Assembly (NCBI GenBank): GCA_019638595.1
Contig: JAHBTJ010000020.1
Span: 88,025-152,024, forward strand
DNA: 64,000 bases
Origin: Chitinophagaceae bacterium
GTDB lineage: Bacteria; Bacteroidota; Bacteroidia; Chitinophagales; Chitinophagaceae
Direction: 5' to 3'
The translations under genes and the position numbers were made by a program. Numbering within the stretch: position 1 is the first letter of the stretch; every line of letters starts with the position of its first letter. A model generated the notes under the pieces. It made no database searches and was not told the origin of the DNA. It saw only the letters and a list, made by a program, of their open reading frames with translations. Of the stretch, positions 1 through 64,000 are shown piece after piece.

Positions 1-411
1 GATTTCCTTTTTCTTGTTCCTGCCTTTTGTTTCTTCCACCACTATTTCGTTTTCGCCAACAGCAACCAGCTTTCCTTCCGTTTTGGTTCCGTCCATTAAC
101 AGCACTTCTACGTTCCTGCCTGTATTTTTTTTATACTGGCGCTTAAGCTTAAGGGGCTCATCCAGCCCGGGCGACGATACTTCCAGGGAAAAATCGCCGT
201 TCGGAAAAATCGCTTCGGCTTCTATTTGCTTATACAGGGCCCGGTTGTAGGTAACACATTTGGCAATGGATATTCCACTATCGGCATCCAGGAAAACCTT
301 CACATTATTGGTAGGTTTTATTTTAACTTCTACCAGAAAAATATCCGGGCTATCTTCCAGTAATACCCCTATCATTTGTTCAATTACCTGCGTTGTTGCA
401 TCGCTGCTCAT
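1..411 (-). CDS. rimP: Ribosome maturation factor RimP, C-terminal end cut off by the window edge
   Basis: The minus strand is open from an ATG at 411 to the window edge, 137 codons without a stop. The product begins MSSDATTQVIEQMIGVLLED, then reads FLVEVKIKPTNNVKVFLDAD, and later NGDFSLEVSSPGLDEPLKL. The run LEVSSPGLDxPL is the signature of the RimP N-terminal domain, followed by the start of the SH3-like C-terminal domain (YKKNTGRNVEVLL). RimP acts in the cytoplasm and helps assemble the 30S ribosomal subunit. In many bacteria it heads the nusA-infB operon; that continuation would lie left of the window and is not visible. The family is about 150 residues long, so only a short C-terminal piece is missing. 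Confidence 0.85.
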   Translation of the reverse strand, partial: MSSDATTQVIEQMIGVLLEDSPDIFLVEVKIKPTNNVKVFLDADSGISIAKCVTYNRALYKQIEAEAIFPNGDFSLEVSSPGLDEPLKLKRQYKKNTGRNVEVLLMDGTKTEGKLVAVGENEIVVEETKGRNKKKEI

Positions 412-582
412 AATCTGGATAAATGAAGAAGGGAACGGATCCGTTCCCTTCTTTTGTTCTTTTCCTGCGGCAAAGTTAGGATATTCAAACGAAGCGCAAA
501 ATTTTTTTGTTGTTTAATATGGTTAATACCTGTTGTGTTGCATACCTGTTGCCGGCGCCTTACCTGCCGGGCAAGAGCAGGG

Positions 583-1635
583 TCATTTTTTATAGTAATC
601 GCGGTACCATTCAATAAAGTTTTTAATGCCGGCCGGCACCTTTGTTTGAGGCTGATAGTGAAGATCGGTCACGAGATCCTGCACGTCGGCACAGGTAGCG
701 GCTACATCACCCGGCTGCATAGGCAACAGCTCTTTTTCCGCTTTTTTGCCAAGATGTTCTTCAATAGCTTCTATAAACTCCATCAGGCGCACGGGGTTAT
801 TGTTGCCGATATTGTATATTTTGTATGGAGCCGTTGAGGTAGAAGGATCGGGATGGGCGGCATCCCATTGCGTTTTGCCTGCCGGTGGATTGTCAATCAC
901 TCTTACTACTCCCTCTACTATATCATCCACGTAGGTAAAATCTCTAACCATATCGCCGTTGTTGAAAACCTGGATAGGCTTATTTTCCAGGATGGCTTTA
1001 GTGAAGAGAAAGAGCGCCATATCCGGCCGGCCCCACGGGCCGTATACGGTAAAAAACCTTAATCCCGTAGTGGGTATTTTAAACAGGTGGCTGTATGTAT
1101 GCGCCATCAATTCGTTGCTTTTTTTACTGGCAGCGTACAGCGATATGGGATGATCTACATTGTCTGAAGTAGAAAATGGCGATTTGCCGTTTAAGCCGTA
1201 TACGCTTGAGCTGCTGGCATAAGCCAGGTGTTTGATATTATGGTGCCTGCAACACTCCAACAGGTTTAAAAATCCTACTATGTTGCTGTTAACATACGCA
1301 TCAGGGTTTGTGAGGCTGTATCTTACCCCTGCCTGTGCGGCCAGGTTACATACCTTGTCAAATTGTTGTTCGGAAAACAATTTTTCAAGATTTGCCTTAT
1401 CCTCCAATTGCAATTGAATGAAGTGATAATTGCTATATTTACTACTGGTTACCAGCTTGTTGTAAGAGATCAGCTCCTTTTTTATGCCGGCAGTTTCCAG
1501 GCGACTGTACTTTAAGCTAACATCGTAATATTCGTTCATGCTATCCAGTCCTACTACGGTATCTCCTCTTTTTATCAGGTAATTTGCCAGGTGGAAACCA
1601 ATAAATCCTGCTGTGCCGGTTATTAAGATTTTCAT
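583..1635 (-). CDS. NAD-dependent nucleotide-sugar epimerase, UDP-glucuronate 4-epimerase type
   Basis: A 350-residue extended short-chain dehydrogenase. The Rossmann glycine motif GTAGFIG is at residues 7-13. The catalytic YxxxK motif lies in [20 protein letters not shown], and the substrate-side segment [19 protein letters not shown] is typical of UDP-glucuronate 4-epimerases (CapI/GAE type). These interconvert UDP-glucuronate and UDP-galacturonate through a 4-keto intermediate with bound NAD, supplying precursors for capsule, O-antigen or exopolysaccharide. The length matches the family. No other polysaccharide genes are adjacent, so the pathway cannot be read from context. A related UDP-glucose 4-epimerase activity is possible but less likely given the WGRPDMA motif. 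Confidence 0.85.
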
Positions 1636-1726
1636 ATATCCTTTTTATTCGGGTGCAAAGTAAATAAGAATAAGTCTATAAACCGAGCGGGATACAAAAA
1701 AGTATCATATGTAGGAGAATTTCTGA

Positions 1727-1852
1727 TATGGCTGTCAGCTATGGGCAGTGGGCTATGAGCGATCGGCTGAGAGCTTTCAGCCACAGCTATAAGCTGTCAA
1801 AAACACACACCATAAACTACAGACCCCCAACCTGAAACTTGTAACCGGATAA
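1727..1852. repeat. Dispersed intergenic repeat, copy 1
   Basis: The gap between the epimerase and the next gene contains words such as GGGCTATGAGCGATCGGCTG, AGCTATAAGCTGTC, ACCATAAACTACAGACC and AACCTGAAACTTGTAACC. The same words recur near 5626, 10876, 44355, 45436 and 49838. They carry no credible open reading frame and no clear hairpin. The function is unknown; the copies look like decayed members of one intergenic family. Confidence 0.6.
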
Positions 1853-1914
1853 ACTCCACGATAATAAAAAAATAGGTATATTGCTACCAAACTCCTGTAA
1901 TAAAACAATACCAT

Positions 1915-2484
1915 TTGCGCCGGGTTTCATGCATATTGCTCATTCTTGTTTTTCTTTTTAACCTTTTTGGGTACAAAATTTTATTGCATTACTGGCAGCA
2001 GCAGGGAACGGTTGCATTGCAGGCAAAGCTCGACCGGCAGCAGTATAACCCTGAAAACCTGCTGGAAATTAAAATCCCGTTGAACCTTCCTTATCATAGC
2101 AACTGGACGGCATTTGAACGTTTTGACGGAGAAGTTACTGTGAACGGCACGCACTACAGGTATGTAATGCGTAAAATCTACAACGATTCCCTGGTATTGC
2201 TTTGCATTCCTAACGAAATAAAAAATAAAGTACAGGCAGTACAGGATCAATTCGCAGGTTTAGTAACCGACTTACAAAAAAGTCCGGAACAACAGAAATC
2301 AAAAGAAACCGCCTCTTTTTCTCCTTTCAAGTTTTCGGGAGATTATATATTTCAGCAAACCAGCTACTGGAGCTCAGCCGTTACGGCGCTTCAACCCATA
2401 TACGGAGGAGACCTGGTAACTCCTGTTATCAGCTTCGCTCTTAGCTGTCCCTGGCATCCGCCGGATCGCGCGGCTAACTGTTAA
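1915..2484 (+). CDS. Hypothetical membrane-anchored or secreted protein
   Basis: A 189-residue open frame with a TTG start; the nearby ATG at 1929 is out of frame. The first 25 residues (CILLILVFLFNLFGYKILLH) form a hydrophobic signal or anchor segment. The remainder is soluble, rich in Gln, Lys and Asn, with the segment GTHYRYVMRKIYNDSLVLLC. I do not recognise a characterised family. Its length, clean signal segment and sequence unlike the shadow frames support a real gene. The 3' end carries a polar stretch and Cys residues at the C terminus. No function can be assigned. Confidence 0.6.
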   Translation: MRRVSCILLILVFLFNLFGYKILLHYWQQQGTVALQAKLDRQQYNPENLLEIKIPLNLPYHSNWTAFERFDGEVTVNGTHYRYVMRKIYNDSLVLLCIPNEIKNKVQAVQDQFAGLVTDLQKSPEQQKSKETASFSPFKFSGDYIFQQTSYWSSAVTALQPIYGGDLVTPVISFALSCPWHPPDRAANC

Positions 2485-2486
2485 AT

Positions 2487-2624
2487 GCGTTAGATGATTG
2501 CAATTATCTTATTACGTTATTATGCGCCTGCATGTATCGCGCACATTCTCCAACAGGAGTGTGTACAAGAGTGTGCATAGGCGCATAGCGTATAACAACC
2601 GCGTAATTGCCGTCAATACGCTTC
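2487..2624. repeat. Long imperfect inverted repeat (structured intergenic region)
   Basis: Two arms of roughly 55-60 nt face each other directly after the hypothetical gene. The left arm contains GCAATTA..., TTATTATGCGCCTGCATG and GCACATTCTCC. The right arm contains GGAGTGTGTAC, GTGCATAGGCGCATA and TAATTGCCGTC, the reverse complements with several mismatches. A smaller palindrome (TGCCTGCAGGCA, near 2676) follows. It could be a structured leader or trailer RNA, or a decayed miniature element. No transposase or target-site duplication was recognised. Confidence 0.5.
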
Positions 2625-2745
2625 TATAGCAAATATTTTCCCGGTATTCAAACAAAAACAATGCATACAGCAGTTGCCTGCAGGCACTACTGTAAACAAT
2701 ATAGTACAACAACGTTTTAGTTTTTGGAGTTTAAGTATAAATCAG

Positions 2746-2774
2746 ACACCGTGATTCCTCACGGTGTATTTTTT
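2746..2774 (+). terminator. Rho-independent terminator
   Basis: A perfect 9-bp stem, ACACCGTGA and TCACGGTGT (2746-2767), with a TTCC loop is followed by ATTTTTT. The U-tract is on the plus strand, so it would end plus-strand transcription coming from the 1915-2484 gene. Confidence 0.75.
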
Positions 2775-2960
2775 ACTTTAAATTTTGTTTAAACAGCTTT
2801 ACCCATTCTTCCTGGTTTGGGGATGATGCTGATTGAGTCATTGCTTAAAAGAGCCGTATTCTTTTTGCAGTTGCAGGATGGTTTTCGCGTTTTCGATAGC
2901 CGCGTTTATTTTAAGCCTGTTGCGGCAGGAATACCATTTACACAGGAGCAGTAACTCAGG
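2773..2960 (-). pseudogene. Remnant of DNA-3-methyladenine glycosylase I (Tag), C-terminal part
   Basis: The minus strand encodes RNRLKINAAIENAKTIL followed by QLQKEYGSFKQ, then a TGA stop where the family has Trp. Downstream, LNQHHP and, after a frame change, EEWVKLFKQNFK continue the family pattern. Full-length Tag proteins have RNRLKI.AAI.NA....LQ.E.GSF..WL...HP...EEWVKLF. At least one nonsense change and two frame changes are visible, one before RNRLK and one after HHP, and the N-terminal half and the far C terminus are missing. Tag removes 3-methyladenine from DNA in base excision repair. The remnant begins directly after the Dabb gene stop codon, so the Dabb gene may have replaced or been joined to it by deletion. 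Confidence 0.7.
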
Positions 2961-2964
2961 ATTG

Positions 2965-3282
2965 TTATACGTTCACAGAGTCGTATACCACCACTTTTTT
3001 CCAGAGTTGCTTACATTCCTCCACGAATGTAAGATGGATGGGATCGGTTTGATAGCTGTCCTGGTCGGCTTTGTTATTGAACAGCGCCAGCCAGGAAATG
3101 CTGTAGGAGCGGTCAATTACATCGCGGTTGGTATCTGCGGGTTTACCAATATAAAATGTTTGAATTGTTTTAACCGCCGATAGCTTTTTAAGTCCTGCTA
3201 CCAGCCTGTCAAAATCTTCTTTGCTATCGGGATTATTCAGCCAAAAGTAAACGTGATGAATGAACGGGTTATTTTCTGCCAT
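2965..3282 (-). CDS. Dabb (stress-responsive A/B barrel) domain protein
   Basis: A 105-residue protein starting MAENNPFIHHVYFWLNNPDS. The opening FIHHVYFWL, the central YIGKPADTNRDVIDRSYSIS and the terminal F.ECKQLWKKVVVYDS match the Dabb ferredoxin-like alpha/beta barrel family, which is normally about 100 residues and dimeric. Members include plant stress-response proteins and some ring-modifying enzymes; most bacterial members have no known role. No signal peptide is present, so it is cytoplasmic. It stands alone on the minus strand, upstream of a Tag glycosylase remnant. Confidence 0.8.
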   Translation of the reverse strand: MAENNPFIHHVYFWLNNPDSKEDFDRLVAGLKKLSAVKTIQTFYIGKPADTNRDVIDRSYSISWLALFNNKADQDSYQTDPIHLTFVEECKQLWKKVVVYDSVNV

Positions 3283-3388
3283 AGCCTGTGTATTTATAAT
3301 TACCGGTAAATGAGGAGATGGTTGTTAAGTGATTTGGTTTGCAAACTTACGAAGTGAAAGTATATGCATGAAAGCTGACTTATGAATA

Positions 3389-4558
3389 TTATTGTATTTT
3401 TTTTAACCAGTCCATAATGCCCAGGTATATTTTTTGTGCAACAGCCGTATGGAACTTAGGATCCAGTATCCGCTTTTCGTCCTGCAGGTTGCTTAAGAAC
3501 GCTACTTCAACAAGGCAGTTAGGGTAATCGGTAGGGCCGTTCAGCGCAAAATTAAAATTACCCACATTCCCTATTTCAACAAGCTGCAGCTCCAGCATAC
3601 GGTTAAGTATAGATTGCGATAGCGGTCTGAAGCCGATATACCGGTAATAAGTGCTCGTACCTTTGATAAGCATATTGCCCGAAGAGTTCAGGTGAATGCT
3701 CACCAGCAGATCGGGGTTGGCGGCTCTCAGCATTTCCACTCTTTCTACCATGCTCAGGCTGGTATCCTTTTCCCTGGTCATATATGTTTTGATCTTATTT
3801 TTTTTCAAAAGCCTGTTCAGCTCTTTTGCAATGCGGAGCGTATAATCTTTTTCCAGGATTTTACTGCTCACTCCGGAGGCTCCAAGGTTATCGCCGCCAT
3901 GCCCCGCGTCTATTGCTACGGTCAATCGTTTTATGTTCAGTACGGGTGGCTGCCGTTTAACGCGTATTACCAGCTTTTGCCCGGCACTATCATACTGAAT
4001 AAAGTGCCCCCAGTGCTGCCTGTGCTTCAGCTCTATATATATCCGCATTACATCATCCTCCGTTTGTTCGTACCAGGTATTCCTGATTTCTTTTGCCGTG
4101 GCAAATTGTGATATCCAGTTGGTATTGGAAGTGGCGCCATATAAATCAATCACAATCCTGGAAGGGTTTATTTCATGCAGGCTCCGGTAGGGGAGGCGTT
4201 CCTCCATATTAATGGTTACATAGTCGAAGGTTTCATCGCCGTATACGCGAAAGCTGGAAGTGAGATAATACGGGCGGGGAATCTTTTCGGGACTTAACCT
4301 GGTATTTTCCTTTGCTATAAATGCTTTGTGACTTTTTGATAGCTGAACAATATAATCCCCGTCTGCCGAATCTACTACCCGCATGATCACTCCCGAGTCG
4401 AGGTAGGTCATTTTAGCGCCGCCCAGCCTGTCATCGCCGGGGCCATATTCAAGAAACGGCAGCTTACCTGTGGTTTGTATCATCATGGTACTTTTTGCCG
4501 TATCCTGCGCCTGTATAATAAAGGGGATAAAGCAGCCTAGTAAAAGCAGTTTTTTCAT
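3389..4558 (-). CDS. N-acetylmuramoyl-L-alanine amidase (Amidase_3) with N-terminal AMIN-like domain
   Basis: The open frame extends to 4576, but MKKLLLLGCFIPFIIQAQ at 4558 is a normal signal peptide, so I choose that start (389 aa). After an SH3-like stretch and an AMIN-like beta region (FDYVTINMEERLPYRSLHEI), the C-terminal Amidase_3 domain begins at LTVAIDAGHGG. The zinc ligands are all visible: His in DAGHGG, Glu in SKILEKDYT and His in LLVSIHLNSS. The catalytic Glu is in NCLVEVAFLSN. The enzyme cuts the amide bond between MurNAc and L-Ala of peptidoglycan in the periplasm, usually for daughter-cell separation. Such amidases are normally activated by EnvC-type proteins; an EnvC-like gene lies at 47146-48447. 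Confidence 0.9.
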   Translation of the reverse strand: MKKLLLLGCFIPFIIQAQDTAKSTMMIQTTGKLPFLEYGPGDDRLGGAKMTYLDSGVIMRVVDSADGDYIVQLSKSHKAFIAKENTRLSPEKIPRPYYLTSSFRVYGDETFDYVTINMEERLPYRSLHEINPSRIVIDLYGATSNTNWISQFATAKEIRNTWYEQTEDDVMRIYIELKHRQHWGHFIQYDSAGQKLVIRVKRQPPVLNIKRLTVAIDAGHGGDNLGASGVSSKILEKDYTLRIAKELNRLLKKNKIKTYMTREKDTSLSMVERVEMLRAANPDLLVSIHLNSSGNMLIKGTSTYYRYIGFRPLSQSILNRMLELQLVEIGNVGNFNFALNGPTDYPNCLVEVAFLSNLQDEKRILDPKFHTAVAQKIYLGIMDWLKKIQ

Positions 4559-4827
4559 CCGCTGAAGATAAACCAAATGCGCTTTTGTTGTAACGTGTAT
4601 GTTAACCGTAAAAAGAAAACCCCCGCAGGCACATGGGGGGATTTCAGATCCGTTCTGTAGTTACATATACGGAGTGCATTATAATAGATTGAAAAATGAC
4701 GAATACCGCTGCAACCGTTGTGTTAACATACGTGTAATAATAAGCGCGGGTTGGTAAAGAAGTGAAATGCTTGGCAGATATATGATAATTAAAGCCATCC
4801 CTACACCGGCAATTATCTTAACTCAAT

Positions 4828-4856
4828 AAAAAAAGGAGAACCCCAACCGGTTCTCC
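4828..4856 (-). terminator. Rho-independent terminator of the L,D-transpeptidase gene
   Basis: On the minus strand an 8-bp stem, GGAGAACC and GGTTCTCC, is followed by a run of seven T. It lies about 40 bp after the stop of the L,D-transpeptidase gene. The rest of the 4559-4896 gap holds a CCCCC/GGGGG hairpin at 4620-4640 without a clear U-tract and no gene. Confidence 0.8.
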
Positions 4857-4896
4857 CTGTATAAAGTGACTATGCTGTAAAGTGCAATACCGACTA

Positions 4897-5493
4897 TTAT
4901 TTTTCAATGACCACTTCCGTGCCTATGGGAAGCATGTCATATAATTCGTCCATATCACTATACCTCACAGAAATACATCCACTCGTCCAGTTTATGAATT
5001 TGTCTATTACCCATTCTTCATTAGGGCGCGTGCCGTGTATGCCAATGCCTCCGCCAATGGTAGCCTTTTTAGGAATTTCACCTGTTGCTTTCCTGGTATT
5101 AAAGCGTTCATAGCTTTCTTTGGTAGGATAGTCAAGCATCAAAAACTTCCCCCATTGCTTATGAATTTTTTTACCAATGATTTTAAAATGACCTTCCGGC
5201 GTAAGCCTGTCGCCTTCCATTTTTTTATCATCCTGTTTTTTATTGCCAAACACAACGGGGTAAGTGCCATACCAGCCTTCCGAATCGTACAGGGTCATTT
5301 CGTACGAGCTCTTTTTTATTACAAGTGTGTAACCCGCGGCGTTGGTCGCTTTTGTTTCGGGTGTTTTGGAATGGGTGGATGAAGTATCGGAAATAACATC
5401 GTTGAGAATGGTTTTACTGCTGGTAAAGCTTTGAAATCCAAAGCACAGTGCAGCCGCACAGGCTGCCAGGGAAATACGGATCGGATTTGTCAT
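4897..5493 (-). CDS. L,D-transpeptidase (YkuD domain), secreted
   Basis: The frame is open to 5580, but the ATG at 5493 gives MTNPIRISLAACAAALCFGF, a good signal peptide, and a 198-residue product. The YkuD core shows LVIKKSSYEMTLYDSEGWYG, then GDRLTPEGHFKI, and the catalytic signature IHGT...NWTSGCISVR, where the Cys is the nucleophile and the His and Gly-Cys-Ile-Ser-Val-Arg complete the site. Such enzymes make 3-3 crosslinks in peptidoglycan or attach proteins to it, in the periplasm. It is followed by its own terminator and appears monocistronic. Confidence 0.88.
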   Translation of the reverse strand: MTNPIRISLAACAAALCFGFQSFTSSKTILNDVISDTSSTHSKTPETKATNAAGYTLVIKKSSYEMTLYDSEGWYGTYPVVFGNKKQDDKKMEGDRLTPEGHFKIIGKKIHKQWGKFLMLDYPTKESYERFNTRKATGEIPKKATIGGGIGIHGTRPNEEWVIDKFINWTSGCISVRYSDMDELYDMLPIGTEVVIEK

Positions 5494-5625
5494 ATATTGA
5501 ACAATTAAAGCCTTGTAAAAAACGGGATGAAAAACCAAATATTTTCCCTTGATCTTTTCTTTAACTTTTGTTATTACCACAAAAGAAAAGCCATGGATTG
5601 TTAAAAAATGTTTATTTCAGTTGTG

Positions 5626-5775
5626 AGCGGGGGCAATGGGCGGTGGGCAATGAGCTGTCAGCCGTAAGCTATCGGCGATCAGCAATTTATAGTTTATTGG
5701 AAAACCACACTATAAATCCGAAACTTCAAACCTGTAACTTGCAGCCTGAAACAGCCATCAAATCTCAAATTTCAA
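5626..5775. repeat. Dispersed intergenic repeat, copy 2
   Basis: The words GGGCAATGAGCTGTCAGCC, AAGCTATCGGCGATCAGCAA, CCACACTATAAATCC, GAAACTTCAAACCTGTAAC and TTGCAGCCTGAAAC are the same vocabulary as copy 1 and the 45436 copy. The element fills the gap between the L,D-transpeptidase and MerR genes. Confidence 0.65.
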
Positions 5776-5784
5776 ATCGCTCTC

Positions 5785-6405
5785 TTACAATCCCGCTTTC
5801 AATTCCAATAAAAACGATCTTATTTTTTCCAGCCGCTCTATCATTTCAAAATTTTCCCGGGCTTTTGATTTGTTCTTTTTCAGGTATTCCTTGGCCCCTT
5901 CAATGGTATATTTACGCTGGCGGAGCAAATGATGGATGAGCGTGAGGTTCTTGATATCTTCCGGACGGAAATGCCGGTCGCCCTTACGGTTTTTTCGGGG
6001 TTTTAGAATGTCGAATTCTGTTTCCCAGTAACGCAGCAGTGATGTATTTAATCCAAACATTTCAGATACCTCTCCAATACTGTAGTATTGTTTTTTAAAA
6101 AGGATCTCATCCGGCGGAATGGCTATATAAGACGCTTCCTCTTCCATTTCTTTCAACGACTTACGGCCTCTTTTACCTTTTTTTGCTGCACGTGCAGCAG
6201 GAACCTTAACAGCGGCAGGTATGTTTTCAGTAACCGGGGAGGTTACAATAAATGCTTCTTCTTCAGGCAGTATACCGGCACTACCGATCTCTTCTTCGGC
6301 TTCTGCTACAACTGTTTCTTCTGTAACAAGAGGCTGAAGGCCTTGCTGCCCCGGAAATTCCGGCTCTGTTGCCGTTGATGCAAACAGGTCGAGTTGTTTA
6401 TACAT
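5785..6405 (-). CDS. MerR-family transcriptional regulator
   Basis: A 206-residue protein. The N-terminal ~90 residues are acidic and low in complexity (VVAEAEEEIGSAGILPEEEA), followed by a short basic stretch (AARAAKKGKRGRKS). The MerR winged helix-turn-helix follows: YYSIGEVSEMFGLNTSLLRY, WETEFDILKPRKNRKGDRHF and RPEDIKNL. The C terminus is a short dimerisation helix. No metal-binding cysteines or ligand domain are present. This compact MerR type next to an M23 peptidase and alaS is common in Bacteroidota; the target is unknown. Confidence 0.8.
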   Translation of the reverse strand: MYKQLDLFASTATEPEFPGQQGLQPLVTEETVVAEAEEEIGSAGILPEEEAFIVTSPVTENIPAAVKVPAARAAKKGKRGRKSLKEMEEEASYIAIPPDEILFKKQYYSIGEVSEMFGLNTSLLRYWETEFDILKPRKNRKGDRHFRPEDIKNLTLIHHLLRQRKYTIEGAKEYLKKNKSKARENFEMIERLEKIRSFLLELKAGL

Positions 6406-6456
6406 AATGCTAAATTAACGGTATGCCGAAAAAATAATGCCGGGAATTATTAACAT

Positions 6457-7428
6457 TTAATCAAAACTCTGGTTGCCCGATGCGGCAATTTTAAGAATGC
6501 GGTCAAACTGCTCGGGGGTGAGGTCGTTGTAGAAAAAGTAAATCGGGTCAATATGCCGCCCGTTTTTGTGCACCTCGTAGTGCAGGTGAGGACCGGTTGA
6601 TTTACCTGTGCTGCCTACCCAGCCAATCAGTTCTCCCCTTTTTACTCTTTGTCCTGCCCTGGCTTTTGTTTTATATTGATGCCCATACAGGGTTTCGTAG
6701 CCATACCCGTGGTTGATGATGATATGATTGCCGTATCCATTGCCGGTATTGCCCGAAAGCCTTACCACGCCATCGGCAGTAGCGTAAATAGGGGTGCCTT
6801 GCGGAGCGGCAAAATCAAGCCCGGCATGCATTTTAACCGTTTTGTATACTGGGTCTATACGATAGCCGAAGCCGGAAGCAATGCGATTCAGGTCCTTATT
6901 GCTGACAGGTTGTATAGCAGGGGTTGCGGCCAGCAGCTTTTCCTTTCCTTTGATCATTTGCTCAATATCGGTATACGATTTAGTCTGAAAGGCCATCCGG
7001 TTGGTGAGGTTGTCGAGCGTGGAAGCGATAGAATAAGCCAGTTCATTATCCTCCATACCTTCCGCCAGCTTTATTTCCTGTTGTTTTTCCATGCTTTTGG
7101 CACGCGCGCTGTCCGGTATGGGATTGGCTTCAAAAATTTCGCGGTAAACGTGGTTGTCCCTTTTTTCCAGCTCAACCATTTGCTGCTGCAACACTTTTAC
7201 TTTGTTATTCAGCAATACGTAATCTTCACGAATGCGCTGGTTTTCCTGGCGCATCAGCAGTTCTTTAGGTGAATCAATTACCTGGAAGGCTATTACCACA
7301 ATAATAAGGGCTGTAACCAAAGCCGTGGCCAAAAAGCCGAGTATACGCAGTAGCTTCACCCTGAAGGGAACCACCAGCTTTTCATAACGGAGTGTATTGG
7401 TATTGTAGTAATACTTTATTTTTTTCAT
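6457..7428 (-). CDS. M23 family metallopeptidase, membrane-anchored, LytM type
   Basis: The frame opens at 7506, but ATG 7428 (MKKIKYYYNTNTLRYEKL) is the likely start, giving 323 residues. One transmembrane helix (LLRILGFLATALVTALIIVV) anchors the protein. A coiled-coil region follows (LLMRQENQRIREDYVLLNNK) before the C-terminal LytM domain: MHAGLDFAAPQGTPIYATAD, GYGNHIIINHG, YETLYGHQ and GPHLHYEV. All zinc and catalytic motifs (HxxxD and HxH) are intact, so it should be an active endopeptidase on peptidoglycan crosslinks. The position, divergent from alaS with a spacer of about 120 bp, is recurrent in this phylum. Confidence 0.88.
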   Translation of the reverse strand: MKKIKYYYNTNTLRYEKLVVPFRVKLLRILGFLATALVTALIIVVIAFQVIDSPKELLMRQENQRIREDYVLLNNKVKVLQQQMVELEKRDNHVYREIFEANPIPDSARAKSMEKQQEIKLAEGMEDNELAYSIASTLDNLTNRMAFQTKSYTDIEQMIKGKEKLLAATPAIQPVSNKDLNRIASGFGYRIDPVYKTVKMHAGLDFAAPQGTPIYATADGVVRLSGNTGNGYGNHIIINHGYGYETLYGHQYKTKARAGQRVKRGELIGWVGSTGKSTGPHLHYEVHKNGRHIDPIYFFYNDLTPEQFDRILKIAASGNQSFD

Positions 7429-7552
7429 GCAGCAGGGTCTGTACGCCTGGCAAAAATCCAGCCATAATTTAACTACCTTCGCACCCTCCCTAAGGGGTGC
7501 AGGCAAATATAAAATTTAAACATTCAAACGCCACAAAAAATATAACGGAGTT

Positions 7553-10198
7553 ATGATGACTTCAGTACAGATACGGCAGGCTTTCCTTGATTTTTTTCAG
7601 TCAAAAGGGCATCATATAGTGCCTTCGGCGCCAATTGTTATTAAAAATGATCCTACATTATTGTTTACCAACGCGGGAATGAACCAGTTCAAGGATTATT
7701 TCCTGGGCAATAAAAAAGCCCCTTATGCCCGCGTGGCAGATACGCAAAAATGTTTACGGGTAAGCGGTAAGCACAACGACCTGGAGGAAGTAGGGGTAGA
7801 TACCTATCATCATACCATGTTTGAAATGCTGGGCAACTGGAGCTTCGGCGATCCTCAAAACCCCGCCAACGGGTATTTTAAAAAAGAAGCCATAGCCTGG
7901 AGCTGGGAGCTGCTTACAGGAGTATATGGCATTCCTGAAGATCGTTTATACGTTACCATTTTTGAAGGGGATGCGACTGAAAATCTTCCCCGCGATGAAG
8001 AAGCATACAATGAATGGAAGAAAGTAATTGCGGAAGACAGGATATTGCCGGGTAGCAAGAAAGACAATTTCTGGGAGATGGGTGATACCGGTCCCTGCGG
8101 GCCCTGCACCGAAATACATGTAGACTGTCGCCCTGATGATGAAAGAAAAGCGATAGACGGCAAAACGCTGGTAAATAACGATCATCCGCAGGTGATAGAG
8201 ATCTGGAACAATGTATTCATACAATTCAATCGCTCAAAAAATGGAAGCCTTGATGCCCTGCCTGCCAAACATGTAGATACCGGTATGGGCTTTGAGCGCC
8301 TGGTGCGGGTGCTGCAGGGTAAAACCTCCAATTACGATACGGATGTGTTTACCGGCACCATTGAAGCCACGGAAAAAATAACCGGGAAAAAATACGATTT
8401 CAGCAACAGCCGGCAGGCGATAGCTTTTCGCGTAATTGCCGACCATATACGCGCCATCAGCTTTACCATTGCCGATGGGCAGTTGCCTTCCAATACCGGT
8501 GCAGGATATGTAATACGGAGGATATTAAGAAGGGCAGTGAGATATTATTATTCCTATCTCGATTATAAGCAACCTTTATTGCATCAGTTGGTAGTAACGC
8601 TGTCGTTGCAGTTCAAGTATGTTTTTCCCGAGCTATACCAGCAGGCGGAGTTTGTAACAAGAGTAGTACGCGAAGAAGAAGATGCGTTTTTACGGACGCT
8701 GGAAAAAGGGTTAAAAAGGATCGAGGACATTATCAGCGCCAAAAAGAATGATTCGGACACTATTATTTCCGGCAAAGACGCTTTTGAATTGTATGATACT
8801 TATGGTTTTCCTGCGGATCTTACACGACTTATTGCATCGGAAAATGGTTTGAAAATAGATGAAGCCGGCTTCAGTACCGAAATGCAGTTGCAGAAGGACC
8901 GCTCCCGCGTTGCTACTGCCATTGATACGGAAGATTGGGTAGAGATCCATAAGGCGGACAAAACCTCTTTTGTGGGATACAATGACCTGCTGATAGATAC
9001 ACAGGTAGTAAAATACCGGAAAGTAAAAGCCAAAGGAAAAGAGCAATACCAACTGGTGCTGGAAGCTACCCCGTTTTATGCGGAGAGTGGCGGACAGGTG
9101 GGCGATACCGGCTACCTGCAGTTTGGCGACGAAAAAATAACGGTAAACGATACCCGGAAAGAGAACGATCTTTTTATTCATTTTACCGATCGTTTGCCGG
9201 CCGATATTACATTGCCTGTAACGGCCGCTGTTAACTGGGAGAAAAGATTGTATACCATGTACAATCATACCGCTACGCATTTATTGCATGCGGCCTTGCG
9301 GCAGGTGCTGGGTAAACATGTAGCACAAAAAGGCTCTATGGTATCTGCCGGTGAGCTCCGTTTCGATTTTTCGCATTTCGCTAAGGTAACAGACGAAGAA
9401 TTACGCCGGGTGGAACTATTGGTGAATGAAAAAATAAGAGCCAATATACCTGTTGTTATTAAAGAAATGCCCAAAGAGGAAGCTTTAAAGCTGGGCGCCA
9501 TGGCATTGTTCGGCGAAAAATACGGAGATGCGGTAAGAGTGGTCATTATAGATCCTGAATATTCCATTGAGCTGTGTGGCGGCACCCATGTGGGGCATAC
9601 AGGCATGATCGGGTTGTTTACCGTAACGTCTGAATCTGCTGTGGCGGCTGGTGTTCGCCGTATAGAAGCCTTAACCGGCACCGCAGCTATACAATACAGT
9701 TTTGAAAAAATAAGCCAGTACAAACACATTGGTGAACTGCTGAAAGCGAAAGATCCGTTGAAAGCTATTGAAAAGCTGATGGAAGAAAAGAACGCGCTGC
9801 AGAAAAAAGTGGAAGGACTGGAGGCGAGACAACTCGTACAGTTGAGAAATGAACTTTTACAGAAAGATGAGATAGTGAACGGTGTAACTTTCATAGGGCA
9901 GATAGTACAGGTAAGCAATGCCGATGCATTAAAGAAACTTTGTTTTGATGTAAAAAACAATCTCCGCGATTATGTAATGGTTGTATGCGCCAATATTGAT
10001 GGCAAGCCATTTGTAGCTATCGGTATGTCGGATGTGGTGGCGGCAGCCAGGAACCTGGATGCGGGAAAGATCATCAAAGAGCAGGTGGCGCCCCTGATAA
10101 AAGGCGGCGGCGGCGGGCAAAAAACACTGGCTACCGCAGGCGGACAGGATGCATCGCAATTGCAACCGGTGATCAATAAGGTAAGATCATTACTGTAG
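7553..10198 (+). CDS. alaS: Alanyl-tRNA synthetase
   Basis: An 881-residue protein, the normal bacterial length. The class II catalytic core begins at VQIRQAFLDFFQSKGHHIVP and contains HHTMFEMLGNWSFGD and TGAGYVIRRILRRAVRYYY. The editing domain has HTATHLLHAALRQVLG and ELCGGTHVGHTGMIG, the zinc-site His and Cys/His residues. The DHHA1/C-Ala tail includes GGGGGQKTLATAGGQ near the end. It charges tRNA-Ala and clears mischarged Ser and Gly. Two adjacent ATG codons (7553 and 7556) could start it. A possible -7 box TACCTTCG is at 7474-7481, followed by a short GCACCC/GGGTGC hairpin. Confidence 0.97.
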   Translation: MMTSVQIRQAFLDFFQSKGHHIVPSAPIVIKNDPTLLFTNAGMNQFKDYFLGNKKAPYARVADTQKCLRVSGKHNDLEEVGVDTYHHTMFEMLGNWSFGDPQNPANGYFKKEAIAWSWELLTGVYGIPEDRLYVTIFEGDATENLPRDEEAYNEWKKVIAEDRILPGSKKDNFWEMGDTGPCGPCTEIHVDCRPDDERKAIDGKTLVNNDHPQVIEIWNNVFIQFNRSKNGSLDALPAKHVDTGMGFERLVRVLQGKTSNYDTDVFTGTIEATEKITGKKYDFSNSRQAIAFRVIADHIRAISFTIADGQLPSNTGAGYVIRRILRRAVRYYYSYLDYKQPLLHQLVVTLSLQFKYVFPELYQQAEFVTRVVREEEDAFLRTLEKGLKRIEDIISAKKNDSDTIISGKDAFELYDTYGFPADLTRLIASENGLKIDEAGFSTEMQLQKDRSRVATAIDTEDWVEIHKADKTSFVGYNDLLIDTQVVKYRKVKAKGKEQYQLVLEATPFYAESGGQVGDTGYLQFGDEKITVNDTRKENDLFIHFTDRLPADITLPVTAAVNWEKRLYTMYNHTATHLLHAALRQVLGKHVAQKGSMVSAGELRFDFSHFAKVTDEELRRVELLVNEKIRANIPVVIKEMPKEEALKLGAMALFGEKYGDAVRVVIIDPEYSIELCGGTHVGHTGMIGLFTVTSESAVAAGVRRIEALTGTAAIQYSFEKISQYKHIGELLKAKDPLKAIEKLMEEKNALQKKVEGLEARQLVQLRNELLQKDEIVNGVTFIGQIVQVSNADALKKLCFDVKNNLRDYVMVVCANIDGKPFVAIGMSDVVAAARNLDAGKIIKEQVAPLIKGGGGGQKTLATAGGQDASQLQPVINKVRSLL

Positions 10199-10320
10199 CT
10201 GCATGAAAAAATGATTTGTAGAAATAAATCCCCTTATGATACATATATGCTCCCTAAAAGGTTTGTGCAAAATCCGTGAAATTTTCCCGGTCAAATACAC
10301 TCCCCCGAGCCGGTCATGTA

Positions 10321-10353
10321 AACCTGTAAGCCATGCCGGTATTGCAGGTTTTT
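10321..10353 (+). terminator. Probable terminator of alaS
   Basis: AACCTGTAA pairs with TTGCAGGTT, with one G-U pair, around a 12-nt loop, followed by a short T-run. It is about 120 bp after alaS and 45 bp before dps. The short T-run makes this a moderate call. Confidence 0.5.
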
Positions 10354-10397
10354 ATGTTATGGTGTAATTCTTGTACTTTAGGTAAAAAACATATATT

Positions 10398-10871
10398 ATG
10401 GCTAAAGTAAATATTGGCATCACAGAGAAAAACCGCCAGTCCGTTGCAAAAATCCTGAACCAGATCCTGGCCGATGAACACGTATTATATAACAAAACAC
10501 GCAGCTACCACTGGAACGTGGAAGGGCCCAGCTTTATGGAATTGCATAAGCTGTATGAGGCACAATACACCGAGCTTGCCGAAGTAATTGACGAAATAGC
10601 CGAGCGGATCCGCACCATTGGTTACTACGCGGAAGGCAGGCTGAGCGAACTGCTGAAACTGGCATCCTTAAAGGAACCTGCCGTACCGACAGGGTTTAAA
10701 GAACAAATTCCGAACCTTGATGCCGATCATGAAAAGATAATTATCAACCTGCGCAAACAGATAGATGAGTTTGATGAAAAATATAAAGATGTAGGCAGCA
10801 GCGATTTTTTAACCGGCTTACTAAAGCAGCATGAAAAAATGGCCTGGATGCTGAGGTCTTACCTGGGATAA
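10398..10871 (+). CDS. dps: Dps family ferritin-like DNA-protection protein
   Basis: A 157-residue four-helix protein. The ferroxidase motif of the Dps family is intact: NKTRSYHWNVEGPSFMELHK followed by YTELAEVIDEIAERIRTIG, with the conserved His, Asp and Glu residues shared between subunits. Dps assembles into a dodecamer that oxidises and stores iron with hydrogen peroxide and protects DNA under oxidative or starvation stress. The N terminus is short with little basic character, so DNA binding is not obvious. The possible promoter TACTTTAG at 10375-10382 resembles the TAnnTTTG box. Confidence 0.9.
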   Translation: MAKVNIGITEKNRQSVAKILNQILADEHVLYNKTRSYHWNVEGPSFMELHKLYEAQYTELAEVIDEIAERIRTIGYYAEGRLSELLKLASLKEPAVPTGFKEQIPNLDADHEKIIINLRKQIDEFDEKYKDVGSSDFLTGLLKQHEKMAWMLRSYLG

Positions 10872-10875
10872 AACT

Positions 10876-10970
10876 TTGTTACAGGTTGCAGGATACAGGT
10901 TCAGGAGATTTATTGTTTATGGTTTGAGGTTTGTAGTTGTGCAACCTGTAACCTGCGACTTGCAACCACT
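10876..10970. repeat. Dispersed intergenic repeat, copy 3, inverted relative to others
   Basis: TTACAGGTTGCAGGATACAG, TTTATTGTTTATGGTTTGAGG and GCAACCTGTAACCTGCGAC are reverse-complement and direct forms of the same words seen in the 45436 and 49838 copies. It fills the gap between dps and the LacI regulator. Confidence 0.55.
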
Positions 10971-10971
10971 G

Positions 10972-11982
10972 CTACTTTGTGGAATCTCTTATTACCAGTT
11001 TCGTGCGTAATGAAATAGTTTGTTCCGGGCTTTCAGGTTTTAATATAGCGTCAATCAAAATGCCAATTGCCAGCTTTCCTACTTCATAACTGGGTTGCAT
11101 AACCGTAGTAAGGGATGGTTGTATGACTGCACTTACGGGATCGTCATTAAAACCCGCCACTTTGATATCGCCGGGTACATTGATTCCTTTTTTTTGCATG
11201 TATTGAATAGCGGATATAGCCGAAAGATCATTAATAAAAAAGATACCGTCGGGCATAGGCCGGCTCGCAATAATTTTTTTGATGGCGGGCAGCGCGTCTT
11301 CTTCAAACGCATTGCAGCGTAATATCAATTTGTCATTTACAGGCAACCCGTATTTTGCCAGGGCGTCTATATAACCTTTCATCCTGTTGGCAGATACAGA
11401 TGCGTTTACCGGGCCTGCTAGGTGGGCTATCCTTTTGCATCCTTTTCTGATAAGGTGTTCCACTGCTTTAAAAGCACCTTCGTATTCATCTACAATAACT
11501 TTACTACAGGTAAAATCCGGAAGCGTTCTGTCGAACATTACAACAGGAACGCCCAACTGTTTTACTTTTTCAAATTCCGCGGTGTTTTTAGTGTCTTTCG
11601 ACACAGAGATCAGCAGCCCGTCTACATGACAGGCTAATAGTTTTTTAATACTTCGTATTTCCTGTCCCGCGTCTTCATTACTCTGGCAGAACATCAGGTG
11701 ATAATCATAGGCATTGGCAACTTCCGTCATACCACTTAATGCATCCGAAAAATAATTAGAATGAATGGCGGGTACTACAACTCCGATGATTTTTGTTTTT
11801 TTCTTTACCAACCCCTGTGCCATTACATTAGGCTCATAGCTAAGCTCGGCAGCAAGTTTTAATACCGCGTTTTTTGTTCCGGGATTGATATCCGGAGCAT
11901 TGCGCAACGCGCGTGATACGGTAGACACAGAAATATTCAATTGACGGGCAAGGTCTTTAATTGTTACTTGTGCAGTGCTCAT
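10972..11982 (-). CDS. LacI-family transcriptional regulator of the adjacent carbohydrate genes
   Basis: A 336-residue protein. The N-terminal helix-turn-helix is TIKDLARQLNISVSTVSRAL, followed by the hinge segment YEPNVMAQGLVKKKTKIIG. The rest is a periplasmic-binding-protein-like sensor (VVVPAIHSNYFSDALSGMTE through PSYEVGKLAIGILID). It probably binds a sugar and releases an operator. It is divergent from the GH127-like gene, and an 18-bp palindrome of the LacI type sits between them at 12070-12087. A weaker related site is nearer its own start, suggesting autoregulation. The same operator precedes susC at 28551, so the regulon probably spans the CRISPR cassette. Confidence 0.88.
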   Translation of the reverse strand: MSTAQVTIKDLARQLNISVSTVSRALRNAPDINPGTKNAVLKLAAELSYEPNVMAQGLVKKKTKIIGVVVPAIHSNYFSDALSGMTEVANAYDYHLMFCQSNEDAGQEIRSIKKLLACHVDGLLISVSKDTKNTAEFEKVKQLGVPVVMFDRTLPDFTCSKVIVDEYEGAFKAVEHLIRKGCKRIAHLAGPVNASVSANRMKGYIDALAKYGLPVNDKLILRCNAFEEDALPAIKKIIASRPMPDGIFFINDLSAISAIQYMQKKGINVPGDIKVAGFNDDPVSAVIQPSLTTVMQPSYEVGKLAIGILIDAILKPESPEQTISLRTKLVIRDSTK

Positions 11983-12020
11983 TTCTCAATATATCAAACA
12001 TTGAACAATATAGAGTATTC

Positions 12021-12040
12021 ATTTACGTAACCGGTAAGCC
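12021..12040. promoter_or_regulatory. Possible secondary operator near the LacI regulator start
   Basis: TTACGTAACCGGTAAGCC shares the ACCGGTAA core with the main operator at 12070-12087 and lies about 40-58 bp upstream of the regulator start codon. It is weaker and not fully palindromic. Autoregulation is an inference. Confidence 0.35.
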
Positions 12041-12069
12041 AACCTCTTCAAATTTAACCAATTACCGGA

Positions 12070-12087
12070 AACGTTACCGGTAACGTT
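12070..12087. promoter_or_regulatory. LacI-type operator in front of the GH127-like gene
   Basis: AACGTTACCGGTAACGTT is a perfect 18-bp palindrome ending 60 bp before the GH127-like start codon. The site at 28472-28495 in front of susC aligns with it as AACGTT-x-CCGG-x-AACGTT and ends 56 bp before its start codon. The matching sequence and geometry point to one regulator. Confidence 0.75.
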
Positions 12088-12146
12088 ATATCAGAAAACA
12101 GGGCAATTATTTGAACGGCTTACTTTGTTTGCTCTAATTTAGAAAC

Positions 12147-14156
12147 ATGAAGAAACTGATTTACCTACTGCTGTTGAAATGTTTTACTATGAATATAGCT
12201 GCTGCTCCATTACCGGATACTACCAGGCAATTCTACCTTCAAAACCGCTATCCGCTTCACACCAAACCTTATATGGCATTACCGCTCGGAAGTATTCAAC
12301 CCAAAGGCTGGTTGTATCATCAACTTGCAGATATGAAAAACGGAATGTGCGGCAAGCTGGATGAATTGTATCCGCAGGTATTGGGCAAACGCAATGGCTG
12401 GCTGGGTGGCGACGGTGATGTGTGGGAGCGGGGACCTTACTGGTTAGATGGGCTGGTACCTCTTGCTTATATTCTGAATGATGAAGCATTAAAAGCAAAA
12501 GCGCAGGAGTGGGTTGAATGGAGTTTGCAACACCAGATGAATGATGGTTATTTTGGACCGGTTCCGCCGGAGAAAGAGCCTGAACCAGAGGCCGGTCTGC
12601 AGCGGGATAGAGCGCGTGACTGGTGGCCTAAAATGGTAATGCTGAAAGTATTGCAGCAGTATTATGATGCAACGAAAGATAAAAGAGTCATTGATCTGAT
12701 GTTAAAATACGCGCGTTATCAATTAAAAACATTACCTCTTACACCCCTTGGTCACTATTCGTGGTGGGGCTCGCAGCGTGGCGGCGATAACCTGCTGGTG
12801 GTATATTGGTTGTACAACATAACAGGTGAAAAATTCCTGCTCGATCTTGCCGAAATAGTGCACAGGCAATCTTTTGACTGGTATGGTACTTTTATGCATA
12901 CCGACGATGTAGCCACCCCTTATAAATTCCATACAGTGAACCTGGCGCAGGGTATTAAAGAACCGCTTATTTATTATCAGCAACATCCCGAACAGAAATA
13001 CGTGGATGCAGTGAATAAGGCTTTCAGGGATATCCGCCACTACCTGGGGCAGGCGCAGGGTATGTATGGCGCCGATGAGCTAACGAGGGGAAACGATCCT
13101 GTACACGGTTCGGAATTGTGTTCGTCGGTGGAAATGATGTATTCGCTTGAAAATATGATTTCTATAATCGGCGACGTAAAAATGATGGACCATCTTGAGA
13201 AGATCGCATACAACGCTTTGCCTGCACAGGTTGAAAACAATTATGTGGGCAGGCAGTATTACCAGCAGGCCAACCAGGTAATGGTAACCAGGCACCACCG
13301 GAATTTTGTTACAGCTTACGATGGTACCGATCAGTGTTTTGGAGTACTCACAGGGTTTCCCTGCTGCACCACCAATATGCACCAGGGTTGGCCTAAATTT
13401 GTGCAGAGTCTTTGGTTTGCTACCGAAGACCTGGGACTGGCAGCCCTCCTGTATGGAGCCTCAGAAATTACGGCTAAAGTGGCGGATGGATCGGAAGTGA
13501 AATTTACAGAAGAAACCAATTATCCTTTTTCAGATAAAATAAAGTTCAGGTATCATTCGAAAAAGCAATTGTTGTTCCCGTTGCATCTGCGCATACCCTC
13601 GTGGTGTAAACAGGCGTCCATCACAATTAATGGAGAAGTTTGGATGACTCCTGAAGGAGGCCAGATCGTAAAAGTGAATCGTAAATGGAAAGATGGAGAT
13701 GAAGTGGAATTGCAATTGCCTATGGAAGTAAAGACCAGCAGGTGGTTCAACAATTCGGTTGCGGTGGAGAGGGGGCCGCTGGTGTATGCCCTGCGTATTG
13801 AAGAAAGCTGGAAAAATGTAAAAGGCACGGACAAATACGGCGACTATCGGGAAGTGCGCCCGTTATCGCCCTGGAATTACGGCTTATGGGATGATGCATT
13901 AAAGCAACCTGCTTCAATGTTTAAAGTACAGATAAAAGAAAAGGTTCCGGATCGTCCATGGAATAATAAAGATGCCCCTGTAGAGATAACTTTGAAGGCT
14001 AAACGAATTCCGGAATGGCAATTGTACAATGAAACGTCTGGGCCATTGCCGTATAGTCCTATCCGTTATCTGAAAGATCAGCCCGCAGAAAATATTACGC
14101 TGGTACCTTACGGTTGTACTAAATTAAGGATCAGCCAGTTCCCGGTGGCGCTGTAG
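12147..14156 (+). CDS. GH127-related glycoside hydrolase (DUF1680 fold, beta-L-arabinofuranosidase-like)
   Basis: A 669-residue secreted protein with signal peptide MKKLIYLLLLKCFTMNIAAA. It has the alpha/alpha-barrel signature of the DUF1680 group: GGDGDVWERGPYWLDGLVPL, WWPKMVMLKVLQQYYDATKD, GSELCSSVEMMYSLE and GFPCCTTNMHQGWPKF. In GH127 the Glu-x-Cys and Cys-Cys motifs bind zinc, and one Cys of the pair is the nucleophile; both motifs are present (SELC and PCC). A C-terminal beta domain follows (LFPLHLRIPSWC onward). It probably removes terminal L-arabinofuranose or a similar sugar in the periplasm. It differs clearly from the GH127 at 36895, so the two probably have different substrates. 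The family assignment at subfamily level is uncertain. Confidence 0.8.
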   Translation: MKKLIYLLLLKCFTMNIAAAPLPDTTRQFYLQNRYPLHTKPYMALPLGSIQPKGWLYHQLADMKNGMCGKLDELYPQVLGKRNGWLGGDGDVWERGPYWLDGLVPLAYILNDEALKAKAQEWVEWSLQHQMNDGYFGPVPPEKEPEPEAGLQRDRARDWWPKMVMLKVLQQYYDATKDKRVIDLMLKYARYQLKTLPLTPLGHYSWWGSQRGGDNLLVVYWLYNITGEKFLLDLAEIVHRQSFDWYGTFMHTDDVATPYKFHTVNLAQGIKEPLIYYQQHPEQKYVDAVNKAFRDIRHYLGQAQGMYGADELTRGNDPVHGSELCSSVEMMYSLENMISIIGDVKMMDHLEKIAYNALPAQVENNYVGRQYYQQANQVMVTRHHRNFVTAYDGTDQCFGVLTGFPCCTTNMHQGWPKFVQSLWFATEDLGLAALLYGASEITAKVADGSEVKFTEETNYPFSDKIKFRYHSKKQLLFPLHLRIPSWCKQASITINGEVWMTPEGGQIVKVNRKWKDGDEVELQLPMEVKTSRWFNNSVAVERGPLVYALRIEESWKNVKGTDKYGDYREVRPLSPWNYGLWDDALKQPASMFKVQIKEKVPDRPWNNKDAPVEITLKAKRIPEWQLYNETSGPLPYSPIRYLKDQPAENITLVPYGCTKLRISQFPVAL

Positions 14157-14335
14157 TTTCCCGTCATTTCGAGCTACCAATTAGGCGGCGCCTCCATCAT
14201 TGTGGCGTGACAAGTTGCATTTGTTTGTTACAGCTTTCCGATTTGTAAGTATCCTAAGTCGGCTAAGTTATCAGCAAACGTATCAGGGCTCTGTTGCTGA
14301 ATTCACAGTACTAAAGCTTCATCAATCCCGCAAGG

Positions 14336-14480
14336 CGGGACGAAATCGGCCGTAGTCCCTGCCCCGTCCGTACCGGCACGGGCGGACGTCCGTCAGGCGG
14401 GGATTTCGGGCGCCTGCCCGATCTGAAGACCGTTCAGGCGGGGCTTTTTGGTTACTTTTTTCCGCAAAAAAGTAACAGAA
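14336..14480. repeat. GC-rich repeat ending in a perfect AT hairpin
   Basis: The region contains several CCGTCAGGCGGGG/CCGTTCAGGCGGGG words and short inverted pieces. It ends with GTTACTTTTTT, loop CCGC, AAAAAAGTAAC (14451-14476), a perfect 11-bp inverted repeat. It lies about 180 bp after the GH127-like gene, at the left edge of the CRISPR cassette. I recognise no gene in it; the minus-strand frame across it reads like translated repeat. Confidence 0.55.
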
Positions 14481-15080
14481 AAAAGCGGAGGGATTGTAGT
14501 TGAAAGGAAAACTGAGTTTGTGTAACAACAAATTTAAGTTCATAACCAGTTGATAAATAGCAAGCTGGATGAAATGTCATTGGCACCGAGCCTTCAATTA
14601 AATCACTTTGCTTCGAGGGAGAAATCTGCCTGACTTTTGCGCTATTACTTAGCATTGGTACTACTGCCCAATGGATCTACCTTCAGTGAGAACCATTTTC
14701 ATTGCGACAAAATCAGAAATAAGTAAATACCGCAATAAAGTTCTCCCTCGCGAAAGTTACATTAAACTATAACGTTCGTATCGGCTCAGTCGAGATAACA
14801 GGAACCGCAGCCGTTCATTTCGAACCGAATTAATGGATGCATAAATGATAAAGCACTTTTTCATTTGTGAGAACTTTTCTCACTGAAGGTAAAATCTGCC
14901 GGCTCTTGTATCTACACACAACGTTTATAGCCTCTAAGAGTTACTCCTTAAAACACAAAAACCTGCTGTTATTTTCATATAAAATTTGTAAATTAACGCT
15001 TCAACCCGGTTGCTTGTAATACCTGCAATATCATCTTCATAAACCCTTGTCCGTAATTTCAAGTAGGAGAGCTAAGGGAA
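14481..15080. other. Non-coding stretch with inverted repeat words
   Basis: No gene was seen. Two pairs of inverted repeats are present: CTACCTTCAGTGAGAA (14678-14692) against TTCTCACTGAAGGTA (14877-14891), and TTCGAGGGAGAA (about 14612) against TTCTCCCTCGCGAA (about 14742). The words GAAATCTGCC and AAAATCTGCC also repeat. These look like dispersed intergenic repeats or old element ends. The base composition is AT-rich compared with the GH127-like gene. Confidence 0.5.
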
Positions 15081-15081
15081 T

Positions 15082-15190
15082 AAAAAAGCCCCGTAGATAG
15101 ACGAGGCACTAAATGTTTTCACAACGGAATAATCCTTATTGTGAATTGCTTTCAGTTGTAAATATAAGTACTCTGCGTGATATTTAAAAT
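15082..15190 (-). ncRNA. tracrRNA of the type II-C system
   Basis: On the minus strand, 15160-15139 reads ACAACTGAAAGCAATTCACAA. Its GAAAGCAATTCACAA part is the exact complement of the crRNA handle TTGTGAATTGCTTTC. It continues with TAAGGATTATTCCG and TTGTGAAAACATTTAG, the nexus-like segment typical of Bacteroidota Cas9 tracrRNAs. It ends in a stem GCCTCGT / ACGGGGC followed by six T (15082-15108). The 5' end is not determined; AT-rich sequence with TAAATTTT near 15185-15195 could hold the promoter. The RNA pairs with each crRNA for loading into Cas9. Its strand shows that functional crRNAs are read from the minus strand of the array. Confidence 0.88.
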
Positions 15191-15294
15191 TTAAAAAGGA
15201 TGTAGTTGCAATCAAGGACAATATCATGTATAACAGATTGTAATATAATTATTTGAGAATAGGAGTATGTAAGGGAGGGTAAGAATCCCCTTTG

Positions 15295-15320
15295 GTTGTG
15301 AATTGCTTTCAATTCACAAC
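15295..15320 (+). repeat. Isolated, internally deleted CRISPR repeat
   Basis: GTTGTGAATT, loop GCTTTC, then AATTCACAAC: the first 20 nt equal the crRNA-sense start of the array repeat, followed directly by its end, with about 20 nt missing. The result is a perfect 10-bp hairpin. It lies between the tracrRNA and the DUF3800 gene, outside the array. In crRNA sense it is on the plus strand. Confidence 0.75.
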
Positions 15321-15329
15321 ATTCTTTTG

Positions 15330-15402
15330 TACCTTTGATGTGAACTATTTGGATCGGGGTGTCCCCAATCGGAATGAAGCCGGAGCAATCCGGCTTTGTT
15401 TT
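15330..15402 (+). ncRNA. Candidate small RNA with perfect -7 box and terminator
   Basis: TACCTTTG (15330-15337) matches the Bacteroidota -7 consensus TAnnTTTG exactly, with a TTG from the isolated repeat upstream. About 60 nt later a stem AAGCCGGA-GCAA-TCCGGCTT is followed by TGTTTTT (15377-15402). Between them GGGG-TGT-CCCC forms a second hairpin. No open frame fits. The transcript would run toward the end of the DUF3800 gene and its U-tract overlaps that stop codon, so antisense action is possible. It has no repeat handle of its own after the predicted start. Confidence 0.5.
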
Positions 15403-16136
15403 TAGGGAAAATTTTTTAATCCATAACGTTTTCCATTCTTGTTATAGAATTTATGCTTGAATACTTCAAAGGATGGATTGACCCTGTGAGGTTCTAAAAC
15501 ATAACGGGCTATCGGGTATGCAATCAAATCAGCCAATTGAAGTCCATTAATATTTTCTTTCTTCGATTTAAATTGAATGGATAAATTATACGCTTGTATT
15601 CTTTCTGGGGTTACATAGCCGGTTCCTCTTGATAAAATTCTTTGAAAATGTTCTTCCAGCTTTTTATCTTCTTTTTTGCCTCTCTTTTCAATAATGATAT
15701 TTAGCCCGCTAATTTTGATTTTGAGATCGTCAAGGAAAAAAATCGCCCGTTCAATTATGAATGATAGACCAATCTCATAAACATCGTCTGAAATCCTGCC
15801 ATATTTCCTTATGTAATTATCCTTCTTTATTGCTGAAGCTATAATCCTGTAATTTCTGGATGCAATAACATTATCCAATTGCTGATAAAAGCTTGCCTTT
15901 AATACTAAGTCGAATAAATACTTAAATTCTTTCTCGCATTTCCGTATGTCACGGGAGTGAAAAATGACATTTTCGCTTTGCCATATAGATCGCTTTATCG
16001 TATTAAAATCTTGTCGTAATAATTCATATTCTCCACTTGAAATAACAACTCCACATAGCAGGAACAAAGGAAAATTCGGGTTGAGGTTATTCAATCCGTG
16101 ATCCCCGCTTTCATCTATGAATAAATTAAAAAACAT
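15402..16136 (-). CDS. DUF3800 protein, putative RNase H-fold nuclease in the CRISPR cassette
   Basis: I choose ATG 16136 (MFFNLFIDESGDHGLNNLNP), giving 244 residues; the longer frame to 16181 would begin inside a repeat-derived small RNA. The family signature FIDESGD is at the N terminus and LQLADLIAYPIARYV near the C terminus. These acidic residues are thought to form the active site of an RNase H-like fold, though no DUF3800 activity is settled. The protein is cytoplasmic and Lys/Ile-rich, AT-rich like cas9 and unlike the flanking chromosome. It sits between the tracrRNA and cas9, divergent from cas9, sharing its promoter region. DUF3800 genes are often found in mobile or defence regions. 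Confidence 0.8.
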   Translation of the reverse strand: MFFNLFIDESGDHGLNNLNPNFPLFLLCGVVISSGEYELLRQDFNTIKRSIWQSENVIFHSRDIRKCEKEFKYLFDLVLKASFYQQLDNVIASRNYRIIASAIKKDNYIRKYGRISDDVYEIGLSFIIERAIFFLDDLKIKISGLNIIIEKRGKKEDKKLEEHFQRILSRGTGYVTPERIQAYNLSIQFKSKKENINGLQLADLIAYPIARYVLEPHRVNPSFEVFKHKFYNKNGKRYGLKNFP

Positions 16137-16152
16137 ATATTTATCAAATGTC

Positions 16153-16226
16153 AAAAAATGTGGGGAGTAAAAGCAATTCACAACATACTAATCTCAAGTT
16201 AATTAGATATAGTATATTTCCCCACA
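16153..16226 (-). ncRNA. Candidate guide-like small RNA carrying a CRISPR repeat handle, upstream of cas9
   Basis: On the minus strand TGTGGGGA (16226-16219) pairs perfectly with TCCCCACA (16166-16159), followed by TTTTTT: a closed 74-nt RNA with a terminator. A perfect -7 box TATATTTG is just upstream (16238-16231), placing the start at the stem. Inside it, 16184-16170 reads GTTGTGAATTGCTTT, the first 15 nt of the crRNA-sense repeat, able to pair with the tracrRNA. The 10 nt before this handle, AGATTAGTAT, are identical to the plus strand at 16247-16256, in the cas9 promoter. This is the layout of a Cas9 guide with a short seed match. Alternatively it is an attenuator leader of the DUF3800 gene, whose ATG is 17 nt downstream. 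Confidence 0.6.
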
Positions 16227-16230
16227 CATA

Positions 16231-16238
16231 CAAATATA
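16231..16238 (-). promoter_or_regulatory. -7 promoter box for the small RNA and/or DUF3800 gene
   Basis: TATATTTG on the minus strand matches TAnnTTTG exactly. The expected start about 4 nt downstream coincides with the first base of the small-RNA stem. No clear -33 TTTG is visible. Confidence 0.55.
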
Positions 16239-16281
16239 TAGAAGATAGATTAGTATGAGTTTTTTTATTTTTTAAAAATAC

Positions 16282-16289
16282 TATATTTA
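16282..16289 (+). promoter_or_regulatory. Possible cas9 -7 promoter box
   Basis: TATATTTA, 18 bp upstream of the cas9 ATG, differs from TAnnTTTG at one position. Its -33 region would fall at about 16255-16262, directly next to the AGATTAGTAT site shared with the small RNA. Confidence 0.4.
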
Positions 16290-16306
16290 CCTACCAAATC
16301 ATTGCT

Positions 16307-19300
16307 ATGCCACATCCCAAAACTATTCTTGGCCTTGACCTCGGCACCACTTCCATCGGATTTGCCCAAATTACCGAAGGCGAAAACCCTGAGCAATCAT
16401 CAATAGAAAGAATTGGCGTTCGTGTGAACCCATTGACTACGGATGAACAAACCAATTTTGAAAAAGGCAAGCCTGTTTCGGTCAATGCGGACAGAACCTT
16501 AAAACGCGGGGCAAGACGAAATCTCGACCGCTATCAGGACAGGCGAAAAAACCTGATAGATGCTTTATTGAAAGCAAACATTATTACAAAGGATACCATT
16601 CTGGCTGAGGAGGGAAAAAACACAACGCACCAAACCTGGTATTTGCGTGCAAAAGCGACAAAAGAAAAGTTAGAAAAAGAAGAACTGGCTCGTGTGTTTT
16701 TGGCGATTAACAAAAAACGCGGTTACAAAAGCAGCCGGAAAGCCAAAAACGAGGACGAAGGACAAGCCATTGACGGAATGGCTGTTGCCAAACGTTTGTA
16801 TGAAGAAAACCTTACGCCGGGGCAACTGGCTTACCAATTACTGAAAGAGGGTAAAAAACATATCCCCGATTTTTACCGTTCCGATTTACAGGCGGAGTTT
16901 GATAAGGTGTGGAACAGGCAAAAAGAGTTTTATCCCGAAATTTTCACAGATGAATTTTATTTGGAATTAAAAGGAAAGGGACAACGGGCTACTTCGGCTT
17001 CGTTTTGGGGTAAATATCAATTCAATACGGCCGAAAACAAAGGCAACCGGGAGGAAAAGAAACTACAGGCCTACAGATGGCGGAGCGAAGCTATTTCTAA
17101 GCAGTTGGAAAAAGAAGAGGCGGCTTATGTGATAACAGAAATCAACAGTAATCTCAATAATTCGAGCGGTTATCTGGGCGCTATTTCGGACAGAAGCAAG
17201 GAGCTTTATTTCAATAAAGAAACCGTAGGGCAATATCTCTACAAACAATTGCAGCAAAATCCGCATACACGGCTGAAAAACCAGGTGTTTTACCGGCAGG
17301 ATTATCTGGATGAATTTGAAGCGATATGGAATGAACAGCAAAAATATCACCCCGAACTGACAGAAGAATTAAAAACCGAAATCCGCGATATTGTTATTTT
17401 TTATCAGCGAAAACTAAAATCGCAAAAAGGATTGATTAGTTTTTGTGAGTTTGAAAGCAAAGAAGTAGAGGTTAACGGCAAGAAGAAAACCATCGGTTTA
17501 AAAGTTGCACCCAAATCTTCGCCTTTGTTTCAGGAGTTTAAGATTTGGCAGGTACTGAACAATGTTTTGGTTCGTAAAAAAGGAAGCCGGAAACGGGTTG
17601 TAAAGGAAAACAACCAGGTTTCCTTATTCGATGAAGAAAAAGAAATTTTTGTATTCGATTTAGAAACCAAGCGAATTTTGTTCGATGAGCTGAACATCAA
17701 AGGCAACCTGACTTCGGCTAAAATCATTGAGATACTGGGCTATAAACCTGCTGATTGGGAATTGAATTATTCGACATTGGAAGGCAACCGCACCAGCAAA
17801 TCGTTGTATGAAGCATATCTGAAAATTTTGGAACTGGAGGGGTACGATGTAAAGGATCTGCTAAAGGTAAAATCCAACAAAGACGAAGTTGAGTTAGATG
17901 ATTTGAACGTTTCTGCTGCCGAAATCAAAAAGATGGTCAAATCCATTTTTGAAACCCTAAACATCAATACCGAAATTTTAGAATTTAATGCAGAACTGGA
18001 CGGAAAGGATTTTGAAAAACAAAAATCGTATCAGTTGTGGCATTTGCTTCATTCTTACGAGGGCGATGATTCGCCAAGTGGCAATGAAAAGCTGTACGAA
18101 TTATTGGAAAAAAAATTTGGGTTTAAAAGAGAGCATAGCCAGCTTTTAGCCAATATCACTTTATCTGACGACTACGGAAATCTTTCGACCAAGGCGATGC
18201 GGAAAATCTGTCCATATATCAAAGAAAACCAGTACAGCACGGCTTGCGAACTGGCTGACTATCGTCATTCCGCTTCCTCATTGACGAAAGAAGAAATTGC
18301 CAGCCGCCCGTTAAAAGATAAACTGGATTTGCTCAAAAAGAACAGCCTGCGTAATCCTGTGGTAGAGAAAATCCTCAACCAGATGGTGAATGTGGTAAAC
18401 ACGCTGATTGAAACCAACAGAGCAAAAGACCCGTACTTCCGTTTCGATGAAATACGTATCGAGCTGGCTCGTGAGCTAAAGAAAAATGCCAAAGAACGGG
18501 CGGAAATGACAACGAATATCAGTGCGGCAAAGCTGGCTCGCGAGAAGATTTTTAAACTGTTGCAAACGGAATTTGGCGTTAAAACCCCAACCCGAAACGA
18601 CATTATTCGCTATCGTTTATACGAGGAATTAAAGAATAACGGTTACAAGGATTTATATACTAATCAATACATTCCGAGGGAAATCCTGTTCAGCAAGCAA
18701 ATAGATATTGACCATATTATTCCGCAATCAAAACTTTTTGACGACAGTTTCTCTAACAAAACGGTTATCTATCGCCAAACCAATTTGGACAAGGGAAACA
18801 AAACGGCTTATGATTATATCGAAAGTAAATTTGGAAACGAAAAAGCAGAAGAATACAAATCAGGGATAGAGGCTTTGTACAAAGCTAAAGAAGATGGCAT
18901 TTCCAAAGCCAAATACCAAAAACTGCTCAAAAAAGAAAGCGAGATTGGCGATGGTTTTATCGAAAGAGATTTGAGAGACAGCCAATATATTGCCAAAAAA
19001 GCGAAAAATATGCTGTATGAGATTACCCGTTCGGTAGTTTCCACATCGGGCAGCATTACCGACAGGCTTCGTGAGGACTGGGGTTTGGTGAATATTATGC
19101 AGGAGCTGAATTTTGAGAAATTCAAATCATTGGGCCTAACCGAAATGGTGGAGAAAAAAGATGGTACGTTCAAAGAGCGGATAACCGATTGGAGCAAACG
19201 CAACGACCACCGCCACCACGCTATGGATGCGTTGACGGTGGCTTTTACCAAACATCAGCATATCAACTATTTGAACCATCTCAATGCCCGCTATAATGAA

Positions 19301-20605
19301 ACACATAAAGAATACAAAAACATTAGGGGCATTGAAGAAAAGCTGACACATTGGGAGTACGATGACGAAGGCAATAAAAAGCGCATATTCAATTTGCCAA
19401 TCCTGAATTTTAGAGAACAAGCCAAAAAACATTTGGAAAATGTATTGATTTCGCACAAAGCCAAGAACAAAGTGGTCACCAAAAACAAGAACAAAACCAA
19501 ATCTAAAAACGGTGAAAAAGTAAAGACAGAACTCACGCCAAGGGGACAATTGCACAAAGAAACCGTTTACGGCAGGTATCAATATTATGTAAACAAAGAG
19601 GAAAAAGTAGGAACAAAATTTGATGAAGAAACAATCAATAAAGTAAGCAACCCCCTATATAAAGCTGTATTGCTTCAGCGGCTTAAAGAAAACGGCAACG
19701 ACCCGAAAAAAGCATTTGCGGGTAAAAATGCTTTGAGTAAAAACCCGATTTATCTGAACGAAGCAAAAACGGAAACATTGCCTGAAATCGTTAAACTAAC
19801 CTGGTTGGAGGAAGATTACTCAATACGTAAAGATGTAACGCCTGAAAATTTTAAAGACGAAAAATCAATACAAAAAGTTTTAGACCAAAAAGTAAAGACT
19901 ATTTTGTTAAACCGCTTGCAGGAATACGGTAACGACCCGAAAAAAGCTTTCTCCGATTTGGATAAAAACCCGATTTGGCTCAATGAAGCAAAAGGCATAT
20001 CCATTAAGCGGGTAACCATTTCAGGCGTGAAAAATGCCGAATTTCTTCATTACAAAAAAGACCATAAAGGAAATTATGTGTTAGATGATGCCGGAAAGAA
20101 AATACCGGTTGATTTTGTAAGTACGGGCAATAATCACCACGTAGCCATTTATCGGGATGAAACAGGAAATTTGCAGGAAAGAGTCGTGTCTCTTTTTGAA
20201 GCAGTACAGCTTGTTAATGCAGATTTACCGGTTGTTGATAAGCAATACAATCAGGGGTTAGGCTGGCAATTTCTCTTTACCATGAAGCAAAACGAATACT
20301 TTGTATTCCCGAACGACAAAACAGACTTCAATCCCAAAGAAATTGATTTGCTCGACCCAAAAAACAAGAAGCAGATAAGCCCAAATTTGTTTAGGGTGCA
20401 AACTCTTTCTGTTGTAAAATATGGAAATAATACTGTAAGAGATTTCCAATTCAGACATCATTTAGATGCAACAAAAGCGAGTGACGTTAAAAAGGAACTA
20501 CAAGGAATAACTTATCAGCAAATTAAGAGTTTGCCGCCTTTAGGAAATATTGTAAAAGTCCGCATTAATCATATTGGAGAGATTGTAAAAGTTGGGGAAT
20601 ATTAA
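16307..20605 (+). CDS. cas9: CRISPR-associated endonuclease Cas9, type II-C
   Basis: A 1432-residue protein starting MPHPKTILGLDLGTTSIGFA. RuvC-I holds Asp11; the Arg-rich bridge helix is LKRGARRNLDRYQDRRKN. RuvC-II is IRIELARELKK with Glu719. The HNH motif is DIDHIIPQSKLFDDSFSNKT with His803, and RuvC-III is NDHRHHAMDAL with Asp974. All catalytic residues are present, so it should cut both DNA strands under crRNA:tracrRNA guidance. The length suits the large Bacteroidota II-C Cas9s. The C-terminal part contains a repeated module (GNDPKKAF...KNPI.LNEAK) near residues 1122-1154 and 1198-1229. Lys/Asn content and AT-richness differ from the flanking chromosomal genes. Its 5' region overlaps a repeat-bearing small RNA. 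Confidence 0.97.
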   Translation: MPHPKTILGLDLGTTSIGFAQITEGENPEQSSIERIGVRVNPLTTDEQTNFEKGKPVSVNADRTLKRGARRNLDRYQDRRKNLIDALLKANIITKDTILAEEGKNTTHQTWYLRAKATKEKLEKEELARVFLAINKKRGYKSSRKAKNEDEGQAIDGMAVAKRLYEENLTPGQLAYQLLKEGKKHIPDFYRSDLQAEFDKVWNRQKEFYPEIFTDEFYLELKGKGQRATSASFWGKYQFNTAENKGNREEKKLQAYRWRSEAISKQLEKEEAAYVITEINSNLNNSSGYLGAISDRSKELYFNKETVGQYLYKQLQQNPHTRLKNQVFYRQDYLDEFEAIWNEQQKYHPELTEELKTEIRDIVIFYQRKLKSQKGLISFCEFESKEVEVNGKKKTIGLKVAPKSSPLFQEFKIWQVLNNVLVRKKGSRKRVVKENNQVSLFDEEKEIFVFDLETKRILFDELNIKGNLTSAKIIEILGYKPADWELNYSTLEGNRTSKSLYEAYLKILELEGYDVKDLLKVKSNKDEVELDDLNVSAAEIKKMVKSIFETLNINTEILEFNAELDGKDFEKQKSYQLWHLLHSYEGDDSPSGNEKLYELLEKKFGFKREHSQLLANITLSDDYGNLSTKAMRKICPYIKENQYSTACELADYRHSASSLTKEEIASRPLKDKLDLLKKNSLRNPVVEKILNQMVNVVNTLIETNRAKDPYFRFDEIRIELARELKKNAKERAEMTTNISAAKLAREKIFKLLQTEFGVKTPTRNDIIRYRLYEELKNNGYKDLYTNQYIPREILFSKQIDIDHIIPQSKLFDDSFSNKTVIYRQTNLDKGNKTAYDYIESKFGNEKAEEYKSGIEALYKAKEDGISKAKYQKLLKKESEIGDGFIERDLRDSQYIAKKAKNMLYEITRSVVSTSGSITDRLREDWGLVNIMQELNFEKFKSLGLTEMVEKKDGTFKERITDWSKRNDHRHHAMDALTVAFTKHQHINYLNHLNARYNETHKEYKNIRGIEEKLTHWEYDDEGNKKRIFNLPILNFREQAKKHLENVLISHKAKNKVVTKNKNKTKSKNGEKVKTELTPRGQLHKETVYGRYQYYVNKEEKVGTKFDEETINKVSNPLYKAVLLQRLKENGNDPKKAFAGKNALSKNPIYLNEAKTETLPEIVKLTWLEEDYSIRKDVTPENFKDEKSIQKVLDQKVKTILLNRLQEYGNDPKKAFSDLDKNPIWLNEAKGISIKRVTISGVKNAEFLHYKKDHKGNYVLDDAGKKIPVDFVSTGNNHHVAIYRDETGNLQERVVSLFEAVQLVNADLPVVDKQYNQGLGWQFLFTMKQNEYFVFPNDKTDFNPKEIDLLDPKNKKQISPNLFRVQTLSVVKYGNNTVRDFQFRHHLDATKASDVKKELQGITYQQIKSLPPLGNIVKVRINHIGEIVKVGEY

Positions 20606-20606
20606 A

Positions 20607-20705
20607 ATGAACGAAATCATTATCTACCAAACTTCCTGTAATCAAACTCAGATTGATGTGAAATTTGAGGGAAAAACCGTATGGCTTACGAAAAAGCAAC
20701 TATAA
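20607..20705 (+). pseudogene. RhuM-family N-terminal fragment
   Basis: A 32-residue frame, MNEIIIYQTSCNQTQIDVKF then EGKTVWLTKKQL, starts one base after the cas9 stop codon and ends in TAA. It matches the start of RhuM/virulence-associated proteins (EIIIYQT...TQI.V.FE..T.WL...Q), which are normally over 300 residues. Only the N terminus remains. It may still be translated with cas9, but as a stub. Confidence 0.6.
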
Positions 20706-20777
20706 GGAAATCCCTTATAGTTTTACGAAAGGAAAGAGGGAAGTAAGCAGGGAAATTTTGTTATATAACCTAAGACA

Positions 20778-20870
20778 ATGCCGCCTGAAAAAACTAACCC
20801 TATTCAAAATAAAAAATCCACCGGTCGCACCAGGGATATTGCAGACGTTGAGTATTTGGAAAAAAAGTAA
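20778..20870 (+). pseudogene. Possible C-terminal fragment of a nucleotidyltransferase-type protein
   Basis: A 30-residue frame reads MPPEKTNPIQNKKSTGRTRD and IADVEYLEKK. The pattern NKKxxGRxxDxxDxxxL resembles the tail of AbiEii/DUF6036-type nucleotidyltransferases. It is far too short to be functional. With the RhuM fragment it suggests that genes between cas9 and cas1 were deleted. The recognition is weak. Confidence 0.35.
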
Positions 20871-20994
20871 TAAATTAGGGTTCTGTAAGTAATTAACAGG
20901 TCACCTACTCTCCGTTATACCCTCTTAGAAGACTCACAGCTAACCCGCAACAGTATAAAGCGCTACAACCCATTTACTATAAACCCTGCTTCCC

Positions 20995-21888
20995 ATGATC
21001 AAACGAACCCTTTATTTCGGCAATCCTGCCTATCTCAAAACCAAAAATGATCAACTGGTGATTGAGATGCACGACAGCGGCGAAACCAAATCGGCGCCCA
21101 TTGAAGATATCGGGTTACTGATACTGGATCACCAGCAGATCACTATTACACAGGCATTGATGGCAAAGCTGCTTGCCAATAATACAGCAGTGATTACCTG
21201 CGATGATAAGCACCATCCTACGGGCATGATGTTCAACTTAGACGGGAACACTTTGCAAAGCCAGAAATTCCAGGCACAAATAGCAGCATCCATGCCGTTA
21301 AAAAAGCAATTATGGCAGCAAACCATTACCTGTAAAATAGAAAACCAGGCAGCATTGCTTCAACAGGAAAGGGAAGAATATAAGCTCCTGCTTACTTATG
21401 CTAAGGAAGTTAAAAGCGGTGACAGCGAAAATCATGAAGCTAAAGCCGCAGCTTATTACTGGAAAAGGGTGTTTCCCGATTTTCTTGAATTCAGCAGATA
21501 CCCACAAGGCCCACCGCCCAATAACCTGCTGAATTATGGATATGCCATATTAAGAGCGTTGGTTGCCCGCAGTCTTACAGCTTCCGGACTGCTGCCTACA
21601 TTAGGTATTCATCACCGCAATCAATACAATGCCTATTGCCTGGCTGATGATATTATGGAACCCTACCGGCCGTTTGTTGACAAAGTGGTTTGTCATATTA
21701 TAAGAGGCAACGGTAAATTTCTTGATATGACACCCTCTATGAAGAAAGCTTTGCTTGAAATTCCGGCAATGGATGTGCAGATTGACGGTCAGAAGAGTCC
21801 GTTAATGAACGCGGTGCAGCGAACCACTGCCAGCCTGGCAAAATGTTATGAAGGAAAAGCAAGAAAAATATTATATCCGAACCTATAA
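20995..21888 (+). CDS. cas1: CRISPR-associated integrase Cas1, type II
   Basis: A 297-residue protein starting MIKRTLYFGNPAYLKTKNDQ. The metal-binding residues of Cas1 are visible: Glu in SENHEAKAAAYYW, His in LGIHHRNQYNAY and Asp in CLADDIMEPYRPF. It forms a Cas1-Cas2 complex that integrates new spacers at the leader end. The last codons and stop (AAC CTA TAA) lie inside a REP hairpin, so the present C terminus ILYPNL was partly set by that insertion. A 175-bp gap holding the REP separates it from cas2. About 390 bp of gene fragments separate it from cas9. Confidence 0.95.
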   Translation: MIKRTLYFGNPAYLKTKNDQLVIEMHDSGETKSAPIEDIGLLILDHQQITITQALMAKLLANNTAVITCDDKHHPTGMMFNLDGNTLQSQKFQAQIAASMPLKKQLWQQTITCKIENQAALLQQEREEYKLLLTYAKEVKSGDSENHEAKAAAYYWKRVFPDFLEFSRYPQGPPPNNLLNYGYAILRALVARSLTASGLLPTLGIHHRNQYNAYCLADDIMEPYRPFVDKVVCHIIRGNGKFLDMTPSMKKALLEIPAMDVQIDGQKSPLMNAVQRTTASLAKCYEGKARKILYPNL

Positions 21889-21930
21889 GGTTTGCAGCGC
21901 TGCATAGCCGGGCGGCAAACCTTATAGGTT
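21880..21930. repeat. REP hairpin A, overlapping the cas1 stop codon
   Basis: AACCTATAAGGTTTGC (21880-21895) and its exact reverse complement (21915-21930) form a 16-bp stem around a GC-rich loop. The same element recurs at 22409 and, with a changed loop, at 23161, flanking the RAYT gene. Confidence 0.85.
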
Positions 21931-21997
21931 TTCACCGGATAGGTTTTCTGAATCCATCCGAACCCGGCATAAAACATTTTTATATTCATTTACGTAG

Positions 21998-22399
<402 letters not shown>

Positions 22400-22408
22400 C
22401 AGGCATTA

Positions 22409-22459
22409 AACCTATAAGGTTTGCAGCGCTGCATAGCCGGGCGGCAAACCTTATAGGTT
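22409..22459. repeat. REP hairpin B, between cas2 and the transposase
   Basis: The same 16-bp arms as REP A (AACCTATAAGGTTTGC and reverse complement) with an identical loop. A degraded half copy (GGCAAACCCTATAGATTT) follows at about 22482-22499, at the stop of the transposase gene. Confidence 0.85.
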
Positions 22460-22498
22460 TTTATTCAACTGCTTTCCTGCTCGGCAAACCCTATAGAT

Positions 22499-23104
22499 TT
22501 ATTCGAGGCCAACAGCCCTTTTCAAGTAAACCGGCTGGCTATGATAATCGGTAAAGCCTTTTAAACCGCCAAACCAATCAAGCACCTCATCGCGTAAAAG
22601 CATTGTCGGCTTTTGAGAAAACATCGTATTATAAGATGACCATTTCCAATCTTCCATTGCCTTACAACACCCGTGATGAACAGGATTTTTATGAATATAG
22701 AATACAGTTGCGCCGAACTGCTCCTCCTTTTCTATTGCTACTCTTCTTAAAAAATCTATAAACAATGATCCTTTCCTCGAATTAGCTTTGTTATAGGCTT
22801 TGGCATAGCTGTTAAGCAATTTTGAAAATTGCAGCATAATCATTGCAGGAAGTTGCTCCGGGGGAATTTGTTTATCCGGGAGACGGAAAATTGCAGGCTC
22901 TTCTTTTATTTTCACCAGGAAATGAAAATGATTGGGCAGAAGAGAATAACAGTAGGTATCGGCTATCGGGGATACATATTTTTTATACCGCTCAAGAAAA
23001 AAACAGTAGTTTTCCCCAGTTAAGAACAACTGTTCATTGCCAACAGCTCTACTGAGAATATGGTATTTTTCGCCGGGTAGCAGCGGAATATGATAATTGG
23101 TCAT
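22499..23104 (-). CDS. REP-associated tyrosine transposase (RAYT, Y1_Tnp)
   Basis: ATG 23104 gives MTNYHIPLLPGEKYHILSRA and about 201 residues; the longer frame to 23161 would start at the edge of REP C. The HUH motif is SLLPNHFHFLVKIKEE, and the probable catalytic Tyr lies in the C-terminal helical part, near ATVFYIHKNPVHHG. RAYTs are domesticated single-strand nucleases that spread REP hairpins. Here the gene is flanked by REP B and REP C, and a third copy is between cas1 and cas2. It is on the minus strand within an otherwise plus-strand cas region. It looks intact. Confidence 0.85.
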   Translation of the reverse strand: MTNYHIPLLPGEKYHILSRAVGNEQLFLTGENYCFFLERYKKYVSPIADTYCYSLLPNHFHFLVKIKEEPAIFRLPDKQIPPEQLPAMIMLQFSKLLNSYAKAYNKANSRKGSLFIDFLRRVAIEKEEQFGATVFYIHKNPVHHGCCKAMEDWKWSSYNTMFSQKPTMLLRDEVLDWFGGLKGFTDYHSQPVYLKRAVGLE

Positions 23105-23160
23105 TATACAAATTACAAAATCGCCGAACAAAAAAGCTGTATTTTCTGAGCCTTTTGACA

Positions 23161-23213
23161 AAACCTATAAGGTTTGCCGCGCGGCTCTGCAGCCCTGCAA
23201 ACCTTATAGGTTT
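23161..23213. repeat. REP hairpin C, upstream of the transposase
   Basis: AAACCTATAAGGTTTGC (23161-23177) pairs with GCAAACCTTATAGGTTT (23197-23213), a 17-bp perfect stem. The loop (CGCGGCTCTGCAGCCCT) differs from copies A and B. The 23214-23322 stretch up to the array has no gene and may include the array leader. Confidence 0.85.
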
Positions 23214-23322
23214 ATTAAGCAGCTTTTAGGAAATCAGGAATAAAAAAATCGCTTTTTCGACCGCTTTTTTCATCCTGCAAACCCACTCAAACAATTCAAA
23301 AACAAGCATTTACCCGATTTCT

Positions 23323-26300
23323 GTTGTAAAAGAACTAAGCTACATAATAATTGAAAGCAATTCACAACGCCCTGTCTTGTGTGTGCCTGCCGTGGGCGTT
23401 GTAAAAGAACTAAGCTACATAATAATTGAAAGCAATTCACAACGGAATGACTAAAACAGAAGCCTACATATCAGTTGTAAAAGAACTAAGCTACATAATA
23501 ATTGAAAGCAATTCACAACTGGATTTGATCAGGTTAACGGGTGTTATTTGTTGTAAAAGAACTAAGCTACATAATAATTGAAAGCAATTCACAACTATTT
23601 GTCAAAATTTAGAGCGGTAATGAAAGTTGTAAAAGAACTAAGCTACATAATAATTGAAAGCAATTCACAACGCCCCAGTAGTGGATACCGGCAAAGTTTA
23701 TGTTGTAAAAGAACTAAGCTACATAATAATTGAAAGCAATTCACAACCGTATGGAAATAGTAAAAACAACCATACAGGTTGTAAAAGAACTAAGCTACAT
23801 AATAATTGAAAGCAATTCACAACTAATTAGGTATATAATGAAAATGCCGAATGTTGTAAAAGAACTAAGCTACATAATAATTGAAAGCAATTCACAACTC
23901 ACGATCTGCGTTGTTTGTAACACTTACCGTTGTAAAAGAACTAAGCTACATAATAATTGAAAGCAATTCACAACTTAAATTCTGCCGGTGTTCAGAAGAA
24001 TGAGTTGTAAAAGAACTAAGCTACATAATAATTGAAAGCAATTCACAACTTGAATTCTGCCGGTGTTCAGAAGAATGATGTTGTAAAAGAACTAAGCTAC
24101 ATAATAATTGAAAGCAATTCACAACATGTACAAAAATGCACAAAAAAACAGAAACGTTGTAAAAGAACTAAGCTACATAATAATTGAAAGCAATTCACAA
24201 CTAGTGAATAAACACATTAAAGCGATGCATGGTTGTAAAAGAACTAAGCTACATAATAATTGAAAGCAATTCACAACCACTTTGGTGTTCAGAGTTCAGA
24301 TGCTCGTGTTGTAAAAGAACTAAGCTACATAATAATTGAAAGCAATTCACAACTATAAATCTTTCACTTAAATATTACAAAAAGTTGTAAAAGAACTAAG
24401 CTACATAATAATTGAAAGCAATTCACAACGCCGCTTCAAAAATTTTTCAAGCGCTTACGGTTGTAAAAGAACTAAGCTACATAATAATTGAAAGCAATTC
24501 ACAACGCGGACAGAACATAATAGCTCCGTGTGGCAGTTGTAAAAGAACTAAGCTACATAATAATTGAAAGCAATTCACAACTACATCGATGCAACAAGAA
24601 AAAGAAATAAGTTGTAAAAGAACTAAGCTACATAATAATTGAAAGCAATTCACAACTACATCGATGCAACAAGAAAAAGAAATAACGTTGTAAAAGAACT
24701 AAGCTACATAATAATTGAAAGCAATTCACAACTCCTCAGGACGAGGCTTCAGCCTAGAGAGAGTTGTAAAAGAACTAAGCTACATAATAATTGAAAGCAA
24801 TTCACAACTACGAGAATGCAACAAGAAAAAGAAATAAGTTGTAAAAGAACTAAGCTACATAATAATTGAAAGCAATTCACAACTACAAGAATGCAACAAG
24901 AAAAAGAAATAACGTTGTAAAAGAACTAAGCTACATAATAATTGAAAGCAATTCACAACTACAACGATGCAACAAGAAAAAGAAATAACGTTGTAAAAGA
25001 ACTAAGCTACATAATAATTGAAAGCAATTCACAACTAACAATCATGAAAAGAAAGACTTCCCCACGTTGTAAAAGAACTAAGCTACATAATAATTGAAAG
25101 CAATTCACAACCAGCAAGAAAAAGAAATAACATCCCAGATGGTTGTAAAAGAACTAAGCTACATAATAATTGAAAGCAATTCACAACTTGCGCAATCTTC
25201 TTATACGCATTGCAAACGTTGTAAAAGAACTAAGCTACATAATAATTGAAAGCAATTCACAACGCGTACCGAACTTAGGCATCAAACGAACCGGTTGTAA
25301 AAGAACTAAGCTACATAATAATTGAAAGCAATTCACAACATTGCCATGCCGCGTTACTATAAGGATCGTGTTGTAAAAGAACTAAGCTACATAATAATTG
25401 AAAGCAATTCACAACAACATCCCAGATGTTACTTGATGATCTTCGTTGTAAAAGAACTAAGCTACATAATAATTGAAAGCAATTCACAACGAATCGAAAT
25501 TTTTTCGATTTAACGTTTGAGTTGTAAAAGAACTAAGCTACATAATAATTGAAAGCAATTCACAACGACTCGGCAGTTCATGTCGCTGATATTCCAGTTG
25601 TAAAAGAACTAAGCTACATAATAATTGAAAGCAATTCACAACTCAACCACAAAAAGAACAAGCAGAGCAAAAGTTGTAAAAGAACTAAGCTACATAATAA
25701 TTGAAAGCAATTCACAACAATGCTCAACTTGAGGAAGAAGCGGAAGATGTTGTAAAAGAACTAAGCTACATAATAATTGAAAGCAATTCACAACACCCAA
25801 ATGTGTGATTGCATATCTCCTTACGTTGTAAAAGAACTAAGCTACATAATAATTGAAAGCAATTCACAACGTTATCGTTTTTGTGTTATCAAATTCGCTT
25901 GTTGTAAAAGAACTAAGCTACATAATAATTGAAAGCAATTCACAACATACGTTTTACTGGCGCATAATGGCTGAGAGTTGTAAAAGAACTAAGCTACATA
26001 ATAATTGAAAGCAATTCACAACTGCTGAACGCACACATGTTCGCGAAGGAATGTTGTAAAAGAACTAAGCTACATAATAATTGAAAGCAATTCACAACTA
26101 TTCGTGTGATTTAGTACAACGATCATTGTTGTAAAAGAACTAAGCTACATAATAATTGAAAGCAATTCACAACCGCTTGCCCGGCGTACACTCTATAAAG
26201 TCCGTTGTAAAAGAACTAAGCTACATAATAATTGAAAGCAATTCACAACAATAGTCAAATGGAGAATAAAAAATATTTGGTTGTAAAAGAACTAAGCTAC

Positions 26301-28281
26301 ATAATAATTGAAAGCAATTCACAACAAATCAGTATACAGGCATGATTAGAATGGGTTGTAAAAGAACTAAGCTACATAATAATTGAAAGCAATTCACAAC
26401 ACGCGCATAACGATCTAATATCTCGCGGATGTTGTAAAAGAACTAAGCTACATAATAATTGAAAGCAATTCACAACGTAGCAAAGCTGCGCCAGTACCCT
26501 GCTAACGTTGTAAAAGAACTAAGCTACATAATAATTGAAAGCAATTCACAACATCATTCTTCTGAACGCCAGCACGGTTCAAGTTGTAAAAGAACTAAGC
26601 TACATAATAATTGAAAGCAATTCACAACAATATAACTCCCCCACCTCTCAAATGGCGAGTTGTAAAAGAACTAAGCTACATAATAATTGAAAGCAATTCA
26701 CAACCAGGCAACCGGTCATCGTTGCGATGAGCTGGTTGTAAAAGAACTAAGCTACATAATAATTGAAAGCAATTCACAACTACGGTAATGCAACAAAAAA
26801 CAGAAACAACGTTGTAAAAGAACTAAGCTACATAATAATTGAAAGCAATTCACAACAAAGCCCTAATGTACTTGATATATTAGGGGTTGTAAAAGAACTA
26901 AGCTACATAATAATTGAAAGCAATTCACAACATAGCATGGAGTGCTATACGTGAGAATATTGTTGTAAAAGAACTAAGCTACATAATAATTGAAAGCAAT
27001 TCACAACTACCGAAATGCAACAAAAAACAGAAACAACGTTGTAAAAGAACTAAGCTACATAATAATTGAAAGCAATTCACAACCAGAATCTGAAGTTAAA
27101 GAACAAATTGCACGTTGTAAAAGAACTAAGCTACATAATAATTGAAAGCAATTCACAACATATAGCCAACTCTAACAGTTACGATGGCGTTGTAAAAGAA
27201 CTAAGCTACATAATAATTGAAAGCAATTCACAACCCTGAAGCTCTACGGCAGAATAGAATGTAAGTTGTAAAAGAACTAAGCTACATAATAATTGAAAGC
27301 AATTCACAACAATTAAATAATGAACGAAAATAACAACATGTTGTAAAAGAACTAAGCTACATAATAATTGAAAGCAATTCACAACAGACTTAAAATGTTT
27401 TGCAAATTCAAAATAGTTGTAAAAGAACTAAGCTACATAATAATTGAAAGCAATTCACAACAAATAGAACTTATTCGTGATAATGTTCAGAGTTGTAAAA
27501 GAACTAAGCTACATAATAATTGAAAGCAATTCACAACTATCAAAATGCAGCAAAAAACAGAAACAACGTTGTAAAAGAACTAAGCTACATAATAATTGAA
27601 AGCAATTCACAACGTAGACGATCACTTACAAAAGATAATATAGTTGTAAAAGAACTAAGCTACATAATAATTGAAAGCAATTCACAACATAACTTTTTTT
27701 TGCGCATTCTTGGTCAAGGTTGTAAAAGAACTAAGCTACATAATAATTGAAAGCAATTCACAACAGGATACAGCCTAGCCATAAAAAAAATCAGGTTGTA
27801 AAAGAACTAAGCTACATAATAATTGAAAGCAATTCACAACATGGATTTTGGGGCTTTGGTTGAAGTTTTAGTTGTAAAAGAACTAAGCTACATAATAATT
27901 GAAAGCAATTCACAACTTATTATGCTTGTGGCGAGTATGGAGGGCGGTTGTAAAAGAACTAAGCTACATAATAATTGAAAGCAATTCACAACAGGGTGCT
28001 TATACCGGTGAAGTTTCAGCTGGTTGTAAAAGAACTAAGCTACATAATAATTGAAAGCAATTCACAACTTGCTGTTGCGGTAGTGAGGCAGAATAAAGAA
28101 GGAGACAACAGATTATATCTGCACGAAGTAACGTTAAAAGAAAAACTCCTTGATAGTAGTTCTAATCCTGTCTTGTCTGAAACGACACAGGCCACCACGC
28201 AAGGAGAGGTGGCAAAGGTATTGAAAAATATTGTAGATGCACACAATAATCGTTGTAAAAGAACTAAGCTACATAATAATT
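23323..28281 (-). CRISPR. Type II-C CRISPR array, 63 full repeats plus one truncated repeat
   Basis: The plus strand shows a 46-bp repeat beginning GTTGTAAAAGAACTAAGC and ending TTGAAAGCAATTCACAAC, from 23323 to 28068 with a period of 75-76 bp. I count 63 full copies, which look invariant, and 62 spacers of 29-30 nt. A 183-nt non-standard interval (28069-28251) follows, then a repeat cut after 30 nt (28252-28281). The tracrRNA anti-repeat matches the minus-strand form, so crRNAs read guide-GTTGTGAATTGCTTTC from right to left. The degenerate repeat is at the right end, so new spacers probably enter at the left, next to cas2 and the transposase. Several spacers are near-duplicates from the same target. 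Confidence 0.97.
28069..28251 (+). other. 183-nt coding fragment in place of a spacer
   Basis: Between the last full repeat and the truncated one lies 183 nt instead of about 30. One plus-strand frame has no stop over 61 codons: LAVAVVRQNKEGDNRLYLHE, then VTLKEKLLDS and VAKVLKNIVDAHNN. The composition is that of a real protein, not of the repeat. The RLYLHEVTLKEKL segment resembles conserved parts of large phage or mobile-element proteins, but I cannot name the family with confidence. It may be a captured fragment or the remains of an old insertion. Confidence 0.6.
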
Positions 28282-28471
28282 TACTTCGGTATTTTTTGTT
28301 TGTCATTATTGTCTCAGTGATATTGTTGAATGTAATTCACAAACCTGTTTCGGTCAATTACCCACCTTACCACAGTTCCCTCCTCCCGGAAAGGGAGCAG
28401 TGCCCACTATAGCAAAGGGGTGAGTAATTATTAATCAGATAATAATGGTTTTAAATTTTATTACCTGATCT

Positions 28472-28495
28472 GGTAACGTTTCCGGCAACGTTACC
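28472..28495. promoter_or_regulatory. LacI-type operator in front of susC
   Basis: GGTAACGTT-TCCGGC-AACGTTACC is a palindrome sharing AACGTT-x-CCGG-x-AACGTT with the 12070-12087 site. It ends 56 bp before the susC start codon. The regulator is presumably the LacI protein at 10972-11982, 16 kb away across the CRISPR cassette. The rest of the 28282-28550 gap has no gene. Confidence 0.7.
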
Positions 28496-28550
28496 GATTG
28501 ATTTTCTTGCATTTAGTTCAATATACTCCGGGGCTATTCTAATTTTATTT

Positions 28551-31500
28551 ATGAAAACGATATTTCGTAACTGTTCACTAAAACATGCTGATATGAGGAA
28601 AAAAATGCGGTTACAGGCACAGTATTTACTGTTGCTGCTGCTGCTTGCTGCCGGTAATGTGTTTGCCCAGCAAAAAACAATAAAGGGAAAAATAATAAAC
28701 CAGGCCGATGCTGCTCCTGTACAGGGTGCTACTGTAAGGCTGTCCGGTTCAAATGCAACAACTATCTCTGATGCCGACGGACTGTTTGCGCTGAACTATA
28801 ATTCGGCCGCATCCAATGAAACAATCGTTATTTCTTCGGTAGGTTTTAAAACGGTAACCATAAAAGTTGCTGCAGGTGCTTTTGTAAATGTAGAAATGGA
28901 AACAGAAGCGGAAACGCTGGCGGATGTAGTGGTTACCGGTGTTGGTGGCGCTACTTCTCAAAAAAAGGTTCCCTTCTCTGTTGAAAAAATTGATGAAAAA
29001 GCTTTTAAAAATGTACCCGCTACCGATGCTGCGGGTGTGCTTCAGGGTAAGGTTGCCGGTATCAAGCTGAATAAGACCGGCGACCCGGGCAGCGGTACTA
29101 ATATCCAGCTAAGGGCGGCAAAGCAAATTTACGGATCTAACAATCCATTGATCATTATTGATGGTGTACTTACGGAAGGCAACCTGCAGGACCTGAACGC
29201 TGAAGATATTGCCTCTATCGAAGTGGTAAAAGGAGCGGCGGGATCTTCATTGTACGGATCAAGGGCAGCCAACGGCGTGATCAACATTATTACCAAACGC
29301 GGCCAGCAACTGGATGCCGGTAAAACAGTAGTGAATTTCCGTACCGAATATGGACGAAGCACGATAGGCTTTATTCCTAAACGGTCTACCGCCACTAATT
29401 TTGAAGTAGTCAATGGACAGGTAGACTATACCAAACCTTCTCCTGATGGATTAATGGATAATCCTTATCCACGATTGATCAACCAGGGAAAGGAATTTTT
29501 TAATCCTGGTGAATATTTCACTAACTATCTTTCATTTGCCGGTAAAAGTACCGATGGAAAAGCTTCTATATATACTTCGGTACAAAATACACAGGAGGCA
29601 GGTGTGGTAAGGTTAACAAAGGGCCAAAGCCGAACCAATGTTAAGGTAAATATTGACTATAAGTTATCCGATAAATTAAAATTCTCTACTTCCAATTTAT
29701 ATGCTGCTTCAGACATTGATGGACGGGGAGCAGGCGTATGGAGTAATTTTATGCAGAGCGACCCGGATGCTGATCTGCTGCAACCCAACCTCAACGGAAC
29801 TCCTTACCTGGTAAATCCTAATAAGATCAATGCACTGATCGGTAATCCCCTGTACGATATCAACAATTCAAGAAATGAAACCGACCGGCAACGGTTTTTA
29901 GGAAATTATGCATTGAAATATCAACCTTTTACACATACTTCTGTAGATTTCTCTTACGGGTTGGATAACGGTAATACTCAATCGCTTTTTATATCTCCCA
30001 AAGGAAAATTAAGAGTGAGCGATCCCACACTTACGGACAATGGCTCTATCAACAAAACCTCCGGCAATGATATTGCTCAAACCGTACAGGTAGATGTGGC
30101 ACATACGCGCAGATTTGGCGATCTCAATATGCGTTTTAAAGTGCAATACCTGTATGAAAATGCAAAGTATGAATATGTAAGTGCCAGCGGCATTAACCTC
30201 GCCGTACTGGGCATGGATATTACCAATGTTAGCCAGGCTGCTACACAAAACGGAAGCTCTTATAAAGCACAAACTATTGCCAATAACTACTCCGGGGTAT
30301 TAAGCACGGATTACAAAGGGAAATACATCCTGGATGCGCTGGTGCGCAGAGATGGTGTATCGCTGTTCGGTGCTGATGTGCGCTGGAAAACATTTTATCG
30401 TGTAGCAGGCGCATGGCGTATTTCAGAAGATATTAAGATACCCGGTATTGATGAGTTGAAGCTACGTGCCGCATATGGAACTGCTGGTTTGCGTCCACCT
30501 TTTGAAGCGCAATATGAAACGTTTGCTTTTGTAAACGGCGCTATCGGCGCTCAATCAACATTGGGTAACAGGAACCTGAAACCTTCGGTTAACCAGGAAG
30601 CTGAACTTGGATTAGATGTCAATTTCCTCAAGCGCTTCAGCTTTACGTTTAATTACGCGCAGGGATTAAGTAAAGATCTTATCCTGCCCGTTCCTGTTTC
30701 AGCCATTACGGGAGCTTCACTGCAATATCAAAATGCCGCTGAAATCAAAACTTCATCATTTGAATGGATATTGAGAGGAACACTGATAGAAAGCAAAAAT
30801 GTTACCTGGGATATGAGCCTGATATTTGATCGTAACCGTCAGAAAGTAACGAAGCTGAACCGTTCAGGCTATGCTATTGTGTCTGCCGGAATTTTCAGGA
30901 TAGAAGAAGGCCTAACGTTTGGAACTCTTTATGGACGTAAGTGGGCGCATTCGCTGGAAGATGTAATGAACCAGGTGCCGGAAGGACGGAATGTTGCGGA
31001 TGTATTTACGATCAACAACGAAGGATATGTAGTGCGCACCGCGCAAATAGGAACACCGGAGGAAGAGCCGGTATATATTACTGACAATAAAGGAGTTCCG
31101 GTAAATGCGTATATCGGGAATGTGAATCCCAATTTCAATATGAATATGTCGAACAACCTTACAGTGTACGGCTTTAATGTTTTTGCCTTATTCTCCTGGC
31201 AGAACGGCGGACAAACATACAACCATACACGGCGCTATACTGTAGCAAGTGCCGAACTGGATCAATCGGGTAAACCTTACAGCGACCGCAAACCTGAGCG
31301 ATATTATGTAAAGCTTAAGGAATGGAACAATGAATATTTTGTAGAGGATGCAGACTTTTTTGCGCTGCGCGAACTGGGTGTTAATTATGATTTTAAAAAT
31401 ATCCGGATTGGCAAACTAACGCTTTCGAATATCCGGGTGGGTATGGTAGCAAGAAATGTATTCATGCTTACAAAGTATACAGGATATAGTCCCGAAACAG

Positions 31501-31601
31501 GCAGTAACCAGGAAGGACTGGATGGTAATATTCTGAAGTTTGACGTGCACAGTTACCCTGTTTACCGCACCTTCAGCGGCAACCTCGCCATTACATTCTA
31601 A
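28551..31601 (+). CDS. SusC/RagA-type TonB-dependent outer-membrane transporter
   Basis: A 1016-residue protein. The signal region includes QYLLLLLLLAAGNVFAQ; ATGs at 28551, 28593 and 28605 could start it. A carboxypeptidase-regulatory-like domain follows (KTIKGKIINQADAAPVQGAT). The plug is next (DAAGVLQGKVAGIKLNKTGD, then NNPLIIIDGVL and YGSRAANGVINIITKRG), and then a long 22-strand barrel. It lacks the N-terminal extension that would bind an anti-sigma factor, in keeping with control by a LacI regulator. It imports oligosaccharides captured by SusD, using TonB energy. It forms an operon with susD (17-bp gap). Confidence 0.93.
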   Translation: MKTIFRNCSLKHADMRKKMRLQAQYLLLLLLLAAGNVFAQQKTIKGKIINQADAAPVQGATVRLSGSNATTISDADGLFALNYNSAASNETIVISSVGFKTVTIKVAAGAFVNVEMETEAETLADVVVTGVGGATSQKKVPFSVEKIDEKAFKNVPATDAAGVLQGKVAGIKLNKTGDPGSGTNIQLRAAKQIYGSNNPLIIIDGVLTEGNLQDLNAEDIASIEVVKGAAGSSLYGSRAANGVINIITKRGQQLDAGKTVVNFRTEYGRSTIGFIPKRSTATNFEVVNGQVDYTKPSPDGLMDNPYPRLINQGKEFFNPGEYFTNYLSFAGKSTDGKASIYTSVQNTQEAGVVRLTKGQSRTNVKVNIDYKLSDKLKFSTSNLYAASDIDGRGAGVWSNFMQSDPDADLLQPNLNGTPYLVNPNKINALIGNPLYDINNSRNETDRQRFLGNYALKYQPFTHTSVDFSYGLDNGNTQSLFISPKGKLRVSDPTLTDNGSINKTSGNDIAQTVQVDVAHTRRFGDLNMRFKVQYLYENAKYEYVSASGINLAVLGMDITNVSQAATQNGSSYKAQTIANNYSGVLSTDYKGKYILDALVRRDGVSLFGADVRWKTFYRVAGAWRISEDIKIPGIDELKLRAAYGTAGLRPPFEAQYETFAFVNGAIGAQSTLGNRNLKPSVNQEAELGLDVNFLKRFSFTFNYAQGLSKDLILPVPVSAITGASLQYQNAAEIKTSSFEWILRGTLIESKNVTWDMSLIFDRNRQKVTKLNRSGYAIVSAGIFRIEEGLTFGTLYGRKWAHSLEDVMNQVPEGRNVADVFTINNEGYVVRTAQIGTPEEEPVYITDNKGVPVNAYIGNVNPNFNMNMSNNLTVYGFNVFALFSWQNGGQTYNHTRRYTVASAELDQSGKPYSDRKPERYYVKLKEWNNEYFVEDADFFALRELGVNYDFKNIRIGKLTLSNIRVGMVARNVFMLTKYTGYSPETGSNQEGLDGNILKFDVHSYPVYRTFSGNLAITF

Positions 31602-31618
31602 AAAGAAAAAATTAAAAT

Positions 31619-33094
31619 ATGAAAAAGTGTTTTTATATACTATCCGCGCTGATGTTGCTGGTTACAACGGCATGTAAAAAATCGCTGGATGTTAAAAATG
31701 AGAATGCACCAGGCAGTGATATTGTGCTGGCAGCAACTGAAACCTATCCTTCCATTTTAAGCGGTGCATACAACAGCTTCTGGAATACGGCTGTTGCGGC
31801 AAGTCCTACTTTTTCGTTCACCAATGCCGAGGTAATAACATCGGGCTACGGAAGCTGGAGCTCATTTGATTATTATAAAGTTCCGCGTACTGTTGTACCC
31901 AACGAATTGGTAGATGATGTTGTGTTGTCTCCTCCCGCCGCCGCCTGGTATGGTTTCTTCAGCGGTATACCTATGGTAAACCGCATCATCAAAGCCTTAA
32001 CTACAGAAGGTAAAAAAGTGAAGGTTGGAAATACCGATCATACGCAGAATATGCTGGCACATGCATACCTGTTGCAGGGGATGTTATACGGGCATCTCGG
32101 TTTGTTGTATGACAAATCGTTTATCGTTGATGAGAATACCGACTTTGATATGTTTGATTACGAATTGAAACCCTATTCAGAGGTAATTAATTTCGCTATT
32201 GCTTCTATTGATAAAAGTATTTCCATCTGCAACAGTAATACTTTTACTGACCCGATCGAAATGCTGCCCAACAAGAGTTTCGACAATGCCTCTCTGAAAG
32301 CCCTGGCGAGCTCTATGGCTGCAAGGATACTGGCATGCAGCCCGCGTACCCCTGCGCTCATTGCACAGGTAGACTGGAATAAAGTGTATACCTACGCTTC
32401 GGATGGTGTGATTGAAGATTGGGGAATTCAATGGAAAGACGGTTGGAATGGAAAGGTGATCTCCCGCGATCTGATGAGTCATTTTGACCTGATGACATGG
32501 GACTGGATACGCGTACATCAACGTGTTCTTAATATGATGGCGCCATCAGACCCTCACGCAGTATATCCCCGTCCGGATGGTGTTACCGAATTAGGTCAAA
32601 TTACTTCACCTGATAAAAGGCTTACTACTTATTTTAACTATATGGGACGTCATACTGGATGGAATCCCTCAACAAGAGGATACAACATGCTGAGCGAGTA
32701 TAAGTATGTACGTTATGAGGAAATGTCTAATACTTCGTCCGGCTTTTTCCCCCATTTTTTAAAGGCGGAAAATGATTTGCTGAAAGCCGAAGCTGCTATA
32801 CGTTCGGGTAAGCCGGCTACTGAAGCTGCTACTCTCATTAATAATACACGTGTAACTAAAGGCAACCTGCCTGCATTAACCGGAATCGAATCAGAAACAG
32901 ACCTGCTGAATGCTGTGTTTTATGAGCGTTATGTAGAGTCTGATTTTGTATATCCGCACCTGGGCTTTTTCGACAGAAGGAGAAGAGGGGAGCTAAGACC
33001 CGGCACCTTGTTTCATTTCCCGGTTCCGGCTAATGAGCTGATACTACATCAAATGCCTTTTTACACATTTGGTGGAGAAGGAAATGAAATGTAA
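31619..33094 (+). CDS. SusD/RagB-type outer-membrane glycan-binding lipoprotein
   Basis: A 491-residue lipoprotein with lipobox TTACKKS after a short signal peptide. The helical SusD fold is seen in NMLAHAYLLQGMLYGHLGLL, the LPNKSFDNASLKALASSMAA region (TPR-like) and the C-terminal VFYERYVESDF...FFDRRRRGEL. It caps the SusC barrel and binds the substrate glycan on the cell surface. It directly follows susC, and the next small gene begins 27 bp later. The specificity cannot be read from the sequence, but the linked GH127 enzymes suggest an arabinose-containing glycan. Confidence 0.9.
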   Translation: MKKCFYILSALMLLVTTACKKSLDVKNENAPGSDIVLAATETYPSILSGAYNSFWNTAVAASPTFSFTNAEVITSGYGSWSSFDYYKVPRTVVPNELVDDVVLSPPAAAWYGFFSGIPMVNRIIKALTTEGKKVKVGNTDHTQNMLAHAYLLQGMLYGHLGLLYDKSFIVDENTDFDMFDYELKPYSEVINFAIASIDKSISICNSNTFTDPIEMLPNKSFDNASLKALASSMAARILACSPRTPALIAQVDWNKVYTYASDGVIEDWGIQWKDGWNGKVISRDLMSHFDLMTWDWIRVHQRVLNMMAPSDPHAVYPRPDGVTELGQITSPDKRLTTYFNYMGRHTGWNPSTRGYNMLSEYKYVRYEEMSNTSSGFFPHFLKAENDLLKAEAAIRSGKPATEAATLINNTRVTKGNLPALTGIESETDLLNAVFYERYVESDFVYPHLGFFDRRRRGELRPGTLFHFPVPANELILHQMPFYTFGGEGNEM

Positions 33095-33121
33095 TTGATC
33101 ACCAGCAAATACTATTGTAAA

Positions 33122-33505
33122 ATGAAAAAAATATTGAAATATCACCTTTGCCTGTTCCTGTTGATTACGGCAACACTTACTTCATGCGAAAGAGACCTGG
33201 TAGCAGATATTGTGAATGCTACTCCACCTGCATTACAGATAACCGTTATAAATGCAACGGCGCAACCTGTTAATAACGCCTCTGTACAGCTATATAACGA
33301 TGAGGCGGCATGGAATACCGAAACAGGCGCGGTTGCCACAAAACAAACTGCTGCCGACGGGAAAGTTGTATTTGAAAAGCAGGAATTACAAGAGCCGGGT
33401 TTTTTCTATCTCATAGCCACAGATGGCGCAGGTAAGGCAAAGCTTAAAACAAAATACCTCTTGCTCACAGATGGTAAAACATTTGTTGAAATGATATTGC
33501 CTTAG
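33122..33505 (+). CDS. Small lipoprotein with a carboxypeptidase-regulatory-like beta domain
   Basis: The frame opens at 33095, but ATG 33122 gives MKKILKYHLCLFLLITATLT and a lipobox ending TSCERD, and 127 residues. The mature part is one beta-sandwich-like domain (LQITVINATAQPVNNASVQL ... AADGKVVFEKQEL ... GAGKAKLKTKYLLL) of the type found at the N terminus of SusC proteins. It takes the place where SusE/F-like surface binding proteins usually lie, so it may be a surface accessory protein. No enzyme motif is present. Confidence 0.7.
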   Translation: MKKILKYHLCLFLLITATLTSCERDLVADIVNATPPALQITVINATAQPVNNASVQLYNDEAAWNTETGAVATKQTAADGKVVFEKQELQEPGFFYLIATDGAGKAKLKTKYLLLTDGKTFVEMILP

Positions 33506-33609
33506 CAGCAGGAACTTATGAAAAGCATATTTTTAAGCTACAGTAAAGTTTGTCGTTATACCTGGCAAACTTTACTGATTTTACCACTTTCCTGTATCAT
33601 AAAAAGAAT

Positions 33610-36405
33610 ATGAAGAGAAACTTGCTGTTGCTGTTGAGTGCTATATTGTGTAATGCCGTATCTGCACAACCTGTTTTAACATCGTGGGAACTTTCGGCTG
33701 ATTCGCTTTCTGTTCAGAGTATTTATACCGGCAATCATAAAACACAGGTAAGCCTGCCATTGGTAAGCTTTGTCCTGAACAATAAATTGTACTACTCAAA
33801 CCAGCAAAGCGGTTTTGCCGGCAAATTGCATATACAGGTAACGGAGGTAACAAAAACCGCATCAGGCATGCAGGCATCTGTACTGTTCACAAACACCGGA
33901 AGCGATACAATACAGCTTGAAAACGTAGTTCCCTTTGGTGAAGAAAAACAGAAAGTATATATAACAGGGTCAGGAAAACACGGGTTGTCGCGTACACATT
34001 TATTTATTCCCGGTAAACAACCCGTAAACATAATTGTGCCCGACAATGCCTGGGATCTCGGCTTTTGTACAATACAAATGGGCGGTGATCATCAGCTTAC
34101 AGGCTTGCTTAGGCGAAACCGGGCAGGTATTACAAAAGGTACGCGGACCCGCTTTGAAACGAAATTATTTCCCGGCGGTACAGTTGAGCATGAGTTATAT
34201 GCCGAAATAGTGAGCGGCGACTGGCATGCGGCATTGCAGCGTGTATTCCAGGAAAGATGGTTATATGATCTTGAAAAATTTGATAATACATTGTATGAAA
34301 GGAAAGATCTTCAATGGGTAAGACATACTTATGTAAATCACCTGATGATGAACTGGGATAAGTTTTATTATGACTATACCGGTGGCAAGTTTCATTTGAA
34401 TGAGTTTGCCGCCAGGGGCAAAAAACTATATGGCGGAGATGATTTTATAAGCTTATGGCCAACCTGGCCTACACTGGGGCTTGACCAGCGGAACCAGTTC
34501 GATATGTTCAGCGATTTACCGGGTGGTACTATTGCTATGAAGAAGATGGCGGATCAGTTGCGCAGGCAGGGTACGAAACTTTTTATATGTTATAATCCCT
34601 GGGATGAAAGTACGCGTAGTGAAAATCATTTTGAAGGCATTTCAAAACTGATCGCTGCCACATCTGCCGATGGAATGGTGCTGGATACAAAGGGAGAATC
34701 AAGTAAAGAGCTACAGGACGCGGCCGACAAAGTAAGGCCCGGTGTGATAATGTATAGTGAGGGAATGGCAGTACCCAAGGATATGCCGGGCATTGTGTCG
34801 GGCAGGGTGCATAATGCGTTGTATTATGCGCCTATGCTTAACCTTAATAAACTTATTAAGCCCGAATTTACCATTTACCGGGTAACGGAATTGTACAAGG
34901 AAAGAGTACAACGGGAATTTGCTACCTCTTTTTTTAACGGCTATGGTACAGAGATGAATATTATGGCGCCGGGTCAACCTGCCTGGGCGGAAGAACAATA
35001 TAAATACCTGGGGCGTACAAGCAGGATACTCCGGGAGAATACATACAATTTTGTATCGCGTGGTTATAAGCCATTGATTGAAACCACAGCAGACAGTATA
35101 TGGGTGAATGAATGGAGCCTTCCGGGTAAAACAATATATACCATCTACAGTATCAGATCTGAAGGATATAAAGATTATCTTTTTGAAGTGAAGCCCGACA
35201 CTGACTATCATTTTGTGGACCTGTGGCATCATCGCTTACTCGCTCCCCGACAAAAGCAAAATAAATGGTGGATAGAAGCGGAAACCAGCGCTTTTCATAA
35301 AAAATATCTCGGCACTAATAATGAAGGGGAAGTGGATTGCATAGCAAAGTTGCCCGTTTTAATAACTGCAGAACGCGACGGAGATATTGTAAATATTGTT
35401 TCAGCGTTGAAGAGCGATGAAATAAGAATATGGGCAGGGCATCCGGCTTATGATAAAAATCCGTTGATATTAAAACCCGGTAAGCACCAGCTATCATTGT
35501 TTCAGCATTTCGGCAGATATGAAGGAGATTTTGTAATACAATTGATGGACAAAGGCATATTACTGGATGAACAGGTTGTTACAGTGCCTGCCGGTGAAGC
35601 AAGAAGAATATCATCAGTTACTAAAACCAAAACAGTGCCGGTAGTGCCGGAAGACATGGTGCTGATCCCAAAAGGGAAATTTGTTTTTAAGCCTACACAT
35701 GGCGATGAATTTATTTCATATCCAACACAGGATAAAGACAGTAGCTTTATTATGCCTTCTTTTTATATGGATCAATTTCCGGTTACCAATGCAAAGTATT
35801 TTTCTTTTATTAAAGCTTCCGGGTATAAACCCTCAGATACTGCTAACTACCTGAAACATTGGGTAAAAGGAAAGATACCGGCGGGTATGGAAAATTTTCC
35901 GGTTGTATACATTAGTTATGAGGACGCGAAAGCGTATGCAAAATGGACGGGAAAAAGGTTGCCAACCGAAATAGAATGGCAGTATGCCGCTCAAACAGAA
36001 GAAGGGAATGAATGGCCATGGAAACAAACAAGCCCGGTTACACGCACGCAACATGTAGTAAATGAAACGTTGACGGTATCGGCCCTGGAAGGTATTGATT
36101 CAACAATGTGTAACATGGGGGATGGGAAGTTATATCCTGTGGGCAGCTATCCCAATGGTGCGAACGCGTTTGGGCTGCAGGACCTGGTGGGTTGTGTATG
36201 GCAATTGACCAACGATTTGTATATGAGCGGGAGCTACAGGTATATTATGATGAAAGGAGGCTCTTATTTCAAACCTTCAAGTAGCTGGTGGTATGTGCAG
36301 GGCGGCCCGAGAGAATTACATTACCGGCAGTTCCTGCTGCGCGTGAGCCAGGGTTTTGAACGGAATGCAACAGTAGGGTTCAGGTGCGTGAAAGACAGGG
36401 AATGA
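33610..36405 (+). CDS. Two-domain secreted protein: glycosidase-like barrel plus FGE-sulfatase-type domain
   Basis: The frame opens at 33550; ATG 33610 (MKRNLLLLLSAILCNAVSAQ) is a standard signal peptide, giving 931 residues. The first ~650 residues hold a beta domain and a TIM-barrel-like part (NWDKFYYDYTGGKFHLNEFA, GTKLFICYNPWDEST, DGMVLDTKGESSKELQDAAD, PGVIMYSEGMA) resembling uncharacterised alpha-galactosidase-like hydrolases. Asp in VLDTKG and Glu in MYSEGM are candidate catalytic residues. The last ~250 residues are a formylglycine-generating-enzyme fold (MVLIPKGKFVF, FYMDQFPVTNAKYF, RLPTEIEWQYAAQ, GFRCVKD). The active-site Cys pair of true FGE is absent, so this domain is probably structural or binding. 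It is encoded in the susCD operon direction. Confidence 0.7.
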   Translation: MKRNLLLLLSAILCNAVSAQPVLTSWELSADSLSVQSIYTGNHKTQVSLPLVSFVLNNKLYYSNQQSGFAGKLHIQVTEVTKTASGMQASVLFTNTGSDTIQLENVVPFGEEKQKVYITGSGKHGLSRTHLFIPGKQPVNIIVPDNAWDLGFCTIQMGGDHQLTGLLRRNRAGITKGTRTRFETKLFPGGTVEHELYAEIVSGDWHAALQRVFQERWLYDLEKFDNTLYERKDLQWVRHTYVNHLMMNWDKFYYDYTGGKFHLNEFAARGKKLYGGDDFISLWPTWPTLGLDQRNQFDMFSDLPGGTIAMKKMADQLRRQGTKLFICYNPWDESTRSENHFEGISKLIAATSADGMVLDTKGESSKELQDAADKVRPGVIMYSEGMAVPKDMPGIVSGRVHNALYYAPMLNLNKLIKPEFTIYRVTELYKERVQREFATSFFNGYGTEMNIMAPGQPAWAEEQYKYLGRTSRILRENTYNFVSRGYKPLIETTADSIWVNEWSLPGKTIYTIYSIRSEGYKDYLFEVKPDTDYHFVDLWHHRLLAPRQKQNKWWIEAETSAFHKKYLGTNNEGEVDCIAKLPVLITAERDGDIVNIVSALKSDEIRIWAGHPAYDKNPLILKPGKHQLSLFQHFGRYEGDFVIQLMDKGILLDEQVVTVPAGEARRISSVTKTKTVPVVPEDMVLIPKGKFVFKPTHGDEFISYPTQDKDSSFIMPSFYMDQFPVTNAKYFSFIKASGYKPSDTANYLKHWVKGKIPAGMENFPVVYISYEDAKAYAKWTGKRLPTEIEWQYAAQTEEGNEWPWKQTSPVTRTQHVVNETLTVSALEGIDSTMCNMGDGKLYPVGSYPNGANAFGLQDLVGCVWQLTNDLYMSGSYRYIMMKGGSYFKPSSSWWYVQGGPRELHYRQFLLRVSQGFERNATVGFRCVKDRE

Positions 36406-36565
36406 GTTTGGAAATATGGAAATTTGAAAATGTGCAAGTGCGAAAGCGGGAGGCTAATTAATAATTTGAGGCGCTGTTAAAAAATCGTATTCCAAAAACC
36501 TTATTACCTTAGTAACAGAGACTCATCTGTACGCCTTACCTTATTACCTTATATAACCGCTGATC

Positions 36566-36721
36566 ATGAAATTAGAACATTATAATCTTTATACTCACTT
36601 TATCCTGATAACACTAAACCAGATGCCATTGATTCCCGAACATCACCGCCAAAGATTAGAAAAATATATTACCGGCATAGTTAATAACAACAATTCAGGT
36701 GCCTGGAAGATATTTGTTTAA
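36566..36721 (+). pseudogene. N-terminal fragment of an IS200/RAYT-type Y1 transposase
   Basis: A 51-residue frame starts MKLEHYNLYTHFILITLNQM, then PLIPEHHRQRLEKYITGIVN. This is the start of Y1 transposases (YTHF.FIT.NR.PLI....R..I.KYI.GI..N), but it stops before the HUH motif. It is a remnant. The rest of the 36406-36894 gap is AT-rich and holds no gene. Confidence 0.6.
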
Positions 36722-36894
36722 TCGTGTAATTAATGATAGAAATTTATTTAAGTATGATCAGCCATATAGCACCTCAAATGATTAATTAGTCTGAACGTGA
36801 AGAGATAAATAATTAATGACCATACCATTACTTCAACAATATTCTGTTGTAAATTGACTATTTGTATCAAAAAATGTAAATACAGGAACAATCA

Positions 36895-38853
36895 ATGAAA
36901 GGAAAATTATTAATAGCATCCATGTTTTTGGGTGGAGCGATTGCTGCTCATGCGCAAAACTCGTTACAGAAAGTGTACCCGGTTAATTTCTCTGAAGTAA
37001 CGATTACGGATCCATTCTGGAAACCGAAGATGGAAACAGTTGCCACTGCTACACTGAATGCCTGTGTGAGCTATACCCAGGATAAAACCGGCCGTATCCG
37101 GAATTTTGAAAAAGCTGCTAAACGCTCAGGTAAACATGAGGGTATTTACTATGATGATTCGGATGTGTACAAGGCTATAGAAGCGATCGCGTATTCATTA
37201 AAAAACCATCCTGATGCCGCATTGGAAAAAAATACGGATGAATGGATAGATAAAATTGCCGCGGCACAGTTACAGGACGGTTACCTGAATACGTATTATG
37301 TGCTCACAGACATCAATAAGCGCTGGACCGACATGGAAAAGCATGAAGACTACTGCGCCGGTCATCTTATTGAAGCGGGCATTGCCTATTATAATACAAC
37401 CGGAAAAGATAAGTTGCTGAATACTGCTATCCGTTTTGCCGATCATATTGATTCGGTTTTTCGCAAACAAAACCGTTCCTGGGTGAGCGGCCACCAGGAA
37501 ATTGAGCTGGCATTGATGAAGCTGTATCATCACACAAAAAATAAGAAATACCTGGAACTATCCGACTGGTTTCTCCGGCAGCGGGGATATGGCAATGGCA
37601 AAGGCGTGATATGGGACCAATGGAAAGATCCTGATTATTGCCAGGATGGACTACCGGTAAAGGATCAACGGAAAATAACCGGGCATGCGGTACGTGCCAT
37701 GTATTTGTATACCGGGGCAGCCGATGTTGCTGCTGTTACGAACGATGCCGGGTATATTACGGCTATGGATTCAATATGGCAGGATGTAGTGTTCCGGCAT
37801 ATGTATATAACCGGCGGTATTGGCGCACAGGGTAAGAATGAAGGTTTCGGGCAGCCGTATGATCTCCCTAACAAAACTGCTTATTGCGAAACCTGTGCTT
37901 CCGTGGGTATGGTATTCTGGAATCAACGCATGAATATGCTTTCGGGTAATGCGCAGTATATTGATGTGCTGGAAAGAAGCTTATATAACGGGGCATTGGA
38001 TGGTTTGTCACTCACCGGCGACCGTTTTTTTTATGGCAATCCTTTGGCTTCAGAAGGCGGGTACAGCCGCCGTGAATGGTTTGGAACAGCCTGTTGCCCT
38101 TCTAATATCGCCCGGCTGGTTAGCTCAGTAGGAAATTACATTTACGGAACTTCTGCCAGTGCCGTATGGGTGAATTTATTTGTGGGAAGCAATACCGTTG
38201 TGCAACAAGGGAAAAATAAAATAGCGTTGGCAATGGAAACAGGTTATCCCTGGAAAGGAAATGTAAAGCTTACGGTTTCACCGGCTAAAAAGCAATTGTT
38301 TGAACTGCGGTTACGCATTCCCGGCTGGCTGGCAACACCTGTTCCCGGAAACCTGTACCACTATACTGACCAGCAGAATGATCAACCTGTTGTAATGGTG
38401 AATGGAGAAACTGTTTCATATAGTACGGATAATGGATACGCGGTAATAAAACGAAACTGGAAGAAAGGAGATAGGGTAACGATGGAACTGCCGATGAAAG
38501 TGCGGAGAATTGTTAGTAATTCGGAGGTAAAACAGAATGTAAACAAGGTGGCTTTACAATATGGACCTATGGTATATTGCATTGAAGGAGAAAAAGGCGG
38601 ACTAAAGTCAGGAAATGTAATACTGCCGGATAATACAACATTTCAAACATCTTACGAAGCTTCCTTACTGGGAGGTGTAAACGTAGTTCGGTTTGAAGCG
38701 CCTGTCGTAACTGTCGGTAATAATGGGTTGTCAGTATCTACGCAAACACAAAAAATTACCGCTATACCTTATTTTAGCTGGAACAACCGGGGCGCCAACG
38801 ATATGCAGGTATGGCTGCCGGCAAGTATTCAAAAGATCACTATAAATGAATAA
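36895..38853 (+). CDS. Glycoside hydrolase family 127, beta-L-arabinofuranosidase
   Basis: A 652-residue secreted protein with signal peptide MKGKLLIASMFLGGAIAAHA. It matches DUF1680/GH127 well: FWKPKMETVATATLNACVSY, GKHEGIYYDDSDVYKAIEAI, HEDYCAGHLIEAGIAYYNTT, CETCASVGMVFWNQRMN and TACCPSNIARLVSSVGNYIY. The E-x-C and CC motifs provide the zinc site and the cysteine nucleophile of GH127. A beta-sandwich C-terminal domain follows. It removes beta-L-arabinofuranosyl ends from oligosaccharides in the periplasm. Lying downstream of susCD with a separate promoter region, it supports an arabinan or arabinose-glycoprotein target for the locus. Confidence 0.88.
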   Translation: MKGKLLIASMFLGGAIAAHAQNSLQKVYPVNFSEVTITDPFWKPKMETVATATLNACVSYTQDKTGRIRNFEKAAKRSGKHEGIYYDDSDVYKAIEAIAYSLKNHPDAALEKNTDEWIDKIAAAQLQDGYLNTYYVLTDINKRWTDMEKHEDYCAGHLIEAGIAYYNTTGKDKLLNTAIRFADHIDSVFRKQNRSWVSGHQEIELALMKLYHHTKNKKYLELSDWFLRQRGYGNGKGVIWDQWKDPDYCQDGLPVKDQRKITGHAVRAMYLYTGAADVAAVTNDAGYITAMDSIWQDVVFRHMYITGGIGAQGKNEGFGQPYDLPNKTAYCETCASVGMVFWNQRMNMLSGNAQYIDVLERSLYNGALDGLSLTGDRFFYGNPLASEGGYSRREWFGTACCPSNIARLVSSVGNYIYGTSASAVWVNLFVGSNTVVQQGKNKIALAMETGYPWKGNVKLTVSPAKKQLFELRLRIPGWLATPVPGNLYHYTDQQNDQPVVMVNGETVSYSTDNGYAVIKRNWKKGDRVTMELPMKVRRIVSNSEVKQNVNKVALQYGPMVYCIEGEKGGLKSGNVILPDNTTFQTSYEASLLGGVNVVRFEAPVVTVGNNGLSVSTQTQKITAIPYFSWNNRGANDMQVWLPASIQKITINE

Positions 38854-38862
38854 CGCGATTGC

Positions 38863-40191
38863 ATGACAGCTAAAAACCAGTTAGGCTATTTTTCTCTTAC
38901 CGTTATTGTGGTAAGCCTTGTTATTGGTATGGGCATATTTGGTACGCCGGCTAAAGTGGCCGCATCTTCCGGCACATCTTCCATCTTTTTTGCAGTATGG
39001 CTAACGGGTGGTTTGGTTGCATTGTGCGGGGCTTTAACTTATGCGGAAATAGGCCTGCGATTGCCGGTAATGGGAGGGTATTATAGAGTTTTTTCCGAGT
39101 GTTATCACCCGGCAGTAGGGTTTACCGTAAACGCATTGATACTGATCAGCAATGCCGCCTCCCTGGGAGTAGTGGCTTTGATAGGGGCAGATTATGTGAG
39201 CGACCTTTTGTTTGGAGCGCCGTCGGGCACTTTGTTCAATGTAACCATTTCTATTGTGGCGGTTGGTCTTTTTTATACGGTTAATCTTTTTGGCTTGCAA
39301 ACCAGCAGTCGTACATTAAATGTATTAACTGTAATAAAGCTGGCACTCATGTTATTGCTTATTGCCAGCATAGTAAGGGGCGTAACGGTGACTCCGCACG
39401 GATACCTCGAAAGCGCAGGGTCTTATAACATAGAAAAAGAAGGTTGGCTTACACTTTTTATGGTAAGCCTGGTGCCGGTATTTTTTTCGTACGGCGGTTA
39501 CCAGCAAACCATCAATTTTGGTAGTGAAATACAGGCAACGAATATTTTCCCGAAGGCGATTATAAGTGGAATGATTGTGGTGATAGTTTTATACATGGGA
39601 ATTAACTATGCTTATACCGAAGTAATAGGGTATGAACAAATGAAAAACGCATCGGCAGTGGGCGCCTTATTGTCTGAAGCATGGTTTGGCACCATTGGAG
39701 CAAAAGTATTTGACGGTATGATGTTCCTGTCTGTGCTGGCATATGTAAATATCAGTCTTATGAGCAACCCGCGTGTAATGTACGCGATGAGCCACGATAA
39801 AGTACTGCCGGCTTTTTTTTCAATACGTAATAGTAAAACACTGGCGTTGACCGGCGGGTTGACTGTATTTTCGCTTATTACCATTATCATTACTTTTTTT
39901 GGAAAAGGCGTTGATAATATCCTTGGCTTCAGCATCTTCCTGGATAGTATAGGCATGAGCACTTCGGCGGCAACTATATTTGTTTTGCGATATAGAAAGA
40001 AAAATAGCGAAAATATCAAAGGCGCATGGACAAGATGGACGCCTTTCCTGGCGGTTATATTTGTGTTAGCGTATGCGGGTATTGCCATTGCCGTTATTAT
40101 AGATAAGCCATTTGCAGCACTTACGGGATTAATATTGCTTGTGATACTGGCAGTTGTATATTTTATTTTTTATCACCGAAAGCATTTATAA
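38863..40191 (+). CDS. APC-family amino acid permease
   Basis: A 442-residue integral membrane protein with about 12 helices. The first helix carries the APC signature VIGMGIFGTPAKVAASSG, and helix 6 (FSYGGYQQTINFGSEIQ) is typical of the superfamily's broken helix. It starts 9 bp after the GH127 gene and ends 6 bp before the PLP lyase gene, so the three are probably co-transcribed. Together with the PLP enzyme it may import an amino acid that the enzyme then cleaves, for example one released from a glycopeptide. The substrate is unknown. Confidence 0.85.
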   Translation: MTAKNQLGYFSLTVIVVSLVIGMGIFGTPAKVAASSGTSSIFFAVWLTGGLVALCGALTYAEIGLRLPVMGGYYRVFSECYHPAVGFTVNALILISNAASLGVVALIGADYVSDLLFGAPSGTLFNVTISIVAVGLFYTVNLFGLQTSSRTLNVLTVIKLALMLLLIASIVRGVTVTPHGYLESAGSYNIEKEGWLTLFMVSLVPVFFSYGGYQQTINFGSEIQATNIFPKAIISGMIVVIVLYMGINYAYTEVIGYEQMKNASAVGALLSEAWFGTIGAKVFDGMMFLSVLAYVNISLMSNPRVMYAMSHDKVLPAFFSIRNSKTLALTGGLTVFSLITIIITFFGKGVDNILGFSIFLDSIGMSTSAATIFVLRYRKKNSENIKGAWTRWTPFLAVIFVLAYAGIAIAVIIDKPFAALTGLILLVILAVVYFIFYHRKHL

Positions 40192-40197
40192 ATCATT

Positions 40198-41358
40198 ATG
40201 GATATTTCATACATCATCAATGAGCTGGGCGAAGACCGTGAAAATTATTTCAATGCTGTAGCTCCCCCCATTATACAAACCAGCAATTTTGCTTTTAGAA
40301 CGGTAGCGGATATGCGCAATCGTTTTTATGATGAGTACGGCGGGTATATTTACAGCAAAGGGTTGAATCCTACAGTAGATATACTTCGTAAAAAGCTGGC
40401 AGCGCTCGACGGGGCGGAAGACTGCCTGGTATTTAACAGCGGCTCCTCCGCCATCTATGCATCTGTAATGGCCAATGTAAAAGCAGGCGACCATATTGTG
40501 AGTGTGAGGAAGCCATATACCTGGGCGCAAAAACTGTTTGATAATATATTGCCCAGGTTTGGTGTAACTACTACTTACATAGATGGGACTGATATCCAAA
40601 ATTTTGAAAATGCCATCCGTTCCAATACTACTATCATTTATCTTGAATCTCCTAACTCCTGGTATTTTGAGCTGCAGGATCTGCAGGCGGTAAGCAAACT
40701 GGCGCGTTCCAAAAATATCCTTACTATATGCGATAACAGCTATTGTACTCCTGTTTATCAGAAACCATTATCAATGGGTATAGATATCTCCTTACAATCG
40801 GCTACAAAGTATATAGGAGGGCATAGTGACGTGGTTGCCGGTGTTGTATGCGGAACCGGTAAAATGATGCGGAAGATTTTTGAAAACGAAATGTCTACTT
40901 CGGGCAACGGCATATCTCCGTTTAACGCCTGGCTGCTGATCAGGGGGCTAAGAACTTTACCCGTTCGTCTTGAAAAAGTAACCCGCAATACTGCCAGTGT
41001 TACCCGTTTTTTACAGGATCATCCTAAAGTAGAATCTGTTATTTTCCCTTTAAACGAAGATTTTCCGCAATATGAACTGGCTAAACGCCAGATGCAGGGC
41101 GGATGCGGGCTATTGTCCTTTTTTTTAAAAGTAAATAAGGTAGAAGATGTGGTAACATTCTGCGAAAATCTGCAACATATATTAATGGCTGTAAGCTGGG
41201 GTGGATATGAGTCGTTGATCATCCCGGCTTGTGCTACTGTACAGCCTGGCAGGTATGATATTACAAAAAAAGAACACAGGATGTTGCGGTTATATATCGG
41301 GCAGGAAGAGCCGGAATATATTGTTTCGGATCTGGAGCAAGCGTTAAATACTATATAA
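40198..41358 (+). CDS. PLP-dependent Cys/Met metabolism enzyme (cystathionine lyase/synthase-like)
   Basis: A 386-residue cytoplasmic fold-type I enzyme. The motifs include YSKGLNPTVDILRKKLAALD, FNSGSSAIYASVMANVKAGD, the Asp in TICDNSYCTPVYQKP and the PLP Lys in LQSATKYIGGHSDVVAGVVC. The family covers cystathionine beta- and gamma-lyases, methionine gamma-lyase and O-acetylhomoserine sulfhydrylase; substrate cannot be fixed from sequence. It overlaps functionally with the permease just upstream (6-bp gap), suggesting uptake and breakdown of a sulfur or hydroxy amino acid. Confidence 0.85.
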   Translation: MDISYIINELGEDRENYFNAVAPPIIQTSNFAFRTVADMRNRFYDEYGGYIYSKGLNPTVDILRKKLAALDGAEDCLVFNSGSSAIYASVMANVKAGDHIVSVRKPYTWAQKLFDNILPRFGVTTTYIDGTDIQNFENAIRSNTTIIYLESPNSWYFELQDLQAVSKLARSKNILTICDNSYCTPVYQKPLSMGIDISLQSATKYIGGHSDVVAGVVCGTGKMMRKIFENEMSTSGNGISPFNAWLLIRGLRTLPVRLEKVTRNTASVTRFLQDHPKVESVIFPLNEDFPQYELAKRQMQGGCGLLSFFLKVNKVEDVVTFCENLQHILMAVSWGGYESLIIPACATVQPGRYDITKKEHRMLRLYIGQEEPEYIVSDLEQALNTI

Positions 41359-41461
41359 GAGGTTTTGCCAAATGTATTTTTAGTTGAATATTTGTAGTAT
41401 CAACGGAGGAACCAACGCCGGCAGGTGGTTATTTCATTCGTGGATATTATAAATTTGTTGC

Positions 41462-42904
41462 ATGAGAAAACAAGTATTTTGCCTGGCGCTATTTGTTGCC
41501 TTGTTTGCTAACCTACCTACACAAGCGCAGGACAAGTGGGATTTGCGAAGGTGCGTAGAGTATGCAAGGGAGCACAACGTTCAGGTTCGCCAACAGCATA
41601 TACAGGCTAACTTATCTCAGCTTGATTATAAACAGAGTAAATTTTCACAATACCCCACGCTGAATGGTAATTACCAGGGCGGCTGGAACTTTGGCCGTTC
41701 GGTAGACCAGGTAAATTACACGTACTCTACCCAGTCTTTTTTTCAAACCAATGCAGGTATCAGCAGTAATGTTACTTTGTTCAACTGGTTCAGCAAAAGC
41801 AATACTACGGCGGCGAATAAACTTACGGCAGAAGCTGAGGCGTTACAGGAAGAAAAAGTAAAAAACGATGTTTCGTTGAACGTGGCTAATCTTTACCTGC
41901 AGGTAATGTTTAATGTACAGCAGGCAAATGTATACGAAACCCGCCTGAACCAGTCGCGCGCGCAGTTCGATAATACCCGGAAACAGGTAGACGCGGGAGC
42001 ATTACCTGAGCTGAATGCCGCAGAGCTTGAAGCCCAGGCAGGAGTTGACAGCGCTAACTGGATACAGGCAAAAACCAATATTGAGTTATCCATACTCCAG
42101 TTGAAGAACGCCCTGAATTTACCTGCAGATACCCTTTTCCAGGTGGAGATGCCTCCTGTGGAATCTATTCCTGTTGATAATATACTGGAATTATCACCTG
42201 CCGTTATTTATGAAATGGGACTGAATTCATTACCCCAGTTCAGGGTGAATAATTTAAGGTTACTGGCGGCCGAAAAAAATTATAAAGCTGCGCGCGGCCA
42301 GTTATATCCTACCGTTTCTTTGTGGGGGCAGCTTAGCGGGTTGTCTAACAGCCAGGTGAGAGAAGGTATAGGAAATTTTATAGAGTATAAACCGGTAATT
42401 GGTACTGTTGGTACGGGGGCAGGCGCGCCGGAAGTTAATTCCCTTATGACGCAACGATTGTATTCCGGTTATCAGCGCACTCCGTATTTTACGCAGCTCA
42501 ATAATAACTTTGGACAGAATATAGGCTTCAGTGTTAATATTCCTATTTTCAACGGGCTTGCTGCAAGAACGAATGTAGAAAGGCGTAAGTTAAATATATA
42601 CAACCAGCAGTTACTGGCCGACCAGGAAAAGCTGAATATGAAGCGGGATATTTACGACGCGTATAACCAGGCATTGGGAGCTTTTGAAAAGTACAATGCC
42701 AGTGTAAAATCCGTTCAGTCTGCCCAAAAGGCGTTTGATTATGCTACCAGGCGTTATGAAATAGGGGTGCTGCAAACCATTCAATGGTTAAGCAACCAGA
42801 ATACATTAGCCGAAGCTAAGATCAACGCGTTAATTGCCCAGTTCGATTATGTTTTTAAAATGAAAGTGCTGGAGTTTTACAAAGGACAGGGTATTAAATT
42901 GTAA
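41462..42904 (+). CDS. TolC-family outer-membrane efflux protein
   Basis: A 480-residue protein with signal peptide ending LPTQAQD. Two outer-membrane-efflux halves are visible, with the typical long coiled helices (KLTAEAEALQEEKVKNDVSL, then LNMKRDIYDAYNQALGAFEK). The Bacteroidota-type motif FGRSVDQVNYTYSTQSFFQT is present in the first barrel region. It forms the outer duct of a tripartite pump. The next gene, 28 bp downstream, is its membrane fusion partner. No inner-membrane transporter follows. Confidence 0.88.
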   Translation: MRKQVFCLALFVALFANLPTQAQDKWDLRRCVEYAREHNVQVRQQHIQANLSQLDYKQSKFSQYPTLNGNYQGGWNFGRSVDQVNYTYSTQSFFQTNAGISSNVTLFNWFSKSNTTAANKLTAEAEALQEEKVKNDVSLNVANLYLQVMFNVQQANVYETRLNQSRAQFDNTRKQVDAGALPELNAAELEAQAGVDSANWIQAKTNIELSILQLKNALNLPADTLFQVEMPPVESIPVDNILELSPAVIYEMGLNSLPQFRVNNLRLLAAEKNYKAARGQLYPTVSLWGQLSGLSNSQVREGIGNFIEYKPVIGTVGTGAGAPEVNSLMTQRLYSGYQRTPYFTQLNNNFGQNIGFSVNIPIFNGLAARTNVERRKLNIYNQQLLADQEKLNMKRDIYDAYNQALGAFEKYNASVKSVQSAQKAFDYATRRYEIGVLQTIQWLSNQNTLAEAKINALIAQFDYVFKMKVLEFYKGQGIKL

Positions 42905-42931
42905 CCTTCACTTTACTTAACACATGTAAAT

Positions 42932-44326
42932 ATGAATAAAAAATTATGGTGGATCATTATTAGCCTGGTATTGCTGGTGATATTGCTGGTGGCATTGAAA
43001 AAAACCGGTGTGATAGGTAAGGATGAAGGGGTAAAAGTATCGGCCGAAAAAGCAAGCCGTAAGGATATTACGGAGATAGTAACTGCCAGCGGTAAAGTAT
43101 ATCCCGAAATTGAAGTGAAAATAAGCCCCGACGTATCCGGCGAAATTACCGAGCTGAATGTGCAGGAAGGCGATAGCGTAAAGAAAGGACAGGTGCTTGC
43201 AAGAATTTATGCGGATATCTATGCCACACAACGCGACCAGGCGGCTGCCCAGGTTTCCGGGCAGCAGTCTCTTGTATCAAATGCAGAGGCACAGTTGGCC
43301 GCTTTAAAATCCGCGCTTGACCTTGCAAAACTCACGTACGACCGGCAGAAACAATTGCTGGCGGATAAAGTAATTTCAAAATCGGAGTTTGAGCAGGCGG
43401 AGAATACATTAAATACCGCGCAGGCAAATTATAATGCAGCGCAGCAAAGCATACGCAGCAACCAGGCCCAGGTGCAAAGCGCTGCCGCTAATCTTGCCAA
43501 GGCGAATAAAGACCTGAGCCGCACCGCGTTGCTTTCTCCTATGGAAGGTGTTGTGTCGCTGCTGAATGTAAAAAAGGGCGAACGGGTAGTAGGCAATTCC
43601 ATGATGGCTGGTACGGAAATGATGCGCATTGCAGACATCAGCATTTTTGAAATACGGGTAGAAGTGGGTGAAAACGACGTACAGAAAATAAATATCGGCG
43701 ATACTGCGGTGATTGAGGTAGATGCATACAATAACAGGAAGTTCACGGGACTTGTAACACAAATTGCCAGTAGCCAAAAAGGAGCGGCAACGCAGAGCGC
43801 TTCGTCAGTTTCTTCGTCAACCGATGTAACCAATTACGAGGTGAGGGTACGTATACTGCGGGAGTCGTATGCTGATCTTATTGATCCTTCCCGCCCCAGG
43901 AAATTTCCTTTCCGCCCCGGAATGAGCGCCAGTGCCGATATTCAAACGCGTACCAATCATAATGTGATCGTTGTGCCCATTAACGCTGTTACCACGCGCG
44001 ATAAAGGTGATACTGCCACTGCGGCGTCTGATAAACCCAAAGCTGTGGCATCTCCACCGGATAATGTTAATAATAATAATACCAATAGTACTAACAGTGC
44101 TGATAATATGCTGGAAGTGGCTTTTGTTTTGCAAAAAGATAATACCGTAAAGCTGGTGCCTGTTAAAACCGGTATACAGGATATCAATAATATTGAAATA
44201 ATACAGGGACTTAACGAGGGAGAGGAAGTGATAACCGGTCCATATACTATCGTAAGTAAAACGCTTAAGTCCGGAACAAAAGTGAAAGTTGTTCCAAAAG
44301 ATCAATTGTTTGAAATAAAGAAATAA
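42932..44326 (+). CDS. HlyD/MacA-type membrane fusion protein
   Basis: A 464-residue protein with one N-terminal transmembrane helix (LWWIIISLVLLVILLVALKK). The lipoyl half-motifs are ISPDVSGEITELNVQEGDSV and LLSPMEGVVSLLNVKKGERV, separated by a long alpha hairpin (QAAAQVSGQQSLVSNAEAQL). A beta-barrel region and a membrane-proximal domain follow. An Asn/Thr/Ser-rich insertion (NVNNNNTNSTNSADN) lies in the C-terminal third. It links an inner-membrane transporter to the TolC-type protein upstream. The expected MacB or RND gene is absent; gpsA comes next. Confidence 0.88.
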   Translation: MNKKLWWIIISLVLLVILLVALKKTGVIGKDEGVKVSAEKASRKDITEIVTASGKVYPEIEVKISPDVSGEITELNVQEGDSVKKGQVLARIYADIYATQRDQAAAQVSGQQSLVSNAEAQLAALKSALDLAKLTYDRQKQLLADKVISKSEFEQAENTLNTAQANYNAAQQSIRSNQAQVQSAAANLAKANKDLSRTALLSPMEGVVSLLNVKKGERVVGNSMMAGTEMMRIADISIFEIRVEVGENDVQKINIGDTAVIEVDAYNNRKFTGLVTQIASSQKGAATQSASSVSSSTDVTNYEVRVRILRESYADLIDPSRPRKFPFRPGMSASADIQTRTNHNVIVVPINAVTTRDKGDTATAASDKPKAVASPPDNVNNNNTNSTNSADNMLEVAFVLQKDNTVKLVPVKTGIQDINNIEIIQGLNEGEEVITGPYTIVSKTLKSGTKVKVVPKDQLFEIKK

Positions 44327-44354
44327 GCTGTTTATACTATGTTATATGCGGAGG

Positions 44355-44398
44355 CGCAGGCACAAACTAAACTATAAACCATAAACTACAAACCACAA
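44355..44398. repeat. Dispersed intergenic repeat, short copy 4
   Basis: CACAAACTAAACTATAAACC, ATAAACTACAAACCACAAA: one module of the dispersed family, ending directly at the gpsA start codon. Confidence 0.5.
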
Positions 44399-45433
44399 AT
44401 GGAGTTTGGAATTATAGGAAGCGGCAGTTGGGGAACGGCATTGGTAAAGATGCTTACTGATAACGGGTTGCGTATTAACTGGTGTGTGCGTACCGGGGAA
44501 ATGGTAAAATATATCGGGAAGCGAAGGCATAATCCTAACTACCTTACTTCCGTTTCTTTTGATACCGGGTTGTTAAAGTTGTTTACCGACCCTCAAAAAA
44601 CAATAGCTGCTTCCGATCATATTGTAATAGTTACCCCTTCGGCTTATGTAACGCAGTTATTTACAGGTATACCCGGTAAAATGCTGAACCGGAAAAAGAT
44701 CATTTCCGCTGTTAAAGGAATGCTGCCGCAGCACAATCTTTTACTCAATGATTACCTCAGGGCAAAATTTGATTTTAGTATTGATAATTATTTTACCATT
44801 ATGGGTCCCTGCCATGCAGAAGAAGTAGCGGCGGAGCGATTGTCGTACCTTACTTTTTCGGGCGTTCAGCGCGCCTATACACAAAAAATAGCGGAGCAAT
44901 TCAGCACCCCCTATATCAATACAGTAGTAAATACGGATGTGTATGGTGTGCAATACGCTGCTGTACTTAAAAATATTTACGCTGTGGCATCGGGCATCGC
45001 GCTGGGCAGGGGATATGGTGATAATTTTTTGAGTGTGCTCATTGCAAACAGCGCAGATGAAATGGCGGGCTTCCTGCGCAAAGTGGGAATAAGAAACATT
45101 AAGGTAGGTATACATTCGGCTCATAAGCTGCAGCAGAAAAAATCGCCTAATTATGCCGCTTCCGTTTACCTGGGCGATTTGCTGGTAACCTGCTATTCGA
45201 TGTTCAGCCGTAACAGAACTTTTGGTAATATGATCGGTAAAGGATATACGGTGCAATCGGCTGAGCTTGAAATGAAAATGGTTGCTGAAGGCTATAACGC
45301 CAGCAGGAGCATCTTTAATATTAATAAGGAAATAGGCGCAGATATGCCTGTCGCGCAGGCGGTGTATGAAATATTATGGAAAAAGCTGCCGGTAGCGGTT
45401 GGGCTTAAACGGATTGAAGACAGTTTGGTGTAA
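44399..45433 (+). CDS. gpsA: NAD(P)H-dependent glycerol-3-phosphate dehydrogenase
   Basis: A 344-residue protein. The Rossmann motif is GIIGSGSWGTALVKM, and the catalytic Lys segment is GVQYAAVLKNIYAVASGIAL. ISAVKGMLPQHN and TIMGPCHAEEVA are the usual phosphate-binding and substrate-side segments. It reduces dihydroxyacetone phosphate to sn-glycerol 3-phosphate for phospholipid synthesis in the cytoplasm. The start ATG follows the dispersed-repeat module directly. The length is normal. Confidence 0.92.
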   Translation: MEFGIIGSGSWGTALVKMLTDNGLRINWCVRTGEMVKYIGKRRHNPNYLTSVSFDTGLLKLFTDPQKTIAASDHIVIVTPSAYVTQLFTGIPGKMLNRKKIISAVKGMLPQHNLLLNDYLRAKFDFSIDNYFTIMGPCHAEEVAAERLSYLTFSGVQRAYTQKIAEQFSTPYINTVVNTDVYGVQYAAVLKNIYAVASGIALGRGYGDNFLSVLIANSADEMAGFLRKVGIRNIKVGIHSAHKLQQKKSPNYAASVYLGDLLVTCYSMFSRNRTFGNMIGKGYTVQSAELEMKMVAEGYNASRSIFNINKEIGADMPVAQAVYEILWKKLPVAVGLKRIEDSLV

Positions 45434-45435
45434 TA

Positions 45436-45600
45436 GCTGGTAGCCATGAGCTATCAGCTTTGAGCTATGGGCTATGAGCGATCAGTGTGAGCCGTCAGTC
45501 TATCAGCAATTTATGATTTATAGTTTTTTGTTTATAGTTGAAAGCTTGCAACCCACTACAAACCACAAACTATAAACCCGAAACTTCAAACCTGTAACCA
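45436..45600. repeat. Dispersed intergenic repeat, copy 5
   Basis: This copy has the fullest order: GCCATGAGCTATCAGC, GAGCTATGGGCTATGAGCG, GATTTATAGTTTTTTG, ACTACAAACCACAAACTATA and CGAAACTTCAAACCTGTAAC. It fills the gap between gpsA and the DUF3748 gene, both of which end into it. Confidence 0.7.
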
Positions 45601-46983
45601 TCAACCTCCTCTTTTCAACAAAAAGATCTGTACATTCTTTTTGCCATTGCTTTCTATACGGCGGTTAAACGCCAGCATTTTCCCATTGTTCGACCAGATA
45701 GCGGCCCCCTCCGGTTTTATATTGTCGGCGCCTTTAGGCGTTAGCCTGTGCGATTGATGCGTTTGTATACCGGTAACGAATACACTATTGTCAGCCACAT
45801 ACGATACGTATTGATCGTCGGGGCTGATATTGATCGGTCCTTCCACGGAAAAATCGTTAAAGCTGAGCTGCTGAATGATCCCTCCGTTGGGCGATACGCC
45901 GAATACCTGCACCCAACCTTTGTCATCTTTTGCCAGGAATAAGATCATGGAGCCATCCGATAATGATTTCAGCCAGTGCCGGGGGCCTTGTATTCCGTGC
46001 GGGGTGTGGGTAATTCTCCTTTGTACGCAACCTGCAGGTGGATTGGGGCGGCTGGTGGAAGTCCCCTCAAGCGGTTTACCTGCTTCGGCTTTTGTAATAT
46101 CGTCCGGTATATCTGTTATAAAAACTTCTGTTATCGTTTCGTTCTGCTCATTTCTTATATTTCCCTGGAAGGCTACTGCCCGGTTTTGCCAGGCGCCGTC
46201 TGTTTTTTTATACCCTTTTTTGCCAACCCATCCCTCGTCAAACGCCTTGTCTATATCATCGCTGCCGGGTCGGGGATTTTCGGTTACTAACGCTACCACG
46301 GCCGAAAATTTTTCACCGCTGTTATTTTCAAGTGTTGGATCTTCCGGTACTGTTACCGTACCGGGCGCCATTACAGCTATTGTTCTCAGGTCTTTTACGG
46401 CAGTATCTTTTTTACCAAGCTGTTCAATTATATAATCGTTGTATGTAAAGCATATCCACGCTCCATCGCCACTCCACGAGTAAGCGTGTGTGCCACCCCG
46501 TAATGCTCCCGGTGTAAAAGGCGGAGTGATGTTACGGGCATCCAAAAACAGGGGCTTTAAAGGTTCCTTAATGTCAATAGCCACAGCGGTTCGCCTGCTG
46601 AAACCATAAGGACGTTCTTTATTGGCATTCCGTATTCCATGAATGAACAAAACCCTGTCTTCCACCGGCGAAAAAGTAACGGCGCCTGCTCCGGGGCCAT
46701 ATTCGGTTTGGTTGGTTGTATGGTACAGTGTTTTTATTTCGCCGCTTGCCGTATTTACCATTTCAATGCTGTCGGTTACTCCAATTCCTCCATCGCTGTT
46801 GCGGGTATCGTATGCTATCCATTGGTCATCGGGGGAAAAAACCTGGGTTGAATTTAAAAAATGCCCGTAAGGATCTTTAGTAAGCTGTGTTTCGGTAAAG
46901 TGCATGAAGTCGCTTTTTGATTGATCGGCACAGGAGCATAACATCGCAATAAAAAAATATAAGGATAGTAATAGTTGTTTCAT
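45601..46983 (-). CDS. DUF3748 beta-propeller lipoprotein
   Basis: A 460-residue protein with lipobox MLCSCADQ after a short signal peptide. It has repeated WD/TolB-like blades (FSPDDQWIAYDTRN, YSWSGDGAWICFTYND, ISPDDQYVSYVADN, WSNNGKMLAFNRR) and the DUF3748 features GPGAGAVTFSPVEDRVLFIH and GGTHAYSWS. E. coli YidR belongs to this group; no function is established. It is probably anchored in the outer membrane, facing the periplasm or surface. It stands alone. Confidence 0.75.
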   Translation of the reverse strand: MKQLLLSLYFFIAMLCSCADQSKSDFMHFTETQLTKDPYGHFLNSTQVFSPDDQWIAYDTRNSDGGIGVTDSIEMVNTASGEIKTLYHTTNQTEYGPGAGAVTFSPVEDRVLFIHGIRNANKERPYGFSRRTAVAIDIKEPLKPLFLDARNITPPFTPGALRGGTHAYSWSGDGAWICFTYNDYIIEQLGKKDTAVKDLRTIAVMAPGTVTVPEDPTLENNSGEKFSAVVALVTENPRPGSDDIDKAFDEGWVGKKGYKKTDGAWQNRAVAFQGNIRNEQNETITEVFITDIPDDITKAEAGKPLEGTSTSRPNPPAGCVQRRITHTPHGIQGPRHWLKSLSDGSMILFLAKDDKGWVQVFGVSPNGGIIQQLSFNDFSVEGPINISPDDQYVSYVADNSVFVTGIQTHQSHRLTPKGADNIKPEGAAIWSNNGKMLAFNRRIESNGKKNVQIFLLKRGG

Positions 46984-47040
46984 GACCCGCTGTGCTTATT
47001 TTTTAAGGAGGCAAATATTACTACTTCATACTCTTATATG

Positions 47041-47077
47041 CAAAAAAACAAACTGCCGGCAATTGCTTTGCCGGCAG
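47041..47077 (-). terminator. Rho-independent terminator of the EnvC-like gene
   Basis: CTGCCGGCA (47053-47061) and TGCCGGCAG (47069-47077) form a perfect 9-bp stem; on the minus strand TTTGTTTTTTTG follows. Confidence 0.8.
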
Positions 47078-47145
47078 CGTATAAAAATTTCTTTAGCAGG
47101 GCTTCCAACCTTCCAAAAGTTGCAAATCCCCGGCAACTACTGATT

Positions 47146-48447
47146 TTATCTTGGCTTGATCCAGTCTTCAGGATTAAGATACTTAGGGTTGCTTCCTACA
47201 ACCATTGTTACCACAAACAGCACTTTTCCAATTCCATCCTCGTCTTCCGACTCTCCCGCTTTACCCAGCACCTGTCCCAGCTTTATTTCCTGCTCCCTGC
47301 TTACGCTTACACCTGTAAGGTTGTAATAAGTGGTCAGGTATTTGCCATGCCGGATCGTAACCGCTGAACCATCTCCAAAATTGTGTACGGAAGATACAGT
47401 GCCTTCATATACTGCTTTTACTGTTGCGCCGATATCCGTTTGAATATAAATACCGATATTATCTTCCGTTATCCTGGTTCCTTCAATTTTTTGCGTACCA
47501 AACTTTCCGGTAATGGTGCCTTTGCTCACAGGCCAGGGCAGCTTACGGCGGTTGTTCTCAAATCCAACAGAAACGGCGGTTACTTCCGGTGTGTCTTCCA
47601 GCTTATTGGCTGCCCTGGTACCGGTAGCTTTTGCCGTGGAAGCAGTGGCAGCGGTGGTAGTTTTATTGGCCGCCGCCGCTTTGGCAGCAGCCGCGTCTCT
47701 TTTGGCTTTGGCTTCCGCAGCCTCCCTAATCTCTCTTTTAATAATAGCCGCTATCGAATTTTTAATATTGTTTTCAAGTTTGCGTTTAGTTGTCAGTTGT
47801 TTCTCCAGTTCGCTTTCTTTGGCTTTTAATTTTGAAACAACAGCGTCCTTTTCTTTCTTTTCCTCCTCCAGCTTTTTCATTTCCTGGCTCTGTTCGGTAA
47901 GTGTTTTGCTTTTAAGCATTTTATTTGCCGCGAGCGTTTCATTTTTTTGCGACAGGAGCTGCTGTGTTTTGCTGATATTTTCAACCTGCTTCCCCCTGTA
48001 TTCGCGGTATGCTTTCAGGTATGCGATCCTTTTAATGGCATCGTTAAAGCTTACCGATGAAAAAATAAAGTTCAGCATATCGTAGCTGTTACGGTTCTTA
48101 TACGCGTATTCTATGGTTTTGGCATATTGGGCTTTCAGCGTGTCAAGCCTTTTGGTAAGGCGGTCTATCTCGCGGTTGTTTGAAAAGATATCATTATCAA
48201 TCAATTCTACCTGCTTGTTAATGGTAGCAATGATCTCGTCTCTTTTGCGGATGAGCGCCTGCACCCTTTTTAACTGGGCTATACTGGTATTTTTGTCTTT
48301 TTTTATAGAATTCTGCGATTGCCGGAGCTCTTCAATTTCCCGCTGGATTTCTTTTCTTTCCTTTTCGAGTTCCTCTTTGGTTTGCTGTGCCTGTGCCGCA
48401 CTGAATAGTAGTAAAAGGATTGACACTATGAAAGCGAATCTGCGCAT
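47146..48447 (-). CDS. EnvC-like murein hydrolase activator, coiled coil plus degenerate LytM
   Basis: A 433-residue protein with signal peptide MRRFAFIVSILLLLFSAAQA. Residues ~22-230 form long coiled coils (LEKERKEIQREIEELRQSQN onward), then an Ala/Lys/Thr-rich linker. The C-terminal LytM-like domain begins LPWPVSKGTITGKFG. The zinc motifs of active M23 enzymes are lost: the HxxxD position reads NIGIYIQT and the HxH position VLFVVTMV. This is the pattern of EnvC/NlpD-type activators, which switch on cell-separation amidases in the periplasm. A likely partner is the Amidase_3 protein at 3389-4558. Confidence 0.85.
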   Translation of the reverse strand: MRRFAFIVSILLLLFSAAQAQQTKEELEKERKEIQREIEELRQSQNSIKKDKNTSIAQLKRVQALIRKRDEIIATINKQVELIDNDIFSNNREIDRLTKRLDTLKAQYAKTIEYAYKNRNSYDMLNFIFSSVSFNDAIKRIAYLKAYREYRGKQVENISKTQQLLSQKNETLAANKMLKSKTLTEQSQEMKKLEEEKKEKDAVVSKLKAKESELEKQLTTKRKLENNIKNSIAAIIKREIREAAEAKAKRDAAAAKAAAANKTTTAATASTAKATGTRAANKLEDTPEVTAVSVGFENNRRKLPWPVSKGTITGKFGTQKIEGTRITEDNIGIYIQTDIGATVKAVYEGTVSSVHNFGDGSAVTIRHGKYLTTYYNLTGVSVSREQEIKLGQVLGKAGESEDEDGIGKVLFVVTMVVGSNPKYLNPEDWIKPR

Positions 48448-48530
48448 GCCGGGGATTTTTATGGTAAAATAAGCTTATATCCGCAAATAACGACAGTATA
48501 CCTTTTGGATTGCCCTGAATTTTGTTAAAA

Positions 48531-49349
48531 TTATTGCACTTTGTAATTACGGGGTATATTAAAGGGAAAGCTGAGCTCTTTATCGAATTCAACCTGTTTG
48601 TAATCGAGGCTTACGTCCAGCCTTGTTTTTTCGGCAACGGCAATTTTACGATTGGTTGAAAAAGGCTTACCGTTAATAGTAATAAAATTGTCGTACGTAA
48701 AATCGGCGGTGCGGTTGCGTACTACATCCACGTCATCGAGCTTACTATGTAAAATCACAAAATCGTCTTTCCGTATACTGAGCAATTGTTTGAAAAAATC
48801 CCCCAGCGTAGACATGGTAATTGAATTTTCCCGCTCTTTATACATCATTACCCGGGTACTGTCAAGGTACACGGGGTTGCCTACTATAATGTTTTGCAGG
48901 ATATAAAAATCTACGGGAAGCTGTACTATTTCTTTAATATACTCAACACTCCGGTATTGTACATATTTATCCAGCCTGTCCATTACTTTAACGCTGTCGG
49001 GCGTTATATACACCCGGAAGGCTTCTATGCCCAGGGCGGCGTTGATAGATATCCAGATGACACTGTCTTTTTGAATACGTACAAACGCGTTAAAGTCGTA
49101 ATTGCGTTGTTTGGTATCCCTGTAATCAACTTTTATTTTGGATGAAAAAGTTTTGAAATCAATATTGTTATCCCTGATTTTGTCAAAAGCGGTATGCACC
49201 AGCCTGGCAGAATCGGTTTCTTCGGGGTTTACCAGCAATGTGATGATCGTATCTTTTTTGGTAATGGCCGATTGCAGCTTCTTGGAGCTGCGGCAACCGA
49301 ATAAAAGGATAGCAGCAATGAATGATATAAGTGTAATACCTGGTTGCAT
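48531..49349 (-). CDS. DUF4292 lipoprotein
   Basis: A 272-residue protein with lipobox ILLFGCRSSKK. It has a LolA/LolB-like beta half-barrel pattern (FKTFSSKIKVDYRDTKQRNY, SVIWISINAALGIEAFRVYI, PDSVKVMDRLDK) characteristic of DUF4292. By fold it may handle lipids or lipoproteins at the outer membrane. It lies between EnvC-like and dut genes, 17 bp after dut, a conserved Bacteroidota arrangement, so the three genes dut-DUF4292-envC may be one operon. Confidence 0.8.
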   Translation of the reverse strand: MQPGITLISFIAAILLFGCRSSKKLQSAITKKDTIITLLVNPEETDSARLVHTAFDKIRDNNIDFKTFSSKIKVDYRDTKQRNYDFNAFVRIQKDSVIWISINAALGIEAFRVYITPDSVKVMDRLDKYVQYRSVEYIKEIVQLPVDFYILQNIIVGNPVYLDSTRVMMYKERENSITMSTLGDFFKQLLSIRKDDFVILHSKLDDVDVVRNRTADFTYDNFITINGKPFSTNRKIAVAEKTRLDVSLDYKQVEFDKELSFPFNIPRNYKVQ

Positions 49350-49366
49350 GATACCGTTTTGATCGT

Positions 49367-49813
49367 TTAATTTTTTCCGGTATGTCCAAACCCACCTTCG
49401 TTACGTACGGTTACATTGATGCTTTCAGCAGGGATCCATCCGGCTTTTTCTACTTTCTGCACTACCAGTTGGGCGATGCGGTCGCCATTATTAACAGTTT
49501 GAGTTTCATTAGACAGGTTGATGAGGATCACCTTTACCTCGCCACGATAGTCTGAATCAATAGTGCCCGGCGTATTTAAGCAGGTTATGCCCTGCTTCAC
49601 TGCCAGCCCGCTGCGGGGTCTTACCTGCACTTCAAAGCCTTCCGGAATTTCCATAAATAATCCCGTAGGTATCAAGGCTCTTTCGAGGGGTTGTAATACA
49701 ACGGGCGATGAAAGAAAAGCCCGTACGTCCATCCCGGAAGCGCCTGTGGTGGCATATTCGGGTAACGGGTTGCCGGACTGATTAATGACTTTGATGCTGA
49801 TATTTGATGACAT
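49367..49813 (-). CDS. dut: Deoxyuridine 5'-triphosphate nucleotidohydrolase (dUTPase)
   Basis: A 148-residue protein with the five dUTPase motifs: ATTGASGMDVRA, RPRSGLAVKQG, LNTPGTIDSDYRGEVKV, NNGDRIAQLVV and RNEGGFGHTG. It forms a trimer and turns dUTP into dUMP, keeping uracil out of DNA and feeding dTMP synthesis. The length is normal and all motifs are intact. Confidence 0.95.
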   Translation of the reverse strand: MSSNISIKVINQSGNPLPEYATTGASGMDVRAFLSSPVVLQPLERALIPTGLFMEIPEGFEVQVRPRSGLAVKQGITCLNTPGTIDSDYRGEVKVILINLSNETQTVNNGDRIAQLVVQKVEKAGWIPAESINVTVRNEGGFGHTGKN

Positions 49814-49837
49814 CCGGCAAAAATAAGGGTTTGAATC

Positions 49838-50045
49838 GGCTTTCAGTCTATCAGCCTTCAGCTTAGGGCTATGGGCTTTGGGCTGTCAGCCTTCAACGAT
49901 CAGTAATTTATGGCTTGTAGTTTTTTGTTTATAGTTTGTTGTTTATGGTCTGTACCTGCAACCTGAATAGCAGCCAGTGTTCGGCTATAAGCTGTGGGCT
50001 AAACTATAAACCACAAACCCGAAACTTGTAACCTGCATCCTGTAA
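49838..50045. repeat. Dispersed intergenic repeat, copy 6 (double)
   Basis: GTCTATCAGCCTTCAGC, GGGCTATGGGCTTTGGG, CTTGTAGTTTTTTGTTTATA, CTAAACTATAAACCACAAAC and CCGAAACTTGTAACC appear, some twice. It fills the gap between ispF and dut. Confidence 0.7.
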
Positions 50046-50528
50046 CTACTCCCCTTTCTTCAACAAAACCGAGGCATAAGCCATCAGCCCTTCTTCGCGG
50101 CCGGCAAAGCCCATTTTTTCGGTGGTGGTTGCCTTTATGGAAACATCCTCAACAGCTATAGAAAGGATGGATGCGATCGCTTCGCGCATTTGCTGCACAT
50201 ATGGTTTTATTTTGGGGGCTTCCAGGCAAAGGGTACTGTCAATGTTCACAATATCGTATCCCTTTTGCTGTATCAGCTCAAATGTTCTTTGCAGGAGTAT
50301 TTTGCTGTCTATATCCTTAAACTCGGCCGATGTATTGGGAAAATGCAATCCAATATCGCCCAGGCATAATGCCCCCAGCATGGCATCGCAAATGGCATGT
50401 AAAAGCACATCGGCGTCGCTATGCCCTACCGATCCTTTATAATGAGGAATTTCAATACCTCCTATCCATAGCTTTTTTCCTTCCGCCAGCTGATGAAAAT
50501 CTACGCCTGATCCGATCCTGTAGCACAT
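50046..50528 (-). CDS. ispF: 2-C-methyl-D-erythritol 2,4-cyclodiphosphate synthase
   Basis: ATG 50528 gives [20 protein letters not shown] and about 160 residues; the longer frame to 50564 reads through the upstream terminator. The zinc motif DFHQL (DxH) is present, with [37 protein letters not shown] and [17 protein letters not shown]. It makes the cyclic diphosphate in the non-mevalonate isoprenoid pathway. The length fits the family. Confidence 0.95.
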
Positions 50529-50555
50529 GTTGTTTTTGCCTGCAAAATAAAGAGA

Positions 50556-50582
50556 AAGCCCCAACAGTAACTGCCGGGGCTT
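50556..50582 (-). terminator. Terminator of the porV gene
   Basis: AAGCCCC and GGGGCTT with an inner CAGT/ACTG pairing form a stem about 27 bp after the porV stop on the minus strand; the following T-richness is modest. Confidence 0.6.
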
Positions 50583-50608
50583 AAAAATATAAATAAAGTG
50601 GCCGAATA

Positions 50609-51742
50609 TTATTCACCCGCTGCTTCGCCGCCCAGGTTAAATACCAGGCCGATCCTGATGGTATTGGACAGGGGGTTCCTGTTTACACCATTACCCGAAG
50701 GAAGCAGGTATGAAAAGTTGAGCCCCATTACACTGTAATTGATGCCCACACCTGCCGTAAAATAGCTTCTTTTACCCATACTGCGCGTGTCGGCATAATA
50801 TCCAAGACGCAGGGCAAACTGGTCGTTATACGTGTATTCGCCGCCTGCGGAATAAGCCATAGCGCTGTTACCGAAAGATTTGAGCCAGCCGGATACCACG
50901 CCTTCACTGTTATATTTTTCGTAATCGGTAGCGGTAGATCCCTGTCCGGGAGGAGCAGGTACCAGTAATTTATTCAGTTCGCCGTTCAGTGAAATTTTGT
51001 GCACTTCGTTGGTTACCCAGGTATGTCCCACACCAATACCTAAATTAGCAGGTATGAAATTTTTTTGTGCTGCGTCGGAAGTATAGGATATTTTGGTTCC
51101 CAGGTTGCTGAAGGCCGCGCCGATACTCCAGCCCTGTCCTTCTTCATTCGCTCCGTTATAATATATTCCAATATCTCCGGATACGGCGTTCCCGGGCTTA
51201 TAGGCAGTGCCGCTCGAAGGGGCGTTGGCTGCCAGGTTGGAATAAATATAGCGAAGCGCTATTCCCAACGACAGCTTTTCCGACAATTTTCTTGAATATC
51301 CCAGGTCCAGCCCCAATTCCCTGGGGCGTCCTTCGTTCAGGTCATTGCCATTGGCATCGGTAAACTGTATCCTGCCCAGGCTAAAATACCGCAGGGAAGC
51401 AGAGATAGCCTGTTGGTCATCTAATTTATAAAATCCGGCTAAAGAAGCAAGATATACATCGTTCAATCCCAGGTCTTTTAACCAGGGAGTATAAGTGGCA
51501 CTTACACCGTAAGGTGTTTTTGCAAACGGGTATTTCGCAACATTATAAAACTGTGAGCTGGCATCCGCACTTGTAGAGATACCCTGGTCGCCCATCCCAC
51601 CTGCACGCGCATCCGGTGATATTCGCAAAAATGGCACGGCTGTCGTTACAATATTAATTGTATCGGCTTGTGCGAAAGTTTTTGCCGTTAACCCCATAAG
51701 CAGCACACCGGCAAGGTAAAATCTCTTGAATGAGTGTTTCAT
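50609..51742 (-). CDS. porV: Type IX secretion outer-membrane protein PorV (LptO)
   Basis: A 377-residue protein with signal peptide [20 protein letters not shown]. The PorV family start [20 protein letters not shown] is followed by a 14-stranded FadL-like barrel with the typical [20 protein letters not shown] and [17 protein letters not shown] segments. PorV carries T9SS cargo to the PorU sortase at the outer membrane. It is divergent from gldJ, another T9SS/gliding gene. PorU, often adjacent, is not in this window. Confidence 0.88.
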
Positions 51743-52183
51743 CAGAAATCGTATTTGATTGAAAATGAATAATGAAGTAGAGTTTTATTCAATATTCAGT
51801 GCCTTTGTTTTATTAATGAATGGAACTGCAAAATAATGCAGTGTTTTTGTTTTTTTCAGGTTTTATTTTCCCGAGCGACCAACACCCCGGCAAATTTCAT
51901 GCGGATTATGGATTTCAGGCATAATTCCTGCTAAAACACTCTCGGTAAACGGGTTAAAGAAATAATTATTGTTTGGTATATGAATTTCGTGGTTAAGGAG
52001 GGTTGTAATAAGTTTAGCATTTAATAAACACAAAAATCGGCAGGGCGCATCCCGTTGTTTTATTAAAGTAGCTAAATTGCATCGTTAACCGTGAAAATTA
52101 ACCTGTTAAAAGAGCGAATACGTTCTTTTATACAATAATGACAGTATATACCCGTTATCTTTTTTAGTTAAATCCAGCAAAAA
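51743..52183. other. Intergenic region between divergent porV and gldJ
   Basis: About 440 bp with no open frame of note and no recognised repeat. It must hold the promoters of both divergent genes, but I could not pick a convincing TAnnTTTG box. Confidence 0.5.
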
Positions 52184-53749
52184 ATGCAAAGACTACTGAA
52201 CTTGAAAACCGTTTTATTGCTTTCCGCAGTTCCCCTGCTGTTCGGCTCGTGTAAAAATGGGCTGTTTGGAAAGAAAAAACATGAAAAATCCGATGTGACC
52301 GGTTGGAACTACAATGACAAAAACATGGGTGGTTTCAATGTGTCAAAAGAAAAAGAACAAAATACCGGGCCCGGACTGGTGTTTGTGCAAGGTGGTACTT
52401 TTACCATGGGCGCCACCGATGAGGACGTAATGGGCGAATGGAATAATATTCCCCGCCGTGTTACCGTATCATCTTTTTATATAGATAAGACCGAGGTAGC
52501 CAATGTGCATTACCGCGAGTACCTGCACTGGTTAGAAGCAGTGTTTGATGATCCTCAATACGCAAAAGTAGTGGAAGCTGCCAAACCCGATACTTTGGTT
52601 TGGAGAGAAGAGCTGGCTTACAACGAACCGCTGGTTGACTATTACTTCCGTCACCCGTCTTACAATTATTATCCTGTAGTGGGCGTATCCTGGAAACAGG
52701 CAAATGATTTTTGTCTTTGGCGCAGCGACAGGGTAAACGAAAGAATTCTTGTTGAAAAAGGCTATATCAATAAAAACCAGTTAAAAACGCTTCAGGGACA
52801 GGGACAGGAAAACTTTAATACGCAGGCGTATTTAAAGGACATGTACCAGCCTCAGCCCGGTAAGCCTAAAAAGAATCCTTTGATGGATGCGAATGGCAGA
52901 CCCAGGACCAAGGTAACTTTTGAAGATGGTTTTATGTTGCCGAATTACAGGCTCCCAACCGAAGCTGAATGGGAATATGCGGCATATGGTTATATATCGC
53001 AAAACCCAAGGCCCAAAAAGAAGTCGAATGGTTCCGGTGAAGAGCTGATCAAAGAAAAGCAGGTGTATTCGTGGAGCCAGAATGTAAACGGCTTACGCGA
53101 CAGCCGTCATGGAAGCTGGCAGGGTAAGTTCCTTGCGAACTTTAAACGTGGAAGTGGTGATATGATGGGTGTTGCCGGTGGATTGAATGATAATGCTTCT
53201 ATCCCCGGACCGGTTGATGCTTTCTTTCCCAATGGTTTTGGCTTGTACAATATGTCGGGTAACGTAAATGAATGGGTAGCCGACGTATATCGCCCGCTTT
53301 CAAACATTGATAACAACGACTTTAACCCTTACCGCGGTAATAAGTTTCAGAAGTTTAAAAAATCTGATGATCCTGATAATCCGTTTGAGCGCGACAGTCT
53401 TGGCAGGGTAGTGAAGGTAGACGTAACCGATGAAGAAAGCAAGAACCGCCGTAACTACCAGAGAGGTAATGTAATTGACTATCTTGATGGTGACTCCGCT
53501 TCGCAGGTAACTTATGGTTATGGTATTACAACGCTCATAAGCGATCAGTCAAGGGTAATTAAAGGCGGTAGCTGGAACGACCGCGCTTATTGGTTAAGCC
53601 CTGGTACACGCCGCTTCCTGGATGAAACACAAGGCAGCAGCACCGTAGGCTTCCGTTGCGCTATGGATCGTGTAGGCAGCCAGGAAGGTAACGGGTATAA
53701 GCCCGGCAATAACTGGAGCAAACGCAGGCAAAATTCCCGCAAGTCATAG
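52184..53749 (+). CDS. gldJ: Gliding motility lipoprotein GldJ
   Basis: A 521-residue lipoprotein (lipobox LLFGSCKNG). It has the FGE-sulfatase fold: GPGLVFVQGGTFTMGATDED, FYIDKTEVANVHYREYLHWL, NYRLPTEAEWEYAAYGYISQ, NGFGLYNMSGNVNEWVADVY and the end GGSWNDRAYWLSPGTRRFLD ... GFRCAMD. The FGE cysteine pair is absent, as in the GldJ/GldK group, which are structural parts of the gliding/T9SS machine. The length and the position beside porV favour GldJ over GldK. It ends in a strong terminator. Confidence 0.85.
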   Translation: MQRLLNLKTVLLLSAVPLLFGSCKNGLFGKKKHEKSDVTGWNYNDKNMGGFNVSKEKEQNTGPGLVFVQGGTFTMGATDEDVMGEWNNIPRRVTVSSFYIDKTEVANVHYREYLHWLEAVFDDPQYAKVVEAAKPDTLVWREELAYNEPLVDYYFRHPSYNYYPVVGVSWKQANDFCLWRSDRVNERILVEKGYINKNQLKTLQGQGQENFNTQAYLKDMYQPQPGKPKKNPLMDANGRPRTKVTFEDGFMLPNYRLPTEAEWEYAAYGYISQNPRPKKKSNGSGEELIKEKQVYSWSQNVNGLRDSRHGSWQGKFLANFKRGSGDMMGVAGGLNDNASIPGPVDAFFPNGFGLYNMSGNVNEWVADVYRPLSNIDNNDFNPYRGNKFQKFKKSDDPDNPFERDSLGRVVKVDVTDEESKNRRNYQRGNVIDYLDGDSASQVTYGYGITTLISDQSRVIKGGSWNDRAYWLSPGTRRFLDETQGSSTVGFRCAMDRVGSQEGNGYKPGNNWSKRRQNSRKS

Positions 53750-53782
53750 TAGTCTTAGTCTGTTATAAATAACATAAGTATA

Positions 53783-53820
53783 AAAGCAAAGGTCCTCAGT
53801 TTGGGGACTTTTGCTTTTTT
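53783..53820 (+). terminator. Rho-independent terminator of gldJ
   Basis: AAAGCAAAGGTCC and GGGACTTTTGCTTT form a stem around CTCAGTTTG-type loop sequence, followed by TTTTTT, about 35 bp after gldJ. Confidence 0.8.
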
Positions 53821-54315
53821 GCTATATATCTATATCTCCGCCGCGGCAGATTCAATGTAAGACCGCCGTCCGGTTCCGACGGGATGTAAGATTGGTAGAA
53901 TGCAAAAAAATATTGATGTGTTACTTTTGCCATAACGGGATCTTTGCCCGGCGAATCAGGCATCAGGGGCTCATGGCTGCCCGCAATAGCTTTGAATGTG
54001 CGACTTAAACTTTACATTAAGGGTAGCCCCTGACGGGGCAAATAGAACGGCTGCATTTTTTCTACAAACAGGTAGCCGCTATGCGGCATGTTTCAGATAA
54101 AAAGCAATACCACCAACACTGCGCCAGTGCGCAATAGTTATGTAAGTGATCCGCGTTATCTTAATGCTGATATTGCAAAGAAATAGAAAAGCCTGTGCTT
54201 TCCGGGGCAATGGTAAAGTAATTACAAAAAAGCAGGAGTAGAGAAAAGATTGAGGAGCGGCTCAATTGACAGAGCTGCTGCTTATAAGGGGTAGCTATAG
54301 TGCAATTCGCTTCGT
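53821..54315. other. Gap of about 500 bp with no gene seen
   Basis: The frames here are short and of poor composition. Short inverted words around AGGGGCT and AGCCCCTGACGGGGC occur near 53968 and 54025. I see no gene or RNA that I can support. Confidence 0.4.
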
Positions 54316-54609
54316 TTAAGAGGAGAAATCAAATTCAACAATATCGTCCTGCTGTTTTGATTTCTTCTCGAAAGACTGGAAGGAAGGCTCCCGGCTGCTT
54401 GTAGCAAGGTGGAAAAAGTATATTCCGTCTTTAAGGTGCGATACCCGTAGCTGAACCAGCGAACCTGTGAAATGCCCTTTCCGGCACACTTTCTTTTCAT
54501 GGTTCATAATGCTGTACTCGAAAGAGGCTCCATCGAGCTCACTGTCTTCAATTTTTATCACAATCATCTCGCGGACGATTGAAGGGATTTCAGCGATAAA
54601 TGGTTTCAT
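54316..54609 (-). CDS. Small hypothetical protein resembling a T9SS C-terminal-type beta domain
   Basis: A 97-residue protein, MKPFIAEIPSIVREMIVIKI through a beta-rich core (FEYSIMNHEKKVCRKGHFTG, SLVQLRVSHLKDGIYFFHLA) and an acidic tail DDIVEFDFSS. The segment VQLRVSHLKDGIYFFHL is like the last strands of T9SS sorting domains (LxGxYxxxI), but no signal peptide or cargo domain is attached. It could be a stand-alone protein of unknown role. Its position about 570 bp after gldJ is noted without inference. Confidence 0.55.
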   Translation of the reverse strand: MKPFIAEIPSIVREMIVIKIEDSELDGASFEYSIMNHEKKVCRKGHFTGSLVQLRVSHLKDGIYFFHLATSSREPSFQSFEKKSKQQDDIVEFDFSS

Positions 54610-54728
54610 AGTAAAAGGAATCTTAATAGTTTTGATAACGTTTTAAAGAAGAAATAATTTTTAAAAAAGATCAATTTCTTACAAGCTTTGCTAAACCGGG
54701 GAACATTCCACTTTACAACTTATTTTAT

Positions 54729-55652
54729 ATGATAACACGACGCAATGCAATACGGCTTATGGGAACCGCAGGGTTGTTGTCATTTGCCGGCTCAGCAGGT
54801 AGCTGGCATGTTAAGGACGAAAATATGCTTCAGCGGAAAATTCCCTCTTCCGGAGAAAACCTGCCGGTTATAGGGTTAGGCTCCTGGCTTCAGTTTGATG
54901 TGGATAATGATGCTTCGGAAAGAAAAGAGCTTACGGACGTGTTGCGGTTAATGGCGGAAAAGGGGGGGAGGCTGATAGACTCTTCTCCCATGTATGGAAA
55001 AGCAGAAGAGGTAATTGGCGAGCTGACGCAGGCATCTGGGCTGGCAGAGCGCTTTTTTTATGCTACCAAGGTATGGACAACGGGGCGGCAGCAGGGAATT
55101 GAGCAAATGGAAAGCTCTATGCGTAAAATGAAACGAAAAACGATAGATTTAATGCAGGTGCACAACCTGCAGGATTGGAAAACCCAGCTTGAAACCATGC
55201 GCAGGTGGAAAGCGGAGGGCAGGATCAGGTATACGGGCATTACTCACTATACTACCGCGGCGCATAGCCGCCTGCAGGAGCTCGTGGAAGCCAAAGCGAT
55301 TGATTTTGTACAATGCAACTACTCTATTCGTGTACGCAACGCGGAAACCAGCTTGCTAAAAGCAGCTATGGATAATGGTGTGGCGGTGATCATTAACGAA
55401 CCATTTGAATCGGGTTCCTTGTTTGGACGGGTAAAAGGTAAGCCTTTGCCCGACTGGGCAAAAGAATACGATATTAATAGCTGGGCGCAGTTTTTCCTGA
55501 AATATATCATCTCCCATCCAGCGGTAAATTGCGTAATTCCCGGAACATCCAACCCCGGACATCTTGTAGATAATATGGGCGCCGGGTATGGCAGGCTGCC
55601 CGACGATGCCGCCAGGAAGAAAATGGCAGCGTATATAGAGCATATTGGATAG
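54729..55652 (+). CDS. Secreted aldo/keto reductase
   Basis: A 307-residue protein. A twin-arginine-type signal (ITRRNAIRLMGTAGLLSFAG) suggests export. The AKR tetrad is visible: Asp and Tyr in LIDSSPMYGKAEEVIG, Lys in FYATKVWTTG and His in DLMQVHNLQDW. NADPH-binding residues occur near CVIPGTSNPGHLVDN. It would reduce a carbonyl compound with NAD(P)H; export through Tat would allow it to carry bound cofactor. The substrate is unknown. It is not in an obvious operon. Confidence 0.8.
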   Translation: MITRRNAIRLMGTAGLLSFAGSAGSWHVKDENMLQRKIPSSGENLPVIGLGSWLQFDVDNDASERKELTDVLRLMAEKGGRLIDSSPMYGKAEEVIGELTQASGLAERFFYATKVWTTGRQQGIEQMESSMRKMKRKTIDLMQVHNLQDWKTQLETMRRWKAEGRIRYTGITHYTTAAHSRLQELVEAKAIDFVQCNYSIRVRNAETSLLKAAMDNGVAVIINEPFESGSLFGRVKGKPLPDWAKEYDINSWAQFFLKYIISHPAVNCVIPGTSNPGHLVDNMGAGYGRLPDDAARKKMAAYIEHIG

Positions 55653-55796
55653 GTAAATACAATGGTTGGATAGTGATATCTGCGCAACTGCTTTCGGCGG
55701 GCATGTGCGCGGTATTTATTTCAACTAAGTGCTACCAGGGATCTGGCGCCAGCGAAGATCTTTTCGGTACAATTCCTCCCCGCAGAATACCACTTC

Positions 55797-57947
55797 CTAA
55801 TTAACGATCGCCTCACTTATAAATACCCATCCCGGAGGGCGCTTGGGATCTACCCAGTCGGGAAGGGCCATTACCGGCCTGGCAACGGCTTTTATACATT
55901 TTACCGTTGTTGCAGGAAACTCAACTTTAAGCTCAAGCAACTTCGAAAATTCGCCTTTACTGGCTGGTTGGGGTGATATCTTACCCAGTAATTTTAAATG
56001 ATCCTTATCATCTCCTCCCCATATTTCTACGGAAGTGGGAGGGAAGATATGCCTTCCCAGGTTTTTAGCGGCTATCAGCAATACCGATTCAACTTTTACT
56101 TCTTCATTAAACAGCAGGTAGTAAGCTGCCTCATTTTGCCGGTAGCCGAACCAATCCCCGTTCCCTACATTGTCAAAGCTTCCTAATTCACCGTCGGTGA
56201 GGGCGGTTACAGCAGGCGGCGTAAAGCGCTCATTAGGACTGGTAGCTATGATAACCGAATCCGGCGAGATACCGCGGCGTATGAATGACGCCCGCACAGT
56301 GCTGCTTCCATACCAGCCTGGCTTAAAGGCGCGGGCAACCACGGTAATATTTTTATCAACGGAAATGGGAGCTGTATAAACAGGGCTGTTTACGCTGTCG
56401 GGATCTGTACCATCGAGCGTATAGCGTATTTCAACTCCTTTAAAAGGATGCTTCAGCTCAAGGTCTATTTTATGGTCGAAAACGCCGGCCGGGTTTTTAA
56501 TAACGGGCGGACTTAACGCTATCATTTCTCCTCCTTTATCAACAAATCCCGACTCAACATATACATTGGGAAATTTTGTTCTGAAAGATTGTAGCTGGTT
56601 GCTGTCAATTTTTGTATCCCATACATATACAGATGCAATGGAAGGCAGCGACAGCACTTTTTCCAGGGCTGCTGCTGTAACGCCGGTGCCCGATAAAGTA
56701 AGCTCTTCCAGGAACTGCAGCCTGGCCAGTTGCTCTACTCCTTTTGAAGTAATATCGGTATAGTTCAGGTTCAGCTTCCGCAGGTTTTCCAGTTGTTGAA
56801 TGTATTTTACATCTTCGTCTTTTACGGGCAGCCTTGATAAATTGAGGTCAACAATTTGTTTCTTAAGCGGCAGTATTTCTTCCAGCGCTTTGCCGCTGAA
56901 TACCGTACGCCCGTAAAAATTAGCGGCAAGCGCCGGGGAGTTTTTTCCAAGAGGGGCTATTACACGATAATTGTTGTTCAAAGCCATTACTTTTTTTTCG
57001 TCGGCGGCTTCAAAAGCATATACGGGGGCAGCAGGTCCGCTGCTGCCTGCCTGCAGATAGCTGGTAGCAACTACCCTGAAAGAATCCTGTTCCGGCAGGC
57101 TGAACAATTTTGCATCTGTTACAGCGCCCGCTTTCACCCAGGCATACAGCAAATCTATTTCAGTTTCTGTAAGCTGTGGCTTGGAGGCCGGCGGCATTCT
57201 TTTTTTATCGTTAACGGGCAGGTGTATGCGTTGTATCATCAGGCTTGTATCCGGTTGACCGGGTATGAATAAAGGTCCCGATTTTCCCCCTGCCAGCATT
57301 CCTTTTACATCTTCCAGCAATAAGTCTCCTTTCTTGCTCGATTCTCCATGGCAGCTTATACATTTTCTTTCAAAAACAGGTTGTATGATATCCGCAAAAA
57401 TCACGGCTTCTTCCGGTGCTACCAGCCTTTGCTGGTTCTTTTTGATCGGTTCCAATACATAGTCTTTACCATGGGTAAGATCCGCTCCCCAATGCCCGGT
57501 GGCTATAATAGCAAGCGCGGCAACAATAGTAAACGACCTGGTTAACGCTGTTTTCTTTACAAGCAACGGATAATAGGAGTAAAACAGGAATCCCAGGATG
57601 GCGATCAGCACGCCACCCCATTTATGCAATTCAAGCGTTTGCCCGCTTCTGCCGTCTTCCAGCGATAACAACATACCCATAATAGCCGTTACAACGGCAG
57701 ATAACGCCGCTACCAGCCGTAACAGATCAAGCCATTCATTGTCGCCGTTTTTATTAACAGGAGCCCATACCGTAAAGAAAGATATCAGCAACAGTACAAT
57801 AGGGAAGTGCAGGAACATAGGGTGCATTCTGCCTGCCACTGCCAGCCATGATGGAATTTGCATGAAACCTTCAAACGTTACCAGGAAAAGAAGAAAGACC
57901 ATGCACCCGAACAATATGCCATTACCTGTTTTCTTTACTTTTTGCAT
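55797..57947 (-). CDS. Membrane c-type cytochrome protein with DUF2231-like, leucine-rich and chitobiase-type domains
   Basis: A 716-residue protein. About four to five transmembrane helices open it (MHPMFLHFPIVLLLISFFTV is the DUF2231-like part). A planctomycete-type cytochrome domain follows with the haem site RKCISCHGES and KKRMPPASKPQLTETEIDLL. Next come leucine-rich-like repeats (LRKLNLNYTDITSKGVEQLA, LEELTLSGTGVTAAALEKVL) and a chitobiase/hexosaminidase C-terminal-type domain (VEIRYTLDGTDPDSVNSPVY). The last part is discoidin-like. It ends the four-gene minus-strand operon starting at 62904 and is probably the electron-transfer member. The substrate is unknown. Confidence 0.75.
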   Translation of the reverse strand: MQKVKKTGNGILFGCMVFLLFLVTFEGFMQIPSWLAVAGRMHPMFLHFPIVLLLISFFTVWAPVNKNGDNEWLDLLRLVAALSAVVTAIMGMLLSLEDGRSGQTLELHKWGGVLIAILGFLFYSYYPLLVKKTALTRSFTIVAALAIIATGHWGADLTHGKDYVLEPIKKNQQRLVAPEEAVIFADIIQPVFERKCISCHGESSKKGDLLLEDVKGMLAGGKSGPLFIPGQPDTSLMIQRIHLPVNDKKRMPPASKPQLTETEIDLLYAWVKAGAVTDAKLFSLPEQDSFRVVATSYLQAGSSGPAAPVYAFEAADEKKVMALNNNYRVIAPLGKNSPALAANFYGRTVFSGKALEEILPLKKQIVDLNLSRLPVKDEDVKYIQQLENLRKLNLNYTDITSKGVEQLARLQFLEELTLSGTGVTAAALEKVLSLPSIASVYVWDTKIDSNQLQSFRTKFPNVYVESGFVDKGGEMIALSPPVIKNPAGVFDHKIDLELKHPFKGVEIRYTLDGTDPDSVNSPVYTAPISVDKNITVVARAFKPGWYGSSTVRASFIRRGISPDSVIIATSPNERFTPPAVTALTDGELGSFDNVGNGDWFGYRQNEAAYYLLFNEEVKVESVLLIAAKNLGRHIFPPTSVEIWGGDDKDHLKLLGKISPQPASKGEFSKLLELKVEFPATTVKCIKAVARPVMALPDWVDPKRPPGWVFISEAIVN

Positions 57948-58054
57948 GATGCAGATATAAGCTTTCCATCCGCGGGAAGCGGAGGTTTAGAGTGATTGAT
58001 AAATAAATATTGCAGCCGGCGGTAATTGCACCGGCTGCCGGTAATCTGGTATAA

Positions 58055-59080
58055 TTATACTCTTGTAAACTTGTAAGGGTATACTTTGCCCGACGCCCAT
58101 TGCGCTACATACAGGTTATCGTCATTATCCACGCATACGTCGTGCGGGTTCCTGAAAATGGCATCGCCCTGGCTCATCGGTTGCAGCTTCCCGTCTTTAT
58201 ATACAGGCTCAGAACCTCCTATATTTGATACTACTTTATTGTTTTTATCCAGTATGGTTACAAAGCCGGAGTCGGCGGTTTGTAAATTGGGAGAGCGCAA
58301 AACGGCTGCATATAAATAATCTCCTTTAATTACAGGGCGGCATACGCAGGCGCCCGGCAGCTCTATTATTTCTATTAAATTTCCATCAAGCGAAAAGCGT
58401 TTGAAACAGTTCCTGGTGCGGTCGGTAACCAGCAGGGTGGGAGTACCCTGTCTTTTATCCACCGTAATGCCGTGCGCATTGTCGAGATGGGCGGTTGTTT
58501 CGCCCCTGCCTCCAAAAAAGTTTTTAATTTTTCCGTTGGCGTCATAGTGAATAATATACTGCGATCCGTAACCATCGGCTATATAAAAGTCGCCATTGTC
58601 GAGTATAGTGGTTTCTGTAGGAATAAAAGCTTCCGCTTTTTCGTATACACCTGTTTCTTTAGGATAGTCTATGGTAAGCAGTATTTTACCATTCAGGTCG
58701 GTTTTATATACCTGGTGCCTGTTATTGTCTGTAATAAAAAGATATTCCTCGCCGCCGGCGCGCTGCAGGCTTAACCCGTGCGCCCCCGGGAACTCGTGTC
58801 CCCAGCTTTGTAAAAGCTTTCCTTTTTTATTGTAGATAAGAATATTGTTCCTGGTTTCGTTGGTAAGGAGTATGATGCGGCCTTTTTTATCCTGCACCAT
58901 TTCATGACAATCTTTTACGGGATATTGTTCAGGATTTAATTTACCCCATTGATTATTCATTTTGTACCGCATATTGTTGTGTCCATATACGGGATCGTTT
59001 TGTCCGGCAAACATATCTTTAGCAATAGCGAAGGAAGCAGTAGCAATGCCCGCTTTTTGAATAAAATGTCTTCTTTTCAT
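58055..59080 (-). CDS. Tat-exported NHL/6-bladed beta-propeller protein
   Basis: A 341-residue protein with twin-arginine signal KRRHFIQKAGIATASFAIAK. Propeller blades follow: GRIILLTNETRNNILIYNKK, GAHGLSLQRAGGEEYLFITD, DNAHGITVDKRQGTPTLLVT and RNPHDVCVDNDDNLYVAQWA. NHL repeats bind ligands or partners, and some members are peptidyl-glycine lyases. It lies between the DUF1501 gene (39-bp gap) and the cytochrome gene, so it is probably part of that operon. Confidence 0.8.
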   Translation of the reverse strand: MKRRHFIQKAGIATASFAIAKDMFAGQNDPVYGHNNMRYKMNNQWGKLNPEQYPVKDCHEMVQDKKGRIILLTNETRNNILIYNKKGKLLQSWGHEFPGAHGLSLQRAGGEEYLFITDNNRHQVYKTDLNGKILLTIDYPKETGVYEKAEAFIPTETTILDNGDFYIADGYGSQYIIHYDANGKIKNFFGGRGETTAHLDNAHGITVDKRQGTPTLLVTDRTRNCFKRFSLDGNLIEIIELPGACVCRPVIKGDYLYAAVLRSPNLQTADSGFVTILDKNNKVVSNIGGSEPVYKDGKLQPMSQGDAIFRNPHDVCVDNDDNLYVAQWASGKVYPYKFTRV

Positions 59081-59119
59081 AAATGATTGTTGTTGGTCTG
59101 ATGAATGACAAGCGTTTAT

Positions 59120-60577
59120 TTACGTAATAATATCTTTTACTACATGCCCCGCTACATCCGTCAGCCTGTAACGGCGTCCCTGGAAGCGGTACGTCAGCTT
59201 TTCATGGTCAAATCCAAGCTGGTTTAATATGGTGGCATGAAAATCGTTAATGTGTACAGGGTTTTTCACAATGTTGTATCCAAACTCATCTGTTTCGCCA
59301 TATACCATACCGGGCTTAATGCCGCCACCTGCCATCCATATGGTAAAGCAACGCGGGTGGTGATCGCGTCCGTAATTGTCTGCGCTGAACGTTCCCTGGC
59401 AATAATTGGTCCTTCCAAATTCGCCACCCCATATCACCAGTGTTTCATCCAGTAGCCCCCGTTGCTTCAAATCGGTAATTAAAGCGGCGGAAGGCTGATC
59501 CACATCTTTACCCTGGCCTCTCATTTCGTTGGGCAGGTTACCGTGCTGGTCCCAGCCCTGGTGGTACAGTTGTATGAAACGAACACCGTTTTCGGAAAGC
59601 TTGCGCGCCAGCAGGCAGTTGGCTGCAAAAGTGCCCGGCACCAGGCATTCCGATCCGTATAGCTTTACTATGTCGTCCGATTCTTTGGATACATCCATAA
59701 TTTCAGGCACCGCGGTTTGCATGCGGTAAGCCATTTCATATTGCTGTATCTTGGCAGCTATCTCCGGATCACCAAAATTCTTTAACTGTATCTCATTCAG
59801 CGCGGCTACTTTGTCGAGCATTTTACGCCTCGATTCCCTGTCCATTCCATCGGGATCCTGCAGGTACAGGATCGGGTTTTCGCCGCTGCTGAACTGTACG
59901 CCCTGGTGAACGGAATCGAGGAATCCGTTAGACCATAACTTGGAGTAAACTCCCTGGCCGTTCCCTTTACCACGCGATAACAATACACAAAACGCCGGCA
60001 GGTTCTTATTTTCTGTACCCAAACCGTAGCTCACCCACGAGCCCATACTGGGGCGGTTACCCTGCTGTGCGCCGGTTTGAAAAAAAGTTAAGGCCGGATC
60101 GTGGTTGATGGCCTCGGTATGTAAAGAACGGACGATACACAGGTCGTCTACGATTTTAGACATATGAGGGAATATCTCGCTTACCCACGCTCCCGACTGA
60201 CCATGCTGCTCAAATTTATAGTACGAACCTACCAGCGGGAAGGATTTTTGCCCCGAGGTCATACCGGTAAGGCGTTGCCCGTTGCGGATAGATTCAGGCA
60301 GGTCCTGCCCCATCATTTGATTGAGCATGGGTTTGTAGTCGAATGTTTCCAACTGCGAAGGAGCGCCGTTCTGGAAAAGATAAATTACTCTCTTAGCCTT
60401 AGGAGCAAAATGAGGAATGCCAGGTATAAAGCCCGCTTCTTCTTCAGCGCCGCCACGGCTGAAAAGATCAGGTATCAGCAACGAACCCAACGCCATGCTT
60501 CCCAAGCCAATGCTCATCCGCGAAAGAAATTTCCGGCGGTTGATGTTCAGCCCATGTTGCAATAATTCGTTTTCCAT
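59120..60577 (-). CDS. DUF1501 protein, Tat-exported
   Basis: A 485-residue protein with Tat-type signal NRRKFLSRMSIGLGSMALGS. DUF1501 signatures: APKAKRVIYLFQNGAPSQLE, TFDYKPMLNQMMGQDLP, NHDPALTFFQTGAQQGNRPS, MGSWVSYGLGTENKNLPAFC and DETLVIWGGEFGRT. The family has a sulfatase/alkaline-phosphatase-like fold with unknown activity. It starts only 5 bp after the DUF1549/DUF1553 gene, the usual pairing of these families in planctomycetes and Bacteroidota. Confidence 0.88.
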   Translation of the reverse strand: MENELLQHGLNINRRKFLSRMSIGLGSMALGSLLIPDLFSRGGAEEEAGFIPGIPHFAPKAKRVIYLFQNGAPSQLETFDYKPMLNQMMGQDLPESIRNGQRLTGMTSGQKSFPLVGSYYKFEQHGQSGAWVSEIFPHMSKIVDDLCIVRSLHTEAINHDPALTFFQTGAQQGNRPSMGSWVSYGLGTENKNLPAFCVLLSRGKGNGQGVYSKLWSNGFLDSVHQGVQFSSGENPILYLQDPDGMDRESRRKMLDKVAALNEIQLKNFGDPEIAAKIQQYEMAYRMQTAVPEIMDVSKESDDIVKLYGSECLVPGTFAANCLLARKLSENGVRFIQLYHQGWDQHGNLPNEMRGQGKDVDQPSAALITDLKQRGLLDETLVIWGGEFGRTNYCQGTFSADNYGRDHHPRCFTIWMAGGGIKPGMVYGETDEFGYNIVKNPVHINDFHATILNQLGFDHEKLTYRFQGRRYRLTDVAGHVVKDIIT

Positions 60578-60582
60578 AATAC

Positions 60583-62904
60583 TTATGTTTTTGTGATCGC
60601 TTCGTCCATGTTATAAATAACCTGCAAGGTTCTTACCATGGCGGCAAGATCAGGTGAAGGGGTATTTTTCAGCTTGTATTCACCTATTTTGGCTACTGCT
60701 TTTTCTACAAGCTCCGGATTTGCTTTGAAATAATCATCCTGCTCCTTCCAGTATTCTGTTAAAATATTCAGCTCGCTCTGGTCGGGTCTCCTGTTGATGA
60801 TGCGCATAAACGCATTGGTAAGGGCAGATTCGGTGGTTCCTTTTTGAGAAGATAACGCATCTGCCAAAGCGATGGACGATTCGAGCACCGTAGGATCGTT
60901 CATCATGATCAGGGCCTGTAGCGGAGTATTGGTCCTGGAACGCTTTACCTCGCACTGGTCGCGATTGCTGGCGTCAAATATGATCATGCTGGGGGGCGGA
61001 ACGGTACGTTTAATGAAAGTGTACATTCCCCTGCGGTATAGCTTATCGCCATGATCCTGTTTGTAGGTTGCCAGCAAGCCCCTGCCGGAGGTTGCGAGTT
61101 CCCATAGCCCCGGTGGCTGGTAGGGTTTCACGCTGGGTCCTCCAATAATCGGTTGCAGCAAACCGCTGCTGGAAAGTACCAGGTCGCGCACCATCTCCGC
61201 GTTCATGCGTATACGGGGCGCATACGATAAATAAATGTTTAAAGGATCGGCTTTTAGTTTTTCAGGGGTTACTATTGACGACTGCTTATAGGTAGCCGAC
61301 ATATATATATGCTTTACCAATCGCCTAATATCCCAGCCATTATCCCTGAAGTCAACCGCCATCCAGTCGAGCAGTTCAGGATTGGTGGGGAGGTCGCCCT
61401 GCATGCCGAAGTCGCCCGACGATTTTACAATGCCCCTGCCGAATATTTCCTGCCACACCCGGTTTACAAATACCCTTGCGGTAAGCGGGTTCTTTTTATT
61501 GAACAGCCATTTTGAAAGCCCCAGCCTGTTTTTGGGAAGACTGTCCGGAAATGGTAGTATAGAAGCGGGAGTACCCGCAGTTACTTCTTCTCCATGCTGG
61601 TCGTAATTACCACGGGTAAGCACATAGGTTTTACGCATGGTATCCATATCTTTCATGATAGATACCTGCAGGCGGTGCGTATCTGTTTTATTCATAAAGC
61701 TCAGCACGCCTTCCAGATCTTCTTTGGTAATGTCCATACGCGGGTTTTTCGCAAAGGTTTCCTGCCCGCCAACGGTAGATTCCAACCCTACTTCTTTAAT
61801 GCTGTTAAAAAAAGCGGTCATCTCGAAAAAGTCCTTCTGCGAAACAGGATCATATTTATGATCGTGGCATTTTGCGCATTCAATCGTCATACCCAGCAGC
61901 GCAGTGCCCAGTGTGTTCGTTCTGTCTACCACGTATTCAACGCGGTACTCTTCATCAATTACCCCGCCTTCTTCCGTTATTTTATGGTTGCGGTTAAAGC
62001 CTGTTGCCAGTAGTTGTTCTTTGGTAGCATCGGGCAATAAATCGCCGGCCAGTTGCCAGGTGATAAAAGTATCGTAGGGCATATTTTCGTTGAACGCATG
62101 AATTAACCAATCTCTCCATGGCCATTGGGTACGGTAGTTATCATCCTGGTAACCATGAGAGTCGGCATAGCGCGCTACATCCAGCCAGGGTATAGCCATG
62201 CGTTCGCCGTAAGTGGGGCGGCTCAGCAATTCATCAATTTTCTTTTCGTATGCATCGGGCGATGTATCCTTTACAAAACTGTCAATTTCTTCGGGGGTTG
62301 GGGGTAACCCGGTTATATCCAGCGATATCCGTCTCAGTAACCTTTCCTTATCGGCTTCTTCGTTGGGTGCAAGCCCGTGTTTTTCCATCCCTTTCAGTAC
62401 AAAAAAGTCAATTTCGTTTTTAGGCCAATCCTTGTTTTTAACTTTTGGTAAACCGGGTTTAACAGGCGCTACAAATGCCCAATGCGGCTCGTATTTGGCT
62501 CCCTGCTCAATCCATTTTTTAAGAAGGGCTATTTCATCGGCGGTTAAAGGGGGTAAGTTGCCCGAAGCGGGGGGCATTACAACAGAAGTATCGGTAGAGC
62601 TGACCCTGAGGAACAGTTCGGATTGACCCGGCTTGCCCGGTACAATGGCATGCGCCTGTGGGTGATCTTTGAGCGCTTTATAAGCTTCGGCTTCCACATC
62701 AAGCCTTAAGCCCGCTTCCCGTTTGTTGGCATCGGGTCCATGGCAGTTAAAGCATTTATCTGCCAGTATAGGACGAACCTGGAAGTTGTAGCTGATCTTT
62801 CCATCAGTTGCATCCGATGTGTTCCTGCTGGAAAAATATCTGAAAGTATACATCGCTGCCGCTACAATCAAACACAGCAGCACAATTATATATATCTTTT
62901 TCAT
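60583..62904 (-). CDS. Planctomycete-type cytochrome, DUF1549 and DUF1553 protein
   Basis: A 773-residue protein with an N-terminal membrane helix (KKIYIIVLLCLIVAAAMYTF). The PSCyt1 haem site is DKCFNCHGPDANKREAGLRL, followed by VMPPASGNLPPLTADEIALL. DUF1549 starts near NEIDFFVLKGMEKHGL and includes RRISLDITGLPPTPEEID, WLDVARYADSHGYQDD and a second CxxCH in IECAKCHDHKYDPVSQKDFF. DUF1553 has NPLTARVFVNRVWQEIFGRG and RSRTNTPLQALIMMNDPTVL. It heads the operon and probably serves in exported oxidation of a polymer or its breakdown products; no activity is established for this family. Confidence 0.88.
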   Translation of the reverse strand: MKKIYIIVLLCLIVAAAMYTFRYFSSRNTSDATDGKISYNFQVRPILADKCFNCHGPDANKREAGLRLDVEAEAYKALKDHPQAHAIVPGKPGQSELFLRVSSTDTSVVMPPASGNLPPLTADEIALLKKWIEQGAKYEPHWAFVAPVKPGLPKVKNKDWPKNEIDFFVLKGMEKHGLAPNEEADKERLLRRISLDITGLPPTPEEIDSFVKDTSPDAYEKKIDELLSRPTYGERMAIPWLDVARYADSHGYQDDNYRTQWPWRDWLIHAFNENMPYDTFITWQLAGDLLPDATKEQLLATGFNRNHKITEEGGVIDEEYRVEYVVDRTNTLGTALLGMTIECAKCHDHKYDPVSQKDFFEMTAFFNSIKEVGLESTVGGQETFAKNPRMDITKEDLEGVLSFMNKTDTHRLQVSIMKDMDTMRKTYVLTRGNYDQHGEEVTAGTPASILPFPDSLPKNRLGLSKWLFNKKNPLTARVFVNRVWQEIFGRGIVKSSGDFGMQGDLPTNPELLDWMAVDFRDNGWDIRRLVKHIYMSATYKQSSIVTPEKLKADPLNIYLSYAPRIRMNAEMVRDLVLSSSGLLQPIIGGPSVKPYQPPGLWELATSGRGLLATYKQDHGDKLYRRGMYTFIKRTVPPPSMIIFDASNRDQCEVKRSRTNTPLQALIMMNDPTVLESSIALADALSSQKGTTESALTNAFMRIINRRPDQSELNILTEYWKEQDDYFKANPELVEKAVAKIGEYKLKNTPSPDLAAMVRTLQVIYNMDEAITKT

Positions 62905-63087
62905 ACTTCAAGTTTAACAACCCTGTTTAGCAGAATTGCTGAGAGACACAACTCTCATTACAAGCAATCTTTTTACGGCTTCACGTTGCGCTGTTCCAGG
63001 CTTTAAAATGCCGGCAGCAAAACGGTACTAAAGTTAAGCTTTTCTGCCTGCCCGACCTATGAATTTATATCAAATAACAACTTGTTA

Positions 63088-64000
63088 TCAGCCTGGTACT
63101 CCTGCCTTATATATCACCACCCGGCCCCCGCTGGTAATTGTATACTGTTCGCCCGCCCCGGTAAATATTGCTTCTCCTTGTTGCAATGAAATGGTTTGTA
63201 GCCCGTTGGAGATCATTGCTGCCCCTTCTGTTAACAACAGTATTTCCAGCGAAAGGGAAGTATGTACATACATTCCATCTTTCTCCAAAACAATGCAACT
63301 TACAATAAAATCCGGAACAGGGCAACGGTAAATTGTTTCGTTGCCTTGTTGTTCTCCGTTCATCATGGAGGGCGCAATGCCCTCAAAAAGCGTATGCTTA
63401 AGTAATTCAGGAACGTCGATGTGTTTAGGAGTAAGCCCGCCCCGCAGCACATTGTCGGAATTAGACATGAGCTCAATATTCTGCCCCTCCATATAGGCGT
63501 GCGGTACGCCGGCCCCCTGGAAAATGGCCTGCCCGGGGTGCAGGTGGAGGATATTGAAAAAATAAATGGAGAAAATACCTCTGTCGAGTGCGGCAAGCGG
63601 TTGATTGCCTGTTGCCTTGCATGCCCAGTAACCCGCTTCCGCCCTTGATAGCTGGTTGGCTTTATACTGCGGCTGTATTTTTTGAATGAGTGGAACGAGT
63701 ATGGCATCCACCTCGTTTTGCGGTAATTCCATTACATGTTTGTACAGGCCGTAATAACCTTCTTTTTCAAACAGGTGCAGCAAAGGAAGGAACAAAGGTT
63801 CATTACGCAGGGTTTCTTCCAGCAGCTCTTTTTTCTTAAACCCATGCAGCAGCCAAAACTCGCTCAGGGCAACCATTACTTCCGGTTTATGGTTGTCATC
63901 CTTGTAGTTCCTGTTGGAGGCATTCAGGGGAATGCCTGCTTCGTTTTCGCGGGCAAAGCCTTTTTCCGCCTCTTCTTTAGTAGGATGTACCTGTATGGAT
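63088..64000 (-). CDS. manA: Mannose-6-phosphate isomerase, type I, N-terminal part beyond the window
   Basis: The frame continues from the stop at 63088 to the window edge, 304 codons. At the edge it reads SIQVHPTKEEAEKGFARENE, then YKDDNHKPEVMVALSEFWLL. The zinc ligands of type I PMI are present: Gln and His in IQVHP, Glu in HKPEVM and His in GAGVPHAYMEG. It interconverts mannose-6-phosphate and fructose-6-phosphate in the cytoplasm, linking mannose and GDP-mannose synthesis to glycolysis. Roughly the first 90-100 residues are missing. It stands apart from the downstream four-gene operon (183-bp gap). Confidence 0.9.
   Translation of the reverse strand, partial: SIQVHPTKEEAEKGFARENEAGIPLNASNRNYKDDNHKPEVMVALSEFWLLHGFKKKELLEETLRNEPLFLPLLHLFEKEGYYGLYKHVMELPQNEVDAILVPLIQKIQPQYKANQLSRAEAGYWACKATGNQPLAALDRGIFSIYFFNILHLHPGQAIFQGAGVPHAYMEGQNIELMSNSDNVLRGGLTPKHIDVPELLKHTLFEGIAPSMMNGEQQGNETIYRCPVPDFIVSCIVLEKDGMYVHTSLSLEILLLTEGAAMISNGLQTISLQQGEAIFTGAGEQYTITSGGRVVIYKAGVPG

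What the first reader, a model, noticed from the sequence alone, without database searches (positions are those of the whole stretch)
16153..16256. A guide-like small RNA with a CRISPR handle may direct Cas9 to its own promoter
Seen: on the minus strand a perfect -7 box TATATTTG (16238-16231) precedes a 74-nt unit closed by TGTGGGGA/TCCCCACA and TTTTTT. It contains GTTGTGAATTGCTTT (16184-16170), identical to the crRNA-sense repeat start and pairing with the tracrRNA anti-repeat over about 15 nt. The 10 nt directly before the handle, AGATTAGTAT, equal the plus strand at 16247-16256, next to the predicted -33 region of cas9. Known: in Francisella (scaRNA), S. pyogenes (long tracrRNA) and CreR-type cas-regulating RNAs, short seed matches let CRISPR nucleases repress promoters without cutting. 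Inference: this is an independent, repeat-derived autoregulator in a Bacteroidota II-C locus, formed by a solo repeat and not by the tracrRNA. The inverted repeat could also simply be a stem with no guide role.
Basis: partly seen in the sequence, partly recalled or inferred. Interest (0 to 1): 0.92.

Follow-up and report, generated by a model that had tools for sequence, protein, structure and literature searches.

The report
Probable solo-repeat guide RNA for cas9
Next to a Cas9 gene in a Bacteroidota genome lies a probable small RNA gene made of one stray CRISPR repeat and a short guide that matches the cas9 promoter; related bacteria keep this match while its letters change, so it probably acts as Cas9's own off-switch.

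Summary
On minus, 15 nt identical to the crRNA-sense repeat start (16184-16170) follow AGATTAGTAT. That 10-mer occurs exactly twice in 64 kb: at the handle and in the cas9 promoter. I compared 177 distinct cas9 loci. Fourteen carry what I take as a solo-repeat unit; in nine the guide end matches the cas9 promoter over 8-11 nt. Seeds differ between lineages but change with their sites: WIN/L030 at one position, L019/L125 at two, L051/L152 at one. Guides swapped between loci rarely match (>=10 nt: 0 of 2992; own: 6 of 17). Best explanation: a crRNA-like RNA pairs with tracrRNA and takes Cas9 to its own promoter, with too little complementarity to cut. Transcription, binding and repression are inferred. 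Against it: the PAM is unproven (NRRTT at 14 of 17 sites, but not in two flanks from the window's own spacers), and a joint fold keeps unit and tracrRNA folded on themselves. Known kin: CreR (types I, V-A), tracr-L (II-A), scaRNA (II-B). Similar units seem aimed at a DUF3800 promoter (L011) and tRNA-like genes (L015, L160).

The parts
16153..16226 (-). solo-repeat unit (predicted small RNA, about 74 nt)
   Evidence: -7 box starts 12 nt upstream of the stem (same offset in L019 and L125, 11 in L030); stem and T run; fold far below shuffles
16231..16238 (-). Bacteroidota-type -7 box TATATTTG of the unit (motif recalled)
   Evidence: exact TAnnTTTG; no clear -33 element was seen by eye
16219..16226 (-). 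5' arm of outer closing stem TGTGGGGA
   Evidence: 8 bp, 45 of 1000 shuffles as long; other complementary stems in L030, L019, L125, L047, L051, L146
16159..16166 (-). 3' arm of outer closing stem TCCCCACA, followed by T run 16158-16153 (terminator-like)
16185..16194 (-). seed of the guide, AGATTAGTAT, directly before the handle
16170..16184 (-). handle: first 15 nt of the crRNA-sense repeat
16247..16256 (+). promoter site identical to the seed (protospacer-like, 10 nt; guide G against site T at position 11)
16257..16266 (+). flank of the site, GAGTTTTTTT (PAM position; also covers the expected -33 region of cas9)
   Evidence: NRRTT in 14 of 17 sites; overlap with -33 is inference
16282..16289 (+). 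probable -7 box of cas9, TATATTTA
   Evidence: motif recalled
16307..20605 (+). cas9 (type II-C, 1432 aa)
20995..21888 (+). cas1
22013..22399 (+). cas2
15082..15158 (-). tracrRNA (anti-repeat 15152-15138; terminator near 15082); ends approximate
   Evidence: complement found upstream of cas9 in 163 of 177 loci
15402..16136 (-). DUF3800 gene (ORF 15402-16181; likely ATG at 16136) directly downstream of the unit
   Evidence: Pfam PF12686 8.1e-21; full-length homolog near cas9 in 5 of 177 loci, fragments in a sixth, L156
23323..28068 (-). CRISPR array, 63 exact repeat starts, crRNA sense on minus

Best explanation
The unit is a gene for a crRNA-like regulatory RNA. Its 15-nt repeat-derived handle pairs with the anti-repeat of the locus's tracrRNA and loads Cas9. 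The 10 nt in front of the handle then guide Cas9 to the cas9 promoter, at or just upstream of the -33 region. Pairing breaks off at position 11 (in some other loci there is a one-base bulge at about 9-10), so Cas9 binds without cutting and blocks RNA polymerase. In the window the same site would lie between the -33 and -7 elements of the unit's own divergent promoter, so the complex should also shut off the unit and the DUF3800 gene behind it. Shown from sequence: handle, seed, site, stem, co-variation, fit of several handles to their tracrRNA. Inferred: transcription, loading, lack of cleavage, repression.
For: Seed and site are the only two copies of the 10-mer in 64 kb. Among 177 distinct cas9 loci, nine minus-strand units match the cas9 promoter over 8-11 nt ending at the handle junction. 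Own matches within 120 nt upstream of cas9: 9 of 17 scored solo repeats >=8 nt (one of these, L160, is not among the nine units just named; L180 was not scored), 6 of 17 >=10 nt; swapped guides 14 of 2992 and 0 of 2992. Joint change of seed and site: WIN AGATTAGTAT/L030 ATATTAGTAT; L019 TGAGTGGTGT/L125 TGAGTAGTAT; L051 CTTATTGA/L152 CTTACTGA with both sites. All six 10-nt guides have G against T at position 11 at the main site. The handle agrees with the own tracrRNA where the array repeat does not in L047, L051 and L146 (L051 repeat). In five of the nine (L019, L125, L152, L154, L180) no DUF3800 was detected in the fetched stretch, so the unit is not just its leader. Precedent: in the S. pyogenes system a crRNA with 11 matching and 9 non-matching nt plus short tracrRNA represses Pcas with wild-type Cas9 (PMC11417352, passages).
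Against: No RNA or protein data. The PAM is not established: two 3' flanks inferred from overlapping spacers of the window's own array (ATTTC..., CATY...) lack the RR of NRRTT; the first rests on a 13-nt overlap I read by eye, below the script's cut-off. NRRTT itself was read off these sites, and on plus it coincides with the T-rich -33 region. L180's 11-nt site has flank AAAAC. Joint folding of unit and tracrRNA predicts no pairing between them (-49.1, the sum of the two alone). Handles of L019, L125, L015 and L011 deviate from their tracrRNA by one base after the first. The seed is partly paired in the predicted unit fold, which could hinder targeting. Shift control: the eight minus-strand guides with an own match, moved 5-60 nt, reach >=8 nt in 1 to 11 of 112 positions, with maxima up to 14 nt (L030) and 13 nt (L152); a position background gives >=10 nt at 28 of 18,760. 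Some unit lineages are related, so loci are not independent.
Confidence: 0.78

Rival explanations
1. CreA-like guard rather than cas9 autoregulator: the main purpose is to keep the DUF3800 gene (RNase H-fold nuclease by literature) silent as long as Cas9 and tracrRNA work; cas9 control is secondary.
For: In WIN, L030, L047 and L051 DUF3800 lies downstream of the unit on the same strand. In L011 the unit lies on plus and its guide matches a site between unit and DUF3800 start (8 nt, flank GGGTT, plus a 10-nt distal run). DUF3800 is a known accessory in V-A2 and VI-F loci (PMC12669027, PMC10910872, passages).
Against: In L019, L125, L152, L154 and L180 the unit and the cas9 site occur with no DUF3800 detected in the fetched stretch. 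Toxicity of DUF3800 is unknown.
Confidence: 0.3
2. The inverted repeat is a binding site for a DNA-binding protein (or a DNA/RNA stem) and the solo repeat is incidental.
For: The two 10-mers form an inverted repeat 52 bp apart, and compensatory change alone would fit a stem.
Against: The 10-mer is not palindromic and differs widely between lineages; similarity ends within one base of the handle junction at all 17 sites; strand and distance of the site vary (minus strand in L146, L011, L015, L016, L160); the handle is conserved.
Confidence: 0.09
3. The unit is only a leader of the DUF3800 mRNA: tracrRNA pairs with the repeat in the leader and controls DUF3800 post-transcriptionally, with no DNA targeting.
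For: Unit and DUF3800 are head to tail, 16 nt from T run to the likely ATG; 18 consecutive pairs with tracrRNA are possible.
Against: Five units with cas9 sites have no detected DUF3800; this does not explain the promoter match and its co-variation.
Confidence: 0.08
4. Degenerate relic of an array repeat; the promoter match is chance.
For: Repeat copies without any listed site occur nearby (WIN and L030 plus about -1010, L051 -1231, L170, L172).
Against: Swap test, three co-varying pairs and handle-tracrRNA agreement.
Confidence: 0.03

Closest known systems
CreR (crRNA-like cas-regulating RNA, types I and V-A; review PMC12737573, passages read)
   Same: repeat-derived RNA outside the array with a partial match to the cas promoter, expected to repress through the effector
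   Different: here type II-C, Cas9 and a separate tracrRNA; one repeat, on the 3' side; closed by a stem or followed by a terminator-like hairpin; seed often paired in the predicted fold
tracr-L of S. pyogenes II-A (PMC11417352, passages; original paper recalled)
   Same: Cas9 taken to its own promoter with about 11 nt of complementarity, repression instead of cleavage
   Different: tracr-L is an extended tracrRNA acting as a natural single guide; here the tracrRNA is a separate gene and the guide is crRNA-like
scaRNA of Francisella novicida II-B (described in PMC9458426, passages; rest recalled)
   Same: ectopic degenerate repeat, Cas9, short complementarity, transcriptional interference
   Different: target is a lipoprotein operon, not cas9
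scaRNA of Neisseria meningitidis II-C (PMC13431127, start of abstract and passages)
   Same: type II-C, small CRISPR-associated RNA bound by Cas9
   Different: acts on efeUOB mRNA; in that paper's EMSA only efeO mRNA, not cas9 DNA, formed a complex
CreTA / CrePA (PMC9458426, PMC12737573, passages)
   Same: ectopic repeat RNA aimed at the promoter of a neighbouring gene; compare L011 (DUF3800) and L015/L160 (tRNA-like genes)
   Different: the CreTA described there uses Cascade; no toxicity is shown here

Membership tests
CreR | repeat-derived handle outside CRISPR arrays | tested here: met
   exact 15-nt repeat start, the only minus-strand copy outside the array in this genome
CreR | seed-type match to the promoter of the own cas genes | tested here: met
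   10 nt in WIN; 8-11 nt in nine loci; swap null 0 of 2992 at >=10
CreR | functional PAM next to the site | tested here: inconclusive
   NRRTT in 14 of 17 sites against 402 of 12,460 background positions, but spacer-derived flanks of the window array do not show RR
CreR | effector complex represses cas expression; relieved by crRNA or anti-CRISPRs | not testable with these tools
   needs expression assays
CreR | type I or V-A system (as reported in the review passages read) | tested here: not met
   cas9-cas1-cas2 with tracrRNA: type II. So it works like a CreR but is not filed as one.
tracr-L | guide is a 5'-extended tracrRNA with repeat-like and anti-repeat parts in one RNA | tested here: not met
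   the unit stretch holds no anti-repeat; the tracrRNA lies separately at about 15158-15082
scaRNA (II-B) | degenerate repeat pairing with tracrRNA | tested here: inconclusive
   18 consecutive pairs in the duplex prediction, 5 of 500 shuffles as good; but joint folding shows no pairing between the two
scaRNA (II-B) | represses non-cas genes | not tested
   other genomic targets were not searched
CreTA/CrePA | adjacent toxin gene whose promoter carries the site | tested here: inconclusive
   the site lies upstream of the -7 box of the unit, ahead of DUF3800; toxicity unknown

The most novel reading that the evidence does not exclude
Bacteroidota type II-C loci carry a family of solo-repeat guide RNAs that use Cas9 as a repressor in two interchangeable ways: to set Cas9's own level, and to hold down a linked guard gene (a DUF3800 nuclease in WIN, L030, L047, L051 and L011; a tRNA-like RNA in L015 and L160). 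This would be the first CreTA/CrePA-like addiction or anti-anti-CRISPR module run by Cas9 that I know of. Within one Cas9 clade (L125, L019, L016, L011, L015; support 99) all five members carry a unit, aimed at different places.
Probability: 0.3. Interest if true: 0.92.

Novelty: new variant of a known kind. Interest (0 to 1): 0.8.

Why it matters
How type II-C systems keep Cas9 in check is, to my knowledge, largely open. A separate crRNA-like autoregulator would show that the CreR principle evolved in Cas9 systems too. It would give natural guides tuned to bind and not cut (10-nt seeds with a fixed break, or a one-base bulge), and it makes predictions that one reporter assay can test. If the linked DUF3800 and tRNA-like genes are guards, it also extends CRISPR-controlled addiction to type II.

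Tried and rejected
PAM from protospacers: two IMG/VR pattern scans with spacer families of the window gave nothing. Phage searches with arrays of the window, L044, L036, L039, L160, L154 and L173 gave no usable protospacer: L039 and L154 nothing; the others repeat-like stretches in Riemerella phages (and, one record labelled Shigella phage Henu10); the window also a 29-nt stretch in two records (E 0.03), which by its coordinates straddles repeat and spacer. The hits were not opened. Overlapping spacers gave few flanks, partly against NRRTT.

I first took the plus-strand repeat copy at 15295 for the tracrRNA; comparison showed it on minus at about 15158-15082.

The first site search excluded self-matches wrongly on minus; replace it.

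Of 22 rows I treat 14 as units. Dropped: WIN and L030 plus copies at about -1010, L051 -1231, L170, L172 (no site listed), L123 (two mismatches, no site), L073 (taken as array end), L022 (tracrRNA). One search scored 17 rows, including the first five dropped copies, but not L146 (unit inside the promoter stretch) or L180 (two mismatches). For L011 and L160 I did not take the longest match, because it is the arm of the unit's own hairpin; for L011 the flank also influenced the choice. L160 also has an 8-nt plus-strand match at -51 with another flank. The second L154 site (-113) is the arm of its own hairpin, though it is counted among the 17.

Seed hairpin: visible in most predicted folds, but by contiguous stem at most 5 of 300 shuffles reach it in only 5 of 14 units (L154, L125, L011, L015, L160; WIN 179 of 300), so it is not claimed as a defining feature.

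Literature: searches showed no report of a crRNA-like cas9 autoregulator in type II-C in the rows listed; long lists were capped and only open-licence PMC papers are held. A paper I recall (Shmakov et al. 2023, CRISPR-derived RNA regulatory elements) is not held under the DOI tried, so prior prediction there cannot be excluded.

Full report
What is in the window. The locus is a type II-C system: cas9 16307-20605, cas1, cas2, and an array of 63 exact repeat starts whose crRNA sense is the minus strand. The tracrRNA is on minus near 15158-15082; its complement is found within 1.5 kb upstream of cas9 in 163 of 177 loci. Between tracrRNA and cas9 lies a DUF3800 gene on minus. Between DUF3800 and cas9 lies the reported unit: -7 box TATATTTG, stem TGTGGGGA, guide ending AGATTAGTAT, handle GTTGTGAATTGCTTT, stem TCCCCACA, six T. 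The 10-mer is found only twice in 64 kb, at the handle and at 16247-16256 in the cas9 promoter. The handle 15-mer has one copy on minus outside the array in the whole genome.

Comparative set. Ten cas9 searches covered 1,988 genome look-ups, some genomes more than once, and one contig scan kept the best 80 of 184 relatives. I fetched mostly the hits closest to the window's Cas9, not all. This gave 191 sequences with the window, 177 distinct by a stretch of cas9; 10 of 177 have under 1.5 kb upstream. Solo repeat starts near cas9 were listed: 22 rows, of which 14 are treated as units (the others are named in Tried and rejected). Nine units lie on minus between tracrRNA and cas9 and match the plus strand of the cas9 promoter over 8-11 nt ending at the handle: WIN, L030, L047, L154, L019, L125, L051, L152, L180. 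L146 has the reverse arrangement: unit on plus, 11-nt site on minus ahead of a TATCTTTG box. L011, L015, L016 and L160 carry plus-strand units with sites on minus further upstream.

Is it more than chance? With guides exchanged among loci, 14 of 2992 comparisons reach 8 nt and none reaches 10; with their own promoters, 9 of 17 reach 8 (L160 among them) and 6 of 17 reach 10. Two controls inside the same loci are less clean: a position background gives 197 (>=8) and 28 (>=10) of 18,760, and guides moved by 5-60 nt reach 8 nt in 1 to 11 of 112 positions for the eight minus-strand units with an own match, with maxima up to 14 nt. The stronger evidence is joint change. WIN and L030 differ at one seed position and the site carries the same change. 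L019 and L125 differ at two, both mirrored. L051 and L152 differ at one, mirrored in two sites each, though these two Cas9s are not close. No minus-strand unit between tracrRNA and cas9 was found that lacks a site; the minus-strand handles without one are the remote second copy in L051 and the contig-end repeat of L073.

Anatomy of the match. In all six 10-nt cases guide position 11 is G and the main site has T. In L152, L011, L015 and L160 the similarity resumes after one extra guide base, with distal runs of 10-13 nt (p 0.001-0.0035 against shuffles); L016 shows 8 nt with the opposite shift (p 0.03); L051 shows 8 nt (p 0.09, not significant); WIN, L030, L047, L019, L125, L180, L146 and the main L154 site show no significant distal match. 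So some look like protospacers with a built-in interruption, others have the seed only. Similarity does not run into the handle by more than one base at any of the 17 sites. At 14 of 17 sites the flank is NRRTT, against 402 of 12,460 background positions. The motif was read off these same sites, is confounded on plus by the T-rich -33 region, and is not mirrored by the window's own spacer flanks.

The handle. It can form 18 consecutive pairs with the tracrRNA, but a joint fold leaves both folded on themselves. In L047, L051 and L146 it agrees with that locus's tracrRNA where the array repeat does not (the L051 repeat was read); in L019, L125, L015 and L011 it differs from the tracrRNA by one base after the first. 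The outer stem has different sequence but kept pairing in WIN, L030, L019, L125, L047, L051 and L146. Significance varies: 0-24 of 1000 shuffles for L146, L030, L019 and L125; 45 for WIN; 107 for L047; 176 for the L051 stem picked by that script. The other seven units have a terminator-like hairpin after the handle. The -7 box starts 11-12 nt ahead of the stem in WIN, L030, L019 and L125.

Mechanism. The simplest reading is a crRNA-like RNA that loads Cas9 with tracrRNA and takes it to the cas9 promoter without cutting. A direct precedent is the experiment with the S. pyogenes system in which a crRNA with 11 matching nt and short tracrRNA repressed Pcas (PMC11417352, passages). In the window the site also lies upstream of the -7 box of the unit and DUF3800, so feedback on both is expected (inference). 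No DUF3800 was detected in L019, L125, L152, L154 and L180, so control of cas9 does not seem to depend on it.

Distribution. On a Cas9 tree of 110 loci (those at least 55% identical) the presence of units needs at least 8 changes; one clade (L125, L019, L016, L011, L015; support 99) is entirely unit-bearing with differing sites.

Known or new. CreR is described for types I and V-A (PMC12737573, passages), tracr-L for II-A, scaRNA for II-B. I saw no report for II-C in the rows listed by my searches, with the reservation about a recalled paper not held. I therefore call it a new variant of a known kind.

Noticed in passing
L015 (G137, about -430 to -226 from cas9) and L160 (G1713, about -338 to -145): Plus-strand solo-repeat units whose guides match (8-nt seed plus 10-12 nt distal run) a site just upstream of a -7 box leading to an adjacent tRNA-like gene (Rfam tRNA 57 and 60 bits; anticodons TAT and GAA; mismatches in the anticodon stem). 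The shared D-arm stretch has no other exact copy in either genome (one 3-mismatch match in G137). Possible Cas9-run CreTA.
   Followed up: partly
L011, site -301 (minus), unit at -235 (plus): Unit aimed at the stretch between it and a DUF3800 gene rather than at the cas9 promoter.
   Followed up: partly
window 15294-15405, plus strand: A palindromic repeat copy GTTGTGAATTGCTTTCAATTCACAAC followed by TACCTTTG and a stretch nearly identical in L030 ending in a terminator-like hairpin: possibly a second small RNA gene at the 3' end of DUF3800.
   Followed up: no
L016, -1077 to -468 (minus): An ORF resembling NYN/LabA-type proteins (by eye, not searched) upstream of a solo-repeat unit whose site lies near the unit's own promoter.
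   Followed up: no
Riemerella phages, e.g. OR089151.1 29.3-29.5 kb, HQ396194.1 31.6-31.7 kb: Stretches matching arrays of Bacteroidota type II-C loci many times over: possible phage mini-arrays or RNA anti-CRISPRs; not opened.
   Followed up: no
window array 23323-28068: Several spacers are near-variants of one target containing ATGCAACAA, as if repeatedly acquired from related phages.
   Followed up: partly
L170 (-498) and L172 (-523): Similar plus-strand repeat copies with similar guide ends but no promoter match of 8 nt or more listed.
   Followed up: no
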